Origin: Sphaerisporangium corydalis
Lineage (GTDB): Bacteria > Actinomycetota > Actinomycetes > Streptosporangiales > Streptosporangiaceae
DNA: 64,000 bases
NCBI RefSeq assembly: GCF_025506355.1
Contig: NZ_JANZYP010000003.1
Span: forward strand, 186,001 to 250,000
Reading direction: 5' to 3'
Position numbers and translations under genes: made by a program. How positions within the stretch are numbered: position 1 is the stretch's first letter; each line of letters opens with the position of its first letter. Below the pieces are notes generated by a model, which worked only from the letters and a program-made list of their open reading frames with translations, was not told the DNA's origin and ran no database searches. Below, piece after piece: positions 1 through 64,000 of the stretch.

Positions 1-563
1 TGCTGGACGAGGGTGAGCAGCACGTTCTTGCTGGACTCCCGCATCCGCGCGTCGCACAGCACGACCGGGATGTCCACGCCGAGGTCCAGGGCCAGCCGTA
101 TCTCGTCCAGGTCATAGCGCCTGGCCCCCTCGAAGCAGTTGACCGCGACGACGAACGGGGTGCCGCGCCGCTCGAAGTAGTCGACCGAGGGGAAGCAGTC
201 GGCGAGCCGCCGGGTGTCGGCGATCACCACGGCGCCCATCGCGCCGAGCGCCAGCTCGTCCCACACGAACCAGAACCGCCGCTGCCCCGGCGTCCCGAAC
301 AGGTACAGCACGTGGGTGTCGCCGATGGAGATGCGGCCGAAGTCCATCGCGACGGTCGTGGTCTTCTTCGCCTCCACGCCCGACAGGTCGTCGACGTCGG
401 TCCCACGGTCGGTCAGCAGCTCCTCGGTGCGGAGCGGCCGGGTCTCCGACACCGACCCCACCATCGTGGTCTTCCCCGCCCCGAAGCCGCCCGCGACCAG
501 GATCTTGATCGCCGTGGGCAGCTTCACCCGCCCGGCGTCACGATCAGAGCGTCCGGAGTCCAT
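1..563 (-). CDS. cvnD: Conservon GTP/ATP-binding protein CvnD, partial (3' end outside window)
   Basis: This is a small Ras/Arf-like P-loop protein, the last gene of the conservon; the window's left edge cuts its C-terminus, so only about 187 residues are seen. Reading from an ATG at 563 gives MDSGRSDRDAGRVKLPTAIK and then a Walker A motif, GGFGAGKTT. Switch-like segments follow: TTTVAMDFGRI, then LFGTPGQRRF, the DxxG equivalent. The ATG lies 20 bases inside the preceding DUF742 gene, which is the usual conservon coupling. In Streptomyces, CvnD proteins bind nucleotide and form a membrane complex with CvnA-C that resembles a receptor/G-protein system. The reading is secure from motifs and gene order; the missing end cannot be judged. 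Confidence 0.93.
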   Translation of the reverse strand, partial: MDSGRSDRDAGRVKLPTAIKILVAGGFGAGKTTMVGSVSETRPLRTEELLTDRGTDVDDLSGVEAKKTTTVAMDFGRISIGDTHVLYLFGTPGQRRFWFVWDELALGAMGAVVIADTRRLADCFPSVDYFERRGTPFVVAVNCFEGARRYDLDEIRLALDLGVDIPVVLCDARMRESSKNVLLTLVQ

Positions 564-933
564 TGAGCACCGCCTTGTAGGTTTCCAGGTCGAGGACGTT
601 GATCTCCTGGGCCGGCTCCTGGATGGCGACCAGCCCCCGGTCGACGAGGTCGCCCAGCAGCACCCTGACCGTGCCGGCCGGCAGGTCCAGGGAGGCGGCG
701 ATCTCGGCGACCGACAGCGGCCGCTCGCAGAGCCTGACGATGGTGTGATGCTCGGGCCCGAGCCCGACCTCACCGGAGGTCACCGGATTGGTGGTCACCA
801 CGAGCGTGATGAGGTCGATCTGACCCCGGCTCGGCTGGGTGCGCCCCCGCGTCATCACGTACGGGCGGACGATCCGTCCGGCCTCGTCGTCGAGCCACTG
901 CTCCTCAGCGGGATCGTCGGAGAGGCTCGTCAT
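544..933 (-). CDS. cvnC: DUF742 conservon protein CvnC
   Basis: A 129-residue DUF742 protein. It carries the family hallmark VRPYVMTRGRTQP near residue 20, followed by a winged-helix-like region (LSVAEIAASLDLPAGTVRVL) and ends in LNGLRTL. The ATG at 933 overlaps the TGA of the upstream roadblock gene as ATGA. A longer frame extends upstream, but that part overlaps the roadblock gene and lacks the family sequence, so it was left out. DUF742 proteins are the third component of cvn operons; a DNA-binding-like fold is predicted but their biochemical role is poorly known. Translational coupling on both sides indicates equimolar expression with CvnB and CvnD. Confidence 0.95.
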   Translation of the reverse strand: MTSLSDDPAEEQWLDDEAGRIVRPYVMTRGRTQPSRGQIDLITLVVTTNPVTSGEVGLGPEHHTIVRLCERPLSVAEIAASLDLPAGTVRVLLGDLVDRGLVAIQEPAQEINVLDLETYKAVLNGLRTL

Positions 934-1361
934 GTGGCGCCCTCGTTCCTTGGGGAGGGGTGCTCCGCTCGCGCGGGCGAGGTGAGGTACTGCCCGACAC
1001 GGGTCACGAGCATGGCCATCTCGTAGCCGACCAGGCCGATGTCGGAGTCCTGCGCGCACAGGACCGCCAGGCAGGCGCCCTCGCCCGCCACGGTCACCAC
1101 CAGGTACGCCGACGTCAGGGCGATGATGGTCTGGCGCACCGCGCCGCCGCCGAACCGCTCGCCCGCCCCCTCGGCCAGGCTCTGGATCCCGGCCGCCACG
1201 GCGGACAGGTGCTCGGCGTCGGCCTCGCTGAGATCCCGCGACGCGGCCAGGGGCAGGCCGTCGTTGGACAGGACGATCCCGTGCTCGGCCTCCCGCACCC
1301 GTGCGACCAGGTCGTCCAGCAACCAGGTCAGATCGGCGGGGGAACTGGTCCTTTGCGTCAC
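930..1361 (-). CDS. cvnB: Roadblock/LC7 domain protein CvnB
   Basis: A 143-residue roadblock/LC7 protein (MglB-like fold). It shows the typical opening LTWLLDDLVARVREAEHGIV and then LSNDGLPLAASRDL, the central helix LSAVAAGIQSLAEGAGERF, and a C-terminal LVGYEMAMLVTRVGQYL. In conservons this subunit acts with the small GTPase CvnD, probably as a scaffold or GTPase-activating partner, and links it to the CvnA sensor. It begins 87 bases after the cvnA stop and overlaps the DUF742 gene by four bases (ATGA). Assignment is strong from both sequence and order. Confidence 0.95.
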   Translation of the reverse strand: MTQRTSSPADLTWLLDDLVARVREAEHGIVLSNDGLPLAASRDLSEADAEHLSAVAAGIQSLAEGAGERFGGGAVRQTIIALTSAYLVVTVAGEGACLAVLCAQDSDIGLVGYEMAMLVTRVGQYLTSPARAEHPSPRNEGAT

Positions 1362-1448
1362 TAGCTGTCCTCTTTACCGGCTCATTCTGGTCGGCTCACC
1401 CGCTGGGTGGGCCTTCGTCGTCTGCCTGCCACGTGATGGTCGGCACCG

Positions 1449-3905
1449 TCATCGGGGTCCTGTCGGTGGCCCGTCCCCCCAGGAGGGGCCGGGCTCGGTC
1501 CTGCCCGCCTCGGACCGGCCGCGTTCGGTGCCGCTCTGGAAGGACTCCATCAGCCGCCGGAGCTCCTCGGGGGAGTGGCCGTCCTCCTCGTCCTCCGGCT
1601 CGAGGACGGGCGGCACGGGCGGCTCGCGGCGCAGCTCGGGGGCCAGGTGGGCCTGGGCGACGCGGCGGGGCAGCCCGGATGGCGTCTGGAAGACCGGCTC
1701 GGGGACGGGCGGCTCGAAGACCGGTTCCGGGGCGGGCGTCTCGTGGACGGGCTCGGCGACGGGCGGCTCGTAGAAGCGCGGGTCGCCCTCGCGGCCGCCG
1801 TTGACCTGCCGGCCGTTCTCTCGCCGCCCGTTCTCCGGGGATCCGGGTCCGCGGCGGCCGCGCTCCGGCCGGCGGGCCGGCAGGTCGCCGGAGAGGGTCG
1901 CGGCGGGGGCGGCGGGGTCCGGCGACGGGCGGACCTCGGGGTCCGGCGCGGGCCGGTCGAGGGCCGACAGGTCCAGGACATCCGGCACCTCGGCGCCGGA
2001 CACGGTGTCCCGCACGGCGTCCTCGCCCTCATCGCCGAACAGGTCGGGCGGCAGCAGGACGATGACGGTCGTCCCGCCGTACGGGGACGCCTTCAGCGTG
2101 ACCTGGATGTGGTGCCGCGACGCCAGGCGGCTGACCACGTACAGCCCGAGGCGCGGGGTGCCGGTGAGCTTGAACTCCGGCGGGTCGGCGATCCGGTCGT
2201 TGGCGGCGGCCAGGTCCTCCGGGCTCATGCCGAGGCCGCGGTCCTCGATCTCGACCACGTAGCCACGGCCGACCTCCTGCCCGCTGACCTGCACCAGGGC
2301 GTACGGCGGGGAGAAGGACACGGCGTTCTCGATGAGCTCGGCCAGCAGGTGGATGACGTCGCCGATGGCCCGGCCCGCCAGCTCCGCCTCGCCCATGGGC
2401 ATCAGCGTCACCTGGGTGTAGTCCTCGATCTCGGCCAGCGCGCCGCGCACCACGTCGACCATGGGCACCGACCGGCGCCACGCGCGGCCGGGGGAGGCGC
2501 CGGACAGGACGATGAGGTTCTCGGCGTTGCGCCGCATCCGGGTCGCCAGGTGGTCGACGCGGAACAGCTCCGACAGCTCGGCGGGCTCGGTCTCCCTGCG
2601 CTCCATGGCGTCCAGGATGGTGAGCTGGCGGTGCACCAGCGACTGGGTGCGCCGGGCGAGGCTGAGCAGGATGCCCCGGTAGCTGCGCCGCAGCTCGGCC
2701 TGCTCCACCGCGACCCGGATGGCCGTCTCCTGGACGGTGTTGAACGCCTGCCCGACCTGGCCGATGGCGTCGGTGCCCACCGCGAGCGGCGGGGCCTCGG
2801 CGCTGACGTCCACGTCGTCACCGCGGCCGAGGCGCTCCACCACGCCGGGCAGCCGCTGGCCGGCCAGGTCCAGGGCGGCGGTCCGCAGCTCCTCCAGCCG
2901 CCGCACCAGGGCGCGCGCCGTGGTGATGGACAGGACGATGGAGGCGATGACGGCCAGCAGGCCGAGGCCGCCGGCCAGCGCCAGCCGGACCACGACGCCG
3001 ACGGCGATGGGCGTGGCGCGCTCGACCAGCGAGTCGCCTCCGGAGGCGACGAGCCGGTCGACGCGCGTCAGGACCGTCCCGGTCGCCGACTTCCAGCGTT
3101 CGGTGTCGGTGCCCACCACCTCGGGCTGGCCGGACGCGATGAGATCGTCCTCCAGGCCGCGCAGGCGGCGGTACGGCTCGCTCCTGGCCAGGTCGTCGAA
3201 GGCGGCACGGTCGTCGGGCGGCAGCTCCCCGGCTGCCTTGGCCAGCAGGAAGCGCTGGGCGCCCACGGTCTGGGCGAACGTCGAGTGCTCGGCCTCGGTG
3301 AAGCCGCCGCCGGCCAGGGCGCCCGCGGCGAGCGCGTCCTCCTGCGCGAGGAGCTCGGCCGCCCGTGAGACCTCGATGAACGTGCGGGTGTCCTTGGCGA
3401 ACCCGGCGTCGTCGAGGGTGGCCATCGAGTCGTAGACGCGGAACAGGGAGTCGATGACCCCGGTGATGGCGGTGGCCGCGCGGCCGCGGTCCACCTGCCC
3501 CGTGTCCACCTGCCTGCGGAGCGGGGCGAGGATCCGCAGGTCGCTGGCGGCCTCGTCGATGCGGTGGTTCAGCGTGTCGCCGGCCGCCTGGCGTACGGAG
3601 TCGGAGGTGGCCTCCCGCAGGAACCCGGCGCTCATCGCCTCGGTCCTGGACCGCTGGGTGACCAGCGCCTCGCGCTGCCGGGCGGAGCCGCGGTCGCTCA
3701 GCATGACCACGGTCAGGCGGCGCTCGCGCTGGAGCTCGACCCGCAGCCGCTCGCTGGGCTGGGCGACGCCGGAGTTCAGGGTAGAGACCGAGAGGACGTT
3801 CAGGCCCTCACGGAACGTCACCCACGCCGCGAAACCCCACAGGGCGATGAGCGACACCAGCAACGCCGTGACCTTGGTCCGGACGTGCGATTTTCGAAAG
3901 CGCAT
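1449..3905 (-). CDS. cvnA: Nitrate/nitrite-sensing (NIT) type sensor histidine kinase CvnA
   Basis: An 818-residue membrane sensor heading the conservon. After a short basic N-terminus there is a membrane helix (about residues 11-31), a NIT-like extracellular helical domain (about 45-290), a second membrane helix near 300-325, a HAMP linker (ARALVRRLEELRTAAL) and an HATPase region with the N-box LIENAVSFSP and the G-box EDRGLGM. No canonical phospho-accepting H-box is obvious, as is usual for CvnA. The last ~200 residues are disordered and Pro/Glu-rich, with a roughly 9-residue repeat (PPVAEPVHE, TPAPEPVFE, PPVPEPVFQ). The promoter must lie in the AT-richer 3906-4130 stretch. The family role is signal reception for the CvnB-D complex; the ligand is unknown. 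Confidence 0.93.
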   Translation of the reverse strand: MRFRKSHVRTKVTALLVSLIALWGFAAWVTFREGLNVLSVSTLNSGVAQPSERLRVELQRERRLTVVMLSDRGSARQREALVTQRSRTEAMSAGFLREATSDSVRQAAGDTLNHRIDEAASDLRILAPLRRQVDTGQVDRGRAATAITGVIDSLFRVYDSMATLDDAGFAKDTRTFIEVSRAAELLAQEDALAAGALAGGGFTEAEHSTFAQTVGAQRFLLAKAAGELPPDDRAAFDDLARSEPYRRLRGLEDDLIASGQPEVVGTDTERWKSATGTVLTRVDRLVASGGDSLVERATPIAVGVVVRLALAGGLGLLAVIASIVLSITTARALVRRLEELRTAALDLAGQRLPGVVERLGRGDDVDVSAEAPPLAVGTDAIGQVGQAFNTVQETAIRVAVEQAELRRSYRGILLSLARRTQSLVHRQLTILDAMERRETEPAELSELFRVDHLATRMRRNAENLIVLSGASPGRAWRRSVPMVDVVRGALAEIEDYTQVTLMPMGEAELAGRAIGDVIHLLAELIENAVSFSPPYALVQVSGQEVGRGYVVEIEDRGLGMSPEDLAAANDRIADPPEFKLTGTPRLGLYVVSRLASRHHIQVTLKASPYGGTTVIVLLPPDLFGDEGEDAVRDTVSGAEVPDVLDLSALDRPAPDPEVRPSPDPAAPAATLSGDLPARRPERGRRGPGSPENGRRENGRQVNGGREGDPRFYEPPVAEPVHETPAPEPVFEPPVPEPVFQTPSGLPRRVAQAHLAPELRREPPVPPVLEPEDEEDGHSPEELRRLMESFQSGTERGRSEAGRTEPGPSWGDGPPTGPR

Positions 3906-4134
3906 AACTCCATCCCTGGCGAAAAGTCAGGAACCCATCGCTCGTTCCCGGCAATGGCGCTTTTCAATGACTTATGGCGATATAGGCTGCCGTATCGCGT
4001 GGTGGGGCAGTATTTCACCACATCACTGGGGAACCCTAGCATGATCGTAATTGGAGCTACGAACGTTTAGTGACAATTATGTCAAGTATGCCGAGCGAAG
4101 CTTGGATTTCCGGTGTTGTCTCACTTTTGTCGGC

Positions 4135-6012
4135 TTATGCGTGGTGTCGTGCGCCGACATCAGGGTTGCGCAGAGTGGGCATTTCGCGCTGCGCCAGGTG
4201 AAGCGCCCCGAGCACGGCCGCCCTGACGATCGCCGCCGGCAGGTACAGGTCCTTGTCGTGCCACATCGGCGGATGGTCGCCGGACGCCCGCCACGTCCCC
4301 GCGCCGGCCGCCGGCCGCGTCTCCGGCTCGCCGGGTCCGCTCCGCGTGCCCGGCCAGGGTGACCGCAGCAGGTACTCGTACCCCCGCGCCACCTCCTGCG
4401 CCGCCCGGTCGTGCCCCTCGCCGGCCAGCAGCAGGACCTGCATCGCGTACGCGGTCTCCTCCACCGTGCCGCGCCACACGCCCCAGGAGCCGTCCTCGCG
4501 CTGCGTCGCGCGCACCCACCGCACCGCCCGGCGCACGGCCTCCGCCGAGTCCGGCCCGCCGAAACCGGCCAGCGCCAGCCCGCACGAGAACGTCGCGTAG
4601 TACGGGGAGGCGTGCCAGCGGTCCGACCAGCTCCCGTCGGCCCGCTGCCACTCGCGCAGGCGGGAGGCGACCTGCTCCATGGCCTCGCCGTACGCCGGCC
4701 GCGCGTCGGGGCGCGCCGCGGTGTACTGCCCGAAGGCGTCGAGCACGTGGGCGTTGACCGTGGGCGACAGGCCCTGCTCGCCCGGCCAGGTGCAGAAGTG
4801 CGTGCCCGAACGGTAGGCCAACAGGCTGTCCGGCTCGCGCGGGGCGCCGAGCAGCGCGAGCGCGTACAGGGCCACCGACGTGGTGTCGGCGTCGGCGGGC
4901 AGCCCCGGCCCGGCCGGGACGCCGCCCGGCCCGAGCCCGGCGGCCAGGCTCGCGGTCAGCTCGGCGGGCACAGTGAGCGTCACCCCGGCCCGCGCCAGCC
5001 AGCTCAGCACCCAGCCCCGCTCGAACGCCGTGATGGGCACCGCGCACGGCACCGGGCCGCCGTGCGCCTCGGTGGCCTTGCGCAGGTGGCGCACCGCGGG
5101 GTGGGCGGGCTCCAGCGCGCCGAGGTCGCCGAGCCAGGCGGCGGTGGCCGCGGGCGACGCGCCGACCGTGCCGGCGGCCGTCGGGGAGATCCCCGGCGCC
5201 TGGAACGCCGCGTCGTCGGCGACCTCCAGGGCGTGCAGGAGCTTGTCCGGGAGCGGGGCGCCCGACCGCAGGCGCGCGCGGACCGTCACCAGCCGCAGGT
5301 CGTCGGCGCCGCGCGGCAGCGGGAGGGGCGGCGTGCCCACCCACGTGCGCAGCCCGTCCAGCGGCGCCTCGGTGATCCGCCGGAGGTGCCGGTTGATCGC
5401 CGCGACCAGCGAGGCGGCGATGAGCTCGATCGCCGGCAGGTCGGGCAGGGCCGTGGCGCCGAACTTCCGCGACCAGCGGAACAACGCGTGCAGCCCCCGG
5501 CCGGCCGCCGCGGCGACCTCGGGGTCACGGGGACCCCGTCCGAGCTCCGACAGCAGGGCCTCGGTGGCGCTCAGGGTCGGCACCAGGATGTAGTCGGCGT
5601 GCGGGCCCCACCCGCCGCCCGGCCGCTGGGCCGCGACCAGGTACGCCAGGCGCTCGTGGTGCCCGGTGAGCCAGGGCGCCAAGGACACCAGCCGCCCGGT
5701 CTCGTACACCGAGGCGGACGTCTCGCCCCCGGGGCGCGCCAGCAGCCCGGCCACCAGCACCCGGGCCTCGGCCGCCACGTCGACGGCGTGCTCGGGGCCG
5801 GCGGCGTCGCCGTCCGGGCGGGCCGGCTGCGGGCGGGAGGCACCAGGGGCGACGAGGCCGGGGCCCGGATCGACGAGGCCAGGGCCCGGATCGACGTGGC
5901 CGGGGCCCGGGTCGACGTGGCCGGGGCCCGGGTCGAGGACGCCGGTGCCGGTGTCCGGTGCGGGGGTGGTGCGGGCCCCGATGATCGGCGAGATGAGATC
6001 GTGGACGCTCAA
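4135..6012 (-). CDS. Class II diterpene cyclase (copalyl diphosphate synthase-like)
   Basis: Predicted protonation-initiated cyclase of a C20 diphosphate, giving a bicyclic prenyl diphosphate; 625 residues. Evidence: the beta-domain opening VYETGRLVSLAPWL (103-114), a QW-like AAQRPGGGWGP, the general-acid motif DADTT at 374-378 (a DXDD variant, middle Asp retained), and C-terminal QRADGSWSDRW and QREDGSWGVW. There is no DDxxD, so a class I partner is needed; the gene just upstream supplies it. The chosen start is a TTG at 6012 that overlaps that gene's TGA as TTGA. Residues 27-54 are four DPGPG(H/L)V heptads, absent from typical family members, and total length exceeds the usual ~500-530. Substrate (probably GGPP) and product stereochemistry cannot be read from sequence, and no GGPP synthase is in the window. 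Confidence 0.88.
   Translation of the reverse strand: MSVHDLISPIIGARTTPAPDTGTGVLDPGPGHVDPGPGHVDPGPGLVDPGPGLVAPGASRPQPARPDGDAAGPEHAVDVAAEARVLVAGLLARPGGETSASVYETGRLVSLAPWLTGHHERLAYLVAAQRPGGGWGPHADYILVPTLSATEALLSELGRGPRDPEVAAAAGRGLHALFRWSRKFGATALPDLPAIELIAASLVAAINRHLRRITEAPLDGLRTWVGTPPLPLPRGADDLRLVTVRARLRSGAPLPDKLLHALEVADDAAFQAPGISPTAAGTVGASPAATAAWLGDLGALEPAHPAVRHLRKATEAHGGPVPCAVPITAFERGWVLSWLARAGVTLTVPAELTASLAAGLGPGGVPAGPGLPADADTTSVALYALALLGAPREPDSLLAYRSGTHFCTWPGEQGLSPTVNAHVLDAFGQYTAARPDARPAYGEAMEQVASRLREWQRADGSWSDRWHASPYYATFSCGLALAGFGGPDSAEAVRRAVRWVRATQREDGSWGVWRGTVEETAYAMQVLLLAGEGHDRAAQEVARGYEYLLRSPWPGTRSGPGEPETRPAAGAGTWRASGDHPPMWHDKDLYLPAAIVRAAVLGALHLAQREMPTLRNPDVGARHHA
5851..5934 (-). repeat. 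21-bp tandem repeat, four copies, inside the class II cyclase gene
   Basis: Four head-to-tail 21-bp units with a unit close to GACCCCGGCCCCGGGCCACGT in the sense direction. Each encodes Asp-Pro-Gly-Pro-Gly-(His or Leu)-Val. The units differ at a few positions, and the frame is kept because 21 is a multiple of three. The repeat sits between the TTG start and the conserved cyclase domain, so copy number could vary without affecting the enzyme core. Confidence 0.9.
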
Positions 6013-6881
6013 AACCTGCCCCAGTAGTCGGCGAGTCGGTAGAAGCCGGCGCAGAAGTCCATCTGGCGCTCCAGATAGCCGGCGATGTGGGGGTGGCCCG
6101 CCCGCAGCGGGCCGATCAGTTCGCGGCTCCGGTCGGCCAGCGCCGCCACGCGCCGGTCGACCTCCTCGCGGGGGACGCCGAGGAGCAGGGCGTTGAGGTC
6201 GCCCCACTTCACGTCCCGCTCGAAGGTGCCGAGGTCGTTGAGCAGGCGTACCACCCGCTGGACCGCCCAGGAGGCCTCGCGTACCAGGGCGAGCGCCTCG
6301 GGGTCCGCCGGCCCGCCGGTGTGGATCAGGTGCGAGGCGAACGCGAAGGAGAAGCCCAGGTTGTCGGCGTTGTCGAGGTAGGCGTCGAGCGTCGGGGTCA
6401 CGCCGCCGTCGCGCCACTCGCGCTCCAGCGTCATCGCCTCCAGCATGCGCCGCAGCTCCTCGTGCCAGACGTGGCCGAGCGCGGGGAACGCCGGAGAGGC
6501 GGTCAGCTCCTTGCGGATGTCGGCGAGGAAACGGGTGAGGTCGTCGCCCGGCTCCGGGTCCCGCCCGTCGGCGACCGCCAGGCAGCGGCGGGCGACCTCG
6601 CCCACCTCCCGCGCCGAGGTGGCGACGTAGTCCACGCGCCAGTCGAGGCCGAACGCCCACAGGCACGCCTTGTTGGCCATGCGGAGCTGCTCGGAGGTGA
6701 ACCACGGGCCGCTGAACGCCATGGCCATGGACAGGGTGCTGGCCAGGGCCGCGTCGAACGGCCGGGCCGAGAACAGCTCCGGGTAGGCGGCCAGCCAGTC
6801 CTGCATGTCCCGCTGCGACCGCCCGGCCACCGCGCAGATCGTCCCCGCGTCGGTGGCGCCCGGCCACCGGCCCGCCGTCAC
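6009..6881 (-). CDS. Class I terpene synthase (diterpene synthase partner)
   Basis: Predicted all-alpha ionisation-dependent terpene synthase, 290 residues. The GTG at 6881 overlaps the P450 stop as GTGA, and the 3' end overlaps the cyclase as TTGA, so three genes are translationally coupled. The NSE/DTE-type metal motif is N215-D216-x-x-T219-x-x-x-D223 (RLLNDLGTFERD). The aspartate-rich site after the WAFGL segment reads D80-W-R-V-D84, i.e. DxxxD rather than DDxxD. Downstream sequence ends RLADYWGRF, resembling the aromatic C-terminal signature of bacterial terpene synthases. By context it would ionise the bicyclic diphosphate made by the class II cyclase. The altered Asp motif leaves the product open; loss of activity is possible but unlikely given the intact NSE motif. 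Confidence 0.85.
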   Translation of the reverse strand: MTAGRWPGATDAGTICAVAGRSQRDMQDWLAAYPELFSARPFDAALASTLSMAMAFSGPWFTSEQLRMANKACLWAFGLDWRVDYVATSAREVGEVARRCLAVADGRDPEPGDDLTRFLADIRKELTASPAFPALGHVWHEELRRMLEAMTLEREWRDGGVTPTLDAYLDNADNLGFSFAFASHLIHTGGPADPEALALVREASWAVQRVVRLLNDLGTFERDVKWGDLNALLLGVPREEVDRRVAALADRSRELIGPLRAGHPHIAGYLERQMDFCAGFYRLADYWGRF

Positions 6882-8254
6882 GACGGGATCCGCGTGGGGT
6901 GTCCGGCGGGCAGGAGCCGCAGCTCCACCTTCTGCCGGGGGCGCAGCAGCGCGGTCGGCGCCGGGGTGAACGGCCCCCCGCCCGCCAGGCGGGGACGGAA
7001 CCGGCTCACCAGGGCGGCGACCATGAGCGGAGCGTCCATGTCGAACAGGTGACGGCCGAGGCACTGGTGCGCGCCGCCGCCGAACGGGAAGTACGCGTAC
7101 CGGTGGCGGCGCTCCCCGGTCCGCGGGGCGAACCGCTCGGGGTCGAACTCCAGGGGCCGGTCCCAGAACTCCGCGAGGCGGTGCGTGGCGTACGGGCTGA
7201 TCAGCACCATGGAGCCGGCCTTGACCCGCGTTCCGCCGATGGTGTCGGCACCGGTGGCCATCCGGGGGAACAGCCACCCCGCCGGGTGCAGGCGCATGAC
7301 CTCCTGCAGCACCATCGTGGTGTACCGCAGCTCGGGCACGTGGGAGGGCAGGGCCGGGCCCGTGCCGACCACGCGCTCGATCTCGGCGTTCATCCGGGCG
7401 GCGACCGCCGGGTGGGCGTCCAGCTCGGTCCACAGCCAGGTCAGGGTGGTGGCCGTCGTCTCCGAGGCCGCCGCGTACACGCTGACCAGGTCGTCCCGGA
7501 TCCAGCGGTCGTGCCCGGGATCGCGGCCGTCCCGCGCCCGGCAGAGCGCGGAGATCACGTCGATGCCGTCGTCACCGGCCGCGCGGGCCCGGGCGCGGCG
7601 GATCACCGGGTACACCACGTCGTCGATCGTCGCGACCGCGCTCAGGAAGGCCCGGTCGCCGGGCATGCGCGCCCAGTACGGCATGAAGGGCGCGAGCAGC
7701 CGGAACGTCACCGCCGCGTCGGCCGCGTGATAGGCCGTCATCAGGCGCTCGCCGTCCGTGCGGGAGATCGCGTCCCCGAACAGGACGCGTACGACGCTCT
7801 GGTTGACCAGGGCGGCCATCTCGCGGGCGGCGTCCACGGTGCGGCCCGACCGGGCGGTCTCGTCCAGCTCGGCGACCCGCTCGTCCACCGTCTTGGCGAT
7901 CGTGTCCGCGAGGGAGTCGACGTACCGGGTGGTGAACAGCGCCTGGAGGATCTTCCTGCTGGACTCCCACGCGGGGCCGTCGCCGAGGATCCCGTCCCCG
8001 AGCAGGCGGTTCAGCGGGCGCCAGAACATGCCCTGGCGGGCGTAGTTGCCCGCGTTGTCGCGCAGGACGTGCTGGACGTGGTCGGGATGGGTCACCAGGT
8101 AGGGGCGGAAGGGACCGAGGTTCAGGCGGACGACCTTGCCCCGTGCCCGCATGCCCAGCTCCGCGAGGCCGTTCACGGGATCCCGTACGATCCCCGGCAT
8201 AAGCCACGAGAGCCTCAAAAGAGACAAGCGCCTAGCCTTCCGACAAAATGGCAC
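6878..8254 (-). CDS. Cytochrome P450 (terpene-cluster oxidase 1)
   Basis: A 458-residue soluble P450. The I-helix segment is AAASETTATTLTWL, the K-helix ExxR is EVMR within LQEVMRLHP, and the heme loop is FPFGGGAHQCLGRH with the proximal Cys. The N-terminal GPFRPYLVTHPDHVQHVLRDN block is typical of P450s linked to terpene cyclases. The start is uncertain: a GTG at 8254 gives the listed length, while an ATG at 8200 preceded by GAGG would drop 18 residues. It heads the three-gene minus-strand arm, sharing the 8255-8383 divergent promoter with the PhyH gene, so it probably oxidises the diterpene scaffold made by the two coupled cyclases. Redox partners are not encoded nearby. Confidence 0.9.
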   Translation of the reverse strand: MPFCRKARRLSLLRLSWLMPGIVRDPVNGLAELGMRARGKVVRLNLGPFRPYLVTHPDHVQHVLRDNAGNYARQGMFWRPLNRLLGDGILGDGPAWESSRKILQALFTTRYVDSLADTIAKTVDERVAELDETARSGRTVDAAREMAALVNQSVVRVLFGDAISRTDGERLMTAYHAADAAVTFRLLAPFMPYWARMPGDRAFLSAVATIDDVVYPVIRRARARAAGDDGIDVISALCRARDGRDPGHDRWIRDDLVSVYAAASETTATTLTWLWTELDAHPAVAARMNAEIERVVGTGPALPSHVPELRYTTMVLQEVMRLHPAGWLFPRMATGADTIGGTRVKAGSMVLISPYATHRLAEFWDRPLEFDPERFAPRTGERRHRYAYFPFGGGAHQCLGRHLFDMDAPLMVAALVSRFRPRLAGGGPFTPAPTALLRPRQKVELRLLPAGHPTRIPS

Positions 8255-8339
8255 GAGATCAATGATCTATCACGTCGGGCTGACCATGAGCAAGCATTCT
8301 TGTCAGATTGATCGCCGGGGCCGGGCGCCCGGCACTTCT

Positions 8340-8353
8340 ACCAAGCGCTTGCT
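8340..8353. promoter_or_regulatory. Perfect palindrome operator (CAAGCGCTTG) in divergent promoter
   Basis: The 129-bp gap between the divergent P450 and PhyH genes contains ACCAAGCGCTTGCT, with a perfect 10-bp palindrome at 8342-8351, 33 bp before the PhyH ATG. Symmetry and length fit a TetR-family operator; the form A-n-CAAG-nn-CTTG-n-T matches what I recall of the KstR2 consensus, though a LacI-type site with central CG is also possible. The same 10-mer recurs at 24812-24821 before hyuA. No TetR or LacI gene lies in the window. Confidence 0.5.
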
Positions 8354-8383
8354 TTAGCGGCGGGGTCGGATCGAAACTGGGGC

Positions 8384-9166
8384 ATGGCCACGAACGCCCC
8401 GGTCCGCGATGTGACCGACCACGAGGTCGACTTCTTCGAGGAGAACGGCTGGGCGCTCCTGCCCCGCCTGGTCGACCCCGGCCTGGTGAGCGTGCTGCGC
8501 GAACGCGCGCGGGGCCACCTGGCCGACCGCTCCCCCGAGCGCGCGACCCTGGTCGACCAGGCGTTCGGCCAGTCCAGGGACGTCGCCCGGTCCGACGACG
8601 CCTTCCACGGCCTGACCTTCGACACCGCCATGGGACGGGCCGCCACCCGGCTGCTGCACGGCGTCGCCGGCGTCCGCGTCCAGGTCACCAACCTGCTGAT
8701 CAAGGAACCCGGGACCGGCGGCCACGGTGCCACCGAGTTCCACCAGGACTTCCCCTGGATGCCGATGGACCGCTCGGCGATGCTGACCGTCTGGCTGGCG
8801 CTCGCCGACGTCCCCGCCGAGATGGGCAGCCTGCGGTTCTACAACCGGTCCCACCGCCACGGCATCCTCGGGCGCAGCTTCACCCGCGAAGGGGACGACC
8901 AGCTCACCCAGCACCCCTGGCTCGCGAAGCTGGAGCTGTCACCGCCCCTGGACCTTTTGGCCGGCGACGCCACCGTCCACCACGCGCTCACCGTCCACGG
9001 CGCCGGCGCCAACCGGGGCCAGGTCCCGCGCCTGTCCTTCACGGTCACCTACTTCGACGCCGACGCGCTCTACACCGGCACGCCGTACAAGCAGACCGAC
9101 GGCCTCGGCCTGCGGGTCAACGCCCCCTTCGACCACCCCAGGTTCCCCGTGGTCTCCCATGGCTGA
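8384..9166 (+). CDS. Phytanoyl-CoA dioxygenase (PhyH) family Fe(II)/2-oxoglutarate oxygenase
   Basis: A 260-residue non-heme iron dioxygenase. The metal triad is readable as H-x-D in FHQDFPWMPMD and a distal His in LTVHGAGANRG. The Arg of VPRLSFTVTYF, about ten residues later, is placed to bind 2-oxoglutarate. The family hydroxylates or desaturates lipids and natural products. It is the first gene of the plus-strand arm, divergent from the cyclase/P450 arm, and its last eight bases overlap the next gene's start (ATGGCTGA), so it is very likely a tailoring enzyme of the same pathway. The ATG at 8384 lacks a strong Shine-Dalgarno sequence. Confidence 0.88.
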   Translation: MATNAPVRDVTDHEVDFFEENGWALLPRLVDPGLVSVLRERARGHLADRSPERATLVDQAFGQSRDVARSDDAFHGLTFDTAMGRAATRLLHGVAGVRVQVTNLLIKEPGTGGHGATEFHQDFPWMPMDRSAMLTVWLALADVPAEMGSLRFYNRSHRHGILGRSFTREGDDQLTQHPWLAKLELSPPLDLLAGDATVHHALTVHGAGANRGQVPRLSFTVTYFDADALYTGTPYKQTDGLGLRVNAPFDHPRFPVVSHG

Positions 9167-10136
9167 GGGCGCTGTCCAGACGGTGAAGGGGCCGGTGACC
9201 GCGCTCGGGGCCACGCTCATGCACGAGCACATCTTCGGGCTCAGCCCGGAGATCCTGTGGAACTGGCCGGACATCCCCGAAGGATGGGACCTCGAGACCC
9301 GCGCCCGGGAGGCGGCGGCCAAGCTGAACGAGCTGAAGGCCGAAGGCGTCGACACCGTCGTGGACCTCACCGTCGTCGGCCTCGGCAGGTACGTGCCCGC
9401 CGTCCAGCGGGTCGCCGGGCTCACCGAGGTCAACATCGTCGTCGCCACCGGGCTCTACACCTACGACGCGCTGCCGCCGTACTTCGGCAACCGCGGCCCC
9501 GGCAGCCTGTTCGGCGGGCCCGACCGGCTCGCCGAGTTCTTCGTCAGGGACATCACCGAAGGCGTCGGCCGCACCGGGGTGAAGGCCGCGATCCTCAAAT
9601 GCGCCTCCGACCACCAGGGCATGACCCCCGGCTGCGAGCGGGTGTTCCGCGCGGTCGCGCGGGCGCACCTGGAGACCGGCGTGCCCATCAGCACCCACTC
9701 CCACAGCGGGACGCGCGGCGGGCTGGAGCAGCAGAAGCTGCTCGCGTCGCTCGGCGTGGACCTGTCACGCGTCGTCATCGGGCACGCCGGCGACTCCACC
9801 GACCCCGGCTACCTGGAGGAACTCGCGGCCGCCGGGTCGTACCTGGGCATGGACCGGTTCGGCATCGAGACGATCAGCTCGTTCAAGGACCGGGTCGCCA
9901 TCGTCGCCGAGATGTGCGCACGGGGCCACGCCGACCGCATGGTGCTGTCGCACGACTCGTACTGCTTCAACGACCGGTTCGACGCCGAGGTCGTGCGGCG
10001 GCGCCACCCCAACTACCACCTGCTGCACATCTCCCGGGACGTGCTTCCCGAGCTGCGCGAACGCGGCGTCACCGAAGACCAGATCCACCGGATGCTCGTC
10101 GTGAACCCCCGAACGATCCTCACCCCCAGGTCGTGA
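9159..10136 (+). CDS. Phosphotriesterase-family metal-dependent hydrolase (possible lactonase)
   Basis: A 325-residue amidohydrolase-superfamily TIM barrel. The binuclear-metal ligands are visible in order: HxH in LMHEHIFGL, the bridging Lys in VKAAILKCASD, His in ISTHSHSGT and VIGHAGDST, and the final Asp in VLSHDSYCFND. Known relatives are phosphotriesterase-like lactonases, parathion hydrolases and unassigned PhP proteins. Such an enzyme is unusual in a terpene gene set; hydrolysis of a lactone or ester formed by the flanking oxygenases is an inference. It overlaps the PhyH gene by 8 bp and its TGA overlaps a possible GTG of the following P450. Confidence 0.9.
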   Translation: MAEGAVQTVKGPVTALGATLMHEHIFGLSPEILWNWPDIPEGWDLETRAREAAAKLNELKAEGVDTVVDLTVVGLGRYVPAVQRVAGLTEVNIVVATGLYTYDALPPYFGNRGPGSLFGGPDRLAEFFVRDITEGVGRTGVKAAILKCASDHQGMTPGCERVFRAVARAHLETGVPISTHSHSGTRGGLEQQKLLASLGVDLSRVVIGHAGDSTDPGYLEELAAAGSYLGMDRFGIETISSFKDRVAIVAEMCARGHADRMVLSHDSYCFNDRFDAEVVRRRHPNYHLLHISRDVLPELRERGVTEDQIHRMLVVNPRTILTPRS

Positions 10137-10138
10137 TC

Positions 10139-11368
10139 ATGGAGAACAGCCCGCCCGCCACCGCCACCGACTTCGACGTCACCGCGGACTGGCACGTCGC
10201 CGCGCCGTACGAGTTCCTGCGCAGGCTCCGGCACGAGCGGCCGGTGTTCCGCAGCGAGCACTTGGGCGCCTATGTCCTGACCCGCCACGAGGACGTTCGC
10301 GCGGCGTACGGCGACGCGAAACGGTTCTCCTCCGAGGGGTCGCTGACGATCTCGCGCAGCCTGGCCGACGAGACCAGGAAGGTGCTCGGCGACCAGGGCT
10401 CCTTCCTGTCCAGCTTCGTGGCCAACGTCGACCCGCCCACGCACACGCGGCTGCGCCGCTCGGTGTCACGGGCCTTCACCCCGCGCGCCGTCACCGCCAT
10501 GGAGGAACTGTTCCGGCGGCTCAACGAGGACATCCTCGACCGCGTCGCGCCGCGAGGGGAGGCCGACTTCGTCACCGAACTCGGCCACGTGCCCTCGGCC
10601 AAGCTCAGCGCCCGCTTCATCGGCGTGCCCGAGGAGGACGAGGAATTCGTCAAGGAGCACGTCAAAGACTGGTTCATGCTGTTCCTGTCCCCGCAGCCGC
10701 CGGACCGGCAGCTCGTGCTCGCGCGCAGCTTCCTCACCTACCTCGACTACGTCGACAAGCTGGTGGCCGCGCGCGCCGCCGAGCCCCGCGACGACTTCAC
10801 CTCCCTGATGACCGGGCTCATCGGTACCGAGCTGTCGCACCGCGAGGTCGTCGAGCTGATCTCCACGATCCTGCTCGGCGGCAACGACACCGTGCCGAAC
10901 CAGCTCGGCAACAGCGTGCTGCGGCTGCTGCGCGAGAACGCCTGGCCGCTGCCCCCCGAGCTGCTGCGGAACGCCGTCGAGGAATGCATGCGGATCGACG
11001 GCTCCAGCCTCGGCTCGTTCCGCTACGCGCTGGACGACGTCGACCTGCCGGGCGGCGAGGGGGAGCCGGTCACCATCCCCAGGGGCTCGCTGGTCCTGCT
11101 GTCCACCGACTCGGCCGCCCACGACGAGACGGTGTTCCCCGGCCCGGAGACCTTCGACCTCGGGCGCCCGAACTCCGACGCCCACATGACCTTCGGGTAC
11201 GGCATCCACTTCTGCGTCGGCGCGGCCCTGGCCCGCCTGCAGCTCCGCACCGCCCTTGAGGTGCTGGGCGAGCGATTGCCCGGTCTGCGCCTGGTGCCCG
11301 GCCAGACGATCGCGTACCGCAGGTCCATCGTCGGGCGCGGCCTGCCCAGCCTGTTCGTCGAATGGTGA
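10139..11368 (+). CDS. Cytochrome P450 (terpene-cluster oxidase 2)
   Basis: A 409-residue actinobacterial CYP of the CYP105/107-like length class. I-helix LLGGNDTVPNQL has GND-T in place of the common AGxDTT, ExxR is in EECMRIDGS, and the heme loop is TFGYGIHFCVGAALAR. The start is either the ATG at 10139 (MENSPPATATDFDV) or a GTG at 10133 that overlaps the upstream TGA as GTGA; both are in frame. It is unrelated in close detail to the first P450, so two different oxidations are expected. It lies between the hydrolase and the SDR in one operon. Confidence 0.9.
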   Translation: MENSPPATATDFDVTADWHVAAPYEFLRRLRHERPVFRSEHLGAYVLTRHEDVRAAYGDAKRFSSEGSLTISRSLADETRKVLGDQGSFLSSFVANVDPPTHTRLRRSVSRAFTPRAVTAMEELFRRLNEDILDRVAPRGEADFVTELGHVPSAKLSARFIGVPEEDEEFVKEHVKDWFMLFLSPQPPDRQLVLARSFLTYLDYVDKLVAARAAEPRDDFTSLMTGLIGTELSHREVVELISTILLGGNDTVPNQLGNSVLRLLRENAWPLPPELLRNAVEECMRIDGSSLGSFRYALDDVDLPGGEGEPVTIPRGSLVLLSTDSAAHDETVFPGPETFDLGRPNSDAHMTFGYGIHFCVGAALARLQLRTALEVLGERLPGLRLVPGQTIAYRRSIVGRGLPSLFVEW

Positions 11369-11393
11369 GCCGCCGTACCGCCGGGGGGCGGCC

Positions 11394-12185
11394 GTGAGGT
11401 TCGAGGGGCAGGTCGCCCTGGTCACCGGGGGCGGGTCGGGCATCGGCGCCGCCACCGCGCGGCGCCTGGCCTCCGAGGGCGCCCGCGTCGGCGTCGCCGA
11501 CATCAGGCCCGCCGCGGCCTTCCAGGTCGCCTCGGCCATCGGCCCCGCCGCGTACGCCCTGACGTGCGACGTCGCCGACGAGAACTCCACGGCCGCGGCC
11601 GTCGCCGAGCTGGTGGAGCACTTCGGGCGCCTCGACGTCGTCCACTCCAACGCCGCCGCCCTCGGCCGCGAGGTGTTCGGGCGGGACGCCGGCCTGCTCG
11701 ACCTGGACGTCGAGGTCTGGGACCGGACCATGGCCGTGAACGTGCGCGGGGCGATGCTCGTCGTCAAGCACGCGGTGCCGCACATGACGAACGGAGGCGC
11801 GATCGTGATCACCTCCTCGGTGTCCGGCCTGGTGGGCGACGCCGACCACGCCGCGTACGGCACCTCCAAGGCGGCCGTCAACGGGCTGGTCCGCTACGTC
11901 GCCACCATGTACGGCGACCGGGGCATCCGCTGCAACGCGGTCGCCCCGGCGCTGGTCATGACCGACACGGCGCGCACCGCCATGGGCCCCGAGCGGCTGG
12001 CGGAGAAGGCGGCCGAGCGCGTGCTGCCGTGGCCGGCCACCCCCGAGGACGTCGCGGCGCTCGTCGCCTTCCTGGCCTCCGGCGAGGCGCGCTGCGTGAC
12101 CGGCCAGACCGTGGTGATCGACTGCGGCACCACCGCGCACCGCCCCGAGCACGCCGTGCGCTCCTGGAGGGACGCGACGCGATAA
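11394..12185 (+). CDS. Short-chain dehydrogenase/reductase (SDR)
   Basis: A 263-residue classical SDR. NAD(P)-binding TGGGSGIG sits near residue 12, the NNAG equivalent is SNAAALG, and the catalytic Ser and YxxxK are in ITSSVSG and AAYGTSKAAV. The GTG at 11394 follows a GGGGGGCGG ribosome site and begins right at the Rossmann fold, 25 bp after the P450 stop. It probably oxidises an alcohol introduced by the P450s or the dioxygenase. The acidic residue at the end of beta-2 (VADIRPA) favours NAD over NADP. Confidence 0.9.
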   Translation: MRFEGQVALVTGGGSGIGAATARRLASEGARVGVADIRPAAAFQVASAIGPAAYALTCDVADENSTAAAVAELVEHFGRLDVVHSNAAALGREVFGRDAGLLDLDVEVWDRTMAVNVRGAMLVVKHAVPHMTNGGAIVITSSVSGLVGDADHAAYGTSKAAVNGLVRYVATMYGDRGIRCNAVAPALVMTDTARTAMGPERLAEKAAERVLPWPATPEDVAALVAFLASGEARCVTGQTVVIDCGTTAHRPEHAVRSWRDATR

Positions 12186-12190
12186 GTTCT

Positions 12191-12250
12191 GGACTGAGCT
12201 AGTCTCGCCTCCAATATTTGGGACTGAACTAGTCTCGCCTCCAATGTTGG
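12191..12250. promoter_or_regulatory. Duplicated 30-bp operator-like element
   Basis: Two near-identical direct copies with a period of exactly 30 bp (12191-12220 and 12221-12250). Each contains GGACTGA(G/A)CTAGTCTCG followed by CCTCCAAT. Within each, GACT and AGTC form short inverted arms, and the spacing equals about three helical turns, which would place two regulator dimers on the same face. The copies fill the gap between the SDR stop and the next gene's likely GTG start at 12274, so they should control that gene. Confidence 0.55.
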
Positions 12251-12273
12251 GACAAGTCGGGGAGCTGAGCACC

Positions 12274-13125
12274 GTGGAGCCAGTGGCGGTGGGCCTGATC
12301 GGAGCGGGACCGTGGGCGGAGGCCGTGCACGCACCCACGCTCGCGGCGGGCCCGCACACGCGGCTCGCCGGCGTCTGGGCGCGCCGCCCGAGGTCGGCCG
12401 CGCGGCTCGGCGTCCCCGTCTACGAGCGGATCGAGGAACTCTTCGAGGTCTGCGAGGCCGTCGCGTTCTGCGTCCCGCCGGCCGTGCAGGCCGAACTCGG
12501 CGTGCTGGCGGCCAAGGCGGGCAAGGCGCTGCTGCTGGAGAAGCCGCTCGCCGCCGACCTCGACGGCGCCAGGCGCCTGGCCGACACCATCAGCGAGACC
12601 GGGGTCGCGTCCCAGATGGTGCTCACCTTCCGCTACTCGGCCGCCACCAAGGCGTTCCTGGAACGCGTCCGCGCCATCGAGCCCTTCGGCGGGTACGCGC
12701 TGAACATCTCCGGCGCGCTCTACAGCATCGACTCGCCGTGGCGGCAGGAGCGCGGGGCCATCCTCGACGTGGGCCCGCACATGATCGACATGCTGGGCGC
12801 CGCGCTCGGGCCGATCACCGGGGTCCGCGCGCACGGCCACCCGCTCGGCTGGATCGGGCTGCTGCTGGAACACGAGAGCGGGGCGGTCAGCGAGGCGTCC
12901 ATGTCCATGGCCGCGCGCGTCGACCACGGCTCCTCGCAGGTGGCGATCTTCGGGCGGCACGGCAGCGAGGGCCTGGACGGGGGCGACCTCGGCTACGACG
13001 TCTTCCCCGACATGGTCGCCGAGTTCGCCCAGACCGTCAGGCGCGGCGGCGGCCACCCCCTCGACGCCCGCCACGGGCTCCGGCTCCAGGAGATCATCGC
13101 GGCGGCGGAGGCGCAGCTCGTCTGA
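12274..13125 (+). CDS. Gfo/Idh/MocA-family oxidoreductase
   Basis: A 283-residue NAD(P)-dependent oxidoreductase. The Rossmann motif is VGLIGAGPWAEAVH, followed by AVAFCVPPAVQAEL, the family EKP motif in LLLEKPLAADL, and the central VLTFRYSAA. The family acts on sugars, inositols and similar alcohols. A longer frame starts at 12244, but the GTG at 12274 has GGGGAG ten bases upstream and leaves the duplicated operator outside the gene. It may add a sugar or alcohol-oxidation step to the cluster or be independent; the separate control element argues for its own transcription unit. Confidence 0.8.
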   Translation: MEPVAVGLIGAGPWAEAVHAPTLAAGPHTRLAGVWARRPRSAARLGVPVYERIEELFEVCEAVAFCVPPAVQAELGVLAAKAGKALLLEKPLAADLDGARRLADTISETGVASQMVLTFRYSAATKAFLERVRAIEPFGGYALNISGALYSIDSPWRQERGAILDVGPHMIDMLGAALGPITGVRAHGHPLGWIGLLLEHESGAVSEASMSMAARVDHGSSQVAIFGRHGSEGLDGGDLGYDVFPDMVAEFAQTVRRGGGHPLDARHGLRLQEIIAAAEAQLV

Positions 13126-13255
13126 GGGGCACGCTTCGTGGTGTCACGGCTTGCCGGAGGGTCATGTTCCCACGGCTTATCGGAGGGCCGTAATCCCGTG
13201 GTGCCGTTGGGGCGTGGTTCGTCGGCGGGCCTCCCGTTCGTCCGGGCGACGCGCC

Positions 13256-13380
13256 GGTTGATACCGTTCCTCTGACGCGCAGCACGCAGCGAAGTCCGGT
13301 GTGAGTCCGGCGCTGTCCCGCAACTGTGAGACCCCCGGGTCGAGCCAGGTCGCCTGCCTGCCGCGCCGACGCCGTCAACC
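13256..13380 (+). ncRNA. Cobalamin (adenosylcobalamin) riboswitch
   Basis: The segment contains the conserved core CCGGTGTGAGTCCGG, then GCGCTGTCCCGCAACTGTGA, and the downstream box GAGCCAGGTCGCCTGCC, in the correct order. Outer arms GGTTGA (13256) and TCAACC (13375) can pair as P1. It lies 64 bp upstream of the btuF GTG and its AGGAGG site, so control is probably by hiding the ribosome site or by termination when B12 is abundant. This is the strongest non-coding element in the window. Confidence 0.93.
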
Positions 13381-13443
13381 CTCGTGGAAAAGGGTGATCC
13401 GTCACCATCGGGTCTCTCGTTTCCCGGCAACAGGAGGAACCTC

Positions 13444-14394
13444 GTGAGGCCCGTACGCACGGCCTTGGCGGGCGCGTTGCTGGGTGCGCTGACACTGGCC
13501 GCATGCGGCCAGTCCACCGGCACCCCGGAAACCGCCTCCGCCACGCCCACCCCCGCCGCGTCCTCCCAGGCCGCCGGCTTCCCGGTCACCGTCCAAGCGG
13601 GCAACGGCCCCGTCACCGTCGCGGCCCGCCCCGCGCGGGTCGTCTCGCTGTCCCCGACCGCCACGGAAAGCCTGTTCGCCATCGGCGCCGGACCGCAGGT
13701 CACCGCCGTGGACGACCAGTCGACCTACCCCGCCGAGGCGCCCAAGACGAAACTGTCCGGCTTCAAGCCCAACGCCGAGGCGATCATCGCCGAGAAGCCC
13801 GACCTGGTGGTCCTCGCCAACGACACGGGCGGCGTCGTGGCCGCGCTGACCAAGGTCGGGATCCCGGTCCTGCTCGAACCCGCCGCGACCAAGCTGGAGG
13901 AGAGCTACGACGAGATCGCCGACCTCGGCGCAGCCACCGGCAACAAGGCGAAGGCGGACGAGGTCGCCGAGGGCATGAAACGGCAGATCTCCGAGCTGAC
14001 CGCCGACGCGCCCAAGGACGGCAAGCTGACGTACTTCCACGAACTGGACAACACGCCGTACTCGGTGACGTCCAGCACGTTCATCGGCCAGATCTACGGG
14101 ATGTTCGGGCTGACCAACATCGCCGACAAGGCGCCGGACGCCGCCGGCGGGTACCCCAAGCTGTCCAGCGAGTTCGTGGCCAAGGCCGACCCCGACCTGA
14201 TCTTCCTCGCTGACACCAAGTGCTGCGGGCAGTCCAAGGAGACCCTGGCCAAGCGCCCCGGGTGGGGCGGGCTCACGGCGATCAAGAAGGACCGGGTCAT
14301 CGCGCTCGACGACGACATCGCCTCGCGGTGGGGTCCGCGCGTGGTCGACCTCGTCAAGACCGTCGGCGAGGCCGTCAAGAGGGCCGGAACCTGA
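13444..14394 (+). CDS. btuF: Corrinoid ABC transporter substrate-binding lipoprotein
   Basis: A 316-residue cluster A-II periplasmic-binding lipoprotein. It opens with a lipoprotein signal ending in TLTLAAC, so Cys is lipidated, then PARVVSLSPTATESLFAIG, the BtuF/FecB signature, and WGPRVVDLV near the end. The GTG at 13444 follows AGGAGG at 13432. The riboswitch upstream, the FecCD-type permease and ATPase downstream, and cbiZ identify the ligand as cobalamin or cobinamides rather than siderophore-iron. A CxxC-like pair, TKCCGQ, lies near the C-lobe; its role is unknown. Confidence 0.92.
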   Translation: MRPVRTALAGALLGALTLAACGQSTGTPETASATPTPAASSQAAGFPVTVQAGNGPVTVAARPARVVSLSPTATESLFAIGAGPQVTAVDDQSTYPAEAPKTKLSGFKPNAEAIIAEKPDLVVLANDTGGVVAALTKVGIPVLLEPAATKLEESYDEIADLGAATGNKAKADEVAEGMKRQISELTADAPKDGKLTYFHELDNTPYSVTSSTFIGQIYGMFGLTNIADKAPDAAGGYPKLSSEFVAKADPDLIFLADTKCCGQSKETLAKRPGWGGLTAIKKDRVIALDDDIASRWGPRVVDLVKTVGEAVKRAGT

Positions 14395-14442
14395 CATCTC
14401 GGGGCGTGCTGACGTGTAGGGCGTCCCGCGTGGTGCTGCCGC

Positions 14443-15507
14443 GTGGGTGAACGGGTGTCGGCGGTGGTCGACGCCGGTCGGGCGGGAGCCGGGGCGGCGC
14501 GGCGGCGTCCCCTGGCGCTCGCGGCCGCCCTCGCCGTGCTCGCGCTCTGTCTCCTCGCCGGGCTGATGATCGGCGCGGCGGGCGTACCGGTCAGGGGCAT
14601 CGTCCTGGAACTGCTGGACCGGTTGCCGCTGGTCTCGGCGAACTCCGGGCTCGCGCCCGTCGAACGCGGGCTGCTGTTCCAGCTCAGGCTGCCCAGAGTG
14701 GTGATGGCGGCGGTCGTCGGCGGCCTGCTGGCCGTCGCGGGCGCCGGGTACCAGGGGGTGTTCCGCAACCCGCTCGCCGACCCGTACCTGCTCGGCGCCG
14801 CCGCCGGCGCCGGGCTCACCACGACCCTGATGATCGTGCTGGTCCAGGTCGACGGACTGGTCCCGATCGCCGCCTTCGCCGGGGCCATCGGCGGCGTCCT
14901 GCTGGCGTACGCGCTGGGCAACACGGCGGGACGCGCCGGGGGGACGGCCACACTGGTGCTCGCCGGGGTGGCGGTGTCGTCGTTTCTGTCGGCCGTGCAG
15001 ACCTTCGTGCAGCAGCTCCGTGTCGAACAGCTTCAGCGGATCTACTCGTGGATCCTCGGGGGCATCGACGGCGACTGGTCGAAGGTCTGGCTCATCGCCC
15101 CCTACGCCGTCGTGTCGGCGGTCGTCCTGCTCGCGCACGGGCGGCTGCTGGACGTGCTGTCCGTCGGCGACGACGAGGCGACCAGCCTGGGGGTCAACGC
15201 CGTCCGGGTCCGGTTCGTCGTGCTGTGCGCGGCCTCGCTCGCCACCGCGTCCGCCGTCGCGGTCAGCGGGCTCATCGGGTTCGTGGGCATCGTCGTGCCG
15301 CACGTCGTCCGGCGGCTCGCGGGGGTGTCGTACCGCGTGGTGCTTCCGCTGTCGCTGGTCGCCGGGGCGTCGTTCATGGTCCTGGCGGACCTGGTCGCCC
15401 GTACTGTGCTCGCCCCGGCCGAGCTGCCGATCGGCGTGGTCACCGCCTTCATCGGGGCGCCGTTCTTCGTGGGCCTGCTCCGCGCGACGCGGGCGGTGGA
15501 CACGTGA
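14443..15507 (+). CDS. btuC: Cobalamin ABC transporter permease
   Basis: A 354-residue FecCD-family permease with about ten membrane helices. The family signatures FRNPLADPYLLGAAAGAG and ISGLIGFVGIVVPHVVRR (here VSGLIG...) are both present; the latter contacts the ATPase. It starts 48 bp after btuF; a GTG at 14443 is used, though a GTG at 14455 is equally possible. Its TGA overlaps the btuD GTG as GTGA. Confidence 0.93.
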   Translation: MGERVSAVVDAGRAGAGAARRRPLALAAALAVLALCLLAGLMIGAAGVPVRGIVLELLDRLPLVSANSGLAPVERGLLFQLRLPRVVMAAVVGGLLAVAGAGYQGVFRNPLADPYLLGAAAGAGLTTTLMIVLVQVDGLVPIAAFAGAIGGVLLAYALGNTAGRAGGTATLVLAGVAVSSFLSAVQTFVQQLRVEQLQRIYSWILGGIDGDWSKVWLIAPYAVVSAVVLLAHGRLLDVLSVGDDEATSLGVNAVRVRFVVLCAASLATASAVAVSGLIGFVGIVVPHVVRRLAGVSYRVVLPLSLVAGASFMVLADLVARTVLAPAELPIGVVTAFIGAPFFVGLLRATRAVDT

Positions 15508-16304
15508 GCACCCCTGGCGGCGGGGTGAACCTCGTGGAGGTACGGGACCTCTCGGTCGAACTGGACGGGCGGCCCGTCCTGTCCGAGATTGGCCTGTCGG
15601 CGGGCGGCGGGGAGTGGCTGGCGGTCATCGGGCCCAACGGCGCCGGCAAGTCGACGCTGCTCAAAGCGATGATGGGGCTGGTCGAGGCGCGCGGCGAGGT
15701 GCTGGTCGACGGAGTGGCCGTGCGCGGGCTCAAGCCCCGGCAGCGGGCCCGGTTGATGGCCTACGCGCCGCAGAGCCCGGTGCTGCCGGCGAGTCTGACC
15801 GTCTTCGAATACGCGCTCCTTGGCCGCACACCGTACATCTCGTACCTGGGCCGGGACACCCGAGACGACCGCGAGATCACCGGATCGGTGCTGGAACGGC
15901 TCGACCTTTCCGCGCTCGCGGCCCGGCCGCTGGGGCGGCTGTCCGGCGGGGAACGGCAACGGGTCGTGCTCGCCCGGGCGCTCGTCCAGCGTGCGCCCGT
16001 CCTGCTGCTCGACGAGCCCACGACCGCGCTCGACCTCGGGCACCAGCAGCAGGTGCTGGAACTCGTCGACCGGCTCCGCCTCGCGGACGGGCTCACCGTG
16101 GTGACCGCCATCCACGACCTGAGTTTGGCGGGACAGTACGCGGACGCCATGCTGCTCATCGCGGGCGGGCGGCTCGTCGCCTCCGGGCCCGTCAAGGAGG
16201 TGCTGACCGAGCCGCTGCTCGCCCGGCACTTCGGGGCGCGCGTCCGGGTCGAGGGCGGGGCCGACGGGCGGCCGCTCGTCAACCTCATCCGGCCCGGCGA
16301 CTAG
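15504..16304 (+). CDS. btuD: Cobalamin ABC transporter ATP-binding protein
   Basis: A 266-residue ABC ATPase. Walker A is GPNGAGKST, the Q-loop is AYAPQSP, the signature is LSGGERQRV, Walker B is VLLLDEPTTALD and the switch His is in AIHDLSLAGQYAD. The GTG at 15504 overlaps the permease stop by four bases. It powers the BtuCD-F importer under the B12 riboswitch. Confidence 0.93.
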   Translation: MSTPGGGVNLVEVRDLSVELDGRPVLSEIGLSAGGGEWLAVIGPNGAGKSTLLKAMMGLVEARGEVLVDGVAVRGLKPRQRARLMAYAPQSPVLPASLTVFEYALLGRTPYISYLGRDTRDDREITGSVLERLDLSALAARPLGRLSGGERQRVVLARALVQRAPVLLLDEPTTALDLGHQQQVLELVDRLRLADGLTVVTAIHDLSLAGQYADAMLLIAGGRLVASGPVKEVLTEPLLARHFGARVRVEGGADGRPLVNLIRPGD

Positions 16305-16340
16305 GGATATTTCGGTTTTCGCGGGTTCGGTTTCGGTCTG

Positions 16341-16405
16341 TGCGGCTCTGTACGCTGTCGGGACGCGGGTCGTGCGGCTCCGTACGCTTGTCGGGACCTG
16401 GGTCG
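16341..16405 (+). repeat. 32-33-bp tandem duplication upstream of cbiZ
   Basis: Two adjacent copies (16341-16372 and 16373-16405) of a unit beginning TGCGGCTC and containing GTACGC, TGTCGGGAC and GGGTCG, differing at four positions including one inserted base. They sit in the 113-bp btuD-cbiZ gap and end just before the GAGG ribosome site of cbiZ. They could be a regulatory duplication or simple replication slippage. Confidence 0.7.
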
Positions 16406-16417
16406 TGAGGAGATCGC

Positions 16418-17140
16418 ATGCTGTCCCTGACCCATCGGCACGAGGACGGCGCCCGGCTGGCGTCGCTGCTGTGGCACTTCGGCCCCGGGTGGCGGATGAT
16501 CTCCTCGGCGATGGTCGGCGGCGGCATCGGGCCCGGGGAATGGGTGCTTAACGCGCAGGTCGTGGGGGCGTACTCGCGGATGGACCCGATCGAGCACCTA
16601 CGGGAACTCGCGCCTGGCGGGCCGGGGGTGGGGATGATGACTGCCGCCTCGGTCGCGCACTACACCCGGGCGGGGGACGCGGGCGTGGAGGCGGTCGCGA
16701 CGGTGGGGTTGCGGGTGCCGACGCTGGCGGCCCTTCCCGAGGGGGTGCCTGATCGTGAGCTCTGGCCCGCTGTGCGGGATCGTGCGGCGGGACGGTCCGT
16801 GCCTCCTGATCGGGTGGTTTCCGGGGGGCGGGTCGCTTTTCCGGCTCCTGGGACGATCAACATCATCGTGTCCGTTCCCGTCGCCATGTGCGACGCCGCG
16901 CTGGTCAATACGGTGATGACGGTGACCGAGGCCAAGTCCCAGGCGCTGGCCGAGGCCGGTTACGCGTGCACGGGGACCGCTTCGGATGCCGTGTGTGTGG
17001 CCGTGCGCGCCGAGGGGCCCGAGGAGCTGTTCGGCGGGCCGAGGTCGACGTGGGGTGCTCGCATCGCGCGGGCCGTCCATGGGTCCGTTCTCAGCGGGGC
17101 CCGCGCCTGGGAGAGGGCCACGGGGACCGTCCAGGGCTGA
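16418..17140 (+). CDS. cbiZ: Adenosylcobinamide amidohydrolase
   Basis: A 240-residue CbiZ-family protein that removes the aminopropanol side chain from adenosylcobinamide (and pseudo-B12), feeding adenosylcobyric acid back into B12 synthesis. Diagnostic segments are ISSAMVGGGIG, MMTAASVAHYT, APGTINIIVSVPV, AKSQALAEAGY and TASDAVCVA. It lies 113 bp after btuD in the same direction, so the riboswitch-controlled unit probably includes it. Its presence shows the strain scavenges foreign corrinoids and remodels the lower ligand. Confidence 0.93.
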   Translation: MLSLTHRHEDGARLASLLWHFGPGWRMISSAMVGGGIGPGEWVLNAQVVGAYSRMDPIEHLRELAPGGPGVGMMTAASVAHYTRAGDAGVEAVATVGLRVPTLAALPEGVPDRELWPAVRDRAAGRSVPPDRVVSGGRVAFPAPGTINIIVSVPVAMCDAALVNTVMTVTEAKSQALAEAGYACTGTASDAVCVAVRAEGPEELFGGPRSTWGARIARAVHGSVLSGARAWERATGTVQG

Positions 17141-17368
17141 TTGGTTTCCGCCTGTTCTGGGCGTTTGGCGTCGTGCTTTATGCGGCTTTGTGTGGCTTTG
17201 TCGCCGGGTCGTGTCCTCCTCTCGTATCGGTGCCGACAGGCCGTTGGTCGTGCTGACGACGATGGTCCGCGCGGCGGCCGTGTGCGGGTCTTCGAAAGTA
17301 TTTTCTGGAAGGCGGGGGGAGGGGCGGTTATTGTCGGTGGTCGTTCGTATGCTCTGGGTAGTTGTTCG

Positions 17369-19474
17369 ATGGCGGGTGATCGGGGGTGTCTGGGCGTGGC
17401 CGTCGCGCGTACGAGGACCGTTGCTGGGGCCGACCGTGGCGTTGCCGCGTGCCAGGGGGCTGCCGAGGGGGTTCAGGCCGGTTCCGTTAAGGCACGCGGG
17501 CGCGATGGCGGTCCCGGTCGGCGCCGGGGAGCCGGGTCGGTGGTCGGCGGAACACCGGGGCCCGACGGTCTGCCGGGCGCCTCGCCTGGGGGTGACTGGC
17601 TTGACGAGCCGGACGCCGGCTTGTTGAGTCCGGGTTCGCCGGGGCCGGATCTGCCGAGTGGTGAAGGGCTGGGTGCCGGGCTGTCGGGGGCCGACCTGGC
17701 GGCGGCTCTGGAGGGGCTCGACGTCGGCGCTCTGCCTCGCGGCGCGCTGGTCGATCTGCTGGTGTCCTGGCGCCGGCTCGGATCCTGGGTGAAGGCGCGC
17801 GAGCTTGAGCTGGTGAACGTCCTGGCCGAGCGGTACAGCTCTGACGAGCGTTTCAGCAGTGACTGGTTGTTCTGGTTGCACTCGGAGATCGCGCTGGGAA
17901 TGACGCTGACCGAATGGTCGGCGGCGACCCTGATCGAGACCGCCGCGACCCTGCGCGACCGGCTCCCCGGCACGATGGAGTTCCTGCGGGCCGGGGTGCT
18001 GGACGAGCCACGCGCGCGGGTCATGGTCGAGGGGGTCAAGGGCCTGTCGGACGCGGCCTGCCACCGCGTCGAGGACGCCATCCTCGACCAGGCTCAGGAC
18101 CTGACGACGGGCCAGTTGCGGGCCTTGGTCGCGGCCACGGTCAACCAAGTGGCGGCCGGTGAGGCACGGGCGCGGCGCGAGTGCTCGGAGCGGTCCCGGC
18201 GGCTGGAGCTGCGAAACGACGGCCAGGGCACCGCCGAGATCTTCGGACTCGGCCTCCCCGCCGGGCCGGCGACCGCCGCCTACAACCGGGTGAACGCGAT
18301 CGCGCGCGCGGCGAAACGTGCCGGCGACGCGCGGACGACCGATCAGCTCCGGTCGGACGTCTTCCTGGCGCTTCAGCTCGGCCTGATCGGCCCTGGGACC
18401 AGCACCGTTCCTGATTCGGTGGCGCTCGCGGACGTGCGTGGCGACCGTTCCGACGGGGTCGCTGCGGCGCCCGTATGCGATGCCGTCTCTGATGTCAGCC
18501 GGGTGGACTTGCCGTTGCGGGCTCACGACGCTGTTCCGGTCACAGGCTCGGGGGAGGCGGGGCCCATGGCCTCCTCGCCGCGCGGCCCAGATGAACGGCA
18601 TGCGGTGAGCAGCGTGGTGACCGCCATGACGAAGAGATCAGGCCATCGGCCGCCGCCTGACGATTCCGGCGGGCGTCGGACAGAGGCGTCCAGCGGGTCG
18701 GGCGGGGCCGGGATCGTCGGCGGGGTCGGGGATTTCGGCGTTGGTGGTCGAGGCGCGGGTGGCCGTCCAGGGCTCATCTGGACCGGCGATCCCGAGGACG
18801 AGGCCATTCCCTACCAGGCGCCGCCCGAGTACGACAGCGACATTCCCGCACCTGACGAACCTCAGTACGCGCACCAAGACGCGTACGCCGACGACCTTCC
18901 GTGGATCGGTGACACCCTCCAGGCCGGGGTACCGGCGGCGGAGGGGCTGCTGGCCGCGGCCGCACGCTATGTGGGAGCGCCTCATCTGGTCATCGGGCTC
19001 CAGACGTTGCTCGGCCTGTCCGAGGCACCGGCCGAGTTGGGGCGCTACGGATCACTGGTCGCCGACATTGCCCGGCAGATCGCCGACACGACTCTCCGGA
19101 CCGGCGTCAAGCTCTGCTGGACCGTCCTCGCCGATGATGGACAGGCCCTCCACCACGGACAAAGCAGGTACAAACCCAGCGAAAAGCTTCGCGAGCTCGT
19201 CAATGCGCGAGATCGGACCTGCCGATTTCCGCGATGTCGCAGAGCCGCCGCCCACTGCGATATCGACCACACCCTGGCCCACGACCAGGGCGGTCCAACA
19301 TGCCTGTGCAACCTGGCCCCGCTGTGCAGACGTCACCATCGGCTGAAGCAGGCCGAGGGCTGGTCCCTGATTCCCCTCGAAACAGGCGTACTGGCCTGGA
19401 CCACGCCCTCGGGCCATGTCCACGTCGTCCGCTCCGACGGTTATGGCAACGTCGTCGCGGTGGCCGATGGCTGA
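17369..19474 (+). CDS. DUF222 (13E12-type) protein with C-terminal HNH nuclease domain
   Basis: A DUF222/13E12-family protein with an N-terminal helical region (KARELELVNVLAERY, then ETAATLRDRLPGTMEFLRAG and ARVMVEGVKGLSDAACHRV), a long low-complexity middle, and an HNH domain (CRFPRCRRAAAHCDIDH, LCNLAPLCRRHHRLK) with the zinc-binding Cys pairs and catalytic His. These multi-copy actinobacterial proteins are thought to be nucleases of mobile origin; their target is not known. The start is unsure: an open frame reaches back to a TTG at 17141, and the ATG at 17369 is chosen because the first ~75 residues look non-conserved. Codon use in the 5' part is less GC-biased than in the neighbours, hinting at acquisition. 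Confidence 0.85.
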   Translation: MAGDRGCLGVAVARTRTVAGADRGVAACQGAAEGVQAGSVKARGRDGGPGRRRGAGSVVGGTPGPDGLPGASPGGDWLDEPDAGLLSPGSPGPDLPSGEGLGAGLSGADLAAALEGLDVGALPRGALVDLLVSWRRLGSWVKARELELVNVLAERYSSDERFSSDWLFWLHSEIALGMTLTEWSAATLIETAATLRDRLPGTMEFLRAGVLDEPRARVMVEGVKGLSDAACHRVEDAILDQAQDLTTGQLRALVAATVNQVAAGEARARRECSERSRRLELRNDGQGTAEIFGLGLPAGPATAAYNRVNAIARAAKRAGDARTTDQLRSDVFLALQLGLIGPGTSTVPDSVALADVRGDRSDGVAAAPVCDAVSDVSRVDLPLRAHDAVPVTGSGEAGPMASSPRGPDERHAVSSVVTAMTKRSGHRPPPDDSGGRRTEASSGSGGAGIVGGVGDFGVGGRGAGGRPGLIWTGDPEDEAIPYQAPPEYDSDIPAPDEPQYAHQDAYADDLPWIGDTLQAGVPAAEGLLAAAARYVGAPHLVIGLQTLLGLSEAPAELGRYGSLVADIARQIADTTLRTGVKLCWTVLADDGQALHHGQSRYKPSEKLRELVNARDRTCRFPRCRRAAAHCDIDHTLAHDQGGPTCLCNLAPLCRRHHRLKQAEGWSLIPLETGVLAWTTPSGHVHVVRSDGYGNVVAVADG

Positions 19475-19498
19475 ATTCGATCGCACGGGCCCGGGGTT

Positions 19499-20173
19499 CT
19501 AGTTGCCGTGGCTGTGGGCGGGAACGGTCGCGCCTTCGCTCGCCTGGACGAGGACGAAACCCGAGCCCCGGAACGCCAGTTGCATGGCCTCACCGCTTCC
19601 CCGGCCGATGAGGGCTCCCAGCTTGACGGTGCGGTTGACGCCGACCTGCAGGTTCGCGCTCCAGCACACTGCCGCTTGCGCGTCCGCGAAGGTCGGCATG
19701 CGGCTGGTGTCCAGCACCACGGGCGTACCGTGCGCCGTGACCGCGACCCAGCCAGTGCCCCTGATGGTGGTGTTGAACAGGCCGCCCGTCGCCATGCCCG
19801 CACCCTGTACTCGCTGGATGTCCCAGGTCAGTTGCGGGTCGAAGGCCAGCAGGTTGGAGCCGTTGACCGTCAGTGCTTCGTTCTCCAAGTAGAACAGGTG
19901 GACGTCGTCGGCTTCGTGTGCCAGGTACAGCAGGCCCTGTCCTTGCACCCGCATCAACGGCGCGCCTTCGCCGGTCACCATCTTCTTGAGGAAACGACCG
20001 ACGCCACCTGAGCCTTCGTAGTCGAAATTCATCTGGCCCTGGAAGGCGACCATGGACCCTTGCCTGGCGAGCACCTCACCCCGCAGATCGACCCGCAGCA
20101 TCTTGGAGTTCTGCGTGGCGAAGTTGCCGGGAAGCTGTCCCGCGTCCAGGTTGGCGAAGACGGAACTGCGCAT
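19499..20173 (-). CDS. AIM24 family protein
   Basis: A 224-residue AIM24 (DUF124/TIGR00266-like) protein. The family glycine-rich beta segments are visible: QNSKMLRVDLRGEVLARQG, GLLYLAHEADDVHLFYLENE, LTVNGSNLLAFDPQLTWDI and AVTAHGTPVVLD. The double-psi-like fold is widespread but has no settled bacterial function. The ATG at 20173 starts MRSSVFANLD. The longer open frame upstream runs through a repeat region and is not coding. It is convergent with the HNH gene, with only 24 bp between their stops. Confidence 0.88.
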   Translation of the reverse strand: MRSSVFANLDAGQLPGNFATQNSKMLRVDLRGEVLARQGSMVAFQGQMNFDYEGSGGVGRFLKKMVTGEGAPLMRVQGQGLLYLAHEADDVHLFYLENEALTVNGSNLLAFDPQLTWDIQRVQGAGMATGGLFNTTIRGTGWVAVTAHGTPVVLDTSRMPTFADAQAAVCWSANLQVGVNRTVKLGALIGRGSGEAMQLAFRGSGFVLVQASEGATVPAHSHGN

Positions 20174-20296
20174 TTGGGGGAAGATCCCTTTCGTTGGCGT
20201 AAGCCTGCAAGGTGTGTGACGAACCGGCGCATCCCCCAAGTTCCGCATCCGGCCCCGTCGATGACATTCCGCACCTTGCCGATCTGGCCGCAGCCT

Positions 20297-20402
20297 TTCA
20301 CTAGCCCACGACGCGGTCTCACTAGCCCAGGACGCGGCCTCACTTGCTTCCCACGCGGCCCTCTCACTGCTCCTCTCCCCACGCGTCCTCATTCTGCTCC
20401 CC
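20297..20402 (+). repeat. Degenerate ~21-bp tandem repeat upstream of the AIM24 gene
   Basis: About five degenerate units of the type TCACTAGCCCACGACGCGG. The first two are nearly exact 21-mers; later ones degrade and vary in length. They lie 124-229 bp upstream of the AIM24 start. Confidence 0.6.
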
Positions 20403-20580
20403 ACGCCGGCTCGGGAAGCCAGAGGCGGTCATACCCATCGGAGACATCCGTGGTGGCGGCGAGGTTGGCAGGGTAGTGATCAGCGTCAAAGCGGGGCGCT
20501 TTCCCGGACGGAGCACTCCAGGGGATGGATGGCGCATCGAGCGAGGGGGCGCCTAGTCAGTGGACTCCGTCCCAACGTGA

Positions 20581-20730
20581 GCGCCTCTCAACGAGCGCCT
20601 GCCCGAACGTGCGCCTGCCCGAACGGGCGCCTTTCAACGTGCGTCTGCCCGAACAGGCGCCTTTCAACGTGTGCCTGCCGGACAAGCGCCTTTCAATGTG
20701 CGGGCTGCCCGAACGGGCGACTTCTCGAAC
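20581..20730 (+). repeat. Two-module tandem repeat (16-bp and 14-bp modules)
   Basis: Ten contiguous modules of two kinds: GCGCCTGCCCGAACGN (16 bp) and GCGCCTTTCAACGT (14 bp). From 20611 they alternate to give a 30-bp period; the order is B A A B A B A B A B. All begin GCGCCT or a close variant. No unique spacers separate them, so this is not a CRISPR array. It lies in the 639-bp stretch 20174-20812 between the AIM24 start and the hyuB stop, which otherwise holds no gene that I can support. Confidence 0.8.
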
Positions 20731-20812
20731 TGCAACTCTCGTCCCAGGTGTATTTCTGAGAACGGAATGACCGCCGAGGCAGTGAGGGTGAAAGCTTCGT
20801 CTTGTCGCGTCT

Positions 20813-22582
20813 TCACATGGTTTCAACCGGTGAGGATGTCAGGCTGTAGTCGGCTTGGGCGCCGGCATTGGTGATCTTGCCGGATTTGAGGTCGAGGTGG
20901 ATCTCCTCGGCGGGACGGTCCCTGGGGGAGCCGATGCCGCCGCCACCGGTCGTCTCGATGACCAGCGCCTCGCCCGCGTCGAAGCGGACGTTGTTGACCT
21001 TGGAGTTCAGGCGCTCCACCGTGCCGTCGAGGTGGCGTTTGAAGAAGCCGCCGAGCCGGCCCGGCAGCCCGCCCGACCTGCCGGGCGGTGCGCCGCGTAG
21101 CCGGTCGCCGCGCGTGGTGACATGGGCGTCGGCGAGGAATCGGAAGACCGTCCTGGACCCGAGGCCTCCGCGCCACCGCCCCGGCCCGCCGGAGTCGGGG
21201 ATGGTCTCCACCGACTCCACGATCAGCGGGCACCGGGTTTCGACCGGTTCGACCTGCGGTACCGAGTTGCGGCCGATGCCGAAGTGGACGCCCGTTGCGT
21301 CCGGGCCGTCCTTGCCCGCACGCGCGCCGACCCCGCCGAAGTCGTAGGACAGGTGGATCCAGTACGGCGCGGAGCGTGCGGCGATGCTGAAGGGCTGCAG
21401 GATCCCGGAGGCGGCGATGGCCCGGTCCGGCATCGCGTCCGACAGTGCCTGGAAGATCGCCTCCATGGCCGCATAGATCGGTACGAAACGCCCGCCGCAC
21501 GGGTACGGCGAATGCGCATTGAGCAGCGATCCGGGCGGGAGGCGTACCTCGATCGCACGCAGGCACCCGTCGTTCATCGGGATCGTCGGGTCGAGAAAGC
21601 ACCGCACCGCGAACACGGCGGCGGCGAGCGATTGCGACGAGGAGGAGTTGATCGCCGCCGGAACCTGCGGATCGGTCCCCTCGAAGTCGAGCACGATGCC
21701 CGGCACGCGCCCGATGCGTCGCTCGGCGTGGGGTGGGGGCTGGGCGGTGGGTGGGCTGAGGGTGTGCGGGGGTGGGCTGGACACTGGGGGGTTGGGGCCG
21801 ATGATGATGGTGACGCGGACTGTGTGCGGGCGGGTCAGGTCGATGCCGTCGTCGTCGATCGCATATGAAGACGGGTACCTCCCGGGCGGCAACTCGGCGA
21901 GAGCGCCCCTCGTCCGGGTCTCGGTGTAGTCCAGGTAGGCGTCGATGCCTTCGGCCAGCCCGTCCGGGCCGTGTTCGGCGAGCAGGGACTCCATCCGGGT
22001 CGCCGCGACGGCGGTGCCCGCGATCAGGGCCCGGACATCACCGATGACCTTGTCCGGGGTACGGCTGTTGGCCCGCATGATGGCCTCGATCGCGGGCTCC
22101 AGCCCGGCCGCCGTGGCCAGGCGCACGGGCGGGATCTGAAGTCCTTCGAGGAAGATGTCGGTCGCGAGGGGCGCCATCCCACCCGCCGACAGGCCGCCGA
22201 GGTCGGAGACGTGGATCATGGTGGCCGTGAAGTAGGCGGGTCGCCCACCGGAGAAGACGGGCCGGTACACCAGCAGGTCATTGGTGTGCACCCCGCCCCG
22301 GTAGGCGTCGTTCAGGACGAACACCTCGCCCGGCCGCATGGTCGCGGCGGGAATGTCCTTCAGCAGCTCGGGAAGGGCGATCTTCAGGGCCATGCTGTTC
22401 ATGAGCGTCGTGGCCATCGACTGGGCGACCAGCCGGCCGCCGGCGTCGAGGATCGCGGCGGAGGCGTCGGACCCTTCGACGATGAACGTCGAATACGCGG
22501 ACCGCACCACCACGATGCTGGCCTCTTCGGCGGCCACCACCAGCGCGTTCCTCAGCACCTCGGCCGTGATCGACTCGGTCAA
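20813..22582 (-). CDS. hyuB: Hydantoinase B/oxoprolinase family protein (HyuB)
   Basis: A 589-residue HyuB-type subunit of an ATP-dependent hydantoinase, oxoprolinase or acetophenone-carboxylase-like enzyme. Signatures: VVVRSAYSTFIVEGSDASAA, VFVLNDAYRGGVHTNDL, FSGGRPAYFTATMIHVSD and the late GGPGRWRGGLGSR and GGGGIGSPRDRP. The start is a TTG at 22582 that overlaps the hyuA stop as TTGA. An insert of about 30 Pro/Ser-rich residues (from NPPVSSPPPHTLSPP) interrupts the domain near residue 265. With HyuA it forms a two-subunit enzyme that carboxylates or hydrolyses a cyclic amide or ketone; the substrate is unassigned. Confidence 0.9.
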   Translation of the reverse strand: MTESITAEVLRNALVVAAEEASIVVVRSAYSTFIVEGSDASAAILDAGGRLVAQSMATTLMNSMALKIALPELLKDIPAATMRPGEVFVLNDAYRGGVHTNDLLVYRPVFSGGRPAYFTATMIHVSDLGGLSAGGMAPLATDIFLEGLQIPPVRLATAAGLEPAIEAIMRANSRTPDKVIGDVRALIAGTAVAATRMESLLAEHGPDGLAEGIDAYLDYTETRTRGALAELPPGRYPSSYAIDDDGIDLTRPHTVRVTIIIGPNPPVSSPPPHTLSPPTAQPPPHAERRIGRVPGIVLDFEGTDPQVPAAINSSSSQSLAAAVFAVRCFLDPTIPMNDGCLRAIEVRLPPGSLLNAHSPYPCGGRFVPIYAAMEAIFQALSDAMPDRAIAASGILQPFSIAARSAPYWIHLSYDFGGVGARAGKDGPDATGVHFGIGRNSVPQVEPVETRCPLIVESVETIPDSGGPGRWRGGLGSRTVFRFLADAHVTTRGDRLRGAPPGRSGGLPGRLGGFFKRHLDGTVERLNSKVNNVRFDAGEALVIETTGGGGIGSPRDRPAEEIHLDLKSGKITNAGAQADYSLTSSPVETM

Positions 22583-24789
22583 CGCGCACGCTCCAGGATC
22601 ACGGCGCCGGTGCTGGAGAGGACGGCGGTCCAGCCGGGCGGGACGACGATCGTCGCCTCGGCGTCCTCGATGATCGCGGGACCGGGGGTGCGGGGGAGGC
22701 GGTCACGGGTGAGCACCGGCGTGTCGATGAACCCGCCACACTCCGGAAACCACGCGGCCCTGACCCGCCCACGAGGCGTGCCGACCGATCCGCCCCGTAC
22801 CTGCGGTACGTCGACCGATTCGTCCCCCAGCCCTTCGGCCGATCCATCCAATATCTGTGGCGTGTCGCTTGATCCAGCTCGCGACTGTGGATCTGCATGC
22901 CGCTCGTGCGGGGTAACGGCGTGGCCGCGATGGGGCTCGTCAGGAGCCGGTTCGTCGTCGGGGCGGGAGTGGGTGGTCAGGGTGTGGGTGGTCAAGGTGT
23001 GGGGTGGGGTGGTGGCGTGTTGGGTGAGGCGGACGCGGTAGCTCACGACTTCGACCGGCCCCTGCTGCTCAATCCCATAAACCTGCCGATATTTCGCGAC
23101 AAATCGCCCAGCCAACTCCTCCGGCACATCACTCCACGGCACCGTAAGATCATGCGCCTGCCCCAAGAACCGCAGGTCGGCCGAACGCTCCACCGATACC
23201 CCCGGGGACCCGAGCGTGAGCCCCAGGTCCGCCGCCGCCCCCGCCGCCAGCTCCTCGAACACGGCGCCCGGATCCCCGGCCCCGAGCCGGGACAGCACCC
23301 GGTCGGTGGACAGGTCTCCCGCCAGCAGCCCCGCGGCCGACCCCACTCCGCAGTGCGGTGGAACGGTCACCGTGTCGATCCCGAACCGCTCCGCGACCCG
23401 GGCCGCGTGCATCGGCCCCGCCCCGCCGAACGCGACCATCACGAACCCGCGCGGGTCGATGCCCCGCTGCACCGTCACCACGTGCACGGCCGAGCCCATC
23501 GCCGCGTTGGCGATCTCGTGGACGGCGTGCGCCGCCTCGGCCCGCGAGACGCCGAGCGGCCAGGCGAGCCGCTGGTCGACGGCCTTCTCGGCCAGTTCGG
23601 CGAACAGGGAGAGTGTGCCAAGGGACGACGGGTCGAGGTAGCCGAGCACCAGGTTGGCGTCGGTGACGGTGGGTTCGTCCCCGCCCAGGCCGTAGCAGGC
23701 CGGGCCGGGTTCGGACCCCGCCGACCGGGGGCCGACCCGCAGCGCGCCGGCCGCGTCCACCCAGGCGATGCTCCCGCCGCCCGCGCCGACCTCGGCCAGG
23801 TCGATCGCCGGGGTCTTGATCGGTACGCCGGTCCCGGCGCGCCGGCCACCGAAGCTGCCCTTGCCGCCGACGTGGAACTCGTGGGTGATCTCCGGCCGGC
23901 CGTCCCTGATGACGCACGTCTTGGCCGTGGTGCCGCCCATGTCGAACGAGATGATGTCCGGGTGCCCGGTCAGGGCCGCCGCGAGCGCTCCCGCCGCAGG
24001 CCCGGACTCGATCGTGGCGACGGCCCGGCGCGCGGCGAGCTCCGCCGACATGACGCCGCCGGAGGACTCCATGACGTGCACGGGCGCCGTCACCCCGATC
24101 GCGTGCAGCCGTTCACGGAGCCGCCGGAGGTAACGGGCCATCACCGGCCCGACATATGCGGACATGATGGTGGTGGTCGCCCGCTCGTACTCGCGGATCT
24201 CGGGCCACACCTCCGACGAGGTGACCACGTCGGCACCGTCCGGCAGGGTCTCGCGCAGGATCGCGGCGACGCGGGCCTCGTGGGCGGGTTCGGCGTAGGA
24301 GTGCAGCAGGCACACCGCGACCGAGGTGATGCCCTGTGCGGCGATCGACTCCGCGACCCGCAGGACCGCCTCCTCATCCAGCTCCTCCAGGATCTCGCCG
24401 CTCGGGCCGATCCGCTCGGGCACCTCGAAGCAGTCCTCCGGCGCCACCGGCGGCGGGGGCGGGTCGAACCGCAGGTCGTAGCGGTCCTCCTCGACGCGCG
24501 CGTACCGGCCGAGCGGGATGGCGCTGCGGAACCCGCGCGTGGTCACGTACGCGACCCGCTCGCCCTTGCGTTCGAGCACGGCGTTCGTGGCCAGGGTGGT
24601 GGCGTGGACGACCCGGGTGATCTCGGAGGCGGGGACGCCCGCGCGGCCGAGCGCGAGGAGGATCCCGGAGACGATCCCGTCAGTCGGGTCGCCGTGTGTG
24701 CTCAGGACCTTGGCCACGGTCACGGACTCGCCGCTGACGACCACGTCGGTGAAGGTGCCCCCGACGTCGACCCCGATGGCATGGCTCAC
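22579..24789 (-). CDS. hyuA: Hydantoinase/oxoprolinase A family protein (HyuA)
   Basis: A 736-residue ASKHA-fold ATP-dependent subunit. The N-terminal phosphate loop is IGVDVGGTFTDVVV, followed by VVHATTLATNAVLER, the second loop IISFDMGGTTAKTCVI, and GFVMVAFGGAGPMHA. Near residues 605-700 it carries an uncharacteristic, low-complexity insert rich in Thr, His, Asp and Pro, including HTLTTHTLTTH and two DxPQ(I/V) segments, before the domain resumes at AAWFPECGGFIDTPV. The ATG at 24789 lies 22 bp from a palindrome identical to that in the terpene-cluster promoter. Partner and overlap with hyuB are clear; the substrate is unknown. Confidence 0.9.
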   Translation of the reverse strand: MSHAIGVDVGGTFTDVVVSGESVTVAKVLSTHGDPTDGIVSGILLALGRAGVPASEITRVVHATTLATNAVLERKGERVAYVTTRGFRSAIPLGRYARVEEDRYDLRFDPPPPPVAPEDCFEVPERIGPSGEILEELDEEAVLRVAESIAAQGITSVAVCLLHSYAEPAHEARVAAILRETLPDGADVVTSSEVWPEIREYERATTTIMSAYVGPVMARYLRRLRERLHAIGVTAPVHVMESSGGVMSAELAARRAVATIESGPAAGALAAALTGHPDIISFDMGGTTAKTCVIRDGRPEITHEFHVGGKGSFGGRRAGTGVPIKTPAIDLAEVGAGGGSIAWVDAAGALRVGPRSAGSEPGPACYGLGGDEPTVTDANLVLGYLDPSSLGTLSLFAELAEKAVDQRLAWPLGVSRAEAAHAVHEIANAAMGSAVHVVTVQRGIDPRGFVMVAFGGAGPMHAARVAERFGIDTVTVPPHCGVGSAAGLLAGDLSTDRVLSRLGAGDPGAVFEELAAGAAADLGLTLGSPGVSVERSADLRFLGQAHDLTVPWSDVPEELAGRFVAKYRQVYGIEQQGPVEVVSYRVRLTQHATTPPHTLTTHTLTTHSRPDDEPAPDEPHRGHAVTPHERHADPQSRAGSSDTPQILDGSAEGLGDESVDVPQVRGGSVGTPRGRVRAAWFPECGGFIDTPVLTRDRLPRTPGPAIIEDAEATIVVPPGWTAVLSSTGAVILERAR

Positions 24790-24811
24790 GAGCCGCAGAC
24801 TATTACCCGAG

Positions 24812-24821
24812 CAAGCGCTTG
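24812..24821. promoter_or_regulatory. Second copy of the CAAGCGCTTG palindrome, upstream of hyuA
   Basis: The perfect palindrome CAAGCGCTTG, within GAGCAAGCGCTTGTCT, begins 22 bp upstream of the hyuA ATG. The 10-mer is identical to the one at 8342-8351. The position between likely promoter and start fits repression by a TetR-type protein. Confidence 0.5.
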
Positions 24822-25012
24822 TCTACGAACCCGCCGCCGTCCCTGAACCCGTCACGGCGAACCCCCATCCAAACCGAACAAATCCCCACAAATCACTCCA
24901 CGGAACAAATCACCAAGAAACTCGATATGCCCCGAAATCCAGAAAACCAGCCACCCCGAAAATGACCCATCCCCACAACGTCCCCCGACGTCCCCAAAAC
25001 CCCCCCGACCCC

Positions 25013-26683
25013 CTACGACGTGAACTGCGCGCTGTCCAACACCCGGTCGATCATCGTCTGGTCGCACTTGGCCGGCGGGCAGAAGAACGTGATCAACGTC
25101 ACCGGCTGCCCCTGCCCCCGCCCCACGATGTACACCACCAGGTCCAGCCGCCCCTGTTGCCCGGGGTCGTTCACCACCCCCGTCAGCTTGAACGCGGGCT
25201 TGCCCGCGACCGAGGCCGTCGTCGGCGCCGAGGCGAAGTCGGCGGGCCCCGGCAGGACGAAGCTGAGGCTGCGCTTCAGCGTCTCAGGCGGGTCCGATGT
25301 GGTGATGGTGTCGTTCACCTCGGCGAACACCCCTGTCGCCTGGTCGGGATGGGCGGTGAGCAGGGCGTTGACGGCCGTCCAGTCCGAGGCGATCGGCACC
25401 GAGAAGAGCATGTCGAACGTCGTCGCCGCCGGCGACAGGATGACGTACTCGTCGTTATGCGTACGCGCGTCCCACCCGCCCGGGTACTCGAACGAGAGCG
25501 GCGCGGCCGTGGACCCCGGGTACCGCTTGGCCCCCACCGTCGGCGCCCCCTGGCTGAGCAGCAGCGTGGCGGCGATGGCGATCGAGACCAGCACGGCCCC
25601 GGCCCCGATGAGCGCGCCCGCCGGCCAGCGCCGCTTCCCCGTCCGCCGGGTGGCCGGCCGGCTCGGCGCCGTCCCCTGGGGCCCCCGCATCGGCCCGGCC
25701 GAGTCCATCGAGCGGCCCTGCTCGGCGTACCGAGGCGAACCCGAGGGCGAACCCGAGGGAGCGCCGCCGGGAGGCACCGACCAGGCCTGACGCCCCTCGG
25801 GGAGACTCGGGTGCGGCTCCTCGCCGCTGATCGCGTCCCGGAGCGCGGACACGAACTCCTGGCAGCTCCCGTACCGCTCCGCCGGCGACTTGGCCAGCGC
25901 CCGGGCCATCACCTGGTTGACGGCGTGCGGCAGGTCGGGCCGGTACGGCGTCAGCGGCGGCGGCTCGTGGGAGACGTGCGCGTACAGCAGGGCCAGCTCG
26001 GTGTCCCGCTGGAACGGCGGCAGCCCGGTCAGCGCCTCGTACACGACGCACGCGAACGCGTACAGGTCGCTGCGCCCGTCCACGGTCAGCCCGCGGATCT
26101 GCTCGGGCGCCACGTAGCGCGGCGTGCCCATGAAGTGGCCGTGGCTGGTCAGGCCCGCCTCGGAGAAGGTGCTCTTGGTCAGCCCGAAGTCGGTGAGGTA
26201 GACGTGCTCGGCGTCGCGTTCGGTGCCGTCGGCGACCAGGATGTTCGCCGGCTTCACGTCGCGGTGGACCAGGCCGTGCTGGTGGGCTGAGTCCAGCGCG
26301 GAGGCGATCTGGGTGAACAGCCGGTAGGCCCGCGCCACCGGGAGCGGGCCGCTCGCCTGGATCAGCTTGCGCATGTCGGCGCCGTCGACGTAGCGCATGG
26401 CGATGAACAGCAGGTCGCCGCTCTCGCCCGCCTCGTAGATCGGGATGATGTTGGGGTGGTCGATACCGGCCACCAGGCGTGACTCACGCACGAAACGGTC
26501 GCGGAACCGCTGGTCCTGCGAGAGCTGCGGGGCCAGCACCTTGAGCGCGACCGCGCGGCCGAGCCGGTGGTCGTGGGCACGGTAGACGGTCGCCATCCCC
26601 CCGCGCCCGACCACCGCCTCGACCAGATAGTCCGCCACCTGGGCGCCGATCAGTGGTGGCATGGAGAACCCCTGCTCGCTCAT
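25013..26683 (-). CDS. Membrane serine/threonine protein kinase
   Basis: A 556-residue PknB-type kinase. The kinase domain (about 17-280) has the glycine loop VGRGGMATVYRAHD, Lys in AVALKVL, catalytic HRDVKPANIL, DFG in LTDFGLTKS, and APEQIRG. A Pro/Gly/Ser-rich linker follows, then one membrane helix (about 365-390, ALIGAGAVLVSIAIAATLLL) and an extracellular domain of ~165 residues ending CPPAKCDQTMIDRVLDSAQF. The ATG at 26683 overlaps the upstream gene's stop as ATGA. The extracellular part has no PASTA repeats, so its signal differs from PknB. The protease-like partner is probably a substrate or co-sensor. Confidence 0.93.
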   Translation of the reverse strand: MSEQGFSMPPLIGAQVADYLVEAVVGRGGMATVYRAHDHRLGRAVALKVLAPQLSQDQRFRDRFVRESRLVAGIDHPNIIPIYEAGESGDLLFIAMRYVDGADMRKLIQASGPLPVARAYRLFTQIASALDSAHQHGLVHRDVKPANILVADGTERDAEHVYLTDFGLTKSTFSEAGLTSHGHFMGTPRYVAPEQIRGLTVDGRSDLYAFACVVYEALTGLPPFQRDTELALLYAHVSHEPPPLTPYRPDLPHAVNQVMARALAKSPAERYGSCQEFVSALRDAISGEEPHPSLPEGRQAWSVPPGGAPSGSPSGSPRYAEQGRSMDSAGPMRGPQGTAPSRPATRRTGKRRWPAGALIGAGAVLVSIAIAATLLLSQGAPTVGAKRYPGSTAAPLSFEYPGGWDARTHNDEYVILSPAATTFDMLFSVPIASDWTAVNALLTAHPDQATGVFAEVNDTITTSDPPETLKRSLSFVLPGPADFASAPTTASVAGKPAFKLTGVVNDPGQQGRLDLVVYIVGRGQGQPVTLITFFCPPAKCDQTMIDRVLDSAQFTS

Positions 26684-28179
26684 TGATCCACCGCATGCCC
26701 GCAGAAGCCGCAGAAGCGATGGGCCTTTCCGAGGCGCATCCCGCACTGTGTGCAGAACACCACCTGTGTTCCGTTGCCCCCGGCCACGCCTGCCGCCGAC
26801 CCGGGCACCACGGCCACGGGGGAGGGGCCGGTGCCGGATCCGGGCGCCCTGCGCTGGGCGGGGAAGGACCCCTCCGCGGGAGGCCCCGCGTCCATCGCCT
26901 GGGTGCCCAGCGGTGGCCACGTGGCCGCCGCGGCCATCCGTTCGGGCGTTCTGTCCCCCTCCGCGCCGTCCTCGCCGGCCTGGCGGCGCCGCCGGAGCGT
27001 GAGAGGCACGGCGATCGCGATCAGCACGCCGACGGCCACCACCCCGATGGCGGTCAGCACCAGCGGCGACAGCACGAACGCGGGCTTCCTGGCGGCCGGG
27101 GCGTTCGCCTGGGTGGACGGCCCCTTCGCCCGGTTGGCCCGGGCGAACCGCAGGTGGTCCTGGGCGACGGCGTGGTCGGGACGCAGCCTCAGCACCTGCT
27201 CCAGCACCGGGATCGCGTTGGCGTAGAACTTGTTGTGGTACGACGCCAGCGCCGTCTCGTACACGACGTCGACCGGGCCGCGCCGGGCCGTGAGGTTGGC
27301 CGCGACCAGCGCCGCGCGGATGTCCTCCACCGGGGTGAGGGTCTCGGGGGCCCCGCCCCCGCCGGTGACCAGCCCGATGACCTCGCTCTTGCCGTCGTCG
27401 ACGACCGCGGCCCCGTCGCCGTCGTTGGACAGGAACGTGCTGAGCTTGCTGCGCTCGGCCGGTTTGAACGTGCGCCCGCCGGGCGGGTCGAGGTGGGCGG
27501 TCTCCACCTTCGGCGGCGTCTTGGCGCTGGGGCGGACGGGCAGCCCGACCACGTCGGTGGACTCGATGCCGCTTCCGAGACCGGTGCCGAGCGGGACCGT
27601 CGGGAGCGTGGAGTCCTCGCCGCCCTTGGCCAGCTTCAGCACCGCGGGGGCGGACGGTGAGGTCCCGGTGTGCACCAGGTCCGCCGGGTACCCCTCGGGT
27701 ACGGGCGGGTCGGCGTACGGGAAGACGGTGACCTTGGTGACGGCCGTGACGATGCAGTTGGAGTTCTGCCGCTGCGGCGGGTAGCACGCCTGGAGGCGGC
27801 CGTTGAGGTCGGGGTTCTTCAGCTTGTGCCGGGAGAAGTCGGCGGGGATCTTCACCTTGAAGTACTCGGCGAAGACCCGGTTGGCCGCGTAGATGCTCAC
27901 GTCCTTGCCCGACTGGACCACGCCTGTCGCGGTGACGACGACGCCGTCGGGGGAGACGTTGAAGCCGCTGCCGATCCCCACGGGGGTCTCGTACTCGCGG
28001 ACGACCTGCTGGATGACCCCCCGGTCGTCGAGCAGGTTGATCGTCACGTGCGCCTGCGCCTCGACCCGGACCGTTCCAGGTAAGACGCGGTCGGTCGAGC
28101 CGCTTGGGTGCGGGTGCATTCCGAGAGTGAGTGATCCCAGAGCGCTTAACCCCGCGATGAGGTAGTGCAGGCGGGGCAT
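26680..28179 (-). CDS. Membrane protein with trypsin-like, TPR and zinc-ribbon regions
   Basis: A 499-residue protein with an N-terminal signal or anchor (to about 20), a trypsin-like fold recognisable from TPVGIGSGFNVSPDGVVVTAT and later SEVIGLVTGGGG, a TPR-like stretch (YETALASYHNKFYANAIPVLEQ, then LRLRPDHAVAQDHL), one membrane helix (about 370-392) and a cytoplasmic tail ending in a zinc ribbon, CTQCGMRLGKAHRFCGFCG. The GDSGGP nucleophile motif is replaced (SNDGDGAAVVDD), so proteolysis is doubtful. It is co-translated with the kinase (ATGA overlap). The inferred role is an envelope sensor whose zinc-ribbon tail meets the kinase inside the cell. Confidence 0.8.
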   Translation of the reverse strand: MPRLHYLIAGLSALGSLTLGMHPHPSGSTDRVLPGTVRVEAQAHVTINLLDDRGVIQQVVREYETPVGIGSGFNVSPDGVVVTATGVVQSGKDVSIYAANRVFAEYFKVKIPADFSRHKLKNPDLNGRLQACYPPQRQNSNCIVTAVTKVTVFPYADPPVPEGYPADLVHTGTSPSAPAVLKLAKGGEDSTLPTVPLGTGLGSGIESTDVVGLPVRPSAKTPPKVETAHLDPPGGRTFKPAERSKLSTFLSNDGDGAAVVDDGKSEVIGLVTGGGGAPETLTPVEDIRAALVAANLTARRGPVDVVYETALASYHNKFYANAIPVLEQVLRLRPDHAVAQDHLRFARANRAKGPSTQANAPAARKPAFVLSPLVLTAIGVVAVGVLIAIAVPLTLRRRRQAGEDGAEGDRTPERMAAAATWPPLGTQAMDAGPPAEGSFPAQRRAPGSGTGPSPVAVVPGSAAGVAGGNGTQVVFCTQCGMRLGKAHRFCGFCGHAVDQ

Positions 28180-28665
28180 CTCCGCCTCCTATTCCGGACC
28201 AGAGTGATCCCAGGGTCGCAGTGCTGGCAGCGCCGTTCAAGGCTCCTGAGGCGGCCGTCACGGACTTGCAATCGGTCCTTGAACGACCTGCGACAACGAG
28301 TTATCGATCTTGATCGGACTTGGAGGTCGCTTGGAGACGGCTTGCGGGGGAGCCGGCGGCCGTGTCGGGCACGCCGATCCGAGATTAATCTCCAGCTTGA
28401 ACCGATATTAACCGCTCTTTACCGCCACATGAGGCGCTCATCGCCGCGGCCATCGGGACGACACCCCGGCGCGGGCCCGGCCGGACACGTCGCCGAAGAT
28501 TTCGGGCCCGGGACGACCCCCGTACCGGCGTGGCCGTGGACCCCGTACCGGCCCCCCGGCGGGGGTCCCGTGCCGGGCGGGCCGGAGAACCGGTACCGCA
28601 GGGGCCGGGACCCGAGTCCGGGACCCCGACCGGGTGTACGGGTTTCCCGTAGGAGGGGGTCATGC
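28180..28665. other. Long intergenic region, no supported gene
   Basis: About 490 bp between the divergent protease-like gene and the DUF6421 operon. The left half is moderately GC-rich with an AT-richer island (GATTAATCTCC, GATATTAACCGC) near 28382-28415 that could hold a promoter for one direction. The right half is extremely C/G-rich, with repeated CCCCGTACCGGC and GGGACCCG words that could fold strongly. Frames crossing it look non-coding. Confidence 0.5.
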
Positions 28666-28725
28666 ATGTATATTTTCCGTATAGAACCGGACATTGCTGA
28701 AGAAATTACGCTAATGGAGGGATGA
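28666..28725 (+). CDS. Possible 19-residue leader ORF upstream of the DUF6421 operon
   Basis: ATG at 28666, TGA at 28723-28725, encoding MYIFRIEPDIAEEITLMEG. An AGGAGG site (28651-28656) stands nine bases upstream. A shorter 12-codon frame from an ATG at 28662 shares the same ribosome site. The stretch is strikingly AT-rich compared with its surroundings, and the stop lies six bases before the next gene's ATG, so translation could be coupled. It may be a leader peptide or chance; conservation is untested. Confidence 0.3.
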   Translation: MYIFRIEPDIAEEITLMEG

Positions 28726-28731
28726 GACGGT

Positions 28732-30792
28732 ATGAGGGCCTTCCCGAGGGTGCTGTTCGACGAGGCGCACAACGAGTCGTGGACGATCCGCCGCCAGGTC
28801 GCCGAGGCGATGAACCCGGCGCACCCCGACGACAACAGCTACGCGCGCGCTGCGGAGATCCTCCGGCACCTCGGGGACACAGTCGCCGCACACGTCGAGG
28901 GCCCCATCACCCCCGCCGTGCTCGCCGCCCACGACGTCTTCGTCATCGCCCACCCCTCCGCCGACCGCTGGGAGCGCACCACCGGCCTCGGCAGCCCGGT
29001 CCTGCCGGCCGAGGAACTGGACGCCATAGAGCGATATGTCGCCGACGGCGGCGGCCTGGTCGTGCTGGCCGAGTGTGAGCAGGAGAAGTACGGCAACAAC
29101 CTGGCCGAGCTGCTGGCCCGGTTCGGTGTGGGCATCGAGCACGCCATGGTCCAGGACCCGGGCAACTGCTACAACGGCGTGGCCACCTGGGTGCTCGGCC
29201 GGCCGGTGCCCGCCGCGGCGGACGACCTGACGGCGGGCGCCAAGGAGGCGTGCTTCTACCGCGCGGGCGTGCTGGACCCGCCCGCCGGGGCGACCGTCCT
29301 GTTCGAGACCTCGCCCGCCGCCGACCTCCCCGGCCGGGCCCTGGCCGTCGCCGTGCGCCACGGCCGGGGGCGGGTCGTGGTGTTCGCCGACTCCGACCTG
29401 TTCGGCGACGACTCCATCGACGACCTGCGGCACGCCCGCCTCTGGGGCAACGTCGTGACCTGGGCCGCCCGCGTCCCCGTGGGCGAGGCGGGCACGGGCG
29501 GGACCGGCGACGGGTTCGCCACGCTCAAGGCGGCCGTCGAGGAACTGCGGCCGCTCACCGCCAAGAACGGGTCCGTCGAGGACGCGGAGGCCGCCGCCCC
29601 CGTCGTCGGCCGGATCACCGCCGCCATCCAGGACCTCGCGCCGCGCTTCCCGCACGACAGCGAGTACCTGACGACCGTGCTCGCCGACCTGGGCAAATGG
29701 CGGGACGGCGGCTTCGGTGTCCCGGACTTCCTCGACTCGCTGAACGCCTTCCACCCCGACACCCAGCGCGCCGACGGCCTGGAGCACCTGGTCGTCTTCC
29801 CGATGTACACCCAGAACGGCAACCCGAACCGCAACCTGGAGGCGGTCTGGATCCGCACGGTGTGGCCGGAGTGGCTCGCCGCCCTGGAGCGCGGGCGGTA
29901 CGACAACCCGATGTTCGTGCCGATCGCGTTCGTGGACTTCACCGCCGGCTACGACACCAACAGCGCGGTCCTGTTCCCCGAGACCGTCGCGGTCCGGGAG
30001 ACCCCGCCGAGGTTCAGCTGGGGCGCGATCTTCTGCGACCGCGAGGCCGCCCGGTTCCGCCAGGTCAGCCGGGCCGCCGCGGACACGCTGAAGCTCGCCA
30101 TGCCGCCGGACGCGGCCCGCCTGCTGGACAGCCAGGAACTGGCCCAGGACACCTTCATCCTGTGGGACCTCGTGCACGACAGGACCCACAGCCACGGCGA
30201 CCTGCCGTTCGACCCGTTCATGATCAAGCAGCGGATGCCGTACTGGCTGTACTCCCTGGAGGAACTGCGCTGCGACCTGACCGCGTTCGGCGAGGCGGTC
30301 AGGCTGGAGACCGAAGGCGTGCCGCACGCCCGGTACGTGCAGCACGCGATCCTGTTCGACCGGCTGTTCCGCTTCCCGATCACCGGCGAGCGGGTGCGCA
30401 ACTACGACGGCCTCGGCGGCCAGCTCCTGTTCGCCTACCTGCACCGCAACGACGTCGTCCGCTGGACAGACAACCGGCTCAGCGTCGACTGGGACCGGGT
30501 CGCCGGCTGCGTCGCCGACCTGCGCGGCGAGGTCGAGAAGCTCTACCGCGACGGCATCGACCGCTCCAAGCTGGCCCACTGGCTGGCCGCACACCAGCTC
30601 GTCGCGGCTTACGTCGCCCCCCACCCGGCCTCGGTGTGGCACCGGGGCGCCGACGCGCTGCCGGTCGAGGGGTTCCCGAAGGCCGTGGTCGACGCGGTCC
30701 TGCCCGACGAGTTCCCCCTGAGCATGTTCTACGAGGCCCTGCGTCGTAAGCTTTCTGACGTGATCGAGGCCACGAAGGGAATCCGCGCGTGA
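28732..30792 (+). CDS. DUF6421-type conserved protein of unknown function
   Basis: A 686-residue protein that I associate with actinobacterial DUF6421. The N-terminal ~230 residues look like a class I glutamine-amidotransferase-like or DUF4350 fold (VLFDEAHNESWTIR, DVFVIAHPSADRW, YVADGGGLVVLAECE, GRGRVVVFADSDLFGDD). The remainder is distinctive, with GLEHLVVFPMYTQNGNPNRN and a His/Asp cluster LVHDRTHSHGDLPFDPFM that could bind a metal. The ATG at 28732 follows GGAGGG at 28717. Its TGA overlaps the SDR start as GTGA, and the SDR overlaps a threonine aldolase, giving a tight three-gene unit. The enzymatic function is unknown; the partners suggest amino-acid or amino-alcohol chemistry. Confidence 0.75.
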   Translation: MRAFPRVLFDEAHNESWTIRRQVAEAMNPAHPDDNSYARAAEILRHLGDTVAAHVEGPITPAVLAAHDVFVIAHPSADRWERTTGLGSPVLPAEELDAIERYVADGGGLVVLAECEQEKYGNNLAELLARFGVGIEHAMVQDPGNCYNGVATWVLGRPVPAAADDLTAGAKEACFYRAGVLDPPAGATVLFETSPAADLPGRALAVAVRHGRGRVVVFADSDLFGDDSIDDLRHARLWGNVVTWAARVPVGEAGTGGTGDGFATLKAAVEELRPLTAKNGSVEDAEAAAPVVGRITAAIQDLAPRFPHDSEYLTTVLADLGKWRDGGFGVPDFLDSLNAFHPDTQRADGLEHLVVFPMYTQNGNPNRNLEAVWIRTVWPEWLAALERGRYDNPMFVPIAFVDFTAGYDTNSAVLFPETVAVRETPPRFSWGAIFCDREAARFRQVSRAAADTLKLAMPPDAARLLDSQELAQDTFILWDLVHDRTHSHGDLPFDPFMIKQRMPYWLYSLEELRCDLTAFGEAVRLETEGVPHARYVQHAILFDRLFRFPITGERVRNYDGLGGQLLFAYLHRNDVVRWTDNRLSVDWDRVAGCVADLRGEVEKLYRDGIDRSKLAHWLAAHQLVAAYVAPHPASVWHRGADALPVEGFPKAVVDAVLPDEFPLSMFYEALRRKLSDVIEATKGIRA

Positions 30793-31460
30793 GCGAGCCG
30801 AGCCGGGCGAGCAGGGTCGTCGTCATCGCCGGGGCGGGCGGGCCAACGGGCCGCGCGGTCGCCGCGCGCCTCGCCGCGCGGGGCGACACCGTGGTCGGCG
30901 CCGGACGGCATGCCGCCGACGGGGTGGTCGCCGCCGACCTCACCGACCTCGAGGCCGTACGTGAGCTGGCGCGCCAGGTCGACAGGGAGCACGGCGGCGC
31001 CGACGGGGTGGTCCACCTCGTCGGCGGGTGGCGCGGGGGGAAGACCTTCGCCGACACCGACCTGGCCGACTGGGACGCGCTGCACGAGCAGATCATCCGC
31101 ACCCTGCAGAACGTCTCGCTGGCGTTCGAGCCGCAGCTGCGCCGCAGCGACGCCGCCCGGTTCGCCATCGTCTCGGCCAAGGCCGCCCAGGAGCCCACCC
31201 AGGGGGGCGCGGCCTACGCGGCGGCGAAGGCGGCGGCCGAGGCGTGGACGCTGGCGCTGGCCGACTCCCTGCGCGGCACGCCGGGTGCGGCGACGATCCT
31301 GGTCGTCAAGGCCCTGGTCAACGACCAGATGCGCGCCGCGAGCCCGGAGCGGGCGTTCCCGGGGTTCACCGACGTCACCGACCTCGCCGAGGCGGTCGCC
31401 GGCCTGTGGGACCGCCCGGCCGGCGATATCAACGGCACGCGATGGGACCTCACCACGTGA
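30789..31460 (+). CDS. Short-chain dehydrogenase/reductase (SDR)
   Basis: A 223-residue SDR with nucleotide-binding VVVIAGAGGPTGRAVAARL (GxxGxxG) and AGRHAADGV after beta-2. The catalytic tyrosine region reads GGAAYAAAKAAAEAW, i.e. YxxxK, and the Ser is in AIVSAKAAQ. It is shorter than usual, with a reduced substrate loop. The GTG overlaps the upstream stop by four bases and its own stop overlaps the aldolase GTG, so the three products are probably made together. Substrate unknown. Confidence 0.88.
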   Translation: MSEPSRASRVVVIAGAGGPTGRAVAARLAARGDTVVGAGRHAADGVVAADLTDLEAVRELARQVDREHGGADGVVHLVGGWRGGKTFADTDLADWDALHEQIIRTLQNVSLAFEPQLRRSDAARFAIVSAKAAQEPTQGGAAYAAAKAAAEAWTLALADSLRGTPGAATILVVKALVNDQMRAASPERAFPGFTDVTDLAEAVAGLWDRPAGDINGTRWDLTT

Positions 31461-32518
31461 CCCAGGCACAGCGCCGCCACGACCCCGCCGTGAAGGGGTT
31501 CGCCAGCGACAACTACGCCGGCGTGCACCCCGAGGTGCTGGAGGCGCTGGCCCTGGCCAACGGCGGCCACCAGGTGGCCTACGGCGAGGACGTCTACACC
31601 GAGGCCCTCCAGGAGATCTTCAAACGGCACTTCGGCCCGGCCGCCCAGGTGTGGCCGGTGTTCAACGGCACCGGCGCCAACGTCGTCGGCCTGCGCTCGA
31701 TGACCGCCCCGTGGGAGGCGGTGGTGTGCGCCGAGACCGCGCACGTCAACACCGACGAGGGCGGGGCGCCCGAGCAGAGCGCCGGGCTGAAGCTGATGAG
31801 CGTCCCGACGCCCGACGGCAAGCTCACCCCCGAGCTGGTCGACCGGCAGGCGTGGGGCTTCGGCGACGAGCACCGCGCCCAGCCCCGGGTGGTCACGATC
31901 TCCCAGAGCACCGAGCTCGGCACGCTCTACACCCCCGGGGAGATCGCCGGGATCGCCGCCCACTGCCGTTCCCTCGGAATGCTGCTCCACCTCGACGGCT
32001 CGCGCCTGATCAACGCCGCCGCGGCGCTCGGCGTGCCGCTGCGCGCGCTGACCACCGACGCCGGCGTGGACGTGCTGTCCTTCGGTGGCACCAAGGGCGG
32101 GCTGATGTTCGGCGAGGCCATCGTCGTGCTCAACCCCGCGGCGGTCCGGGGCATGATCTACCTGCGCAAGAGCGCGATGCAGCTCGCCTCCAAGATGCGG
32201 TTCGTGTCCGCCCAGTTCGAGGCGCTGCTCGGCGGCGACCTGTGGCTGCGCAACGCGGGCAACGCCAACGCGATGGCCGCGCGCCTCGCCGCGGCCGTGC
32301 GCGACATCCCGGGGGTGACCGTGACCAGGGCGGTCGAGGCCAACGCCGTCTTCGCCGTCATGCCCCCTGAGGTGGCCGACCGCGTGCGCAAGCGGTTCCG
32401 CTTCTACACCTGGGACCCCGCGATCGGCGAGGTCCGCTGGATGACGGCGTTCGACACCACCGAGGACGACGTGGACGACTTCGCCGCCGCGATCGCCGAG
32501 GAGATGACCCAGCCCTGA
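31457..32518 (+). CDS. Low-specificity threonine aldolase family PLP enzyme
   Basis: A 353-residue fold-type I PLP enzyme (beta-eliminating lyase family). GFASDNYAGVHPEVLEAL, the YGEDVYTEALQEIF segment, HLDGSRLINAA and the PLP lysine in DVLSFGGTKGGLMFGEA are all threonine-aldolase hallmarks. The GTG at 31457 overlaps the SDR TGA; an in-frame ATG at 31442 is an alternative. It cleaves threonine or other beta-hydroxy amino acids to glycine and an aldehyde. With the SDR beside it, it may generate or consume an aldehyde or beta-hydroxy intermediate. Confidence 0.92.
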   Translation: MTQAQRRHDPAVKGFASDNYAGVHPEVLEALALANGGHQVAYGEDVYTEALQEIFKRHFGPAAQVWPVFNGTGANVVGLRSMTAPWEAVVCAETAHVNTDEGGAPEQSAGLKLMSVPTPDGKLTPELVDRQAWGFGDEHRAQPRVVTISQSTELGTLYTPGEIAGIAAHCRSLGMLLHLDGSRLINAAAALGVPLRALTTDAGVDVLSFGGTKGGLMFGEAIVVLNPAAVRGMIYLRKSAMQLASKMRFVSAQFEALLGGDLWLRNAGNANAMAARLAAAVRDIPGVTVTRAVEANAVFAVMPPEVADRVRKRFRFYTWDPAIGEVRWMTAFDTTEDDVDDFAAAIAEEMTQP

Positions 32519-32554
32519 CCCCCCGCCCGCACGGTCACGAGGTCCGCCCGCCCG

Positions 32555-33199
32555 TCACTTGAGAATTGAGGGGTACGGCTGGGCGCCGCGCTGCTTCAGC
32601 AGGTCGGTCATGTAGCCGATCTCGCTGTTCTGGGTGTCCACGATGCTCTGCGCCATCCGGCGGACCTCGTCGCGGTTCGACAGCTTCAGCAGGCCCTGGG
32701 CCATCTGCACGCCCCCCTCGTGGTGGCGGATCATCAGCTGCAGGAACAGGATCTCAGAGTCCTTGCCCTTGGCGGCCTTGAGCCGCGCCAGCTCCTCCTT
32801 GGTCGCCATGCCCGGCATCGTGCCGGGCACCCCGACGGCCGCCGGCGTCCCGCCGTGCTCGCCGCCGTGCCCGGCCATCCAGGCCATCGCGGGCCGGGTC
32901 CCCGACTGGTCGAGGCCCCACTGCTGGAGCCATCCCATGAAGACGCCGCGCTGGGCCGTCTGGGTGGTGATGATGTCGTACGCCAGGGCCCGGATCGGGG
33001 CGTCGGTGCTGCCGTCGCGCACGGCGAAGCCCATCTCGACGGCCTGGGCGTGGTGGACCGCCATGTCCCGGGCGAAGCCCGCCTCCGCCGACGCGTCCCC
33101 CGGCGGCGCCGAGCGTCCGAGGATCAGCAGCATGGCGACGGCGGTGACCACGCACGAGATCAGCGCGACGAGGACCAGACGAGTTCGTGAAGTGCTCAT
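32555..33199 (-). CDS. DUF305 domain protein (ferritin-like, exported)
   Basis: A 214-residue DUF305 protein with an N-terminal membrane anchor (RLVLVALISCVVTAVAMLLI) and the paired His-rich helices DMAVHHAQAVEMG and LMIRHHEGGVQMAQ that define this ferritin-like family. The Met/His content (WMAGHGGEHGG, PGTMPGMA) suggests copper or other metal handling outside the membrane, an inference. It is divergent from the DUF3105 gene 120 bp away; these two families commonly occur together in actinobacteria. Confidence 0.9.
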   Translation of the reverse strand: MSTSRTRLVLVALISCVVTAVAMLLILGRSAPPGDASAEAGFARDMAVHHAQAVEMGFAVRDGSTDAPIRALAYDIITTQTAQRGVFMGWLQQWGLDQSGTRPAMAWMAGHGGEHGGTPAAVGVPGTMPGMATKEELARLKAAKGKDSEILFLQLMIRHHEGGVQMAQGLLKLSNRDEVRRMAQSIVDTQNSEIGYMTDLLKQRGAQPYPSILK

Positions 33200-33319
33200 T
33201 GCCAGCCAGAGTAATGAATGTCAGGTGGGATGAACGCAAACGTTATTACCTACCCACTATCCTCCACATAAGTATCGGCCGCTCGACATGCAAGGTCATG
33301 ACCAGCCGTTGGAGGACTG

Positions 33320-34066
33320 ATGGCCAAGGAGAGGACGCAGGCCCGGCGAGAGCAACTCGCCCAGCTGCGTGCCGCGCAGAAGCGCAAAGAGCGGCGCACC
33401 GCAATGCTCATGTGGGGAGCGGGAGCCTTCGTCATCGTCCTGCTGGTCGGCCTTGTCGGGTTCTACGTGATCCAGGACCGGGCCAAGAGCTCGCTCGACG
33501 GGGTCGCGACCTTCGCCTACAAGGGGTCCCAGCACACCCCGATCAAGGTCAACTACAAGGAGTCCCCGCCGGTCGGCGGCGAGCACAACCCGTCATGGCA
33601 GCAGTGCGGGGTCTACGACCAGCCGATCAACAGCGAGAACGGCGTGCACTCCATGGAGCACGGCTCGGTGTGGATCACCTACCGGCCCGACCTCGCCAAG
33701 GCCGACGTCGACAAGCTCAAGGCGCTCGTCACCTCCGACTACCTGCTGCTCAGCCCGTACCCCGGCCTCAAGGCCCCGGTCGTGGTGAGCTCCTGGAACC
33801 ACCAGCTCGCGCTCACGGGCGCTAGCGACCCCCGCCTGGCGAGCTACATCACCAAGTACAAGCAGAACCCGAGCACCACCCCCGAGTACGGCGCCACCTG
33901 CACCGGCGAGGGCAGCACGGACCAGGTCGCGGCCGACAACCCGCTCCCGACGACCACGCCCAGTGCGGCGCCGAGCACCTCGGGAACCCCCGCCCCCAGC
34001 GCGGAGCCGAGCACTTCGGGGAGCCCCGCACCCAGCGCGGAGCCGACCGTCACCCCCAGCTCCTGA
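33320..34066 (+). CDS. DUF3105 membrane protein
   Basis: A 248-residue protein: basic cytoplasmic start ([20 protein letters not shown]), one membrane helix (about 29-52), then the DUF3105 domain with [32 protein letters not shown] and [13 protein letters not shown], rich in conserved His. The last ~50 residues are a Pro/Ser/Thr repeat tail ([11 protein letters not shown] twice). It probably acts with the neighbouring DUF305 protein at the cell surface. The ATG at 33320 follows TTGGAGGACTG. Confidence 0.9.
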
Positions 34067-34073
34067 GCGAGCG

Positions 34074-34099
34074 CCCCGCGCCCCCCACGGGGCGCGGGG
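34074..34099. terminator. Bidirectional hairpin terminator
   Basis: A perfect 11-bp stem, CCCCGCGCCCC with GGGGCGCGGGG, and a CCAC loop, starting seven bases after the DUF3105 stop and ending 13 bases before the ald stop on the other strand. There is no U tract, which is common in high-GC actinobacteria. It should end transcription from both convergent genes. Confidence 0.8.
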
Positions 34100-34111
34100 T
34101 CACCCCGGGGT

Positions 34112-35227
34112 TCACCTGAGGACCTCCTCCGGGTCGGTGGCCTCGATGCCGTGGGCCTCGCCGACCGGGCGGCTGGTGAGGGCGCCGGCGTGGGTGTTCA
34201 GGCCCCGCGCCAGCGCCGGGTCCTCCCGCAGCGCCTCCCGCCACCCCTTGTCCGCGATGGCCAGCGCGTACGGCACGGTCACGTTGGTCAGCGCGTACGT
34301 CGAGGTGCGCGGCACCGCCCCGGGCATGTTGGCCACGCAGTAGAACACCGACTTGTGCACCAGGTACGTCGGGTGGGCGTGGGTGGTCGGCCGCGAGTCC
34401 TCGAACGCGCCGCCCTGGTCGATGGAGATGTCCACCAGCACCGACCCCTCGCGCATCCGCGCGACCAGCCCGTTGGAGATCAGCTTGGGCGCCCGGGCGC
34501 CGGGGATCAGCACGGCGCCGATCACCAGGTCGGCCTCCAGGACCACGCGCTCGATCTCGTAGGCGGTGGAGGCGATCGTCTGGAGATGCCCCCGGTAGAT
34601 CGTGTCGGCGTGGCGCAGCCGGTCGATGTCGCGGTCCAGGAGCACGACCTCGGCCTGCATGCCGAGCGCGATGGTGGCGGCGTTCATGCCGGTCACCCCG
34701 GCGCCCAGCACCACGACCCTGGCGGGATGCACCCCGGGCACCCCGCCCATCAGCACCCCTCTGCCGCCGCCCTGCCGCATCAGGTGGTACGCGCCCACCT
34801 GCGGCGCGAGGCGCCCGGCCACCTCCGACATGGGCGCCAGCAGGGGCAGCGCCCCGTTCTCTGTCTGCACGGTCTCGTAGGCGATGCCGGTGACCCCGGT
34901 CTCGATCAGGGCCAGGGTGAGCTTGCGCGAGGCGGCCAGGTGCAGGTACGTGAACAGGACCTGACCCTGCCGCATGCGCGGGTACTCGGAGGGGATGGGC
35001 TCCTTGACCTTGAGCACCAGATCGCCCTGGTCCCAGACCTCCTCGGCCGAGCCGAGCACGGTCGCGCCCGCGGCGCGGAACTCGTCGTCGGAGATGGACG
35101 ACCCGGCACCCGCCCCGGTCTCGACGAACACGTGGTGGCCGTGGGCGGCCAGTTCGTTGGCTCCGGCGGGGGTGAGCGCCACGCGGTGCTCGTGGTCCTT
35201 CACCTCTCGGGGTACTCCGACCTTCAT
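34112..35227 (-). CDS. ald: Alanine dehydrogenase
   Basis: A 371-residue NAD-dependent alanine dehydrogenase interconverting L-alanine and pyruvate plus ammonia. [20 protein letters not shown] is the canonical start; [19 protein letters not shown] and TYLHLAAS hold the catalytic Lys and His; the Rossmann motif is [18 protein letters not shown]. Length and sequence match the family well. It stands alone, ending at the shared terminator, and no AldR regulator is adjacent. Confidence 0.96.
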
Positions 35228-35489
35228 GAGATCCTCCCTCGGCCCTCGGGCCCGCTGTCCTGCCGTACCGGACTGCCCCCGTCCGGCCCCGGCTCACCGC
35301 GATCGGGACGCCGTGCGTTCCCCCTGGAACCCCGGTCATGACGCCAGTCGGACGGGTTATCGCAGCTAAATGGCGAATTGTCAGGACATCTACAGCCTAG
35401 AACCCCCTCGTCGGAACCCGTCCTGCGGTTAGCTCGATCACGCGAGCATCGGTAGGCTCGCCCGAGCGATGTCAGTCACAGGGGTGAGG

Positions 35490-36644
35490 ATGCGTAACCA
35501 TCCGGCGGCCGACGATCACAGCGATCGACCCGACGCGCCACCGGATCTTCCCGGCATGCCGGAGAGCGGCCCCGGCGAGCCGCCACCAGGGCCGGGGGAG
35601 CCGCCCGACCCCGGGGGGCCGCCCGCCGGCCCGGGCGGCCCTGGGGCCCCTGGAGGACCGCCCGGGCGTCCCGGCGGGCCGCCGCGCGCCGCACGCTCCA
35701 CGACCATCGCCCTGATCGCCGGGCTCTTCGTCGTGATCGTCGTCACCGGCGTCCTCGGCACGATCGCCGTGCTGATGACCCGGGAGCCGGGCCTGCCGCT
35801 GGGCGCCAAGCCCCCCGCCCACCTCGCCACCCCCATCCACTTCGCCCCCGTCACCGGCGTGCGGCCCGCGCCCTGCCCGGGCGCCGAGGCCGTGCTCGAC
35901 GACGCCGGCACGACCTGCTACCAGGTGGCCCCAGGGGTCACCGTCACCTCGGTGGTGAAGGTCGAGACCGTCGCCGACAAGGACGGCACCTACGCGGTGC
36001 GGGTCGTGCTGGCCCCCGAGAGCCGCCGCAGGCTCGCCGACCTGACCAGGGACGCGCTCAACCAGTTGCTCGCCGTCGTGGTGGACGACAAGGTCGTCAC
36101 CGCCCCCCGGGTCGCCCAGGCGATCACCGAGGACAGCCTGAGCATCGCCGGGCTGACCAAGGAGACGGCGGACGGGCTGATGAACCGCCTGCTGGGCACC
36201 GGCGGCGCGGTGACCGGCACCGGCACCCCGACCCCCGGGGTCACCGGCCCCTCACCCTCGGCGCCCCAGACCGGTCAGCCCGTCACCCCGCCCACCACGC
36301 CTGCCACCCCCATCTCGCCCGCCGCCACGGGCGCCTCGCCCGGGGCGCCCAGCGGGTCGGCGTCCCAGCCCGGTTCGGTGCCGCTGGTCCCCTCCGGGGC
36401 CACGCACACCCCCGGCGCCGGAGGGCAGACCACGCCGGACGCCGGCGCCTCCGCCTCACCGCGCACCCGCGCCACCGGCGTCTCCACCCGGTCCAAGCGC
36501 CCCCCGGACCCGCGCTTCGCGACCTGCCGGCAGGCCCACGCCGCCGGCTACGGCCCGTACACCAAGGGCGTCCACGAGGAGTACTCCTGGTACGTGGACG
36601 GTGACCACGACGGCGTCGCCTGCGAACGCGGCGACATCACCTGA
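35490..36644 (+). CDS. Membrane protein with SecD-head-like and excalibur domains
   Basis: A 384-residue membrane-anchored protein. A Pro/Gly-rich cytoplasmic segment (about 70 residues) precedes one membrane helix (STTIALIAGLFVVIVVTGVL). The extracellular part resembles the SecD P1 head: PAPCPGAEAVLDDAGTTCYQ, VVLAPESRRRLADLTRD, LLAVVVDDKVVTAPRVAQAI. A long Pro/Thr/Ser linker leads to a C-terminal excalibur calcium-binding motif, WYVDGDHDGVACERG. The chosen ATG at 35490 has AGGGG just before it; another ATG at 35469 is in frame. SecDF channel domains are absent, so this is not a translocase but a surface protein reusing the head. Function unknown. Confidence 0.75.
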   Translation: MRNHPAADDHSDRPDAPPDLPGMPESGPGEPPPGPGEPPDPGGPPAGPGGPGAPGGPPGRPGGPPRAARSTTIALIAGLFVVIVVTGVLGTIAVLMTREPGLPLGAKPPAHLATPIHFAPVTGVRPAPCPGAEAVLDDAGTTCYQVAPGVTVTSVVKVETVADKDGTYAVRVVLAPESRRRLADLTRDALNQLLAVVVDDKVVTAPRVAQAITEDSLSIAGLTKETADGLMNRLLGTGGAVTGTGTPTPGVTGPSPSAPQTGQPVTPPTTPATPISPAATGASPGAPSGSASQPGSVPLVPSGATHTPGAGGQTTPDAGASASPRTRATGVSTRSKRPPDPRFATCRQAHAAGYGPYTKGVHEEYSWYVDGDHDGVACERGDIT

Positions 36645-36706
36645 CCCGCGGCACCACCCGGATCGTCGGCCCACCCGGTGGCCCCGCCCGCCAGGACGTA
36701 CCACCA

Positions 36707-36807
36707 TGGTCACGCCCGCCGGGCGCCCAACCGTGGTCACGCCCGCCAGGACGCCCCATCGTGATCGCGCCCGCCGGGACGCTCCACCGTGGTCACCCGC
36801 CAGCGGC
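36707..36807 (+). repeat. 27-28-bp tandem repeat, three and a half copies
   Basis: Units begin at 36707, 36734, 36762 and 36790; each has TGGTCACGCCCGCC followed by GGACGCCCCA-like sequence and ends CCG. The array fills the gap between two convergent genes (the excalibur protein and the molybdopterin subunit) and abuts the latter's stop codon. No hairpin terminator is obvious here, so it may serve as a spacer or structured 3' end. Confidence 0.75.
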
Positions 36808-36808
36808 C

Positions 36809-39055
36809 CTACTCGGTGAGGGCGATGTCGTGCGGGCGGATAGGGATCCGGGGCAGGGCCAGGCCGGTCGCGGCCCGGACGGCGGCGGCGATGGCCGGCG
36901 TGGACGACAGCGTCGGCGGCTCGCCCGCCCCCCGCAGCCCGTACGGCGCGTCGGGGTCGGGGTTCTCCAGGATCGACAGCCGCATCGGCGGCATGTCGAG
37001 GATCGTCGGGATCAGGTAGTCGGTGAACGACGGGTTCAGCACCTTGCCGTCCCGCATCTGGATCTCCTCCATCAGCGCCAGCCCGAGCCCCTGCGCCGAC
37101 CCGCCGTGGATCTGCCCTTCGAGCGCCAGCGGGTTGATGATCCTCCCGACGTCCTGGACGGCGGCCAGCTCGACGACCTTGACCAGCCCGAGGTCCAGGT
37201 CCACGTCCACCACGGCGCGGTGGACGCACAGCGCGAGCTGGGTGTGCGAGTCGCCCTGCCCGGTCACCGGGTCCATGGGGTAGGTCGGCCGGTGGCGGTA
37301 CTCGCGGGTCTCCTCGACCGGCCCGAACGCCTCCAGCAGTTCCTCCAGGGTGAGGCCGGGGTTGCCGGCCCGCAGCTTGTCCAGGCGGTCGCGCACCGCC
37401 TCGCTCGCGGTCTTCACCGCGCCGCCGGTGACGTAGGACTGCCGGGAGGCCGAGCTGGAGCCGGCCGACCCGACCGAGGTGTCGGCCGGTTCGATCGTCA
37501 CCCGGTCGACGCCCAGCTCGGTGCGGGCGATCTGCCCCTGCACCATGAGCAGGCCCTGGCCGACCTCGGCGGCGGCGGTGTGCACGCGGACGTGCGCCTC
37601 CCCGCCGAGCAGCTCGATGGTGACCTTGGCCGTGGAGTAGTCGTCGAACCCCTCGGAGAAGCAGATGTTCTTGATGCCCACCCCGTATCCGACGCCGCGC
37701 CGCACCCCCTCGCCGTGCGTCGTCTGGGCCACCCCGCCGGGCATCGACCGCAGGTCGGCCGAGGGCGTGGCGTCCGGCAGGGGCATGGCGGCCAGCTCGC
37801 GCAGCATGCCGGCCAGCGGCGCCGGCGACTCGATCACCTGGCCGGTCGCCAGCCGCGACCCCTGGGAGACGGCGTTGCGCACCCGGATCTCCACCGGGTC
37901 CAGCCCGCACGCCTCGGCCAGCTTGTCCATCTGCGACTCGTAGGCGTAGCAGGCCTGCACGGCGCCGAAGCCGCGCATCGCCCCGCAGGGCGGGTTGTTG
38001 GTGTACGCCCCGTAGGCGTCGATCGCGATGTCGGCCACCTCGTACGGGCCGACGCCGAGGGAGGCCGCGTTGCCGACGACGGCGAGCGAGGAGGAGCAGT
38101 ACGCGCCGCCGTCGAGCACGATCTCGGCCCGGACGTACACGAGCCGGCCCTCGCGGGTGGCGCCGTGCTCGTACCGCATGCGGGCGGGGTGCCGGTGGAC
38201 GTGCCCGAAGAACGACTCCTCCCGGCCGTAGACCATCTTGACCGGCCGGCCGGTGCGCAGGGCCAGCATGCTGGCGTGGATCTGCATCGACAGGTCCTCG
38301 CGGGCGCCGAACGCGCCGCCGACCCCGGCCAGCGTCAGCCGCACCTTCTCCTTGGGCAGGCCGAGGCAGGGGGCGATCTGGTCCTGGTCGACGTGCAGCC
38401 ACTGCGTGGCGATGAACAGGTCGATCCCGCCGTCCTCCGCGGGCACCGCCAGACCCGACTCGGGGCCGAGGAACGCCTGGTCCTGCATGCCGACCTCGTA
38501 CTCGCCGGTCACGACCACCTCGGCCGTCGCGGCCCCGGGCGCGTTCCCGGCGCGGACCGGCTGGTGGCGCACCAGGTTGCCGCCCGGCTGCACCTTCGGG
38601 CACTCAGGGTCGAACAGGGCGCGGCGCGCGTCGGTGACGGCCTCGCGCGGCTCGTAGGCGACCACGATGGCCGCCGCCCCGCGCCGGGCGGTCTCCGGAT
38701 GGTCGGCGGCCACGATCGCGACCGCCTCGCCCTGGTAGCGGACCTGGTCGATGGCCAGCACCGGCTGGTCCTTGTGCTCCAGCCCGTAGAACCGCGCCCC
38801 GGGGACGTCCTCGTGGGTGAGCACCGCCCGCACGCCGGGGATCGCCAGCGCGGGGCCGATGTCGATCGAGCGGATCCACGCCGACGGGTGCGGGCTGCGC
38901 AGGGTGGCGCCCCACAGCATGCCCGAGAGGTACAGGTCGGAGGAGTAGGCGAACTCGCCGGTCACCTTCAGGGTGCCGTCCGGCCGGGTCACGCCGGCCC
39001 CGACGCCCTGGTCGGTGCGCTGGTCCCGGGTCTGCCCGCTCGCGGTTTGGGTCAC
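36809..39055 (-). CDS. Xanthine dehydrogenase-family molybdopterin-binding subunit
   Basis: A 748-residue molybdenum hydroxylase large subunit. VTGEFAYSSDLYLSGMLWG and RSPHPSAWI form the a/b hammerhead, then VRLTLAGVGGAFGAREDLSM, NNPPCGAMRGFGAVQACYAYE, a GYGVGIKNICFSEG segment, AAAEVGQGLLMVQGQIA and the late GAGEPPTLSSTPAIAAAV with the catalytic Glu region. It resembles the PucD/XdhA purine branch. The FAD and 2Fe-2S subunits normally encoded alongside are not present on either side, so they must be elsewhere. The divergent neighbour is a PucR-type regulator remnant, supporting a purine or related substrate. Confidence 0.92.
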   Translation of the reverse strand: MTQTASGQTRDQRTDQGVGAGVTRPDGTLKVTGEFAYSSDLYLSGMLWGATLRSPHPSAWIRSIDIGPALAIPGVRAVLTHEDVPGARFYGLEHKDQPVLAIDQVRYQGEAVAIVAADHPETARRGAAAIVVAYEPREAVTDARRALFDPECPKVQPGGNLVRHQPVRAGNAPGAATAEVVVTGEYEVGMQDQAFLGPESGLAVPAEDGGIDLFIATQWLHVDQDQIAPCLGLPKEKVRLTLAGVGGAFGAREDLSMQIHASMLALRTGRPVKMVYGREESFFGHVHRHPARMRYEHGATREGRLVYVRAEIVLDGGAYCSSSLAVVGNAASLGVGPYEVADIAIDAYGAYTNNPPCGAMRGFGAVQACYAYESQMDKLAEACGLDPVEIRVRNAVSQGSRLATGQVIESPAPLAGMLRELAAMPLPDATPSADLRSMPGGVAQTTHGEGVRRGVGYGVGIKNICFSEGFDDYSTAKVTIELLGGEAHVRVHTAAAEVGQGLLMVQGQIARTELGVDRVTIEPADTSVGSAGSSSASRQSYVTGGAVKTASEAVRDRLDKLRAGNPGLTLEELLEAFGPVEETREYRHRPTYPMDPVTGQGDSHTQLALCVHRAVVDVDLDLGLVKVVELAAVQDVGRIINPLALEGQIHGGSAQGLGLALMEEIQMRDGKVLNPSFTDYLIPTILDMPPMRLSILENPDPDAPYGLRGAGEPPTLSSTPAIAAAVRAATGLALPRIPIRPHDIALTE

Positions 39056-39131
39056 ACGGGCAGTACATCAGCCCAGTTCACCGACGCCAATAGGCGCCCT
39101 GCCGAAGGGCGGGCCCGGGCGCGGCGGCCGA

Positions 39132-39147
39132 TTGGAGGTTCGTCCAA
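39132..39147. promoter_or_regulatory. Inverted repeat between the hydroxylase gene and pucR-like gene
   Basis: TTGGAGGTTCGTCCAA has 5-bp inverted arms (TTGGA/TCCAA) around a six-base centre and lies about 77 bp upstream of the molybdopterin-subunit ATG. The position in the divergent gap and dyad symmetry suggest an operator, plausibly for a PucR-type regulator. Confidence 0.4.
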
Positions 39148-39241
39148 AGGACCGGCGTTAGCCTTGGGCTGTGCGGATACGTGACCCGCCGAGGTCGCCG
39201 CGCGGCTACGCACCTGCGGGATCGGCGCGTCGGAGCCGTAC

Positions 39242-40030
39242 GTGGTCGTGACCGCCACCGTCACCCGGGAGGGCGCGACCGAAGGGCCCGATCCCGCCGT
39301 GCTCGGCGGGCAGGTGGTCGAGGAGATTCTGGGCCGCAGGGTGCTCGCCGCGGCGGGCGCGGACGGGGCGGTCGCCCTCGTTCCGCTGATCATGATGGGC
39401 GAGCCGGAAACCGGAGCCGGAAACGAGGTTACAAAGGGGCCGGAAAGCGGCACGGAACCCGCGCCGGTAGGGGAAAGCGCCTGGACCGGGCTGCGCGTGC
39501 GGAGTAGCGTGCAGGTGCAGACGCGATCGCAAGTGCAGCGTAGTGTGCAGGGGGTTCTGGACGTGCTGGGGGGCGGGGTGGCGATTCTTCGGGCGGCTCT
39601 GCCCAAAACCAGGGTCGCCGTCGGCGTGAGCGCCGCTCTGACCGGTCCCGGAGCCATCCGCGGTGGCGCCGAGGAGGCGTCCCACGCGCTGCGCATGGCC
39701 GAGGCCCGCGGCGGAGGAGTGGTGACCAGCGACGAGATCTACACGCACGATCTCCTGCTGGCCACCGTACCCGGCGACGTTCGCCGGTCCTTCGCGGATC
39801 GGATCCTTGCCCCGCTGTTCAGTTACGACCGCGACCACCAGTCGGAGCTGGTCCGCACACTCGGGACCTTCCTCGACTGCGCCGGGTCATGGAATGCCTG
39901 CGCGGAGCGTCTGCACGTGCACGTGAACACAGTTCGCTACCGCATCCGCCGGGTGGAGGGGTTGACCGGACGGGACCTGTCCTCAATGGCGGACAGGGTC
40001 GATCTCTTCCTTGCTCTGCGTGCCAGTTGA
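39242..40030 (+). CDS. PucR-family regulator, N-terminally truncated
   Basis: A 262-residue frame whose C-terminal half is a clear PucR/CdaR regulator: EEASHALRMAEARGGGVVTSDE, APLFSYDRDHQSELVRTLGTFLD, then the HTH_30 helix-turn-helix AERLHVHVNTVRYRIRRVEG. Full PucR proteins are about twice this length; the N-terminal sensory domain is absent. Coding-like sequence (PAEVAARLRTCGIGASEPY) continues upstream of the GTG at 39242 to a TGA at 39182 with no start codon, which implies a 5' deletion or frameshift. The middle also has a GTGCAG-rich irregular stretch (39497-39550). It may be a pseudogene or a constitutive DNA-binding remnant. Confidence 0.7.
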   Translation: MVVTATVTREGATEGPDPAVLGGQVVEEILGRRVLAAAGADGAVALVPLIMMGEPETGAGNEVTKGPESGTEPAPVGESAWTGLRVRSSVQVQTRSQVQRSVQGVLDVLGGGVAILRAALPKTRVAVGVSAALTGPGAIRGGAEEASHALRMAEARGGGVVTSDEIYTHDLLLATVPGDVRRSFADRILAPLFSYDRDHQSELVRTLGTFLDCAGSWNACAERLHVHVNTVRYRIRRVEGLTGRDLSSMADRVDLFLALRAS

Positions 40031-40038
40031 GTTACAAA

Positions 40039-40173
40039 TCAGCAGCAGCCGATGTCGTTTAGGGCTGTGGAGGGAGACGCGGCGGCGTCTGCGGCCATAA
40101 CATTGCTCCCGACGCCCGAAATGGCTACTAAGAGGATAGCTAGGGCAGTCGAGGCGAGGCGGAGGCGTCGCAT
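40039..40173 (-). CDS. 44-residue exported peptide, candidate signalling pre-peptide
   Basis: Small gene with ATG at 40173 and TGA at 40041-40039. Protein: MRRLRLASTALAILLVAISG, then VGSNVMAADAAASPSTALN and DIGCC. It has a basic n-region, a 17-residue hydrophobic core and an AxA-type site (around VMA/ADA, residues 25-30), leaving a short polar C-terminal peptide that ends Asn-Asp-Ile-Gly-Cys-Cys. A GGGAG ribosome site lies six bases upstream of the ATG. Leu-15 is a TTA codon, rare in such genomes and bldA-dependent in Streptomyces. The gene is divergent from an XRE-TPR regulator, with 54 bp between the two starts. That layout matches RRNPP quorum-sensing pairs; function is inferred. No family name is known to me. 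Confidence 0.7.
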   Translation of the reverse strand: MRRLRLASTALAILLVAISGVGSNVMAADAAASPSTALNDIGCC

Positions 40174-40210
40174 GGCTAACTCCCGTCGGTGACTGTCTGT
40201 GGGGGCTTAC

Positions 40211-40239
40211 ATCTTCAAGGGGTGCCAGTGACCAGTCAA
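40211..40239 (-). promoter_or_regulatory. Predicted sigma-70-type promoter of the 44-residue peptide gene
   Basis: On the minus strand TTGACT (40239-40234) and GAAGAT (40216-40211) are spaced by exactly 17 bases, giving a start near 40204 and a ~30-base leader before the ATG at 40173. The -35 hexamer falls inside codons 3-4 of the divergent regulator, so a regulator bound here would touch both genes. Confidence 0.45.
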
Positions 40240-41520
40240 GATCTCATAGGCCAACGAATCAAGACGATTCGCCGCCAACGCGGTCTTTCCCAGGCGCAGC
40301 TGGCGCACCCTGAACTCTCGGATAGCTATGTATCACTTATCGAGAGCGGCAAGCGTACGCCGACGGCAGCCGTTCTGGAACTGCTGGCGGCGAAGCTCGA
40401 GTGCTCCCTAACGTATCTGATCAACGGGGTCACCGCCGAACAGATGCAGGACCTGCAACTCGGGCTGGGGTACGCCGCCCTCGCGCTGGAGAACGGCGAG
40501 GTCGCCGAGGCCCGCCGCCGCTACGCCGAACTGCTCGCCGACGGCAACCTGGCCGGCCTGTCCCCGCTGAGGCAGCAGGCCCAGTACGGCTACGCCCTGG
40601 CCACCGAGGCCTGCGGCGACCTCGACGAGGCGATCGAGGTCCTCACCCGCCTGAAGGAGACCGGCGACGCCACGATGAGTGACGAGCGCGCCATCGCGGT
40701 CGTCCTCGCCCTGTCCCGGTGCCTGCGCGAGCGCGGCAAGCTCACCGAGGCCGTGCTCGTCGGCGAGGAGGCGCTGCTCGGCGCGAGGCGCCCGGCGTGG
40801 AACGACGACCTCGTCGAGCTGGGCGCGACCCTGCTCCTCGCCTACATCGTGCGCGGCGACCTGCTCAGGGCGCGCCAGTTCGCCGCCGAGCTGCTGGCGG
40901 CGGCCGAGATGCTCGGCACCCCCCGCGCGACCGTCGCCGCCTGCTGGAACGCCGCCATCGTCGCCGAGCACACCGGGCACGGGGAGGAGGCGCTCGCCCT
41001 GGTCGAGCGCGCCCTCGCGGTCCAGTCGGAGAACGGCGAGCCGCGCAACCTCGCCCGGCTGCGCACCGAGTCCGCGATCCTGCGTCTGCGCGTGCGTCCC
41101 GCCGAGGCGGAGTCCTGCCGCGAGGTGCTCCTGCGCGCCCGGCGCGAGCTCACCGAGACCTCCGCGAGCACCGTCGACCTCGCCAGGTGCAACCTCGACC
41201 TGGCCAAGGCGGAGATCGTCCTCGGCAACCCCGGCAAGGCCGTCGAGTACGGCCGCCAGGCCGTGGACATGCTCGACGACCGCACGGGCGCGCTGCGCGC
41301 CGAGACCCGGCTCATGCTCGCCAACGCCCTGCTGCTGCTCAGCAAGCGCGAGGAGGCGGCGATCGAGCTCGTGGCGGCCGAGGAGCTGCTGGAGCACGTC
41401 CCGGCCTCGCGCAAGACGGCCGCGGGCTGGGTGACCGCCGCGTGGGTGCTCGACAGCCTCGAGGACGGCGACGCCAGCGTGGCCGCCTACCAGCGCGCCC
41501 TCGCCTGCGCCGGCCTGTGA
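40228..41520 (+). CDS. XRE helix-turn-helix regulator with TPR domain (RRNPP-like)
   Basis: A 430-residue regulator. Residues 4-58 are an XRE helix-turn-helix (IGQRIKTIRRQRGLSQAQLA, then SYVSLIESGKRTPTAAVLELL). The remaining ~365 residues are tandem TPR-like helix pairs (YAALALENGEVAEARRRYAE, YALATEACGDLDEAIEVL, ALVERALAVQSENGEPRN, KAEIVLGNPGKAVEYGRQA and more). HTH plus a long TPR array at about 430 residues is the architecture of peptide-binding NprR/PlcR-type receptors. The GTG at 40228 is chosen because AAGGGG stands six bases before it. It is divergent from the 44-residue exported peptide gene, its likely partner. An intracellular metabolite-responsive role cannot be excluded. Confidence 0.85.
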   Translation: MTSQDLIGQRIKTIRRQRGLSQAQLAHPELSDSYVSLIESGKRTPTAAVLELLAAKLECSLTYLINGVTAEQMQDLQLGLGYAALALENGEVAEARRRYAELLADGNLAGLSPLRQQAQYGYALATEACGDLDEAIEVLTRLKETGDATMSDERAIAVVLALSRCLRERGKLTEAVLVGEEALLGARRPAWNDDLVELGATLLLAYIVRGDLLRARQFAAELLAAAEMLGTPRATVAACWNAAIVAEHTGHGEEALALVERALAVQSENGEPRNLARLRTESAILRLRVRPAEAESCREVLLRARRELTETSASTVDLARCNLDLAKAEIVLGNPGKAVEYGRQAVDMLDDRTGALRAETRLMLANALLLLSKREEAAIELVAAEELLEHVPASRKTAAGWVTAAWVLDSLEDGDASVAAYQRALACAGL

Positions 41521-41687
41521 CCGGAGTACGCCCCGGCCGGTGATCGGAGCGCCGGCCTGAGTACCGCGACCCCGGGGGGTCTCATCGGGTTCGTCGCGCC
41601 GATCGCCTGTTCGCGGGGTGCGCATGGGGGGCTCTCGACCGGCCTGTGGTGGGGACCTCGCCGTCCCCTGAGTAGCCTTAGGGTGCT

Positions 41688-42281
41688 ATGAGGACTTCCC
41701 CGCTCGCCGCCATGCTCGCGCTCGTCGCCGCCGCCGTACTAGGTACGGCCGTCGCCGCCCCCGCGATGGCCCATACGGTGCTCAAGAGCAGCGACCCCAA
41801 GAAGGGGGACACGGTCAAGACCCTCGACTCGGTGAAGCTGACCTTCAACGAGGCGGTGCGGTTCCCCGTGGTCCTCGTCCGCGACGCCGGCGGCAAGAAG
41901 TACCACCAGGGCAAGCCCAGCACCGACGGCGCGGTGGTCACCCAGAAGGTGGCGGGCGCCCTGCCGTCCGGGAAATACACGATCGCCTGGCGCGTGGTGT
42001 CCGACGACGGGCACCCCATCGAGGGCGAGATCCCCTTCACCGTCAAGGCCCCCGAGCCGGCCTCGCCCTCGCCCGAGGCGGTGCCGCCGTCGGCCGCCCC
42101 CTCCCCGAGCACGGGCGCGAGCTCGCCGCCCCCCTTCACGCCCACCCCGGTGGGCGCCTCGCCGGTGGCGCGGGCCGAGGACCAGAAGAGCGGCGGCATC
42201 CCCGTCTGGGTGTGGATCGTCGTCTTCGGCATCGCGGGCATCGGCATCGGCCTCGGTATCAGCCTCCGGAAGAAGCCGTGA
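41688..42281 (+). CDS. copC: CopC-domain copper resistance/uptake protein
   Basis: A 197-residue exported, membrane-anchored CopC. The signal peptide ends AAPAMA, leaving mature His-1 (HTVLKSSDPKKGDT), the first copper ligand; SDDGHPIEGEIPF supplies the Asp and His of the Cu(II) site. A Pro/Ser linker and one C-terminal membrane helix (VWVWIVVFGIAGIGIGLGIS) tether it outside the membrane. Its TGA overlaps the CopD-like gene start as GTGA. It probably passes copper to CopD for import or for cytochrome oxidase assembly. Confidence 0.93.
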   Translation: MRTSPLAAMLALVAAAVLGTAVAAPAMAHTVLKSSDPKKGDTVKTLDSVKLTFNEAVRFPVVLVRDAGGKKYHQGKPSTDGAVVTQKVAGALPSGKYTIAWRVVSDDGHPIEGEIPFTVKAPEPASPSPEAVPPSAAPSPSTGASSPPPFTPTPVGASPVARAEDQKSGGIPVWVWIVVFGIAGIGIGLGISLRKKP

Positions 42282-44521
42282 CCAGACCTTCGGAAAAGCC
42301 CACCAGCAAGAGAACCCCGGAAAAGCCCGCGAGCGAACCCGCCGCCAAGCCTTCGGAAAAGCCCACCAGCAAGCCCGCCGCCAAGCCTTCGGAGAAGTCC
42401 GCGAGCAAACCCGCCGCGAAGACCGGCAGGCCCGCCAAGGCCGTGACGCCCCCACCGGGGAAGGCCGTGCGCAGGCCCCCGGGTAAGGCGGGGGGCCCGG
42501 CCGCGGCCGAGGCGGCCGCCGGGGGGCCCGCGGTGGGCAGGACGGTGCGGCTGGCCGTCGCGGGCGTCTGCGTGGCGCTGGGCGGCCTGGTCGTGGCGAT
42601 GGTCGTCGGCGGGGCGGCGACCCCGCGCATCATCCCCGGCCTGCCCGACGAGGGCGCGCTGACCCGCTGGGCGCTGCCGGTGTCCAAGCTGACCATGGAC
42701 GCCGCGGGCGTGGCCGCCGTGGGCCTGCTGCTCCTGGCCACCGCCCTGCTCCCGAGCGACAAGGGCTTACTCGGCCGGCCGGCGCTCGTCTACGTCAAGG
42801 CCGCCTCCTGGACGGGCCTGCTGTGGGCGCTCGCCGCGGCCTCCACCCTGGTGTTCAGCCTGTCGGAGACGCTCGGCACACCGGTCTCCGACGTCATCGG
42901 CGGCGACGAGCTCACCAGCTACGCCAGCCAGGTCCCCCAGGGCATCGCCCTGACCCTGGTCGTGCTGTTCGGCACGGCCATCGCGCTGTTCTCCCGTGGC
43001 GCGATCACCGCCGGTGCCGCCGGGGGGCTGCTGGTCCTCGCGCTGGCGACCCTGCTGCCCCCGGCGCTGACCGGGCACTCCTCCTCGGCGCCCAACCACG
43101 GCCTGGCCACGACCAGCGTCGCGCTCCACCTGCTGGTGCTGTCGCTGTGGGTCGGCGGGCTGCTGCTGCTGAGCGTGCACGCCCTGCGCGGCGGGCCGCA
43201 CCTCGACCTGGCCGCGCACCGCTTCTCCCGCATGGCGCTGTGGTGCTTCGCCGGCGTCGGCCTGTCCGGCGTGTTCAGCGCCCTGGCCCGGCTGACGGCC
43301 GTCTCCGACCTCTACACCACCTCTTACGGCGTGATCATCCTCGCCAAGGTCGCCGCCTTCACCGCTCTCGGGGTGATCGGCTGGTGGCACCGCGAGCGCA
43401 CCCTGCCCGCGCTGTCCGCCGGCCGTCCCGGCGCCTTCACCCGGCTCGCCGGGGTCGAGGGCCTGATCATGCTGGTGGCGATGGGCCTGGCCGTCGCGCT
43501 CTCGCGCACCGCACCGCCGCCGCTCGACCTGCCGGTGGACCGCGCCTTCGAGCTGCTGGGCTACCTCATCCCGCCGCCGATCACGGTGGCGAACCTGCTC
43601 ACGCTGTGGTGGTTCGACCTGTTCTTCGCGGCGGTGGCCGCCCTGCTGGCCGGCCTCTACGTGGCGGGCGCCGTCCGGCTGGCCCGCCGGGGCGACCGGT
43701 GGCCGCTCGGCCGGACGATCAGCTGGGGGGCCGGCGTCCTGCTGCTGGTCCTGGCCACGCAGAGCGGCATCGCCCGGTACGCCCCGGTGCTGTTCAGCGT
43801 CCACATGGCCGAGCACATGATCCTCTCGATGCTCGTGCCGATCTTCCTGGTGCTGGGCGCGCCGGTGACCCTGGCCCTTCGGGCGCTCAAGCCCGCCGCG
43901 CGGCGCGGGGACCGCGGCCCCCGCGAGTGGATCACGACGATCCTGCACAGCAGGACCACCCGGGTCATCACCCATCCCGCGATCGCCACGGCCCTGTTCA
44001 TCGTCTCGACGTACGCCCTCTACTTCACGCCGCTGTTCGCCTCGGCGATGGAGGAGCACCTCGGGCACATCGCGATGACCCTGCACTTCCTGCTCACCGG
44101 ATGCCTCTTCTTCTGGGTGATCATCGGGGTGGACCCGGCGCCGACCAAGCTGCCGTACTTCGGCCGGCTGCTCCTGCTGTTCGTCACCATGCCGTTCCAC
44201 GCGTTCTTCGGCATCGCGCTGATGAACATGGGCACCGTCATCGCCGCCGACTGGTACGACCAGCTCGGCCGCACCTGGGGGGACCCCCCGCTGGCCGACC
44301 AGGGCACCGGCGGGGCCATCGCCTGGGCGTTCGGGGAGATCCCGACGCTGATCGTGCTGCTGGCCCTCGCCTTCCAGTGGTACCGCGCCGAGGACCGCAC
44401 GGCCAGGCGGGCCGACCGGCGCGCCGACGCCCGGGCCGCCAGGGACGGCGGCACCGGCGACTCCGAGCTGGACGCCTACAACGACTACCTCGCCAGGCTC
44501 GACAGGAGCGACAGAGAGTAA
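42278..44521 (+). CDS. CopD-CtaG fusion: copper import and cytochrome oxidase assembly membrane protein
   Basis: A 747-residue polytopic protein. About 75 cytoplasmic residues of Lys/Pro/Ser repeats (PSEKPTSKPAAK, imperfect 12-residue period, 36-bp DNA repeat at about 42292-42420) precede a CopD domain (about 110-440; TGHSSSAPNHGLATTSVALH, LWVGGLLLLSVHAL) and a CtaG domain (about 455-720; FSVHMAEHMILSMLVPIFLV, HFLLTGCLFFWVIIG, PFHAFFGIALMNMG). His-rich helices fit copper transfer. It forms an operon with copC and probably supplies copper to the terminal oxidase. The GTG overlaps the copC TGA. Confidence 0.92.
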   Translation: MTRPSEKPTSKRTPEKPASEPAAKPSEKPTSKPAAKPSEKSASKPAAKTGRPAKAVTPPPGKAVRRPPGKAGGPAAAEAAAGGPAVGRTVRLAVAGVCVALGGLVVAMVVGGAATPRIIPGLPDEGALTRWALPVSKLTMDAAGVAAVGLLLLATALLPSDKGLLGRPALVYVKAASWTGLLWALAAASTLVFSLSETLGTPVSDVIGGDELTSYASQVPQGIALTLVVLFGTAIALFSRGAITAGAAGGLLVLALATLLPPALTGHSSSAPNHGLATTSVALHLLVLSLWVGGLLLLSVHALRGGPHLDLAAHRFSRMALWCFAGVGLSGVFSALARLTAVSDLYTTSYGVIILAKVAAFTALGVIGWWHRERTLPALSAGRPGAFTRLAGVEGLIMLVAMGLAVALSRTAPPPLDLPVDRAFELLGYLIPPPITVANLLTLWWFDLFFAAVAALLAGLYVAGAVRLARRGDRWPLGRTISWGAGVLLLVLATQSGIARYAPVLFSVHMAEHMILSMLVPIFLVLGAPVTLALRALKPAARRGDRGPREWITTILHSRTTRVITHPAIATALFIVSTYALYFTPLFASAMEEHLGHIAMTLHFLLTGCLFFWVIIGVDPAPTKLPYFGRLLLLFVTMPFHAFFGIALMNMGTVIAADWYDQLGRTWGDPPLADQGTGGAIAWAFGEIPTLIVLLALAFQWYRAEDRTARRADRRADARAARDGGTGDSELDAYNDYLARLDRSDRE

Positions 44522-44664
44522 CGGGCCCTGACTGGGAGTAGGCTTGCGGAGGCCCGGGAGGCGGTCGCCGCCGCCGAGCGCGCTGACGCCCGCCTGCGGG
44601 TAGCGTGGCATCAAAGAGTTCGGGCATAGACACTTTGGGTGGACTTTCGGTGGAAGGTCCCACC

Positions 44665-44686
44665 GGGGTGGCATCGCCGCCACCCC
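44665..44686. terminator. GC-rich hairpin in the gap after the CopD-CtaG gene
   Basis: Perfect 8-bp arms GGGGTGGC and GCCACCCC with a six-base loop, about 145 bp after the CopD-CtaG stop and 100 bp before the orphan ATPase gene. There is no U tract; it is a plausible terminator or attenuator. Confidence 0.45.
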
Positions 44687-44787
44687 AAGCGATTTTCCAA
44701 CCGCTCTTCAAGCACGCGTCGGTAGCGTCGCCCGAGTTTCTGTCACCAGGGCCACGCGGTGGGGCCGGGATCACGTAGCCCGGAGCG

Positions 44788-45207
44788 GTGCGCCCAGGAG
44801 GGTTGGGGGAGTTGTACGAAGAGTTGCGCATGCGCGGAAAACGGAGCCTGGCGCGGGCGGTCGAGGACTACCTGACGGAATGGTCGGAACGCACCGGGAT
44901 CACCGTCGAGGTGTGGGCGATGCCCAAGGAACGGGTGACCGGTCCCGTCGCCGACGCCGTCTACGCCGTCGTGCTCGCGGCCCTGTCCAACGTCGAACGG
45001 CACAGCGGCGCCCACACGCTCTCGCTCGCCCTCACCACGGGCCGCGGCGGCCTTCGGCTGACCGTCAGCGACAACGGCGTGGGCTTCCCGCCCGGCCGCA
45101 CCGGGCCCGGGATGGACACGATGAAGCGGCGGTTCAGCGAGGTGGGCGGCGTCCTGACGATCAACAGCGTGGTCGGTGAGGGCACGACGGTCAGCGGCCA
45201 GATCTGA
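44788..45207 (+). CDS. Stand-alone histidine-kinase-type ATPase domain
   Basis: A protein of about 139 residues consisting of a HATPase_c domain of the NarL/DesK-kinase type: N-box LAALSNVERHSGAHTLS, G1-box SDNGVGFPPGR and GPGMDTMKRRFSEVGGVL. The dimerisation/phospho-acceptor helix with its conserved His is missing, as is any sensor or receiver partner. It is either the 3' remnant of a kinase or an anti-sigma-like switch protein. The start is uncertain among GTG 44788, TTG 44812 and ATG 44830; GGGGGAG at about 44804 best serves a downstream start. Confidence 0.65.
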   Translation: MRPGGLGELYEELRMRGKRSLARAVEDYLTEWSERTGITVEVWAMPKERVTGPVADAVYAVVLAALSNVERHSGAHTLSLALTTGRGGLRLTVSDNGVGFPPGRTGPGMDTMKRRFSEVGGVLTINSVVGEGTTVSGQI

Positions 45208-45249
45208 CCCGCACGCCCGCCGGGGGACGGGTGTGGGGGGACGACGGCC

Positions 45250-45423
45250 CTAGGGGATCGGGGTGACCGCCGCTGGCCCGGTGGAGTGCGTCATGTTCAG
45301 GGTCAGTTCCACCTGGTCAGGCGGGTCGGCGTGGGTCATCGAGATGACGCCGAACAGTGCGCCGGCGAGGGCCAGCAGGCTCAGGACGGGGGTGGACCCC
45401 CGGTTTCTCCGGGTTTCGGCCAT
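45250..45423 (-). CDS. 57-residue membrane or secreted peptide
   Basis: ATG at 45423 with a strong GGAGGAG ribosome site nine bases upstream; TAG at 45252-45250. The protein begins MAETRRNRGSTP, has a hydrophobic segment VLSLLALAGALFGVISMTHA that may be a signal peptide (cleavage after THA), and ends in a short polar tail with LTLNMTHSTGPAAV. No family recognised. It is convergent with the orphan ATPase gene and 114 bp downstream of the large membrane protein gene in the same direction, so it could belong to that unit. Confidence 0.6.
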   Translation of the reverse strand: MAETRRNRGSTPVLSLLALAGALFGVISMTHADPPDQVELTLNMTHSTGPAAVTPIP

Positions 45424-45536
45424 CGTGATCTCCTCCGCAGACGGGGTCACGGAGCGGCGCGGGGCCTGACGGTCCCGGTGCCGCACCTGTCACGAGGTAC
45501 GCGGCGGGAGCGTGGAACGTTCGATCCGGAGCGGCG

Positions 45537-48482
45537 CTAGCAGGTGGGACTCGGCGGCTGCTGGACGTACAGGCGCCCGCACTGGCGGATCACGACCTGG
45601 CGGCCCTGCGGGTTCACGGTGACCAGCAGGATCGGGCGGTCCAGGGCGTGGCGGCCGTCGGGGTCGCCGTGCAGCTTGACCAGCCCGCTGTCACCGTTGA
45701 TCTTCTCCAGCTTCTCCAGCGCCAGCAGCACCCCTCCCCGGTCGACCACGCCCGGCCCGCCGTCGTCGGCGGGCCCGCCCTGGCCGGAGAACGCCACCTG
45801 CGCCGCCCCCATGATCGCCCCCGCGGCGTCGTGGGCCTGCACCGCGTACTCCTTGGAGGGCAGTTCGGTCCTTGGCAGGTTCTGCATGTGCAGCGAGGCC
45901 ACCAGGGCGTCGAACTCCTGGAAGAAGTCGGTCTTGAACTGGCCGGGGACGGCGGTCCAGGCGCTCGGCGAGGCCAGCGCCACGTACGTCACCCGGACCC
46001 GGTGGTTGCTGCCGAGCTGGGGCTCGTGGTCGTTGACGTACTGGGTGATGTCGTCGTTGGCCATGACCGTGAGCTGGCACTGCGACTTGCCGATGGCGTC
46101 GACGAAGGCGCCGAACTGGGCGGTCCGCCCGGCGTAGTAGACCATGTCGGGTTTCTCCGTCCGAGTGCACACGTCGGTGACCTTCTCCTCCAGCTGGGCC
46201 GCGTTGGAGTACCCGACGGAGGTCGCGCCCTTGCCGAAGGCGCGGACGAACCGGGCGCCGAGGTCCCGGCTGAACAGGTCGCTGAGCATCGTGTCGGTGA
46301 AGACGGCGGCCGTGGCGGCGGGCGGGAAGCCCTGCTCGGGCAGCCCCTCATGGGCCCAGCGCGCGGCCACCTCGGCGAGCCGGCTGTTGGGCGGCGCCAG
46401 CGGGAAGAACGAGGGGATGTAGGCGTCGCTGCCCTGGCGCCGCCCGAGGTCGTCGAACGTCGCCGTGGTGCTGATCACGGGCACGGCCTTGCGGGCCAGG
46501 AGCTGGATCGCGGCCTGGACGGTCTGCCGGCTCTCGCCGAGGCCGACCACCCCGATGACGCTCGGATCGTCCTGGATACGGCGCAGCACGTCCTTGGCGA
46601 CGTCCTCGGCGTACCGGAAGTCGGCGCCCGCGTTCGCCAGCAGGAGCCGCATCTGCAGCTTGCTGCCGTCCCCGCTGTTGTCGATCAGCCGGCGCTGCTC
46701 CAGGGCGAGGCCGGCCAGCTCGCCGTGGATGTCGGTGATGGGGTCGGCCACCCCCACCGACGACTTCGAGGAGGTGGTGAGCTTCCCCAGGTAGATCACC
46801 GTGGCGTAGGGGTGGCCGGACGACAGGATGGAGCGGTTCTGGGAGTCGATCACGCCCAGGACGTGCTTGAGGTGGTCGTCGAAGACGAAGCCGCCGTCGC
46901 TGATCCCGACGCACTCGCCCGTGGCGGCGCGCCAGATGTCGAGTTCGCAGTTGGTCGTGTTCGTGGCGAGCACCCGGACGAAGGACAGGGTCACCAGGGC
47001 CGTCACCGCCAGCCACGGCAGCACCGGGTGGGCGAGCAGCGGCCGCCGCCGGCCGCGGACCGGGACGTTGATCTTCTCAAGGATGGGGGCGTCCTTGGCC
47101 TCCATCTCGATGCGCAGCACGCGGTGCGACCCGACGGCGCGGTCCCTGGCCAGCTCGGCGCCCCACTGCGCCCACAGCTCCTCGGTGAGCTCGGGACGGC
47201 CCGCCATCACCGGGGCGCGGGCGCCGTCCGGCGGCGGGGTGTGGCCGCTGTGACCGGTCACGACGACCAGCAGCGGGTCGGGCAGGCACGTGGCGGTCCT
47301 GACCTCCTCGATGCGGGCGACCAGCCGGGTCAGCCCGCCGTCGACCAGCAGGACAGGGTAGGAGGTGCGCGCCCACGCGACCCGCCGCCAGACCTTCCAC
47401 AGCCGCCGCTCGTACCCCTGCCGCAGGTCCTCCAGGAAGGCGTTCACCAGGAGGTGCTCGATGCCCTCGTTGGCCTGGACGGCCTCCAGCCTCTTGCGCT
47501 CCCCGGCGGACTCGGCCGGCGCCTCCGCGCCCTCCGCGCCCTCGTGCTCCGGCGGGTGCCCGGCGTCCGGGTCGCCAGGGACGGCGGTCACCTGCGGCAG
47601 CGGCGTGACGTGCGCGACCAGCCGCGACTGGGCGGGGGCGGGCGGCGGCACGTCCGGCCTGGCCTCCGACAGCGGGACGGCCATGGCGCGGCGCCGGGCG
47701 CGCAGCAGGCGCACGGCGAAGCCGGTGATGTCGTGCGGCCGGTTGCGGCGCTGGTCGGGCATGAGGAACGGCTGGCGGCAGAACCACATGTACCGGCGCC
47801 GGCCCGCCCAGCTCCGGGAGAGCAGCAGGACGTGCAGCGACCCGATGACCGGCCCGGCGAGGATGGCGCTCACCCCGAACAGGCCGCTGAGCTGGTTGGC
47901 CCACCCGGCGCCGAGGAGCGCCGTGGCGGCGGCCCAGGCGGGCAGCGGGCCCTCCGAGTAGGCGCGCACGTTCGCCCAGAAGTTGCGCCGGTCCTGGCCG
48001 GTGCCCGCCCGCATCTGCCTGCGGCGCTGGCGGACGGCCTTCTTCACGCCGTCGTGGAGGTGGTCGGGCTCGTCGTCGGTCGTCTGGAGGTCGAGCAGCC
48101 ACAGCACCTGGGCGAACAGGGGGAAGCGCAGGTGCGCCTCGCCGGGCGGGGCGACGGCGGCGAGGTCCCGGGTCGCCTGGCGAAGCTGGGTGACCAGCCC
48201 CGCGTACGGCGGGGTGAACCCCGCGCCGGCCACCGGGCCGCCCTCCTCGGGGTCCGCCGAGGTGCCGATGTGGGCGAACGGCGTGCCGTCGCACCGGGCC
48301 TCCAGGGCCTGGGCGACGGCCGCGTTCGCCAGGTAGGGCCCGGTCACCCACAGGACCGGGACGGGGATGTCGCCGTTGCGCCAGGTGGGGCGCACGCGCA
48401 TCTGGTCGAAGACGCGCAGGAACTCGCGGATGCCCTCGTGCCGCCGGCGGTAGTTCTCGTCGGGGTCGTGCCCGGGGATCAT
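45537..48482 (-). CDS. Large membrane protein with C-terminal type I periplasmic-binding domain
   Basis: A 981-residue multi-domain protein. Residues 1-165 resemble a degenerate nucleotide-binding region (PVLWVTGPYLANAAVAQALE, no intact Walker A). Hydrophobic segments follow near 185-235, then a variable charged cytoplasmic segment (250-480), one membrane helix near 485-505 and an extracellular region matching branched-chain amino-acid type binding proteins: VIYLGKLTTSSKSSVGVADP, VIGVVGLGESRQTVQAAIQL, VPVISTTATFDD and MVYYAGRTAQFGAFVDAI. This is not a transporter subunit, since no permease or ATPase is linked; ligand sensing coupled to a cytoplasmic domain is inferred. The ATG at 48482 lacks a clear ribosome site; a proline-rich 69-codon frame upstream ends in an ATGA overlap with it. 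Confidence 0.75.
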   Translation of the reverse strand: MIPGHDPDENYRRRHEGIREFLRVFDQMRVRPTWRNGDIPVPVLWVTGPYLANAAVAQALEARCDGTPFAHIGTSADPEEGGPVAGAGFTPPYAGLVTQLRQATRDLAAVAPPGEAHLRFPLFAQVLWLLDLQTTDDEPDHLHDGVKKAVRQRRRQMRAGTGQDRRNFWANVRAYSEGPLPAWAAATALLGAGWANQLSGLFGVSAILAGPVIGSLHVLLLSRSWAGRRRYMWFCRQPFLMPDQRRNRPHDITGFAVRLLRARRRAMAVPLSEARPDVPPPAPAQSRLVAHVTPLPQVTAVPGDPDAGHPPEHEGAEGAEAPAESAGERKRLEAVQANEGIEHLLVNAFLEDLRQGYERRLWKVWRRVAWARTSYPVLLVDGGLTRLVARIEEVRTATCLPDPLLVVVTGHSGHTPPPDGARAPVMAGRPELTEELWAQWGAELARDRAVGSHRVLRIEMEAKDAPILEKINVPVRGRRRPLLAHPVLPWLAVTALVTLSFVRVLATNTTNCELDIWRAATGECVGISDGGFVFDDHLKHVLGVIDSQNRSILSSGHPYATVIYLGKLTTSSKSSVGVADPITDIHGELAGLALEQRRLIDNSGDGSKLQMRLLLANAGADFRYAEDVAKDVLRRIQDDPSVIGVVGLGESRQTVQAAIQLLARKAVPVISTTATFDDLGRRQGSDAYIPSFFPLAPPNSRLAEVAARWAHEGLPEQGFPPAATAAVFTDTMLSDLFSRDLGARFVRAFGKGATSVGYSNAAQLEEKVTDVCTRTEKPDMVYYAGRTAQFGAFVDAIGKSQCQLTVMANDDITQYVNDHEPQLGSNHRVRVTYVALASPSAWTAVPGQFKTDFFQEFDALVASLHMQNLPRTELPSKEYAVQAHDAAGAIMGAAQVAFSGQGGPADDGGPGVVDRGGVLLALEKLEKINGDSGLVKLHGDPDGRHALDRPILLVTVNPQGRQVVIRQCGRLYVQQPPSPTC

Positions 48483-48784
48483 GCGGAGGCCGCCGGCGGG
48501 CGGGACACCGGGACTTCCGGGTACGGAGAGGAAGGCGGTGCTGGGGTCAATGGGTCACTCCGGATCGACAGGGGGCTGTCGGGCTCGCTTTCCGGCTCCC
48601 GCGAACGGTCTTTATAGAAATGACGGGATATGGGTTCTGCGTTGTGTCCAGCATAGGTTGCGTGACGGGACCGTGTGGGGCCTGTCACGGCAATTCCGGC
48701 GGACCTGTTCGCGGGAAATTCCCCGTGCCTGTTATCGCAGGTGGGCGAATAGTGAAAAGTCCGGATATAGGGGTTTTTGGTAAG
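48483..48784. other. Intergenic region with AT-richer promoter-like stretch
   Basis: A 302-bp gap. Its right half (48610-48780) is markedly less GC-rich (TTTATAGAAATGACGGGATA, GAAAAGTCCGGATATAGGGG) and probably carries the minus-strand promoter for the 981-residue protein. A proline-rich frame on the minus strand (48688-48479) is open but shows no protein-like conservation signal. No RNA gene is recognised. Confidence 0.4.
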
Positions 48785-49291
48785 TCAGAGGTCCCGGCGC
48801 ATGCAGACGCGGGGCCACCGGTCGAGCCCGTGCTCGGCCTCGCGGCGGCGCAGCGCCCGCAGCCCCGGGGTCAGCTCGGCGTCGTCGAGGTACCAGAACC
48901 CGCACCGCTCGTAGTACGGCGCGTTCCACGGCACGCGGGCGAAGGTGATCAGGGTGAGCGCGGGGAGGCCCTCGTCCTTGGCGTGGCCGGCCGCGTGCTC
49001 GATGAGCGAGCGTCCCATGCCGCGGTGCGCCGAGCCGGGGTGCACGGAGACCTGTTCCAGGTGGAGGCTGCCGTCGATCACGTCGGCGATGAGGTAGGCG
49101 ACCGGCAGGTTGGCGTCGTCGACCCGGACCCACGCCCGGCCCGCGCGCTGGTAGCCGGCCAGGACGGCGAGGGCGGGCGGCTCGTCGGCGGCGATGGCGG
49201 ACATGCCGATGTCGTGGAAGGCCTGCCCGGCGGCGCGTTCGATGTCCTGGAGGAGGGGAAGCTCGTCGACGCCGGCCATTCGGATGCTCAT
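48785..49291 (-). CDS. GNAT family N-acetyltransferase
   Basis: A 168-residue acetyltransferase. The acetyl-CoA motif A is LEQVSVHPGSAHRGMGRSLI, and motif B is APYYERCGFWYLDD. The start at 49291 (MSIRMAGVDELPLLQ) is preferred over a longer frame, because the domain begins here. The substrate is unknown; the sequence resembles RimI-like and small-molecule GNATs. It is followed by 120 bp without a gene before the DUF397 gene. Confidence 0.9.
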   Translation of the reverse strand: MSIRMAGVDELPLLQDIERAAGQAFHDIGMSAIAADEPPALAVLAGYQRAGRAWVRVDDANLPVAYLIADVIDGSLHLEQVSVHPGSAHRGMGRSLIEHAAGHAKDEGLPALTLITFARVPWNAPYYERCGFWYLDDAELTPGLRALRRREAEHGLDRWPRVCMRRDL

Positions 49292-49411
49292 CGCGTCATT
49301 GTCGCCGCCCCGGCGCGTCGTGAACAGTCGATTTACCGGCGAAGCGGGGCGGTTCACGCCTGAGACGGTTCACCCCTGAGGCGCGGCGGCTCGCGCCCGA
49401 AGCGCGGCGGC

Positions 49412-49630
49412 CTACGCCCGGAGCGGGGCGGCCCAGCCGGGCGCGCCCCGCTTCACACCGCGGAGGAACATGGACCACTGGCCCGAGGTGACGATGAGGG
49501 CCGGGACCTCGGGGTTCTTCGAATCGCGCACGGCGATCGTGCCGGATCGATCGCTCGCGACCTCGACACAGTGACCGCCGGTGTCACCGGACCGAGTTGA
49601 TTTACGCCATTTGACCGAACTTAGGTCCAT
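49412..49630 (-). CDS. DUF397 protein
   Basis: A 72-residue DUF397 protein: VKWRKSTRSGDTGGHCVEVA, AVRDSKNPEVPALIVTSGQW and a short C-terminal tail. DUF397 proteins are partners of XRE/DUF5753 regulators in actinomycetes, often compared with toxin-antitoxin or anti-activator pairs that affect development. Its ATG overlaps the regulator's TAA by ten bases, so they are co-translated. Confidence 0.93.
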   Translation of the reverse strand: MDLSSVKWRKSTRSGDTGGHCVEVASDRSGTIAVRDSKNPEVPALIVTSGQWSMFLRGVKRGAPGWAAPLRA

Positions 49631-50448
49631 CTATCCACCGCTTCCTTGATTACTTTGAGCGACAGGGACTGCGGGTACGCCTCGGCCCTGAGGGAGTCGT
49701 AGCGAGCGGTGAGCGCCACGATTTCGCTTCGGTCTCGGAGTGTCCGTCCATCAGGGAGTGACTCCACATATACCGTATATGGGGTCCCGCGCTGCTCGGC
49801 TATAACAAACGCGGCAAGTAATCCATGGATGGCCTCCGCGTCGAGTGGCACGATCTGAATGGTCACCAGTGGATGCCGCGCGATGTCGATGAGGTACTGA
49901 AGTTGGCGGCGCATAACCTCCGGCCCGCCGATGGGGCGGTGAAGAATGCCCTCATCCAGGAGACTCAAGATGGTTGGCGGCTTTTCTTGGGTCAAGAGTG
50001 TTTTGCGCTGCATGCGGCCGATGACGCGCTCTTCGATTTCCTCGGGGGTGATCCCCGGCGCCTTGCTGAAGACCCGCCGGGCGTACTCCTCGGTCTGGAA
50101 CATCCCGGGCACCAGCATCGGGTCCCAGGTCTGCAGCGCGGTGGCGCGCCGCTCCTCGGCCGTCCAGTCGCGGAAGTGCAGGGGGACCGGTGGAGGAGGT
50201 GGCCAGCCCTCGACGTGCAGGGCGGTCAGGACGCCGTCCAGGCCGAAGGCGTGGTCACAGCGCTTGGCGAAGTCGTCGCTGGGGGTGCGCTTGAGGTTCT
50301 CGACGGCTCCGATGAGGCTGCCGGAGAAGCCGATCCTGCGGCCGAGTTGGCCCTGGGTCAGCCGGGCCAGGACGCGGTGGCGCTGGAGCTCGTACGCGAA
50401 ACGGGCGCGTGCGGAGTCTTCAGGATTGATTTTCGTCATATGCGGCAT
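49621..50448 (-). CDS. XRE-family regulator with DUF5753 domain
   Basis: A 275-residue regulator. The N-terminal XRE HTH is ARLTQGQLGRRIGFSGSLIGA, and the DUF5753 domain includes FRDWTAEERRATALQTWDPM, LVPGMFQTEEYARRVF and RMQRKTLLT. The ATG at 50448 has AGGAG five bases upstream; codon use here (ATA, TTA-poor) is somewhat less biased than in the neighbours. It is co-translated with DUF397. Such pairs are abundant, paralogous and strain-variable in Streptomyces-like genomes; a specific target cannot be named. Confidence 0.93.
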   Translation of the reverse strand: MPHMTKINPEDSARARFAYELQRHRVLARLTQGQLGRRIGFSGSLIGAVENLKRTPSDDFAKRCDHAFGLDGVLTALHVEGWPPPPPVPLHFRDWTAEERRATALQTWDPMLVPGMFQTEEYARRVFSKAPGITPEEIEERVIGRMQRKTLLTQEKPPTILSLLDEGILHRPIGGPEVMRRQLQYLIDIARHPLVTIQIVPLDAEAIHGLLAAFVIAEQRGTPYTVYVESLPDGRTLRDRSEIVALTARYDSLRAEAYPQSLSLKVIKEAVDRWT

Positions 50449-51205
50449 TTGAGCTCCTCGTTCCGCCCTCCGGGGATATCGCGGCAGGCGACGGCCGATC
50501 CCCGCGGGGCGTGACTCCTCCGGGTAGTTAATCAACTACTAAAGGTAATGGACGGTGCGCACCCGGGGAAGGAGAAATACGCATCTCGCGGCCGGGGGAC
50601 GCGCCGCTGCCACGGGATATGCGCCGCCCATGGCGGGCGGCGACGCTATTGGAGCCGGCGGGACTTCCGGATCCGGGCGGTCGCCGCGGGGCCGGGAAAA
50701 GGCCGGTGAATTCCGGTGCCCGGAACGCATTGCCGGCCCGCGGCGAACGCCCGGCGTGATTTCCAATTCCCCGCTCCGGGACCGCGGCAGGAAAGCGGGA
50801 AAACCGGATGGGACGCCTCACCGCGGACCGGACGGCGCGGGCCGCGCGGCCGGCGCGACCGGTGGAGGGGGCGCGGCGGCGGGCCGGAGAGATCCCCATG
50901 CCATCCGCCTAATGGCGGCCGCCTTCCTTGACTCCCGCATATCTCCCGGGTGTCAGGTGCGCGGAGCGTGACCTTTCGGATCCGGCGCGAGTTCACACCT
51001 TGGCGGGCATAACGAGAACGCATCGGCCGAGGTGGCGGGGGAGAGGACACCCCTTGTGGGGGCCCGGGCGGCGCCGGGCCGGTGGAATGATCTCTTAATG
51101 ACACCAAATCAGGTGAAATGATGACGAGGGGGGCGTCTGTCAGTAAGGCTCTATGGGACGTCCGGTGATTTCCGGGCGCCGCTTTCCGGGTCATCGAGGT
51201 CAGTC
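50449..51205. other. Long intergenic region, no supported gene
   Basis: A 757-bp region between the divergent XRE gene and the LuxR-type gene. Many open frames exist on both strands but all are Arg/Pro/Gly-rich and lack ribosome sites, as expected of very GC-rich non-coding DNA. The stretch 51090-51130 is AT-richer (TCTCTTAATGACACCAAATC) and contains CACCAAATCAGGTG, a short dyad about 90 bp before the regulator, so the promoter is probably here. Confidence 0.45.
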
Positions 51206-52213
51206 ATGGGAGGACGGGTGTCGGCACCTCGTTCGAGCCGCGGGTTCTCACCGGATGTCGCCGCGGCCTTGAGCCAGGCCGATCGCGGGATCCGCGCCCG
51301 CATGGGCAACCACCACGGCCTGTTCGACTACTGGCGCTTCGCCATGAGCACGATGTGCAGCGTGGACGCCTTCTACGTCGGCTTCTACCGGGAAGGCCGC
51401 AAGATCGTCTACCCGTACACCTTCGACGACACGATCACCGTCAAGGCGTACGTGCCTCCGGAGGTCTTCGGGTACGGGCCGACCGGGCAGGCCGCGTGGA
51501 TACTCCAGCACCGGCGCCCGTACACCTTCGGCAGCGACAACGGCCTGCTGCTGAACCGCGGGGTGGCCTTCGGCGACGAGCAGCGGTCCTCGGCCGACGC
51601 CATCACCATCCCGCTGTTCGAGGAGCGGGAGGGGTCCCCGGTGATCGGCCTGGCGTCCATCCAGACCTACAAGAGCCACGCCTACACCGACGAGCACGTG
51701 CGCGCCTTCGAGTGGACCGGCAGGTCGGTCGCCACCGTGCTCGCCCGCGAGCGGGAGGACGCGCTCAACCGCGAGGAGCTGGCCGCCCCCTCGGAGGGCT
51801 CGGCCGAGACCGACCAGCGGTCGGTCGCCGACGTCGTGCAGGACGTCTCGGCGATCCTGGCCGACCTGCACGGCAGGATCTGCGAGATCGAGGAGACCGT
51901 GCCGATCGAGTCGCACGAGCTGGTGCGCCTGGTACGGGACCTGCGGCGGCAGTGCGAGCGGGGCCAGACCGAGACCATGGATATCATCTCGCGGCCGTCC
52001 GTGCACGCCGAGAACCTTCTCAACTCGCTGTCGTCCAAGGAAAGGGAGATCGCCTTTCTGATCGCCCGGGGCGGCATGACGAACAAGGAGATCGCGGCCC
52101 AGGTTTACGTCACCGAATCGACCATCAAGGGCCATGTCTCCCGGATATTGCGGAAACTCGGAGTAGAGCAGCGTTCGGGTATCGCCTCGAAGCTGGAGCA
52201 TTTCTTCGAGTAG
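51206..52213 (+). CDS. GAF-LuxR (FixJ/NarL-type HTH) transcriptional regulator
   Basis: A 335-residue regulator. A GAF-like sensor (about 20-180: FDYWRFAMSTMCSVDAFYVG, VIGLASIQTYKSHAYTDEHV) is joined by a helical linker (VVQDVSAILADLHGRICEI) to a C-terminal LuxR HTH (LSSKEREIAFLIARGGMTNK, ESTIKGHVSRILRKLGV). There is no receiver domain, so it probably senses a small ligand or redox state directly. The ATG at 51206 is used; a GTG at 51218 immediately after GGGAGGA is an alternative start. Confidence 0.9.
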   Translation: MGGRVSAPRSSRGFSPDVAAALSQADRGIRARMGNHHGLFDYWRFAMSTMCSVDAFYVGFYREGRKIVYPYTFDDTITVKAYVPPEVFGYGPTGQAAWILQHRRPYTFGSDNGLLLNRGVAFGDEQRSSADAITIPLFEEREGSPVIGLASIQTYKSHAYTDEHVRAFEWTGRSVATVLAREREDALNREELAAPSEGSAETDQRSVADVVQDVSAILADLHGRICEIEETVPIESHELVRLVRDLRRQCERGQTETMDIISRPSVHAENLLNSLSSKEREIAFLIARGGMTNKEIAAQVYVTESTIKGHVSRILRKLGVEQRSGIASKLEHFFE

Positions 52214-52405
52214 CGGCACCCCTTAAGAACCCCGCCGCCCGCCGGGCGATATCCGGCCGGCCGCGCCGGAACATGGCTCTGTGCACGTGTGTTGCTCGTG
52301 GAGTGCAAGACACGTGCAGATGCACGTTCCGAAGTGCCTAAGGCGCGTCTCACGAGGTCAGCGGCCTTTCCGCCGTCCGGTAATTCGGCTATTCCCCGCG
52401 CCCGG

Positions 52406-52424
52406 GGGCGGGGAATCCCCGCCC
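52406..52424. terminator. Perfect hairpin downstream of the GAF-LuxR gene
   Basis: GGGCGGGG and CCCCGCCC arms (8 bp, perfect) with a three-base AAT loop, 193 bp after the regulator stop. Fourteen bases further is TAGTACTTAGTACT (52437-52450), a 7-bp direct repeat made of two AGTACT palindromes. The pair may mark the end of one unit and an operator for the next gene at 52623. Confidence 0.45.
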
Positions 52425-52622
52425 GGCGGGCCGGAGTAGTACTTAGTACTGAACCTTCCCCGCGAAAACCCGCCGTCGATGTGTGGGCTTTGGATGATCG
52501 GTCCGGATATTGTCCTTATGTCAAGAGGGAGGGGTTTGTCCGTACCTGGCGGCTTTACGGCCGTCGACGCGAACGACGGTCGCGAAGTCGTGGAGGCTAC
52601 GGGCACAGGCAAGGAGCTGGCC

Positions 52623-53216
52623 ATGGAGGGGTTGACCATCGCCATCCTCATGATCACGTTGTTTTCCGGAGTTTTCTTCTCCTGGCGGAACCGCCAGGGG
52701 GAAGTCGCGCTGGAGCCCGTCGCCGGCGATTTCCCGCTCACTCCGGAAAGGGCCGCGGAGATCGCGGTGGAGGCTGGTCTGACGGCGAGGGAAAGAGTGC
52801 TGGGAAGGACGGTGCCCGTGGTGCGGACCGCGGGCGGGCTGAGGTTCGAGATCAGGTGCAGGGCGGGGAAGGTGGCCTTCGAGATCCGGGAATCGGGCTC
52901 GGCGCACAGCCGGGTCGCCGGTCGCGCGGAGGAGATCGCCATCATCCGGCTGCCCGAGCTGGGAGGGCTCGGTACGTCCTCGACCAACGTCCTCTACAAG
53001 AAGATGGGCATGCCGCGCGACCCCGCGAAGCTGCTCCGGCGGCGGGAGAGGGTGTTCCGCGCCCTTGAGCGGGCGTCCTGCGGCGACGGCCATGACGGCG
53101 TGGCCGGGGGGGGGGGGGGGCCCCCGGCCCCCCCCGGGGGGGGGCCCGGGTGCGGGGGCGGGTGGCGCGCGCCGGGTGGCGCCGCCCGGCGGGGTGCGGC
53201 GAAACCGGGCGCGTGA
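52623..53216 (+). CDS. Membrane-anchored protein of unknown function, uncertain C-terminus
   Basis: ATG at 52623 with GGAG eight bases upstream gives MEGLTIAILMITLFSGVFFS, an N-terminal membrane helix, followed by a soluble region of ~120 residues (AGDFPLTPERAAEIAVEAGL, GGLRFEIRCRAGKVAFEIRE, FRALERASC). No family recognised. From about residue 160 the frame runs through a 15-G homopolymer and further G and C runs, giving an implausible Gly/Pro tail; the true end could be elsewhere if the tract length is wrong. A 48-codon longer frame starts at 52479. Confidence 0.5.
   Translation: MEGLTIAILMITLFSGVFFSWRNRQGEVALEPVAGDFPLTPERAAEIAVEAGLTARERVLGRTVPVVRTAGGLRFEIRCRAGKVAFEIRESGSAHSRVAGRAEEIAIIRLPELGGLGTSSTNVLYKKMGMPRDPAKLLRRRERVFRALERASCGDGHDGVAGGGGGPPAPPGGGPGCGGGWRAPGGAARRGAAKPGA
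53106..53150. repeat. Homopolymeric G/C tract
   Basis: G15, C5, G2, C8, G9, C3 and G3 in direct succession. The tract is self-complementary (C5 and C8 runs against G15 and G9) and uninterrupted by A or T for 45 bases. It lies in the 3' part of the preceding frame, about 115 bp before the convergent ThDP gene's stop. It may be a strong structured terminator, a slippage-prone tract, or an assembly artefact. Confidence 0.85.
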
Positions 53217-53266
53217 CCGGGCGGACGGCAGGGCGCGCGTTCCGGGGGGGACGCGCGCCGGCCGGC

Positions 53267-54952
53267 TCAGTCGGTGGCGATCCGCACGTCCACGACCGAT
53301 GACCGGCCCGACTCGACGGCCGACAGGCCACGCCGCAGGGCGGCGACCAGGCCGGCGCGATCGGTGACGGTCTCACCGTCCGCGTGGCACGCGCGCGCTA
53401 CCGCCGCGAAATCCGGCGGCGCGCTGAACCTCGTCCCCTCGGCGTCCCCCCGCGTGGCGGACAGCCCCTGCGGGAACAGCTCGAAGACCGGCAGCCTGCT
53501 GGCCCGGTAGCCGTCGTTGTTCAGCACGACCGCCATGATCGGGGCCCCGGCCTCGGCGGCCAGGCACAGCGCGGCCGTCGGCACGCCGAACATGAAGCTG
53601 CCGTCGCCGACCACGGTGACCACCCGGGCGCCCGGCGAGGCCATGCTGACGCCGACCGCCCCCGCCAGACCCCAGCCGAGGCCCGGCGAACCGGTGCCGT
53701 ACATGGTGGCGGGCCGGGTGCGGTCCAGCGTCTCGTGCAGGACGCGGGCGCTGGTCACCGCCTCCTCGATCACCAGGTCGTCCGCGCGCAGGACCTCGTT
53801 CAGCGCGGCCACGACCTCGTGGACGGTGATCGGCCCGTCCGCCGGGACGGGCGGCGCGGCGGGGCGCGCGGCCTCGGGCCGTCCCGGCGGCGGCATGGTG
53901 TGCCCCATCTCCTCCAGCCGCTCGGCGATCTGGCCGAGCGCCGTCGGGCCGTCGGCGGTCACCGACACGTCCACGGGGAACGTCCACATCGGCATGTCGG
54001 TCTTCAGCGGGTCGGCGTCGATGTGGACGATCGTGGCGTCCGTGGGCTCGGTGAACCTCGGGATCCACGGCACGTCGGCGTCGACCACGATGATCAGGTC
54101 GGCCTCCTCGACGGCCCGCTGCCCGTCCGCCGCCGCCAGCAGGTTCATCGGGTGCGACGTCGAGATGTTCACGCAGCCCGTCTCGGCGAGGTCGATGACC
54201 CGGACCCCGGCGAGGTCGGCCAGGCGGGTGACCGCCAGGAATCCCTCGGGGCGCCGGCCGGCCTTGCCGGTGATGAGCAGCGGGCGCCCGGCCTCGGCCA
54301 GCCGGTCGGCGATCCAGCGCACGGTGTCGGCGTCCGCTGCGGGCGGGCGCGGCACGGCGTACCTGGTCGTGCGGCCCGGCTCGGGGGCGGGCGGGTCCAT
54401 CAGGACGTCGCGCGAGACCATCAGGTACGCGGGGCCCGGCCGCCCGCCCGTCGCGACCTGCACCGCGCGGCCGACGGCCCTGGCCAGCATGGCGGGCCGG
54501 GTGATCTCCATGACCCACTTGGCGTACCCGCGTACCGTGCCGGCCTGGTCGGGGACGTCCTGCTGCCAGTGGATCGTGTGCGAGCGCCCGCCGGGCGCGC
54601 CCGGCTCCTCGGCGTACGGCGTCTTCCCGGCGATGACGATCACCCCGGCCTGGTCGCGCATCGCGTTGTGCATCATGGCGCCGAGGTTCTGCGTGCCGAC
54701 GTCGACGTGGACGAACACGCACTGCGGGCGGCGGGTGACCTGCCAGTACCCGTGGGCCGCGGCCAGGGCGACCGACTCGTACGAACAGGTGATGATCTTC
54801 GGGATGGCCACGCCCGCCTTCGCGAGCGTGGCGACCGCCTCCTGGAGCGGGGCGGAGTCGGTGCCGGGGTTGAGGAAGAGATGCTCGACGCCGTGCCGGG
54901 CCAGCAGCCACAGCAGGTGCTCGGCCGTCGTCGCCGGCTGGAAGTCCTCCAC
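53267..54952 (-). CDS. Thiamine diphosphate-dependent enzyme (acetolactate synthase-like)
   Basis: A 561-residue ThDP enzyme. The N-terminal Pyr domain has the cofactor-activating Glu in CSYESVALAAAHGYW, a central domain follows (GRPLLITGKAGRRPEG), and the PP domain holds VVGDGSFMFGVPTAA with Asn-Asn in MAVVLNNDGYRAS, the GDG-x26-NN motif. It is diverged from IlvB; benzoylformate decarboxylase, sulfoacetaldehyde or oxalyl-type lyases remain possible. The GTG at 54952 is chosen for the GAGGAG site seven bases upstream; frames upstream of it are non-coding. It is monocistronic, its promoter region being the AT-rich 54960-55010 stretch. Confidence 0.88.
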   Translation of the reverse strand: MEDFQPATTAEHLLWLLARHGVEHLFLNPGTDSAPLQEAVATLAKAGVAIPKIITCSYESVALAAAHGYWQVTRRPQCVFVHVDVGTQNLGAMMHNAMRDQAGVIVIAGKTPYAEEPGAPGGRSHTIHWQQDVPDQAGTVRGYAKWVMEITRPAMLARAVGRAVQVATGGRPGPAYLMVSRDVLMDPPAPEPGRTTRYAVPRPPAADADTVRWIADRLAEAGRPLLITGKAGRRPEGFLAVTRLADLAGVRVIDLAETGCVNISTSHPMNLLAAADGQRAVEEADLIIVVDADVPWIPRFTEPTDATIVHIDADPLKTDMPMWTFPVDVSVTADGPTALGQIAERLEEMGHTMPPPGRPEAARPAAPPVPADGPITVHEVVAALNEVLRADDLVIEEAVTSARVLHETLDRTRPATMYGTGSPGLGWGLAGAVGVSMASPGARVVTVVGDGSFMFGVPTAALCLAAEAGAPIMAVVLNNDGYRASRLPVFELFPQGLSATRGDAEGTRFSAPPDFAAVARACHADGETVTDRAGLVAALRRGLSAVESGRSSVVDVRIATD

Positions 54953-55068
54953 GCGGTTTCTCCTCTTATCCACATTTATCGTCATATATCCCGCTGTACT
55001 TGTGGAAGCCGAGCGTAGAAGATCAGCGCCCGCCCGTCTCCCCCGAGTACGCGCCCAGGACCCGACGG

Positions 55069-55178
55069 CCACGGGACCACCCTCGCGGGGCACGCGCGTC
55101 ACGAGCCGATGGACCGCATGACCACGGGCGCGGCCACCCTCCCGGGGCACGCGCTTCAGGAGCCGATGTACCGCAGGA
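55069..55178. repeat. ~55-bp imperfect tandem duplication at the end of the response-regulator gene
   Basis: Unit 1 (55069-55121) and unit 2 (55122-55178) share CCACGGG, CCACCCTC, GGGGCACGCGC and GAGCCGATG in the same order. Unit 2 includes the stop codon and last codons of the response regulator; unit 1 lies just beyond it and so is an extra non-coding copy of the gene's 3' end. Confidence 0.8.
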
Positions 55179-55800
55179 CCGCCAGCACGCGGCGGCTGTA
55201 CCCGGTGACGTGCGACAGGCCGAGCTTGTCGAAGATGGCGTTCACGTGCTTCTCGACCGCGCTCTGCGACACATGCAGCCGCGCGGCCACCGACGCGTTG
55301 GTGAACCCCTGCGCCATGTGGTCGAGCACCGCGCGCTCCCTCGGCGTCAGCGTGCCCAGCGGGTCGGCGTGCGTCGTGCGGGCCAGCAGCCGGCGCACCA
55401 CCTCGGGGTCGAACGCGGCCCCTCCCGCGCCCACCCTCTCCAGCGCGTCCAGGAAGTCCGACACCTGGGCCACCCTGTCCTTCAGCAGGTAGCCCACGCC
55501 GTCCACGTCCCCGCCCATCAGCTCGGTCGCGTACCGGTTCTCGACGTACTGCGACAGCACCAGCACCGCCGTGCCCGGCCACCTGCGCCGGATCTCCAGC
55601 GCCGCGCGCAGCCCCTCGTCGGTGTGGGTCGGCGGCATCCGCACGTCGGCCACCACGACGTCCGGCCGGTGCTCCGCGACCGCCTCCACCAGCGCGGCGG
55701 CGTCGCCGACCGACGCCGGCACCTCGTGCCCCTCCTCCAGCAGCAGCCGTACCAGCCCCTCGCGCAGCAGCGTGGAGTCCTCGGCCAGGATCACGCGCAC
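55156..55800 (-). CDS. NarL/FixJ-family response regulator
   Basis: A 214-residue response regulator. The receiver domain has acidic AEDSTLLREGL, the phospho-acceptor Asp in VVVADVRMPPT and Lys in GYLLKDRV; the LuxR HTH is LTPRERAVLDHMAQGFTN and SAVEKHVNAIFDKLGL. The GTG at 55800 gives MRVILAEDS, matching the family start; a GTG at 55794 overlaps the kinase stop as GTGA. It is transcribed directly after its cognate kinase. Confidence 0.95.
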   Translation of the reverse strand: MRVILAEDSTLLREGLVRLLLEEGHEVPASVGDAAALVEAVAEHRPDVVVADVRMPPTHTDEGLRAALEIRRRWPGTAVLVLSQYVENRYATELMGGDVDGVGYLLKDRVAQVSDFLDALERVGAGGAAFDPEVVRRLLARTTHADPLGTLTPRERAVLDHMAQGFTNASVAARLHVSQSAVEKHVNAIFDKLGLSHVTGYSRRVLAVLRYIGS

Positions 55801-56963
55801 GGGAGCTCCGCGACGACGGTGGTCGGGCCCCCGGCGGGGCTGTCGAGGCGGAACCGGCCGTCCAGGGCGGCCACCCTGCGGGCCAGCCCGGACAGGCCGC
55901 TCCCCGCCGGGTCGGCCCCGCCATGACCGTCGTCGTCCACGCGCACGACCAGCATTGTCCCCTTCCGGGCCAGGCGGACGGTCACCAGCCCGGCGCCGGC
56001 GTGCTTGGCGGCGTTGGTGACCGCCTCGCACACCACGAAGTACGCGGCCGTCTCGATGGTCGGTGCCGGACGTCCGGTCAGGTCGTAGTCGATCCGCACC
56101 TCGACGGCGGCGCGCTCGGCGACGGTGGCGAGCGCCTCGCGCAGGCCCAGCGAGTCCAGCCCGCTCGGGTAGGCGCGCCACGCCACCTCCCGCAGGTCGC
56201 AGATCGCCTCCTTGGCCTCGTCATGCGCCTGCAGGAGCAACGCGTCCAGCAGCTCGGGGGAGCGTCCCCGGCGGGCCCTGCCGATGAGCATGGCGAGGGC
56301 GACCAGCCGCTGCTGCAGCCCGTCGTGCAGGTCGCGCTCGATGCGCCGCCGCTCCTGGTCCACGGCCGCGACGATCCCGGCCCTGGTCTCGGCCAGCTCG
56401 GCGATGCGCCGCTCCAGCAACTGGGTGGGGCTCGGGCCGAGCAGGCGCCTGGCCAGCGCGCGGTCCAGGGCCACCACCCCGACGATCCCGCTGACGTCGA
56501 GGAACAGCAGCACGACCCCGGCGACGCCCGTGTAGATCAGGATGGCCGGGGTCGGCGGGATGCCGTCGTAGTTCTCCTCCCGCAGCCAGCCCCACACCAG
56601 GCGCGCCCCCGTGCCCGCGCCGACGGCGAGCAGCAGCAGGACGGCGCCGCCCAGCATCCCCACCGGCCAGCGCGCCGCGACGTAGGCGAGGGCCCGGCGC
56701 CCGTCGTACGGATGTGACGGGCCGGGCCACGGCCCGCCGCCCGCGAACCGCAGCCGCCGCGCCTCCAGCGCGGCCAGCCGGCCGGCCCCGGCGAACACCA
56801 GGCGCGCCGCGGCCCGCCGCCCCCGCGCGCCGGTCGCGTACACGGGGGCGAGCGTCGCGGCGAGGACCAGGAAGGCCAGCTCCAGCAGGGCCGTCCCCGT
56901 GCCGGCCAGCAGTGCCGCCACCGCCCGCAGTCCCCGCCCCGTCATCCGCTCATCGTGGGACAT
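55791..56963 (-). CDS. DesK/NarX-type sensor histidine kinase
   Basis: A 390-residue HisKA_3 kinase. It has at least four membrane helices in two hydrophobic regions (about 12-40 and 100-165), the H-box ERRRIERDLHDGLQQRL with phospho-acceptor His, and the ATPase N-box CEAVTNAAKHAGAG with a G-box VDDDGHGGADP. The ATG at 56963 overlaps the DedA gene by 14 bp and its 3' end overlaps the response regulator. Signal unknown; members of this group often sense envelope or membrane stress, which fits the DedA neighbour. Confidence 0.94.
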   Translation of the reverse strand: MSHDERMTGRGLRAVAALLAGTGTALLELAFLVLAATLAPVYATGARGRRAAARLVFAGAGRLAALEARRLRFAGGGPWPGPSHPYDGRRALAYVAARWPVGMLGGAVLLLLAVGAGTGARLVWGWLREENYDGIPPTPAILIYTGVAGVVLLFLDVSGIVGVVALDRALARRLLGPSPTQLLERRIAELAETRAGIVAAVDQERRRIERDLHDGLQQRLVALAMLIGRARRGRSPELLDALLLQAHDEAKEAICDLREVAWRAYPSGLDSLGLREALATVAERAAVEVRIDYDLTGRPAPTIETAAYFVVCEAVTNAAKHAGAGLVTVRLARKGTMLVVRVDDDGHGGADPAGSGLSGLARRVAALDGRFRLDSPAGGPTTVVAELPCA

Positions 56964-57588
56964 GCCTGCCCTTGCGCCGTTCGGACAGCCGGACGGCCAC
57001 GAAGGTCACCAGGGCGAGCACGACGGCCCCGATGACGAGCTTCGACAGGATCCCCGCGTAACCCTCCACGAGGGACCAGTTCTCGCCGAGCTGGTGCCCC
57101 GCCATGACGAAGACGGTGTTCCAGATCAGGCTGCCCAGGCACGTGAGGGCGGTGAAGGTCACCAGGGGCATGCGCTCCACGCCCGCCGGCACCGAGATCA
57201 GGCTCCGGAAGATCGGGATCATCCGCCCGAAGAACACCGTCTTGGCGCCGTGCCTGCCGAACCACGCCTCGGCCTTCTCGATGTCGGCGACCTTGACCAG
57301 CGGCAGCCGCGCGGCGATCGCCACCGTGCGGTCCCGGCCGAGCATCGCCCCGACGGCGTACAGCGCGAGCGCGCCGACCACCGAGCCCAGGGTGGTCCAC
57401 AGCAGCGCGTCGAAAAGGCTCATGTCGCCCCTGCTCGCGGTGAACCCGGCCAGCGGGAGGATCACCTCGCTGGGCAGCGGGGGGAACAGGTTCTCCAGTG
57501 CGATGGCCAGGCCCGCTCCGGGCGCTCCGAGCTGCTCCATCAGTCCGATCGCCCATCCGGCGACCCCGTCAGGGGTGGTCGTGTCCAT
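56950..57588 (-). CDS. DedA/SNARE-associated family membrane protein
   Basis: A 212-residue DedA protein with re-entrant and membrane helices. LENLFPPLPSEVILPLAGF is the family hallmark, followed by GAMLGRDRTV, WFGRHGAKTVFFGRMIPIFR and the conserved arginine pair. The family is linked to lipid scrambling and proton-coupled transport in envelope homeostasis. The start at 57588 (MDTTTPDGVAGW) is used because the longer frame upstream is non-coding. It overlaps the downstream kinase gene, forming a three-gene unit with the two-component system. Confidence 0.93.
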   Translation of the reverse strand: MDTTTPDGVAGWAIGLMEQLGAPGAGLAIALENLFPPLPSEVILPLAGFTASRGDMSLFDALLWTTLGSVVGALALYAVGAMLGRDRTVAIAARLPLVKVADIEKAEAWFGRHGAKTVFFGRMIPIFRSLISVPAGVERMPLVTFTALTCLGSLIWNTVFVMAGHQLGENWSLVEGYAGILSKLVIGAVVLALVTFVAVRLSERRKGRHVPR

Positions 57589-57838
57589 GCCCCACAGGCT
57601 ATGCAAGATCAGACATATGGTGACATGAGGCCCGCCGCCGATCCGCCTGGCGGCTTCCCGCAGGCACGAGGTGCGGTGAACCACACCCCCGTGGCAGACG
57701 AGTGCGCGCCCTCGCGCCCGCGGCATCGGCGAACGCGGCCTTCTTCATTGGCCCGTTCCATTTGAGTAGGGGGTTACTCAGGCCGTCCGCGCTCCGCCTG
57801 CCTAGCGTCGAGGGCACCTGCTGAAAAAGGAGCCGATC

Positions 57839-58273
57839 ATGAACCTGAAGACCCTCCCGGCCCGTCGTCTCGGCCTGACGCTCGCCGCCGCGACCCTGAC
57901 CCTCTCGGCCACCTCCGTACCGGCGGCGTCGGCCGCGACGCTCGCCATCGCTCCCGCCTCCACCGCCTCGGCCGTCGTCCCGCTGGCGGCGCACTGGGGC
58001 ACCTTCGTCAAGAGCATGCGCTGGACCCACGCCAAATCGCTCGCCCAGAGTGCGCTGGCCTCCAACGGGTTCACCGAATGGGGACATCCCGGCAACATGG
58101 TCATCGGCTGGAACGGCAGGGCCGTCGTGCAGGTCTCCTTCTCCCCGCAGTCGAACTTCACCAGGGTCGCCTACTCGGTGACCGGGGTGTCCAGCAGCGA
58201 CTCCTCGGCCGCCGAACTGGCCCGCAACAACGTCAGGGCGACCATCGTGAAAAGCGTCTTCTTCGACGAATGA
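57839..58273 (+). CDS. Secreted 144-residue protein, no recognised family
   Basis: An Ala-rich signal peptide (NLKTLPARRLGLTLAAATLT and following, cleavage near AASAA) precedes a mature domain of ~100 residues with aromatic conserved-looking segments (FVKSMRWTHAKSLAQSAL, NMVIGWNGRAVVQVSF, FTRVAYSVTGVSSSDS). An AAGGAG ribosome site stands eight bases before the ATG. It is monocistronic and ends at a strong hairpin. No Cys, so no disulfides. Function unknown. Confidence 0.8.
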   Translation: MNLKTLPARRLGLTLAAATLTLSATSVPAASAATLAIAPASTASAVVPLAAHWGTFVKSMRWTHAKSLAQSALASNGFTEWGHPGNMVIGWNGRAVVQVSFSPQSNFTRVAYSVTGVSSSDSSAAELARNNVRATIVKSVFFDE

Positions 58274-58281
58274 CCCGCGCC

Positions 58282-58311
58282 GGCGGGCCAGGGTCCACCC
58301 CCTGGCCCGCC
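58282..58311 (+). terminator. Strong intrinsic-type hairpin after the secreted protein gene
   Basis: Perfect 12-bp arms GGCGGGCCAGGG and CCCTGGCCCGCC around a six-base loop, starting nine bases after the stop codon. No U tract follows. Confidence 0.8.
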
Positions 58312-58430
58312 TCCCGGGACGAACGCCACCTTTCCCGGGGCGGCCGCCGGGGCGCCGTACCGGGGGATCGCCGCCGTAGCATCCGAACGGGGAGTGATCG
58401 CGGTCGTTAGAGGAGCCGGGCCGGGGGCAG

Positions 58431-60596
58431 ATGATCGCTCGCCGCGATCGGAAGACCACTCGGATGAGCGGGCCCGGCACAGTCCTCAAGGATGGAGCGA
58501 AACCACGTGATCGTCGTGAGTCCCGCACCCCCCGGCACCCTCACGTGACCGCGCCATCGACACCCCCGGCCTCGGCCCGGACGGCCGGTGCCGCGATGCC
58601 GATCGGTGTCCGGGTGGCTTCGGGACGGGCGGCCGGTGGCGTGGTGCCGTTCGGTGTCCGGGTGGCGGCGGGCCTGCTCGCCGTGGCCGCGTTCCTTCCC
58701 GCCCTCACCTCGCTTGCCCAGCCCGCCCACGCCGGTACCTCGGCGGGCCATGCCGTCGATACGCGGGCGCCGCGGGTGGAGGAGCGTCCCTGCCCGGTCC
58801 CCGTGCCCGGCGGCACCCGGTGCGGGTTCCTGGTGGTGCCGGAGCGCCGGGCCGTCCCCGCCGGAAGGGAGATCCGCGTCGGCTACGCCGTCCACCGCTC
58901 GACCGCGGCCGACCGCAAGCCGGACCCGGTCGTGTACAGCGGCGGCGGCCCCGGCTCACCCTCGATCCAGCTCACCGGGTTCCTCACCCGGATGCCCCTC
59001 GGGCGTGACCGCGACGTCGTCGTGATCGAGCAGCGCGGCGGCCGGTGGTCCGAGCCGCGCCTCGACTGCCCCGAGATCGCCCGCGCGCTCGTCGGCACCC
59101 TCACACTCCCCGGGCAGTCCTCCGACCCCGCCGAACGCGGGCTGATCACCGCCAATGCCACGGCCTGCCACGACCGGCTCACCCGGCAGGGCGTCGACCT
59201 GCGCGGATACGTCACCACCGAGATGGCGGCCGACGTCGTCGACCTGCGGCACGCGCTGGGGTACGACCGGTGGAACCTGTTCGGCGTGGGCCACTCCACG
59301 CGGACGATGACGGCCGTCGCGGCCGCCGACCCCCAGGGCACGCGTTCGGTGGTCCTCGACTCCTTCCTGCCGGGGCAGGTCCGGTACCACGACCAGGCGC
59401 GGGCCAACCTGGCGGGCACCCTGGCGAACCTCGGCCGCAGGTGGCGGGGGCTGCCCGCCCGCTTCGCCGCCATGGTCGAACGGCTCAACAAGGAACCCGC
59501 CCGGCTGGACACCGCCGACCCGCTGACCGGCCGCCCGCTGACCGTGCGTCTCACCGGGGACGACGTGGCGACGATCCTCACCGAGGCCATGCGCGAGGCC
59601 GACGTCCTGCCGGTCGTGCCGGCGCTGGTGGACGGGGTGGCCGCGGGGGACGACCGCCCGTTGCAGGTGCTGGCCGACCGGGCGGGCGGAGCCCTGAAGT
59701 CCCACGAGTTCGGCCTTTACTACGCGGTGATGTGCCAGGAGGAGGCGCCGCTCAGCACCTTCGCCGACCAGGGACACCCCCGCCTGTTCACCACGGTCGC
59801 CTACCAGGCCGTCTGCGCGGCCTGGCACCTCCCCAGCCTCCCGGCGACCACCCCTGCCCCCTCCGCGGCCAGCCCTTCGGCGTTCGCCGCGTCCGGGTCC
59901 GTACCCTCCGCGTACGGGGCGCCCGCGTCAGGATCTTCCACGGCGCCGGTGCTGGTCGTCGGGGGACAGTACGACCCCGTCACGGCCCCCGGGCCCGCCA
60001 GGACCGCCGCCTCGGCCCTGCCCGGCGCGCGTTTCGTCGAGTTCGCCGGAGTGGGGCACGCGGTGTTCCTGTCCAGCGGGTGCGGGCGCCGGACCATCTC
60101 CGCGTTCGTCGCCGACCCCGCCGCCACCGGGGCCCCGTGCGATCCGCGCCGGGCCGCGTACCAGGTCTGGCGGCAGGGGGAGTTCCATCTCACCCCGGCC
60201 GTCCACCGGATCAGCACGGGCGCCTGGTGGCTGCTGATCCCCTTCGTGCTGTTCTTCCTGACGTCGGCCGCCCAGGTGGTGGCGGGGACCAGGGTCCTGG
60301 CGCGGCGGGGGATGGTGCGGAAGGTCCCCTCGGTGGTGGCCCTCACCACGGTCGCCGGCCTGGCCGGGGTGGTGTTCACCCTGCTCACCGTCGTCGGGGT
60401 CCACAGCGTCGCACGATCGGACGAGGCCGCGCTCGCCGTCGGCGTCCCCTCCGCCGTCACGTGGTACGGCGCGCTCGCCGTCCTGTCCGCCGCGCTGAGC
60501 GTGGTCGCGCTCGTCCGCGGCCACTACCAGTGGCGCGCAGCGATCCCGGCGGCCACCGCCGTCCTCCTGCTCGTCTGGGGCTTCGTCTTCTTCTGA
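58431..60596 (+). CDS. Exported alpha/beta hydrolase-like protein with C-terminal membrane helices
   Basis: A 721-residue protein. An export signal (about 75-100) precedes an alpha/beta-hydrolase of the TAP-like family: DPVVYSGGGPGSPS (oxyanion region), VVVIEQRGGRWSEPRLDC, a nucleophile-elbow region WNLFGVGHSTRTM, VVGGQYDPVTAP (acid) and VGHAVFLSSGCGRR (His). The family elbow is G-x-S-Y-G-T-R; here it reads G-V-G-H-S-T-R, so the Ser position is Gly and a Ser appears two residues later. Four membrane helices fill the last ~180 residues. The start may be further in, since the first ~70 residues are non-conserved and include a 16-residue duplication. Confidence 0.82.
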   Translation: MIARRDRKTTRMSGPGTVLKDGAKPRDRRESRTPRHPHVTAPSTPPASARTAGAAMPIGVRVASGRAAGGVVPFGVRVAAGLLAVAAFLPALTSLAQPAHAGTSAGHAVDTRAPRVEERPCPVPVPGGTRCGFLVVPERRAVPAGREIRVGYAVHRSTAADRKPDPVVYSGGGPGSPSIQLTGFLTRMPLGRDRDVVVIEQRGGRWSEPRLDCPEIARALVGTLTLPGQSSDPAERGLITANATACHDRLTRQGVDLRGYVTTEMAADVVDLRHALGYDRWNLFGVGHSTRTMTAVAAADPQGTRSVVLDSFLPGQVRYHDQARANLAGTLANLGRRWRGLPARFAAMVERLNKEPARLDTADPLTGRPLTVRLTGDDVATILTEAMREADVLPVVPALVDGVAAGDDRPLQVLADRAGGALKSHEFGLYYAVMCQEEAPLSTFADQGHPRLFTTVAYQAVCAAWHLPSLPATTPAPSAASPSAFAASGSVPSAYGAPASGSSTAPVLVVGGQYDPVTAPGPARTAASALPGARFVEFAGVGHAVFLSSGCGRRTISAFVADPAATGAPCDPRRAAYQVWRQGEFHLTPAVHRISTGAWWLLIPFVLFFLTSAAQVVAGTRVLARRGMVRKVPSVVALTTVAGLAGVVFTLLTVVGVHSVARSDEAALAVGVPSAVTWYGALAVLSAALSVVALVRGHYQWRAAIPAATAVLLLVWGFVFF
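58573..58668 (+). repeat. 48-bp tandem duplication in the hydrolase-like gene
   Basis: Two adjacent 48-bp copies (58573-58620 and 58621-58668) sharing GGCCGGTG and CGGTGTCCGGGTGGC. They encode the paired segments GVRVASGRAAGGV and GVRVAAGLLAV around the signal region; the frame is preserved. Confidence 0.75.
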
Positions 60597-60615
60597 GCAC
60601 CCGGCCCCCGTGGCG

Positions 60616-61464
60616 TCAGGGGAGGGTGAGGATCTCGCTGCCCGAGTCCGTGACGACGATCGTGTGCTCGAACTGGGCGGTCCGCTTGCGGTCCTTGGTC
60701 ACGGCGGTCCACCCGTCGGGCCACACGTCGTACTCGATGGTGCCGAGCGTCAGCATGGGCTCGATCGTGAAGGTCATCCCCGGCACGAGCGTCACCGACA
60801 GCGACGGGTCATCGTAATGCGGGACGATCAGCCCGGAGTGGAACGACGTCGAGATGCCGTGGCCGGTGAAGTCGCGCACCACCCCGTACCCGAACCGCTT
60901 GGCGTACGCGGAGATCACCCGCCCGACGATGTTGAGCTGCCGGCCCGGCGCCACCGCCTTGATCGCCCGCATCATCGCCTCGCGGGTGCGGTCCACCAGC
61001 AGCCGCGACTCCTCGTCGACCTCGCCGACCAGGAACGTGGCGTCGGTGTCACCGTGCACGCCGCCGATGTAGGCGGTGATGTCGATATTGATGATGTCGC
61101 CGTCGTTCAGGACGGTGTCATCGGGGATGCCGTGGCAGATGACCTCGTTCAGCGAGGTGCACAGGGACTTGGGGTAACCGCGGTACCCGAGCGTCGAGGG
61201 GTAGGCGTCGTGGTCGCAGAGGAACTCGTGACCGATGCGGTCCAGCTCGTCGGTGGACACGCCGGGGGCGATGTGCCGGCCGACCTCCTCCAGGGCCTGG
61301 GCGGCGACGCGCCCGGCGACGCGCATGCGCTCGATCGTCTCGGGGGTCTGGACGTCGGACTCGCCCCGGCGGGGTTCCTTGCGGCCGACGTACTCCGGCC
61401 GCTCGATGTGGGCGGGGACCTTGCGAGGGGGCGAGAGCCGTCCCGGCCGGAGCAGTGTCGTCAT
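60616..61464 (-). CDS. map: Type I methionine aminopeptidase
   Basis: A 282-residue methionine aminopeptidase removing N-terminal Met from new proteins. Metal ligands are visible: Asp pair in [18 protein letters not shown], His in [12 protein letters not shown], Glu in FTIEPMLTL and Glu in [11 protein letters not shown] ~40-residue N-terminal extension ([20 protein letters not shown]) is typical of the second actinobacterial MetAP. The start ATG at 61464 overlaps nothing; the gene is convergent with the hydrolase-like gene. Confidence 0.95.
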
Positions 61465-61569
61465 GCGCCAAGTCTAGTTCCGCTCCGGTGGGGCAGGATC
61501 TGCCTGAGAACGAGCGTGGCGGGCGTTTCAGGCGGAAAGCCGGAGGCCCCGCCGGGTCAGGAGGACACA

Positions 61570-61752
61570 GTGAGCGGTGACCAGTGGTGGTTCTGCCTCA
61601 AGCACATGGCGGTCGAGCCCGAGAAGGGCTGCCCCAACAAGGACCGCCTGGGCCCGTACGCCACCAGGGACGAGGCCGCGGCGGCCCTCCAGACCGCCGC
61701 CGCCCGTAACAAGTCCTGGCAGGAATCCGACAAGGAATGGGACGACGACTGA
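61570..61752 (+). CDS. Small conserved-type 60-residue protein (SPOR-like)
   Basis: A GTG at 61570 with AGGAGG six bases upstream gives VSGDQWWFCLKHMAVEPEKG, then CPNKDRLGPYATRDEAAAAL and an acidic C-terminus EWDDD. The Trp/Cys/His content and RLGPYATRDEAAAAL segment resemble a short SPOR-like module. I recall similar small proteins in many actinobacteria, next to map; function unknown. It is divergent from map (106 bp). Confidence 0.8.
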   Translation: MSGDQWWFCLKHMAVEPEKGCPNKDRLGPYATRDEAAAALQTAAARNKSWQESDKEWDDD

Positions 61753-61807
61753 CCCCCTGGCCCTTTCTGCTCCGTTTCCGAGGGGGCGGCGGGTCGTCCA
61801 GGCCGGG

Positions 61808-62101
61808 TCAGTGGCCGGCCGACGAACCGTCGGAGATGTCGCGGCGTTTCCATGATCGCGGGGTGAGGAGCCGCCAGAGGGCCATCAGCCCGATGCCGCA
61901 CCAGATGAGGTTCAGCAGGGCCGACGGCCAGGCGAAATGGAAGGCGGAGTTGATCATCAACGCGACGGCGCCGCCGAGGTTGATGAGCTGGTAGCTCAGG
62001 CTGTCGCCGGACATCCTCCTCAGGGACAGCATCGCGTACGCGTACAGCAGTGCCGCCGCGCCCGCCATGCCGATGAGGTCGACGATGAGCGACACCCTCA
62101 C
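61808..62101 (-). CDS. Small membrane protein (CBU_0592-like)
   Basis: A 97-residue protein with three membrane helices: IVDLIGMAGAAALLYAYAML, LINLGGAVALMINSAFHFAW and LLNLIWCGIGLMALWRLL. This matches the CBU_0592 family in size and pattern. The GTG at 62101 overlaps the stop of the 32-codon frame as GTGA; a GTG at 62095 is an alternative. Function unknown. Confidence 0.75.
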   Translation of the reverse strand: MRVSLIVDLIGMAGAAALLYAYAMLSLRRMSGDSLSYQLINLGGAVALMINSAFHFAWPSALLNLIWCGIGLMALWRLLTPRSWKRRDISDGSSAGH

Positions 62102-62196
62102 GCCTCGCCCGGCGAGCCTGGAGTGACGTGCCGGTCTGGCCCGCTGTCCGTGCCGTCCGCCGGTGGTTTCCTGATCGTCAGGTTCGGATCGGTCAT
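62098..62196 (-). CDS. Possible 32-residue protein coupled to the membrane protein
   Basis: An ATG at 62196 preceded by GAAGGGG gives MTDPNLTIRKPPADGTDSGP and then DRHVTPGSPGEA. Its TGA overlaps the membrane-protein GTG by four bases, a spacing typical of real coupled genes in this window. The sequence is polar and probably disordered; no family is recognised. Confidence 0.4.
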   Translation of the reverse strand: MTDPNLTIRKPPADGTDSGPDRHVTPGSPGEA

Positions 62197-62514
62197 CGTC
62201 GGTGCCCCTTCCGTGTGTCCGGTCCCTGATACCGGGGCGGAGGCGGGCGCCGTACGGAATCCGGGCCTCGCCCGGCAGGCGGAGGGAGGCACAGCGATCC
62301 GCACGTCGACCCGGCCTGGTTGACCTGGCCTCTGCCGGGTCACGGCCCCTGAGAACGGGAATGACCCGCGCTTTCACGCTACGCCCGGTCTCCGGCGGTC
62401 GGCGTCCGGCCCCGGAGCAGGGATGCGACGCGGGAGGTCAGGGTTCAGTAGCGAACGCAACCCCGTCCCTCGCCGGAGGAGGTTTGGCCGCCGAGGCCGG
62501 GGGAGGGGCGCCGG
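62197..62514. other. Intergenic region, nothing recognised
   Basis: A 318-bp, GC-rich stretch upstream of the small membrane-protein unit and downstream of the SIS-like gene. No RNA gene, hairpin of note or protein-like frame could be supported. Confidence 0.4.
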
Positions 62515-63099
62515 TCAGTCGGTGACGCGGGGGCCGGTGATGCGTTCGGCCAGCCGGGCCAGGCGGTCGAGGAGCCGGTTGGCGGAACGCGGGAGCTCCC
62601 CGGCGGCCATGCTCACCAGGTGCTGGGCGGTGTCGAAGGTGAACAGGCCGTCCTCGGCCGGCACCGCCAGCGCGTCATGCGCCAGGCCCTCCAGCTCCGG
62701 GTCGCCCCCGTCGAGGGCGAGGATCGTCGCGCCCGTGCGCCTGGCGTCGTCGACGCGTTCGAGCAGCGGCACCGGCGCCTTCTCCTCCGTGACCACGAAA
62801 AGGGTCTCTCCGCGCCGCGCCGCCTCGATGCGTTCGAGGCCGACCGCGAGATGGGGTGGCGCGCCCGGCGGCGGCGACCAGCGGACGAGCGTGGGGGCGA
62901 GCTGGGCGAGCCCGGACATCCGCGCCTCGTCGCCGAGGTGTGCGGCGAGGTGCCACGGCTCCTCGTCGGGGGTGCCGACGACCAGCAGGCCCCCCGGGCT
63001 GCGGGTCGCTCGCAGGGTCAGCGCGAACTCCCGGGTGCGCTCCACCCACCCGGTCGACGCGAGCATCTCGCGAACGAAGGTCACCGACGCAGCGTCCAT
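62515..63099 (-). CDS. Protein with SIS-like (sugar isomerase) fold, unassigned
   Basis: A 194-residue protein. The alternation GGLLVVGTPDEEPWHLAAHL, GETLFVVTEEKAPVPLLERV, DDARRTGATILALDGGDPEL and AHDALAVPAEDG resembles a SIS domain, where the second strand is followed by a helix and a third strand (ALDGGD). Start at 63099 (MDAASVTFVREML); an ATG at 63114 is also in frame. It is divergent from the F420 reductase (96 bp), which suggests but does not show a link to F420 or sugar-phosphate metabolism. Confidence 0.6.
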   Translation of the reverse strand: MDAASVTFVREMLASTGWVERTREFALTLRATRSPGGLLVVGTPDEEPWHLAAHLGDEARMSGLAQLAPTLVRWSPPPGAPPHLAVGLERIEAARRGETLFVVTEEKAPVPLLERVDDARRTGATILALDGGDPELEGLAHDALAVPAEDGLFTFDTAQHLVSMAAGELPRSANRLLDRLARLAERITGPRVTD

Positions 63100-63195
63100 G
63101 GCTCCATGGTGCATCACCGCCCCCGCCGCCGTCCCGGGAAGGAACACCTGGCATGATCTGGAGGATCGCCGGCGATCGAGGAGACGAGCGGGATC

Positions 63196-63867
63196 ATGAG
63201 CGTTGAGCTGGGAGACGTCGGCGGACTGTCGATCGGGATCCTCGGCGGCACCGGCGACCAGGGCAAGGGTCTGGCCCGCAGGTTCGCCCTGGCCGGGCAC
63301 CAGGTCCTCATCGGATCCCGTGACGCGACCCGCGCCCAGGAGGCCGCCGACGGCCTCGGGGCCGGGCTGCCGGTGCGGGGCGCCGAGAACGCGCGCGTCG
63401 CCACCGAGGCCGACGTCGTGATCGTGGCGGTGCCGTGGGACGGGCACCGGTCCATCCTGGAGTCGCTGGTCTCCGAGCTGGCGGGCAAGATCGTCATCGA
63501 CTGTGTGAACCCGCTCGGCTTCGACAAGCAGGGCGCCTACGCGCTGGACGTCGAGGAGGGCAGCGCGGCCCTCCAGGCGGCGGCCGTCCTCACCGGCAGC
63601 CGCGTCGTCGCCGCGTTCCACCACGTCTCCGCCGTCCTGCTCCTGGACCCCGAGGTCGCCGAGATCGACCTCGATGTGCTCGTGCTCGGCGACGACCGCG
63701 AGGCCACCGACATCGTGCGGGCCCTGGCGTCCCGGATCCCCGGCGCGCGCGGCATCTACGGGGGGCGGCTGCGCAACGCCCGCCAGGTCGAGGCGTTCAC
63801 CGCCAACCTGATCTCCATCAACCGCCGCTACAAGGCCCACGCCGGCCTCCGCGTCACCGACGTCTGA
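63196..63867 (+). CDS. npdG: F420H2:NADP oxidoreductase (NADPH-dependent F420 reductase)
   Basis: A 223-residue Rossmann protein transferring hydride between NADP(H) and coenzyme F420. IGILGGTGDQGKGLARRFAL is the NADP-binding start with Gly-rich motif and GSRD (Ser/Arg for the 2'-phosphate) after beta-2; VVIVAVPWDGHRSIL, IVIDCVNPLGF and VVAAFHHVSAVLL are Fno hallmarks. Presence implies F420-dependent chemistry in this organism. The ATG at 63196 follows GGAGACGAGCGGG. Confidence 0.94.
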   Translation: MSVELGDVGGLSIGILGGTGDQGKGLARRFALAGHQVLIGSRDATRAQEAADGLGAGLPVRGAENARVATEADVVIVAVPWDGHRSILESLVSELAGKIVIDCVNPLGFDKQGAYALDVEEGSAALQAAAVLTGSRVVAAFHHVSAVLLLDPEVAEIDLDVLVLGDDREATDIVRALASRIPGARGIYGGRLRNARQVEAFTANLISINRRYKAHAGLRVTDV

Positions 63868-64000
63868 GCCCGCCCGCCTACGGCGGCTGAGCCCTCCTCG
63901 TCCGACGTCTGGGCCCGCCCGCGTCACCGACGTCTGAGCCCTCGCCCGATTTCATGGCCGCCGGTCACGCACGGCTGAACCGGTTCGGTCGTGTGGGTCC
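63868..64000. other. Intergenic end of window with a duplicated 3' sequence
   Basis: The npdG 3' end GCGTCACCGACGTCTGAGCC recurs 60-odd bases downstream (about 63920-63940), and CCGACGTCTGGGCCCGCCCG appears between. These are short direct duplications of the gene's last codons. No gene is seen before the window ends. Confidence 0.5.

What the first reader, a model, noticed from the sequence alone, without database searches (positions are those of the whole stretch)
40039..41520. Candidate RRNPP-type quorum-sensing pair in an actinobacterium
A 44-codon gene (minus, 40173-40039) encodes a typical signal peptide and a short tail ending Asn-Asp-Ile-Gly-Cys-Cys. It is divergent from a 430-residue XRE-HTH regulator whose remaining ~365 residues are TPR-like. 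That combination (exported pre-peptide beside an HTH-TPR receptor of NprR/PlcR size) is the RRNPP layout, well established in Firmicutes but sparsely described in actinobacteria. The peptide gene has a good ribosome site (GGGAG, spacing 6) and a TTGACT-N17-GAAGAT promoter whose -35 lies in the regulator's first codons, so one bound regulator could control both. The cysteine pair at the extreme C-terminus is unusual for these pheromones.
Basis: partly seen in the sequence, partly recalled or inferred. Interest (0 to 1): 0.88.

Follow-up and report, generated by a model that had tools for sequence, protein, structure and literature searches.

The report
Actinobacterial peptide–receptor pair, tail Cys-Cys
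Beside a TPR-type gene regulator, this soil actinobacterium and many relatives carry a tiny gene for a probably exported peptide that usually ends in two cysteines, which looks like a widespread and perhaps undescribed peptide signalling system.

Summary
Observation confirmed; interpretation supported in outline and extended. The 44-codon ORF is real: each of 80 named orthologous loci has exactly one divergent ORF with a signal-like N-terminus and ribosome site (start 40-75 bases from the regulator; tail ignored), and 68 of 80 end in Cys-Cys. On the receptor tree of all 80, the last two residues need 5 and 2 changes, positions -3 to -16 need 30-49 each; CC was lost once. CC-ending ORFs also flank related HTH-TPR regulators in nine more family codes of the class, mostly divergent upstream or convergent downstream; 20 paralogous or distant places lack them upstream. 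In another class, 9 of 10 regulators have divergent 28-33-codon mini-precursors ending PWPK/NWPKH-like. The receptor models as HTH plus nine TPR pairs (pLDDT 90.5); PlcR-PapR is the best bacterial regulator match. The clade that lost CC also changed receptor residues T201 and N241. Best reading: RRNPP-like signalling, the TPR groove reading the peptide's C-terminus. Export, import and binding are untested. The rows listed by ten capped literature searches showed nothing like it.

The parts
40039..40173 (-). Pre-peptide gene, 44 codons plus stop (signal-like N-terminus, about 14-residue variable tail, C-terminal Cys-Cys)
   Evidence: divergent ORF at all 80 named orthologous loci; changes per position on the receptor tree
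40090..40173 (-). Signal-peptide-like region, about codons 1-28; boundary estimated from the alignment, no signal-peptide program available
   Evidence: the cleavage site is inference
40042..40047 (-). Codons 43-44, Cys-Cys, signature of the family
   Evidence: 68 of 80 without a condition on the tail; one loss; both Cys codons used
40180..40184 (-). Ribosome site GGGAG of the peptide gene, spacer 6
   Evidence: an SD-like 4-mer precedes 80 of 80 orthologous ORFs, (the choice of start codon favoured it)
40174..40227 (.). 54-base divergent intergenic region with both ribosome sites; 50-64 bases in the 80 relatives (to the start of the regulator match)
40228..41520 (+). HTH-TPR regulator, 430 aa: proposed cytosolic receptor
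40246..40431 (+). XRE-type helix-turn-helix, about residues 7-68
   Evidence: HTH_3 11-64, HTH_19 8-68; helices
40435..41508 (+). Nine TPR-like helix pairs, residues 70-427
   Evidence: secondary structure; TPR_12 and others
40828..40830 (+). Codon of T201: T in 97% of the family's CC-partnered receptors and 89% of CC-partnered ones elsewhere, Q in 11 of 12 alternative-tail receptors
40948..40950 (+). Codon of N241: N in 97% and 86% of the same two sets, G/A/Q/E in 12 of 12 alternative-tail receptors

Best explanation
It is a peptide-signalling pair that works like RRNPP systems. Shown by comparison: the small gene is translated, has a signal-like N-terminus and a fast-evolving tail with a fixed end, and is tied to one family of HTH-TPR regulators across the class Actinomycetes. 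Inferred: it is exported, signal peptidase (and perhaps a second protease) releases a short C-terminal peptide (here about ...NDIGCC), an oligopeptide permease re-imports it, and it binds the concave groove of the regulator's TPR superhelix, changing how the HTH acts on the shared divergent promoter region and on other targets. The groove reads the extreme C-terminus (Cys-Cys with its free carboxylate) around A-helix residues of TPR 4-6 (T201, W240, N241, R273, R277), while the variable residues before it give specificity between species.
For: Linkage: 80/80 named loci have the divergent ORF, 68/80 CC, tail not used in the choice; in family code f21, 20 of 21 regulators (the 21st has only about 235 bases before the contig end; here the CC was looked for, but a choice blind to the tail gave 14 ORFs at 17 loci, 14 of 14 CC); ten family codes in all, divergent upstream or convergent downstream, while other neighbours change. 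Fixed end: 5 and 2 changes at -1 and -2 against 30-49 at each of -3 to -16 on the tree of all 80; CC lost once. Translation: frame kept at lengths 40-58, Cys codons vary TGC/TGT, three different stops, pN/pS 0.56 in the signal region and 0.90 in the tail. Controls: 0 of 20 upstream stretches of paralogues and distant homologues, 0 of 8 downstream stretches of the same places, background near nil. Receptor: PlcR 1.3e-10 and NprR 4.9e-8 by profile; PlcR-PapR7-DNA 3u3w best bacterial regulator by fold. Covariation: the clade that lost CC (12 loci, one change, support 96) has T201->Q in 11/12 and N241->G/A/Q/E in 12/12; its two AE-tailed members have Q and E at 241. In another class precursors are little more than a signal-like segment plus a short tail. 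The genome has 14 oligopeptide-type binding proteins.
Against: No expression, export, import or binding data. Signal peptides were judged by a simple charge/hydrophobicity rule. The zero nonsynonymous count at CC is by construction (only CC-ending rows were used). The covariation is in essence one switch and confounded by ancestry; 7 of 35 CC-partnered rows outside the core lack T201+N241 (L023, L024, L190, L228, L257, L259, L268) and 9 of 19 partner-less rows keep both (Fisher p 0.03, not corrected for kinship). Foldseek's top ranks are designed or generic TPRs; no RRNPP-specific family was among the matches. Several members have no recognisable peptide: 6 of 12 read on both sides, L025 and L028-L030, 6 of 12 copies in the genus of G057, 5 of 7 plasmid records read.
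Confidence: 0.72

Rival explanations
1. The peptide is a secreted effector (antimicrobial, surface or developmental peptide) whose gene the HTH-TPR regulator controls, but it is not the regulator's ligand; the TPRs sense something else.
For: Adjacent divergent genes are common for a regulator and its target; the fast evolution of the tail also fits an antagonistic effector.
Against: Receptor changes coincide with the tail swap; both divergent and convergent placements keep the pair, which control of a shared promoter does not need; precursors in the other class leave only about 4-7 residues after the signal-like segment, small for an effector.
Confidence: 0.15
2. The peptide acts inside the cell (never exported) as a small inhibitor or co-factor of the regulator; its hydrophobic N-terminus only resembles a signal sequence.
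For: Export was not tested; linkage and covariation would look the same.
Against: The chosen ORF at all 80 loci has a basic start and hydrophobic core like a Sec signal, though this was part of the selection rule; the N-terminal part is under more constraint than the tail.
Confidence: 0.07
3. A copper or metal function: the CC tail chelates Cu(I) and the regulator serves the neighbouring copper genes.
For: CopC (41688-42281) and a CopD/CtaG protein lie just downstream; among 7 named Streptosporangiaceae loci examined the CopD/CtaG gene follows in 7 and CopC in 6.
Against: No copper gene was matched at 7 loci of other families that keep the CC peptide (gene calling was poor at one, L228); the Cys-free tails of L100 and L135 still sit beside CopC-CopD.
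Confidence: 0.03
4. Chance ORF in a divergent intergenic region.
For: Its GC3 (67%) is not extreme for such GC-rich DNA.
Against: 80/80 conservation, fixed end on the tree, background near nil.
Confidence: 0.01

Closest known systems
RRNPP(A) quorum-sensing systems of Bacillota, especially PlcR-PapR and NprR-NprX
   Same: Short pre-peptide gene with an export-like signal (44 codons; PapR and NprX precursors are of like size, recalled) beside an HTH-TPR regulator; NprR-like receptor length (recalled); PlcR is the best natural bacterial hit by profile and the best bacterial regulator by fold.
   Different: Different phylum; gene divergent upstream or convergent downstream; C-terminal Cys-Cys, which I recall in no described RRNPP pheromone; no RRNPP-specific family among the matches.
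Phr-Rap and arbitrium (AimP-AimR)
   Same: Very short C-terminal signals read by a TPR-type groove (recalled); Rap of phage Phi3T is rank 46 of the fold matches.
   Different: Rap proteins lack an HTH (recalled); no phage context: one partial match in 50,697 phage records, an unannotated fecal contig.
BldK oligopeptide import in Streptomyces coelicolor
   Same: An actinomycete takes up a 655 Da peptide presumed to signal development (PMC9640686, passage read): the import half of such a circuit.
   Different: The passage names no precursor gene or cytosolic receptor; no link to these loci was tested.
TPR carboxylate clamps (HOP, CHIP; recalled)
   Same: There, A-helix residues of successive TPRs hold a peptide's free C-terminus; T201 and N241 fall at position 6 and R277 at position 2 in the register assumed.
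   Different: Analogy only; not seen in coordinates.

Membership tests
RRNPP quorum-sensing system | Receptor with N-terminal HTH and C-terminal TPR superhelix | tested here: met
RRNPP quorum-sensing system | Adjacent gene for a short pre-peptide with an export signal | tested here: met
   (export signal judged by a simple rule only)
RRNPP quorum-sensing system | Receptor belongs to the RRNPP lineage by sequence | tested here: inconclusive
   PlcR is the best natural bacterial hit and NprR follows, but designed and generic TPRs score alike; no RRNPP-specific family among the matches
RRNPP quorum-sensing system | Mature signal is a short C-terminal fragment | tested here: inconclusive
   The fixed C-terminus and mini-precursors fit; no mass spectrometry
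RRNPP quorum-sensing system | Re-import by an oligopeptide permease | not testable with these tools
   14 SBP_bac_5 proteins in the genome only allow it
RRNPP quorum-sensing system | Peptide binds the TPR domain and changes receptor activity | not testable with these tools
   Only indirect covariation
NsdA family (NCBIfam NF053720) | Score above the curated cut-off | tested here: not met
   30.4 bits against a cut-off of 75
Regulator of CopC-CopD | Conserved association with copper genes across the family of regulators | tested here: not met
   Seen in Streptosporangiaceae loci, not at 7 loci of other families

The most novel reading that the evidence does not exclude
An actinobacterial peptide language of its own, phylum-wide, in which a TPR groove reads the extreme C-terminus of the signal, and in which the Cys-Cys pair makes the signal redox-gated: oxidised (vicinal or intermolecular disulfide) outside, reduced or mixed-disulfide inside, so that only imported and reduced peptide binds. 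I recall no described quorum-sensing peptide with such a terminal dithiol.
Probability: 0.25. Interest if true: 0.95.

Novelty: new variant of a known kind. Interest (0 to 1): 0.87.

Why it matters
Peptide pheromones with cytosolic receptors are a main cell-cell language of Bacillota. For Actinomycetota, the phylum of many antibiotic producers, one paper describes the signals as typically small molecules (PMC10075063, passage), a review speaks of butyrolactones and of cyclic or modified peptides (PMC4748050, passages), and an imported peptide signal is presumed in Streptomyces (PMC9640686, passage). A conserved pre-peptide/HTH-TPR pair across the class would give receptor-ligand candidates in at least 14 named genera of Streptosporangiaceae, and the tail rule (CC, WxxP-like or PWPK-like) gives synthetic peptides to test at once.

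Tried and rejected
The first scan of neighbours read minus-strand loci in the wrong orientation and seemed to show absences; corrected. A direct search with the 44-residue peptide found the orthologous place in 14 of 60 genomes (own included), several at E above 0.1, because the tail varies. The (N)DIG motif was rejected. The copper reading was rejected. A receptor cysteine pairing with the CC was considered: C165 is kept in 74% of the family's CC receptors, 86% of the other CC-partnered ones, but also in 12 of 12 alternative-tail ones, so it was not adopted. Clustering of the switched receptor positions in TPR 4-6 is not significant (10 of 17 against 55 of 132, p 0.10); enrichment at canonical groove positions is modest (6 of 17 against 14 of 115, p 0.024; register of TPR 6, 8 and 9 approximate). 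Rfam found nothing at 39000-42600; the promoter scan found nothing. My working label 'NsdA-like' for the second paralogue clade (and notes) is wrong: the protein tested does not match the NsdA model.

Circularity mended: the first version of my argument leaned on zero nonsynonymous differences at CC, zero entropy at -1/-2 and the invariant CC of alignment A2 (20 typed CC-ending peptides; the two Cys-free ones, L019 and L020, left out). All three used CC-ending rows only. One search repeats the question on all 80 loci, whatever their tail.

Rows thinned, dropped or not read: the tree used every third CC row of the named loci and 8 of the f21 rows; L196 and L197 are cut by contig ends; L215 and L222 were read upstream only; L303 and L304 are partial regulators and were not examined; 7 of 16 plasmid records with a hit were read.

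Full report
WHAT WAS CHECKED. The ORF 40173-40039(-) and the regulator 40228-41520(+) are as described. The regulator starts at GTG 40228 behind AAGGGG; its first ~68 residues are an XRE helix-turn-helix, the rest TPR repeats. The peptide gene has GGGAG six bases before its ATG. The promoter claim is weaker than stated. The nearest named relatives are Sphaerisporangium species, 70-76% identical in the regulator.

CONSERVATION IN THE FAMILY. Of 60 genomes searched (own included), 46 had some regulator match at E<=0.001; 21 loci, the window's included, are >=45% identical, and all 21 have the small divergent ORF, 19 ending Cys-Cys (L019 and L020 do not). In named genomes the best 80 of 394 confirmed relatives were kept (several are the same genomes as). 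They belong to 14 genera of Streptosporangiaceae plus one unplaced actinobacterial MAG. Read without any condition on the tail, each of the 80 has exactly one divergent ORF of 30-70 codons, start 40-75 bases from the regulator match, that is signal-like and has a ribosome site; 68 end CC, 12 do not. The 12 are Streptosporangium, Planomonospora and Planobispora, with tails such as LGWNHPD, TSWSYPD, AGPWGYPI and, in two Planomonospora, LGPLNNAE and YGPAPHAE; another Streptosporangium (KLBMP 9127, L099) keeps CC. The 68 CC peptides are 64 different sequences.

THE FIXED END. On a receptor tree of all 80 loci, the residue at -1 needs at least 5 changes, at -2 2 changes, and each position from -3 to -16 needs 30-49; 'ends CC or not' needs one. 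Cys codons vary (5 of 68 loci use TGT at least once) and all three stops occur. In 68 close pairs of CC rows pN/pS is 0.56 in the signal region and 0.90 in the tail; at CC there are 8 synonymous differences, the 0 nonsynonymous ones being by construction. Among the CC rows, positions -3 to -10 have entropies of 3.1-3.8 bits.

CHANCE. In 606,618 flanking bases, 3473 ORFs of 28-70 codons were found, 239 signal-like, 4 ending CC; the two that are both signal-like and CC-ending stand beside a second, tandem regulator in Spongiactinospora (L091, L154), i.e. a duplicated whole pair.

BEYOND THE FAMILY. A class-wide profile search hit 52 of 296 genomes at E<=1e-30. In family code f21, 20 of 21 regulators have a divergent ORF of about 40-43 codons (start inferred) ending CC, e.g. 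...ASPGDFCC or ...DWPGMCC; the 21st (L196) is cut by a contig end. There the CC was looked for; a choice blind to the tail found 14 ORFs at 17 loci, 14 of 14 CC. Of 30 further upstream stretches (three of them f21), 13 have a CC ORF, in f11, f16, f21, f22, f27, f28, f29 and f40 (one, L202, on the regulator's own strand; one, L211, not signal-like by my rule from the start listed), one has WCC plus five residues (L219), and 2 are cut by contig ends. Of 12 regulators without a CC ORF upstream that were also read downstream, 6 have a convergent one, 4 of them WCC. In the genus of G057 (unnamed; probably Streptomyces by size, not confirmed), 10 of 101 genomes have a regulator, and 6 of 12 copies have a signal-like CC ORF (some copies hold an in-frame stop). 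Of 7 plasmid records read, 2 have one: Nonomuraea gerenzanensis (an 11.85 Mb record), and Streptomyces plasmid pADI95-16a, where an annotated 71-residue hypothetical protein ending KDIPLCC (WP_123083198.1; not signal-like by my rule from its annotated start) follows the regulator; the one phage-collection hit read has none. Ten family codes in all: f1, f11, f16, f20, f21, f22, f27, f28, f29, f40. Controls: 0 of 20 upstream stretches, 14 of them of one paralogue clade by their N-termini, and 0 of 8 downstream stretches of the same places. Neighbours: at 7 named Streptosporangiaceae loci the CopD/CtaG gene follows in 7, CopC in 6, and PucR precedes in 4; none of these is matched at 7 loci of other families (gene calling poor at L228).

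ANOTHER CLASS. In a phylum sample, 5 genomes outside the class had a regulator at E<=1e-40; searching that class gave 11 of 27 at E<=1e-30. Of 10 regulators with readable upstream DNA, 9 have a divergent signal-like ORF of 28-33 codons (start inferred) with the tails FPWGGT, FPWPK, FPGP, YPWPK (twice), NWPHH, NWPKH, NWPHVP and GWPKH; one (L297) has none. In those 10 loci, 160 ORFs of 24-36 codons include 13 signal-like ones, 9 with WP, PW or FPG in the last 7 residues, and these 9 are the 9 at the divergent place (the motif was named after seeing the tails). About 4-7 residues follow the signal-like segment, which points to the extreme C-terminus as the active part (inference).

RECEPTOR. The AlphaFold2 model (49 sequences, mean pLDDT 90.5, pTM 0.78) is an HTH plus nine TPR-like helix pairs. 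Profile search of the PDB: PlcR (1.3e-10, residues 4-191) is the best natural bacterial protein, NprR follows at 4.9e-8, with designed and eukaryotic TPRs and an HTH-only phage repressor between. Foldseek: designed TPRs and LGN lead; PlcR-PapR7-DNA (3u3w) is rank 8, Rap of Phi3T rank 46.

COVARIATION. The alternative-tail loci form one clade (one change, support 96). Of 132 TPR positions conserved in the family's CC receptors, 17 changed there. T201 and N241 are also kept in 89% and 86% of 35 CC-partnered receptors outside the core set, and became Q (11/12) and G, A, Q or E (12/12). The two AE-tailed members have Q and E at 241. By the canonical register 201 and 241 are A-helix position 6 of TPR 4 and 5, and 197, 237 and 277 position 2, ligand-facing positions as in carboxylate clamps (recalled). 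This is suggestive, not proof: it is in essence one event, and 7 of 35 CC-partnered rows lack the pair while 9 of 19 partner-less rows keep it.

MECHANISM. Shown: a translated small gene with a fixed C-terminal CC, a signal-like N-terminus, and stable association with one HTH-TPR family. Inferred: export, trimming, import (14 candidate binding proteins), binding in the TPR groove with the C-terminus as anchor, and control of the divergent region (50-64 bases) and further targets. What it controls is unknown.

LITERATURE. Ten searches listed no paper on an HTH-TPR/pre-peptide system in Actinomycetota, but most lists were capped (for example 12 of 278 papers and 20 of 809), and only titles and starts of abstracts were seen. 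Of PMC10075063, PMC9640686 and PMC4748050 I saw passages only; PMC4748050 names cyclic or modified peptides among actinobacterial signals and lists TPR among predicted quorum-sensing proteins of several genera, which I did not follow to its sources. PMC9765709 had no occurrence of the six terms asked, 'cysteine' and the actinobacterial names among them. Subscription papers and preprints are not in the library, so novelty is provisional.

Noticed in passing
window 39242-40030 (+): PucR-type regulator reads as 262 aa with a C-terminal PucR HTH, whereas several relatives' ORFs there are about 490-560 aa (L084, L108, L111, L231): probably truncated or frameshifted in its N-terminal half in this genome.
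   Followed up: no
L091 and L154 (Spongiactinospora), about 1.7-1.9 kb upstream of the main copy: Tandem duplication of the whole regulator plus CC-peptide pair with diverged tails (DAPRCC / GEPLCC against KDIFCC / KDIACC).
   Followed up: partly
L293, L299-L302, L305-L308: Mini-precursors of 28-33 residues ending PWPK or NWPKH-like in another class of the phylum, divergent from HTH-TPR regulators.
   Followed up: partly
L236 (Streptomyces plasmid pADI95-16a) 4536-5043: Annotated 71-aa hypothetical protein ending PLCC, followed by a second 70-aa protein with a signal-like start, both downstream of an HTH-TPR regulator.
   Followed up: no
L219 (G240): Peptide-like ORF in which WCC is followed by five more residues (DAIPA); its regulator is the sister of one whose peptide ends in WCC (L212).
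   Followed up: no
L233 (Streptosporangium sp. NBC_01495 plasmid): Plasmid-borne regulator joined to the alternative-tail clade on the tree with no recognisable peptide ORF beside it.
   Followed up: no
window 41688-45207 (+): CopC, a CopD/CtaG protein and a small HATPase protein downstream of the regulator, largely syntenic in the Streptosporangiaceae loci examined.
   Followed up: partly
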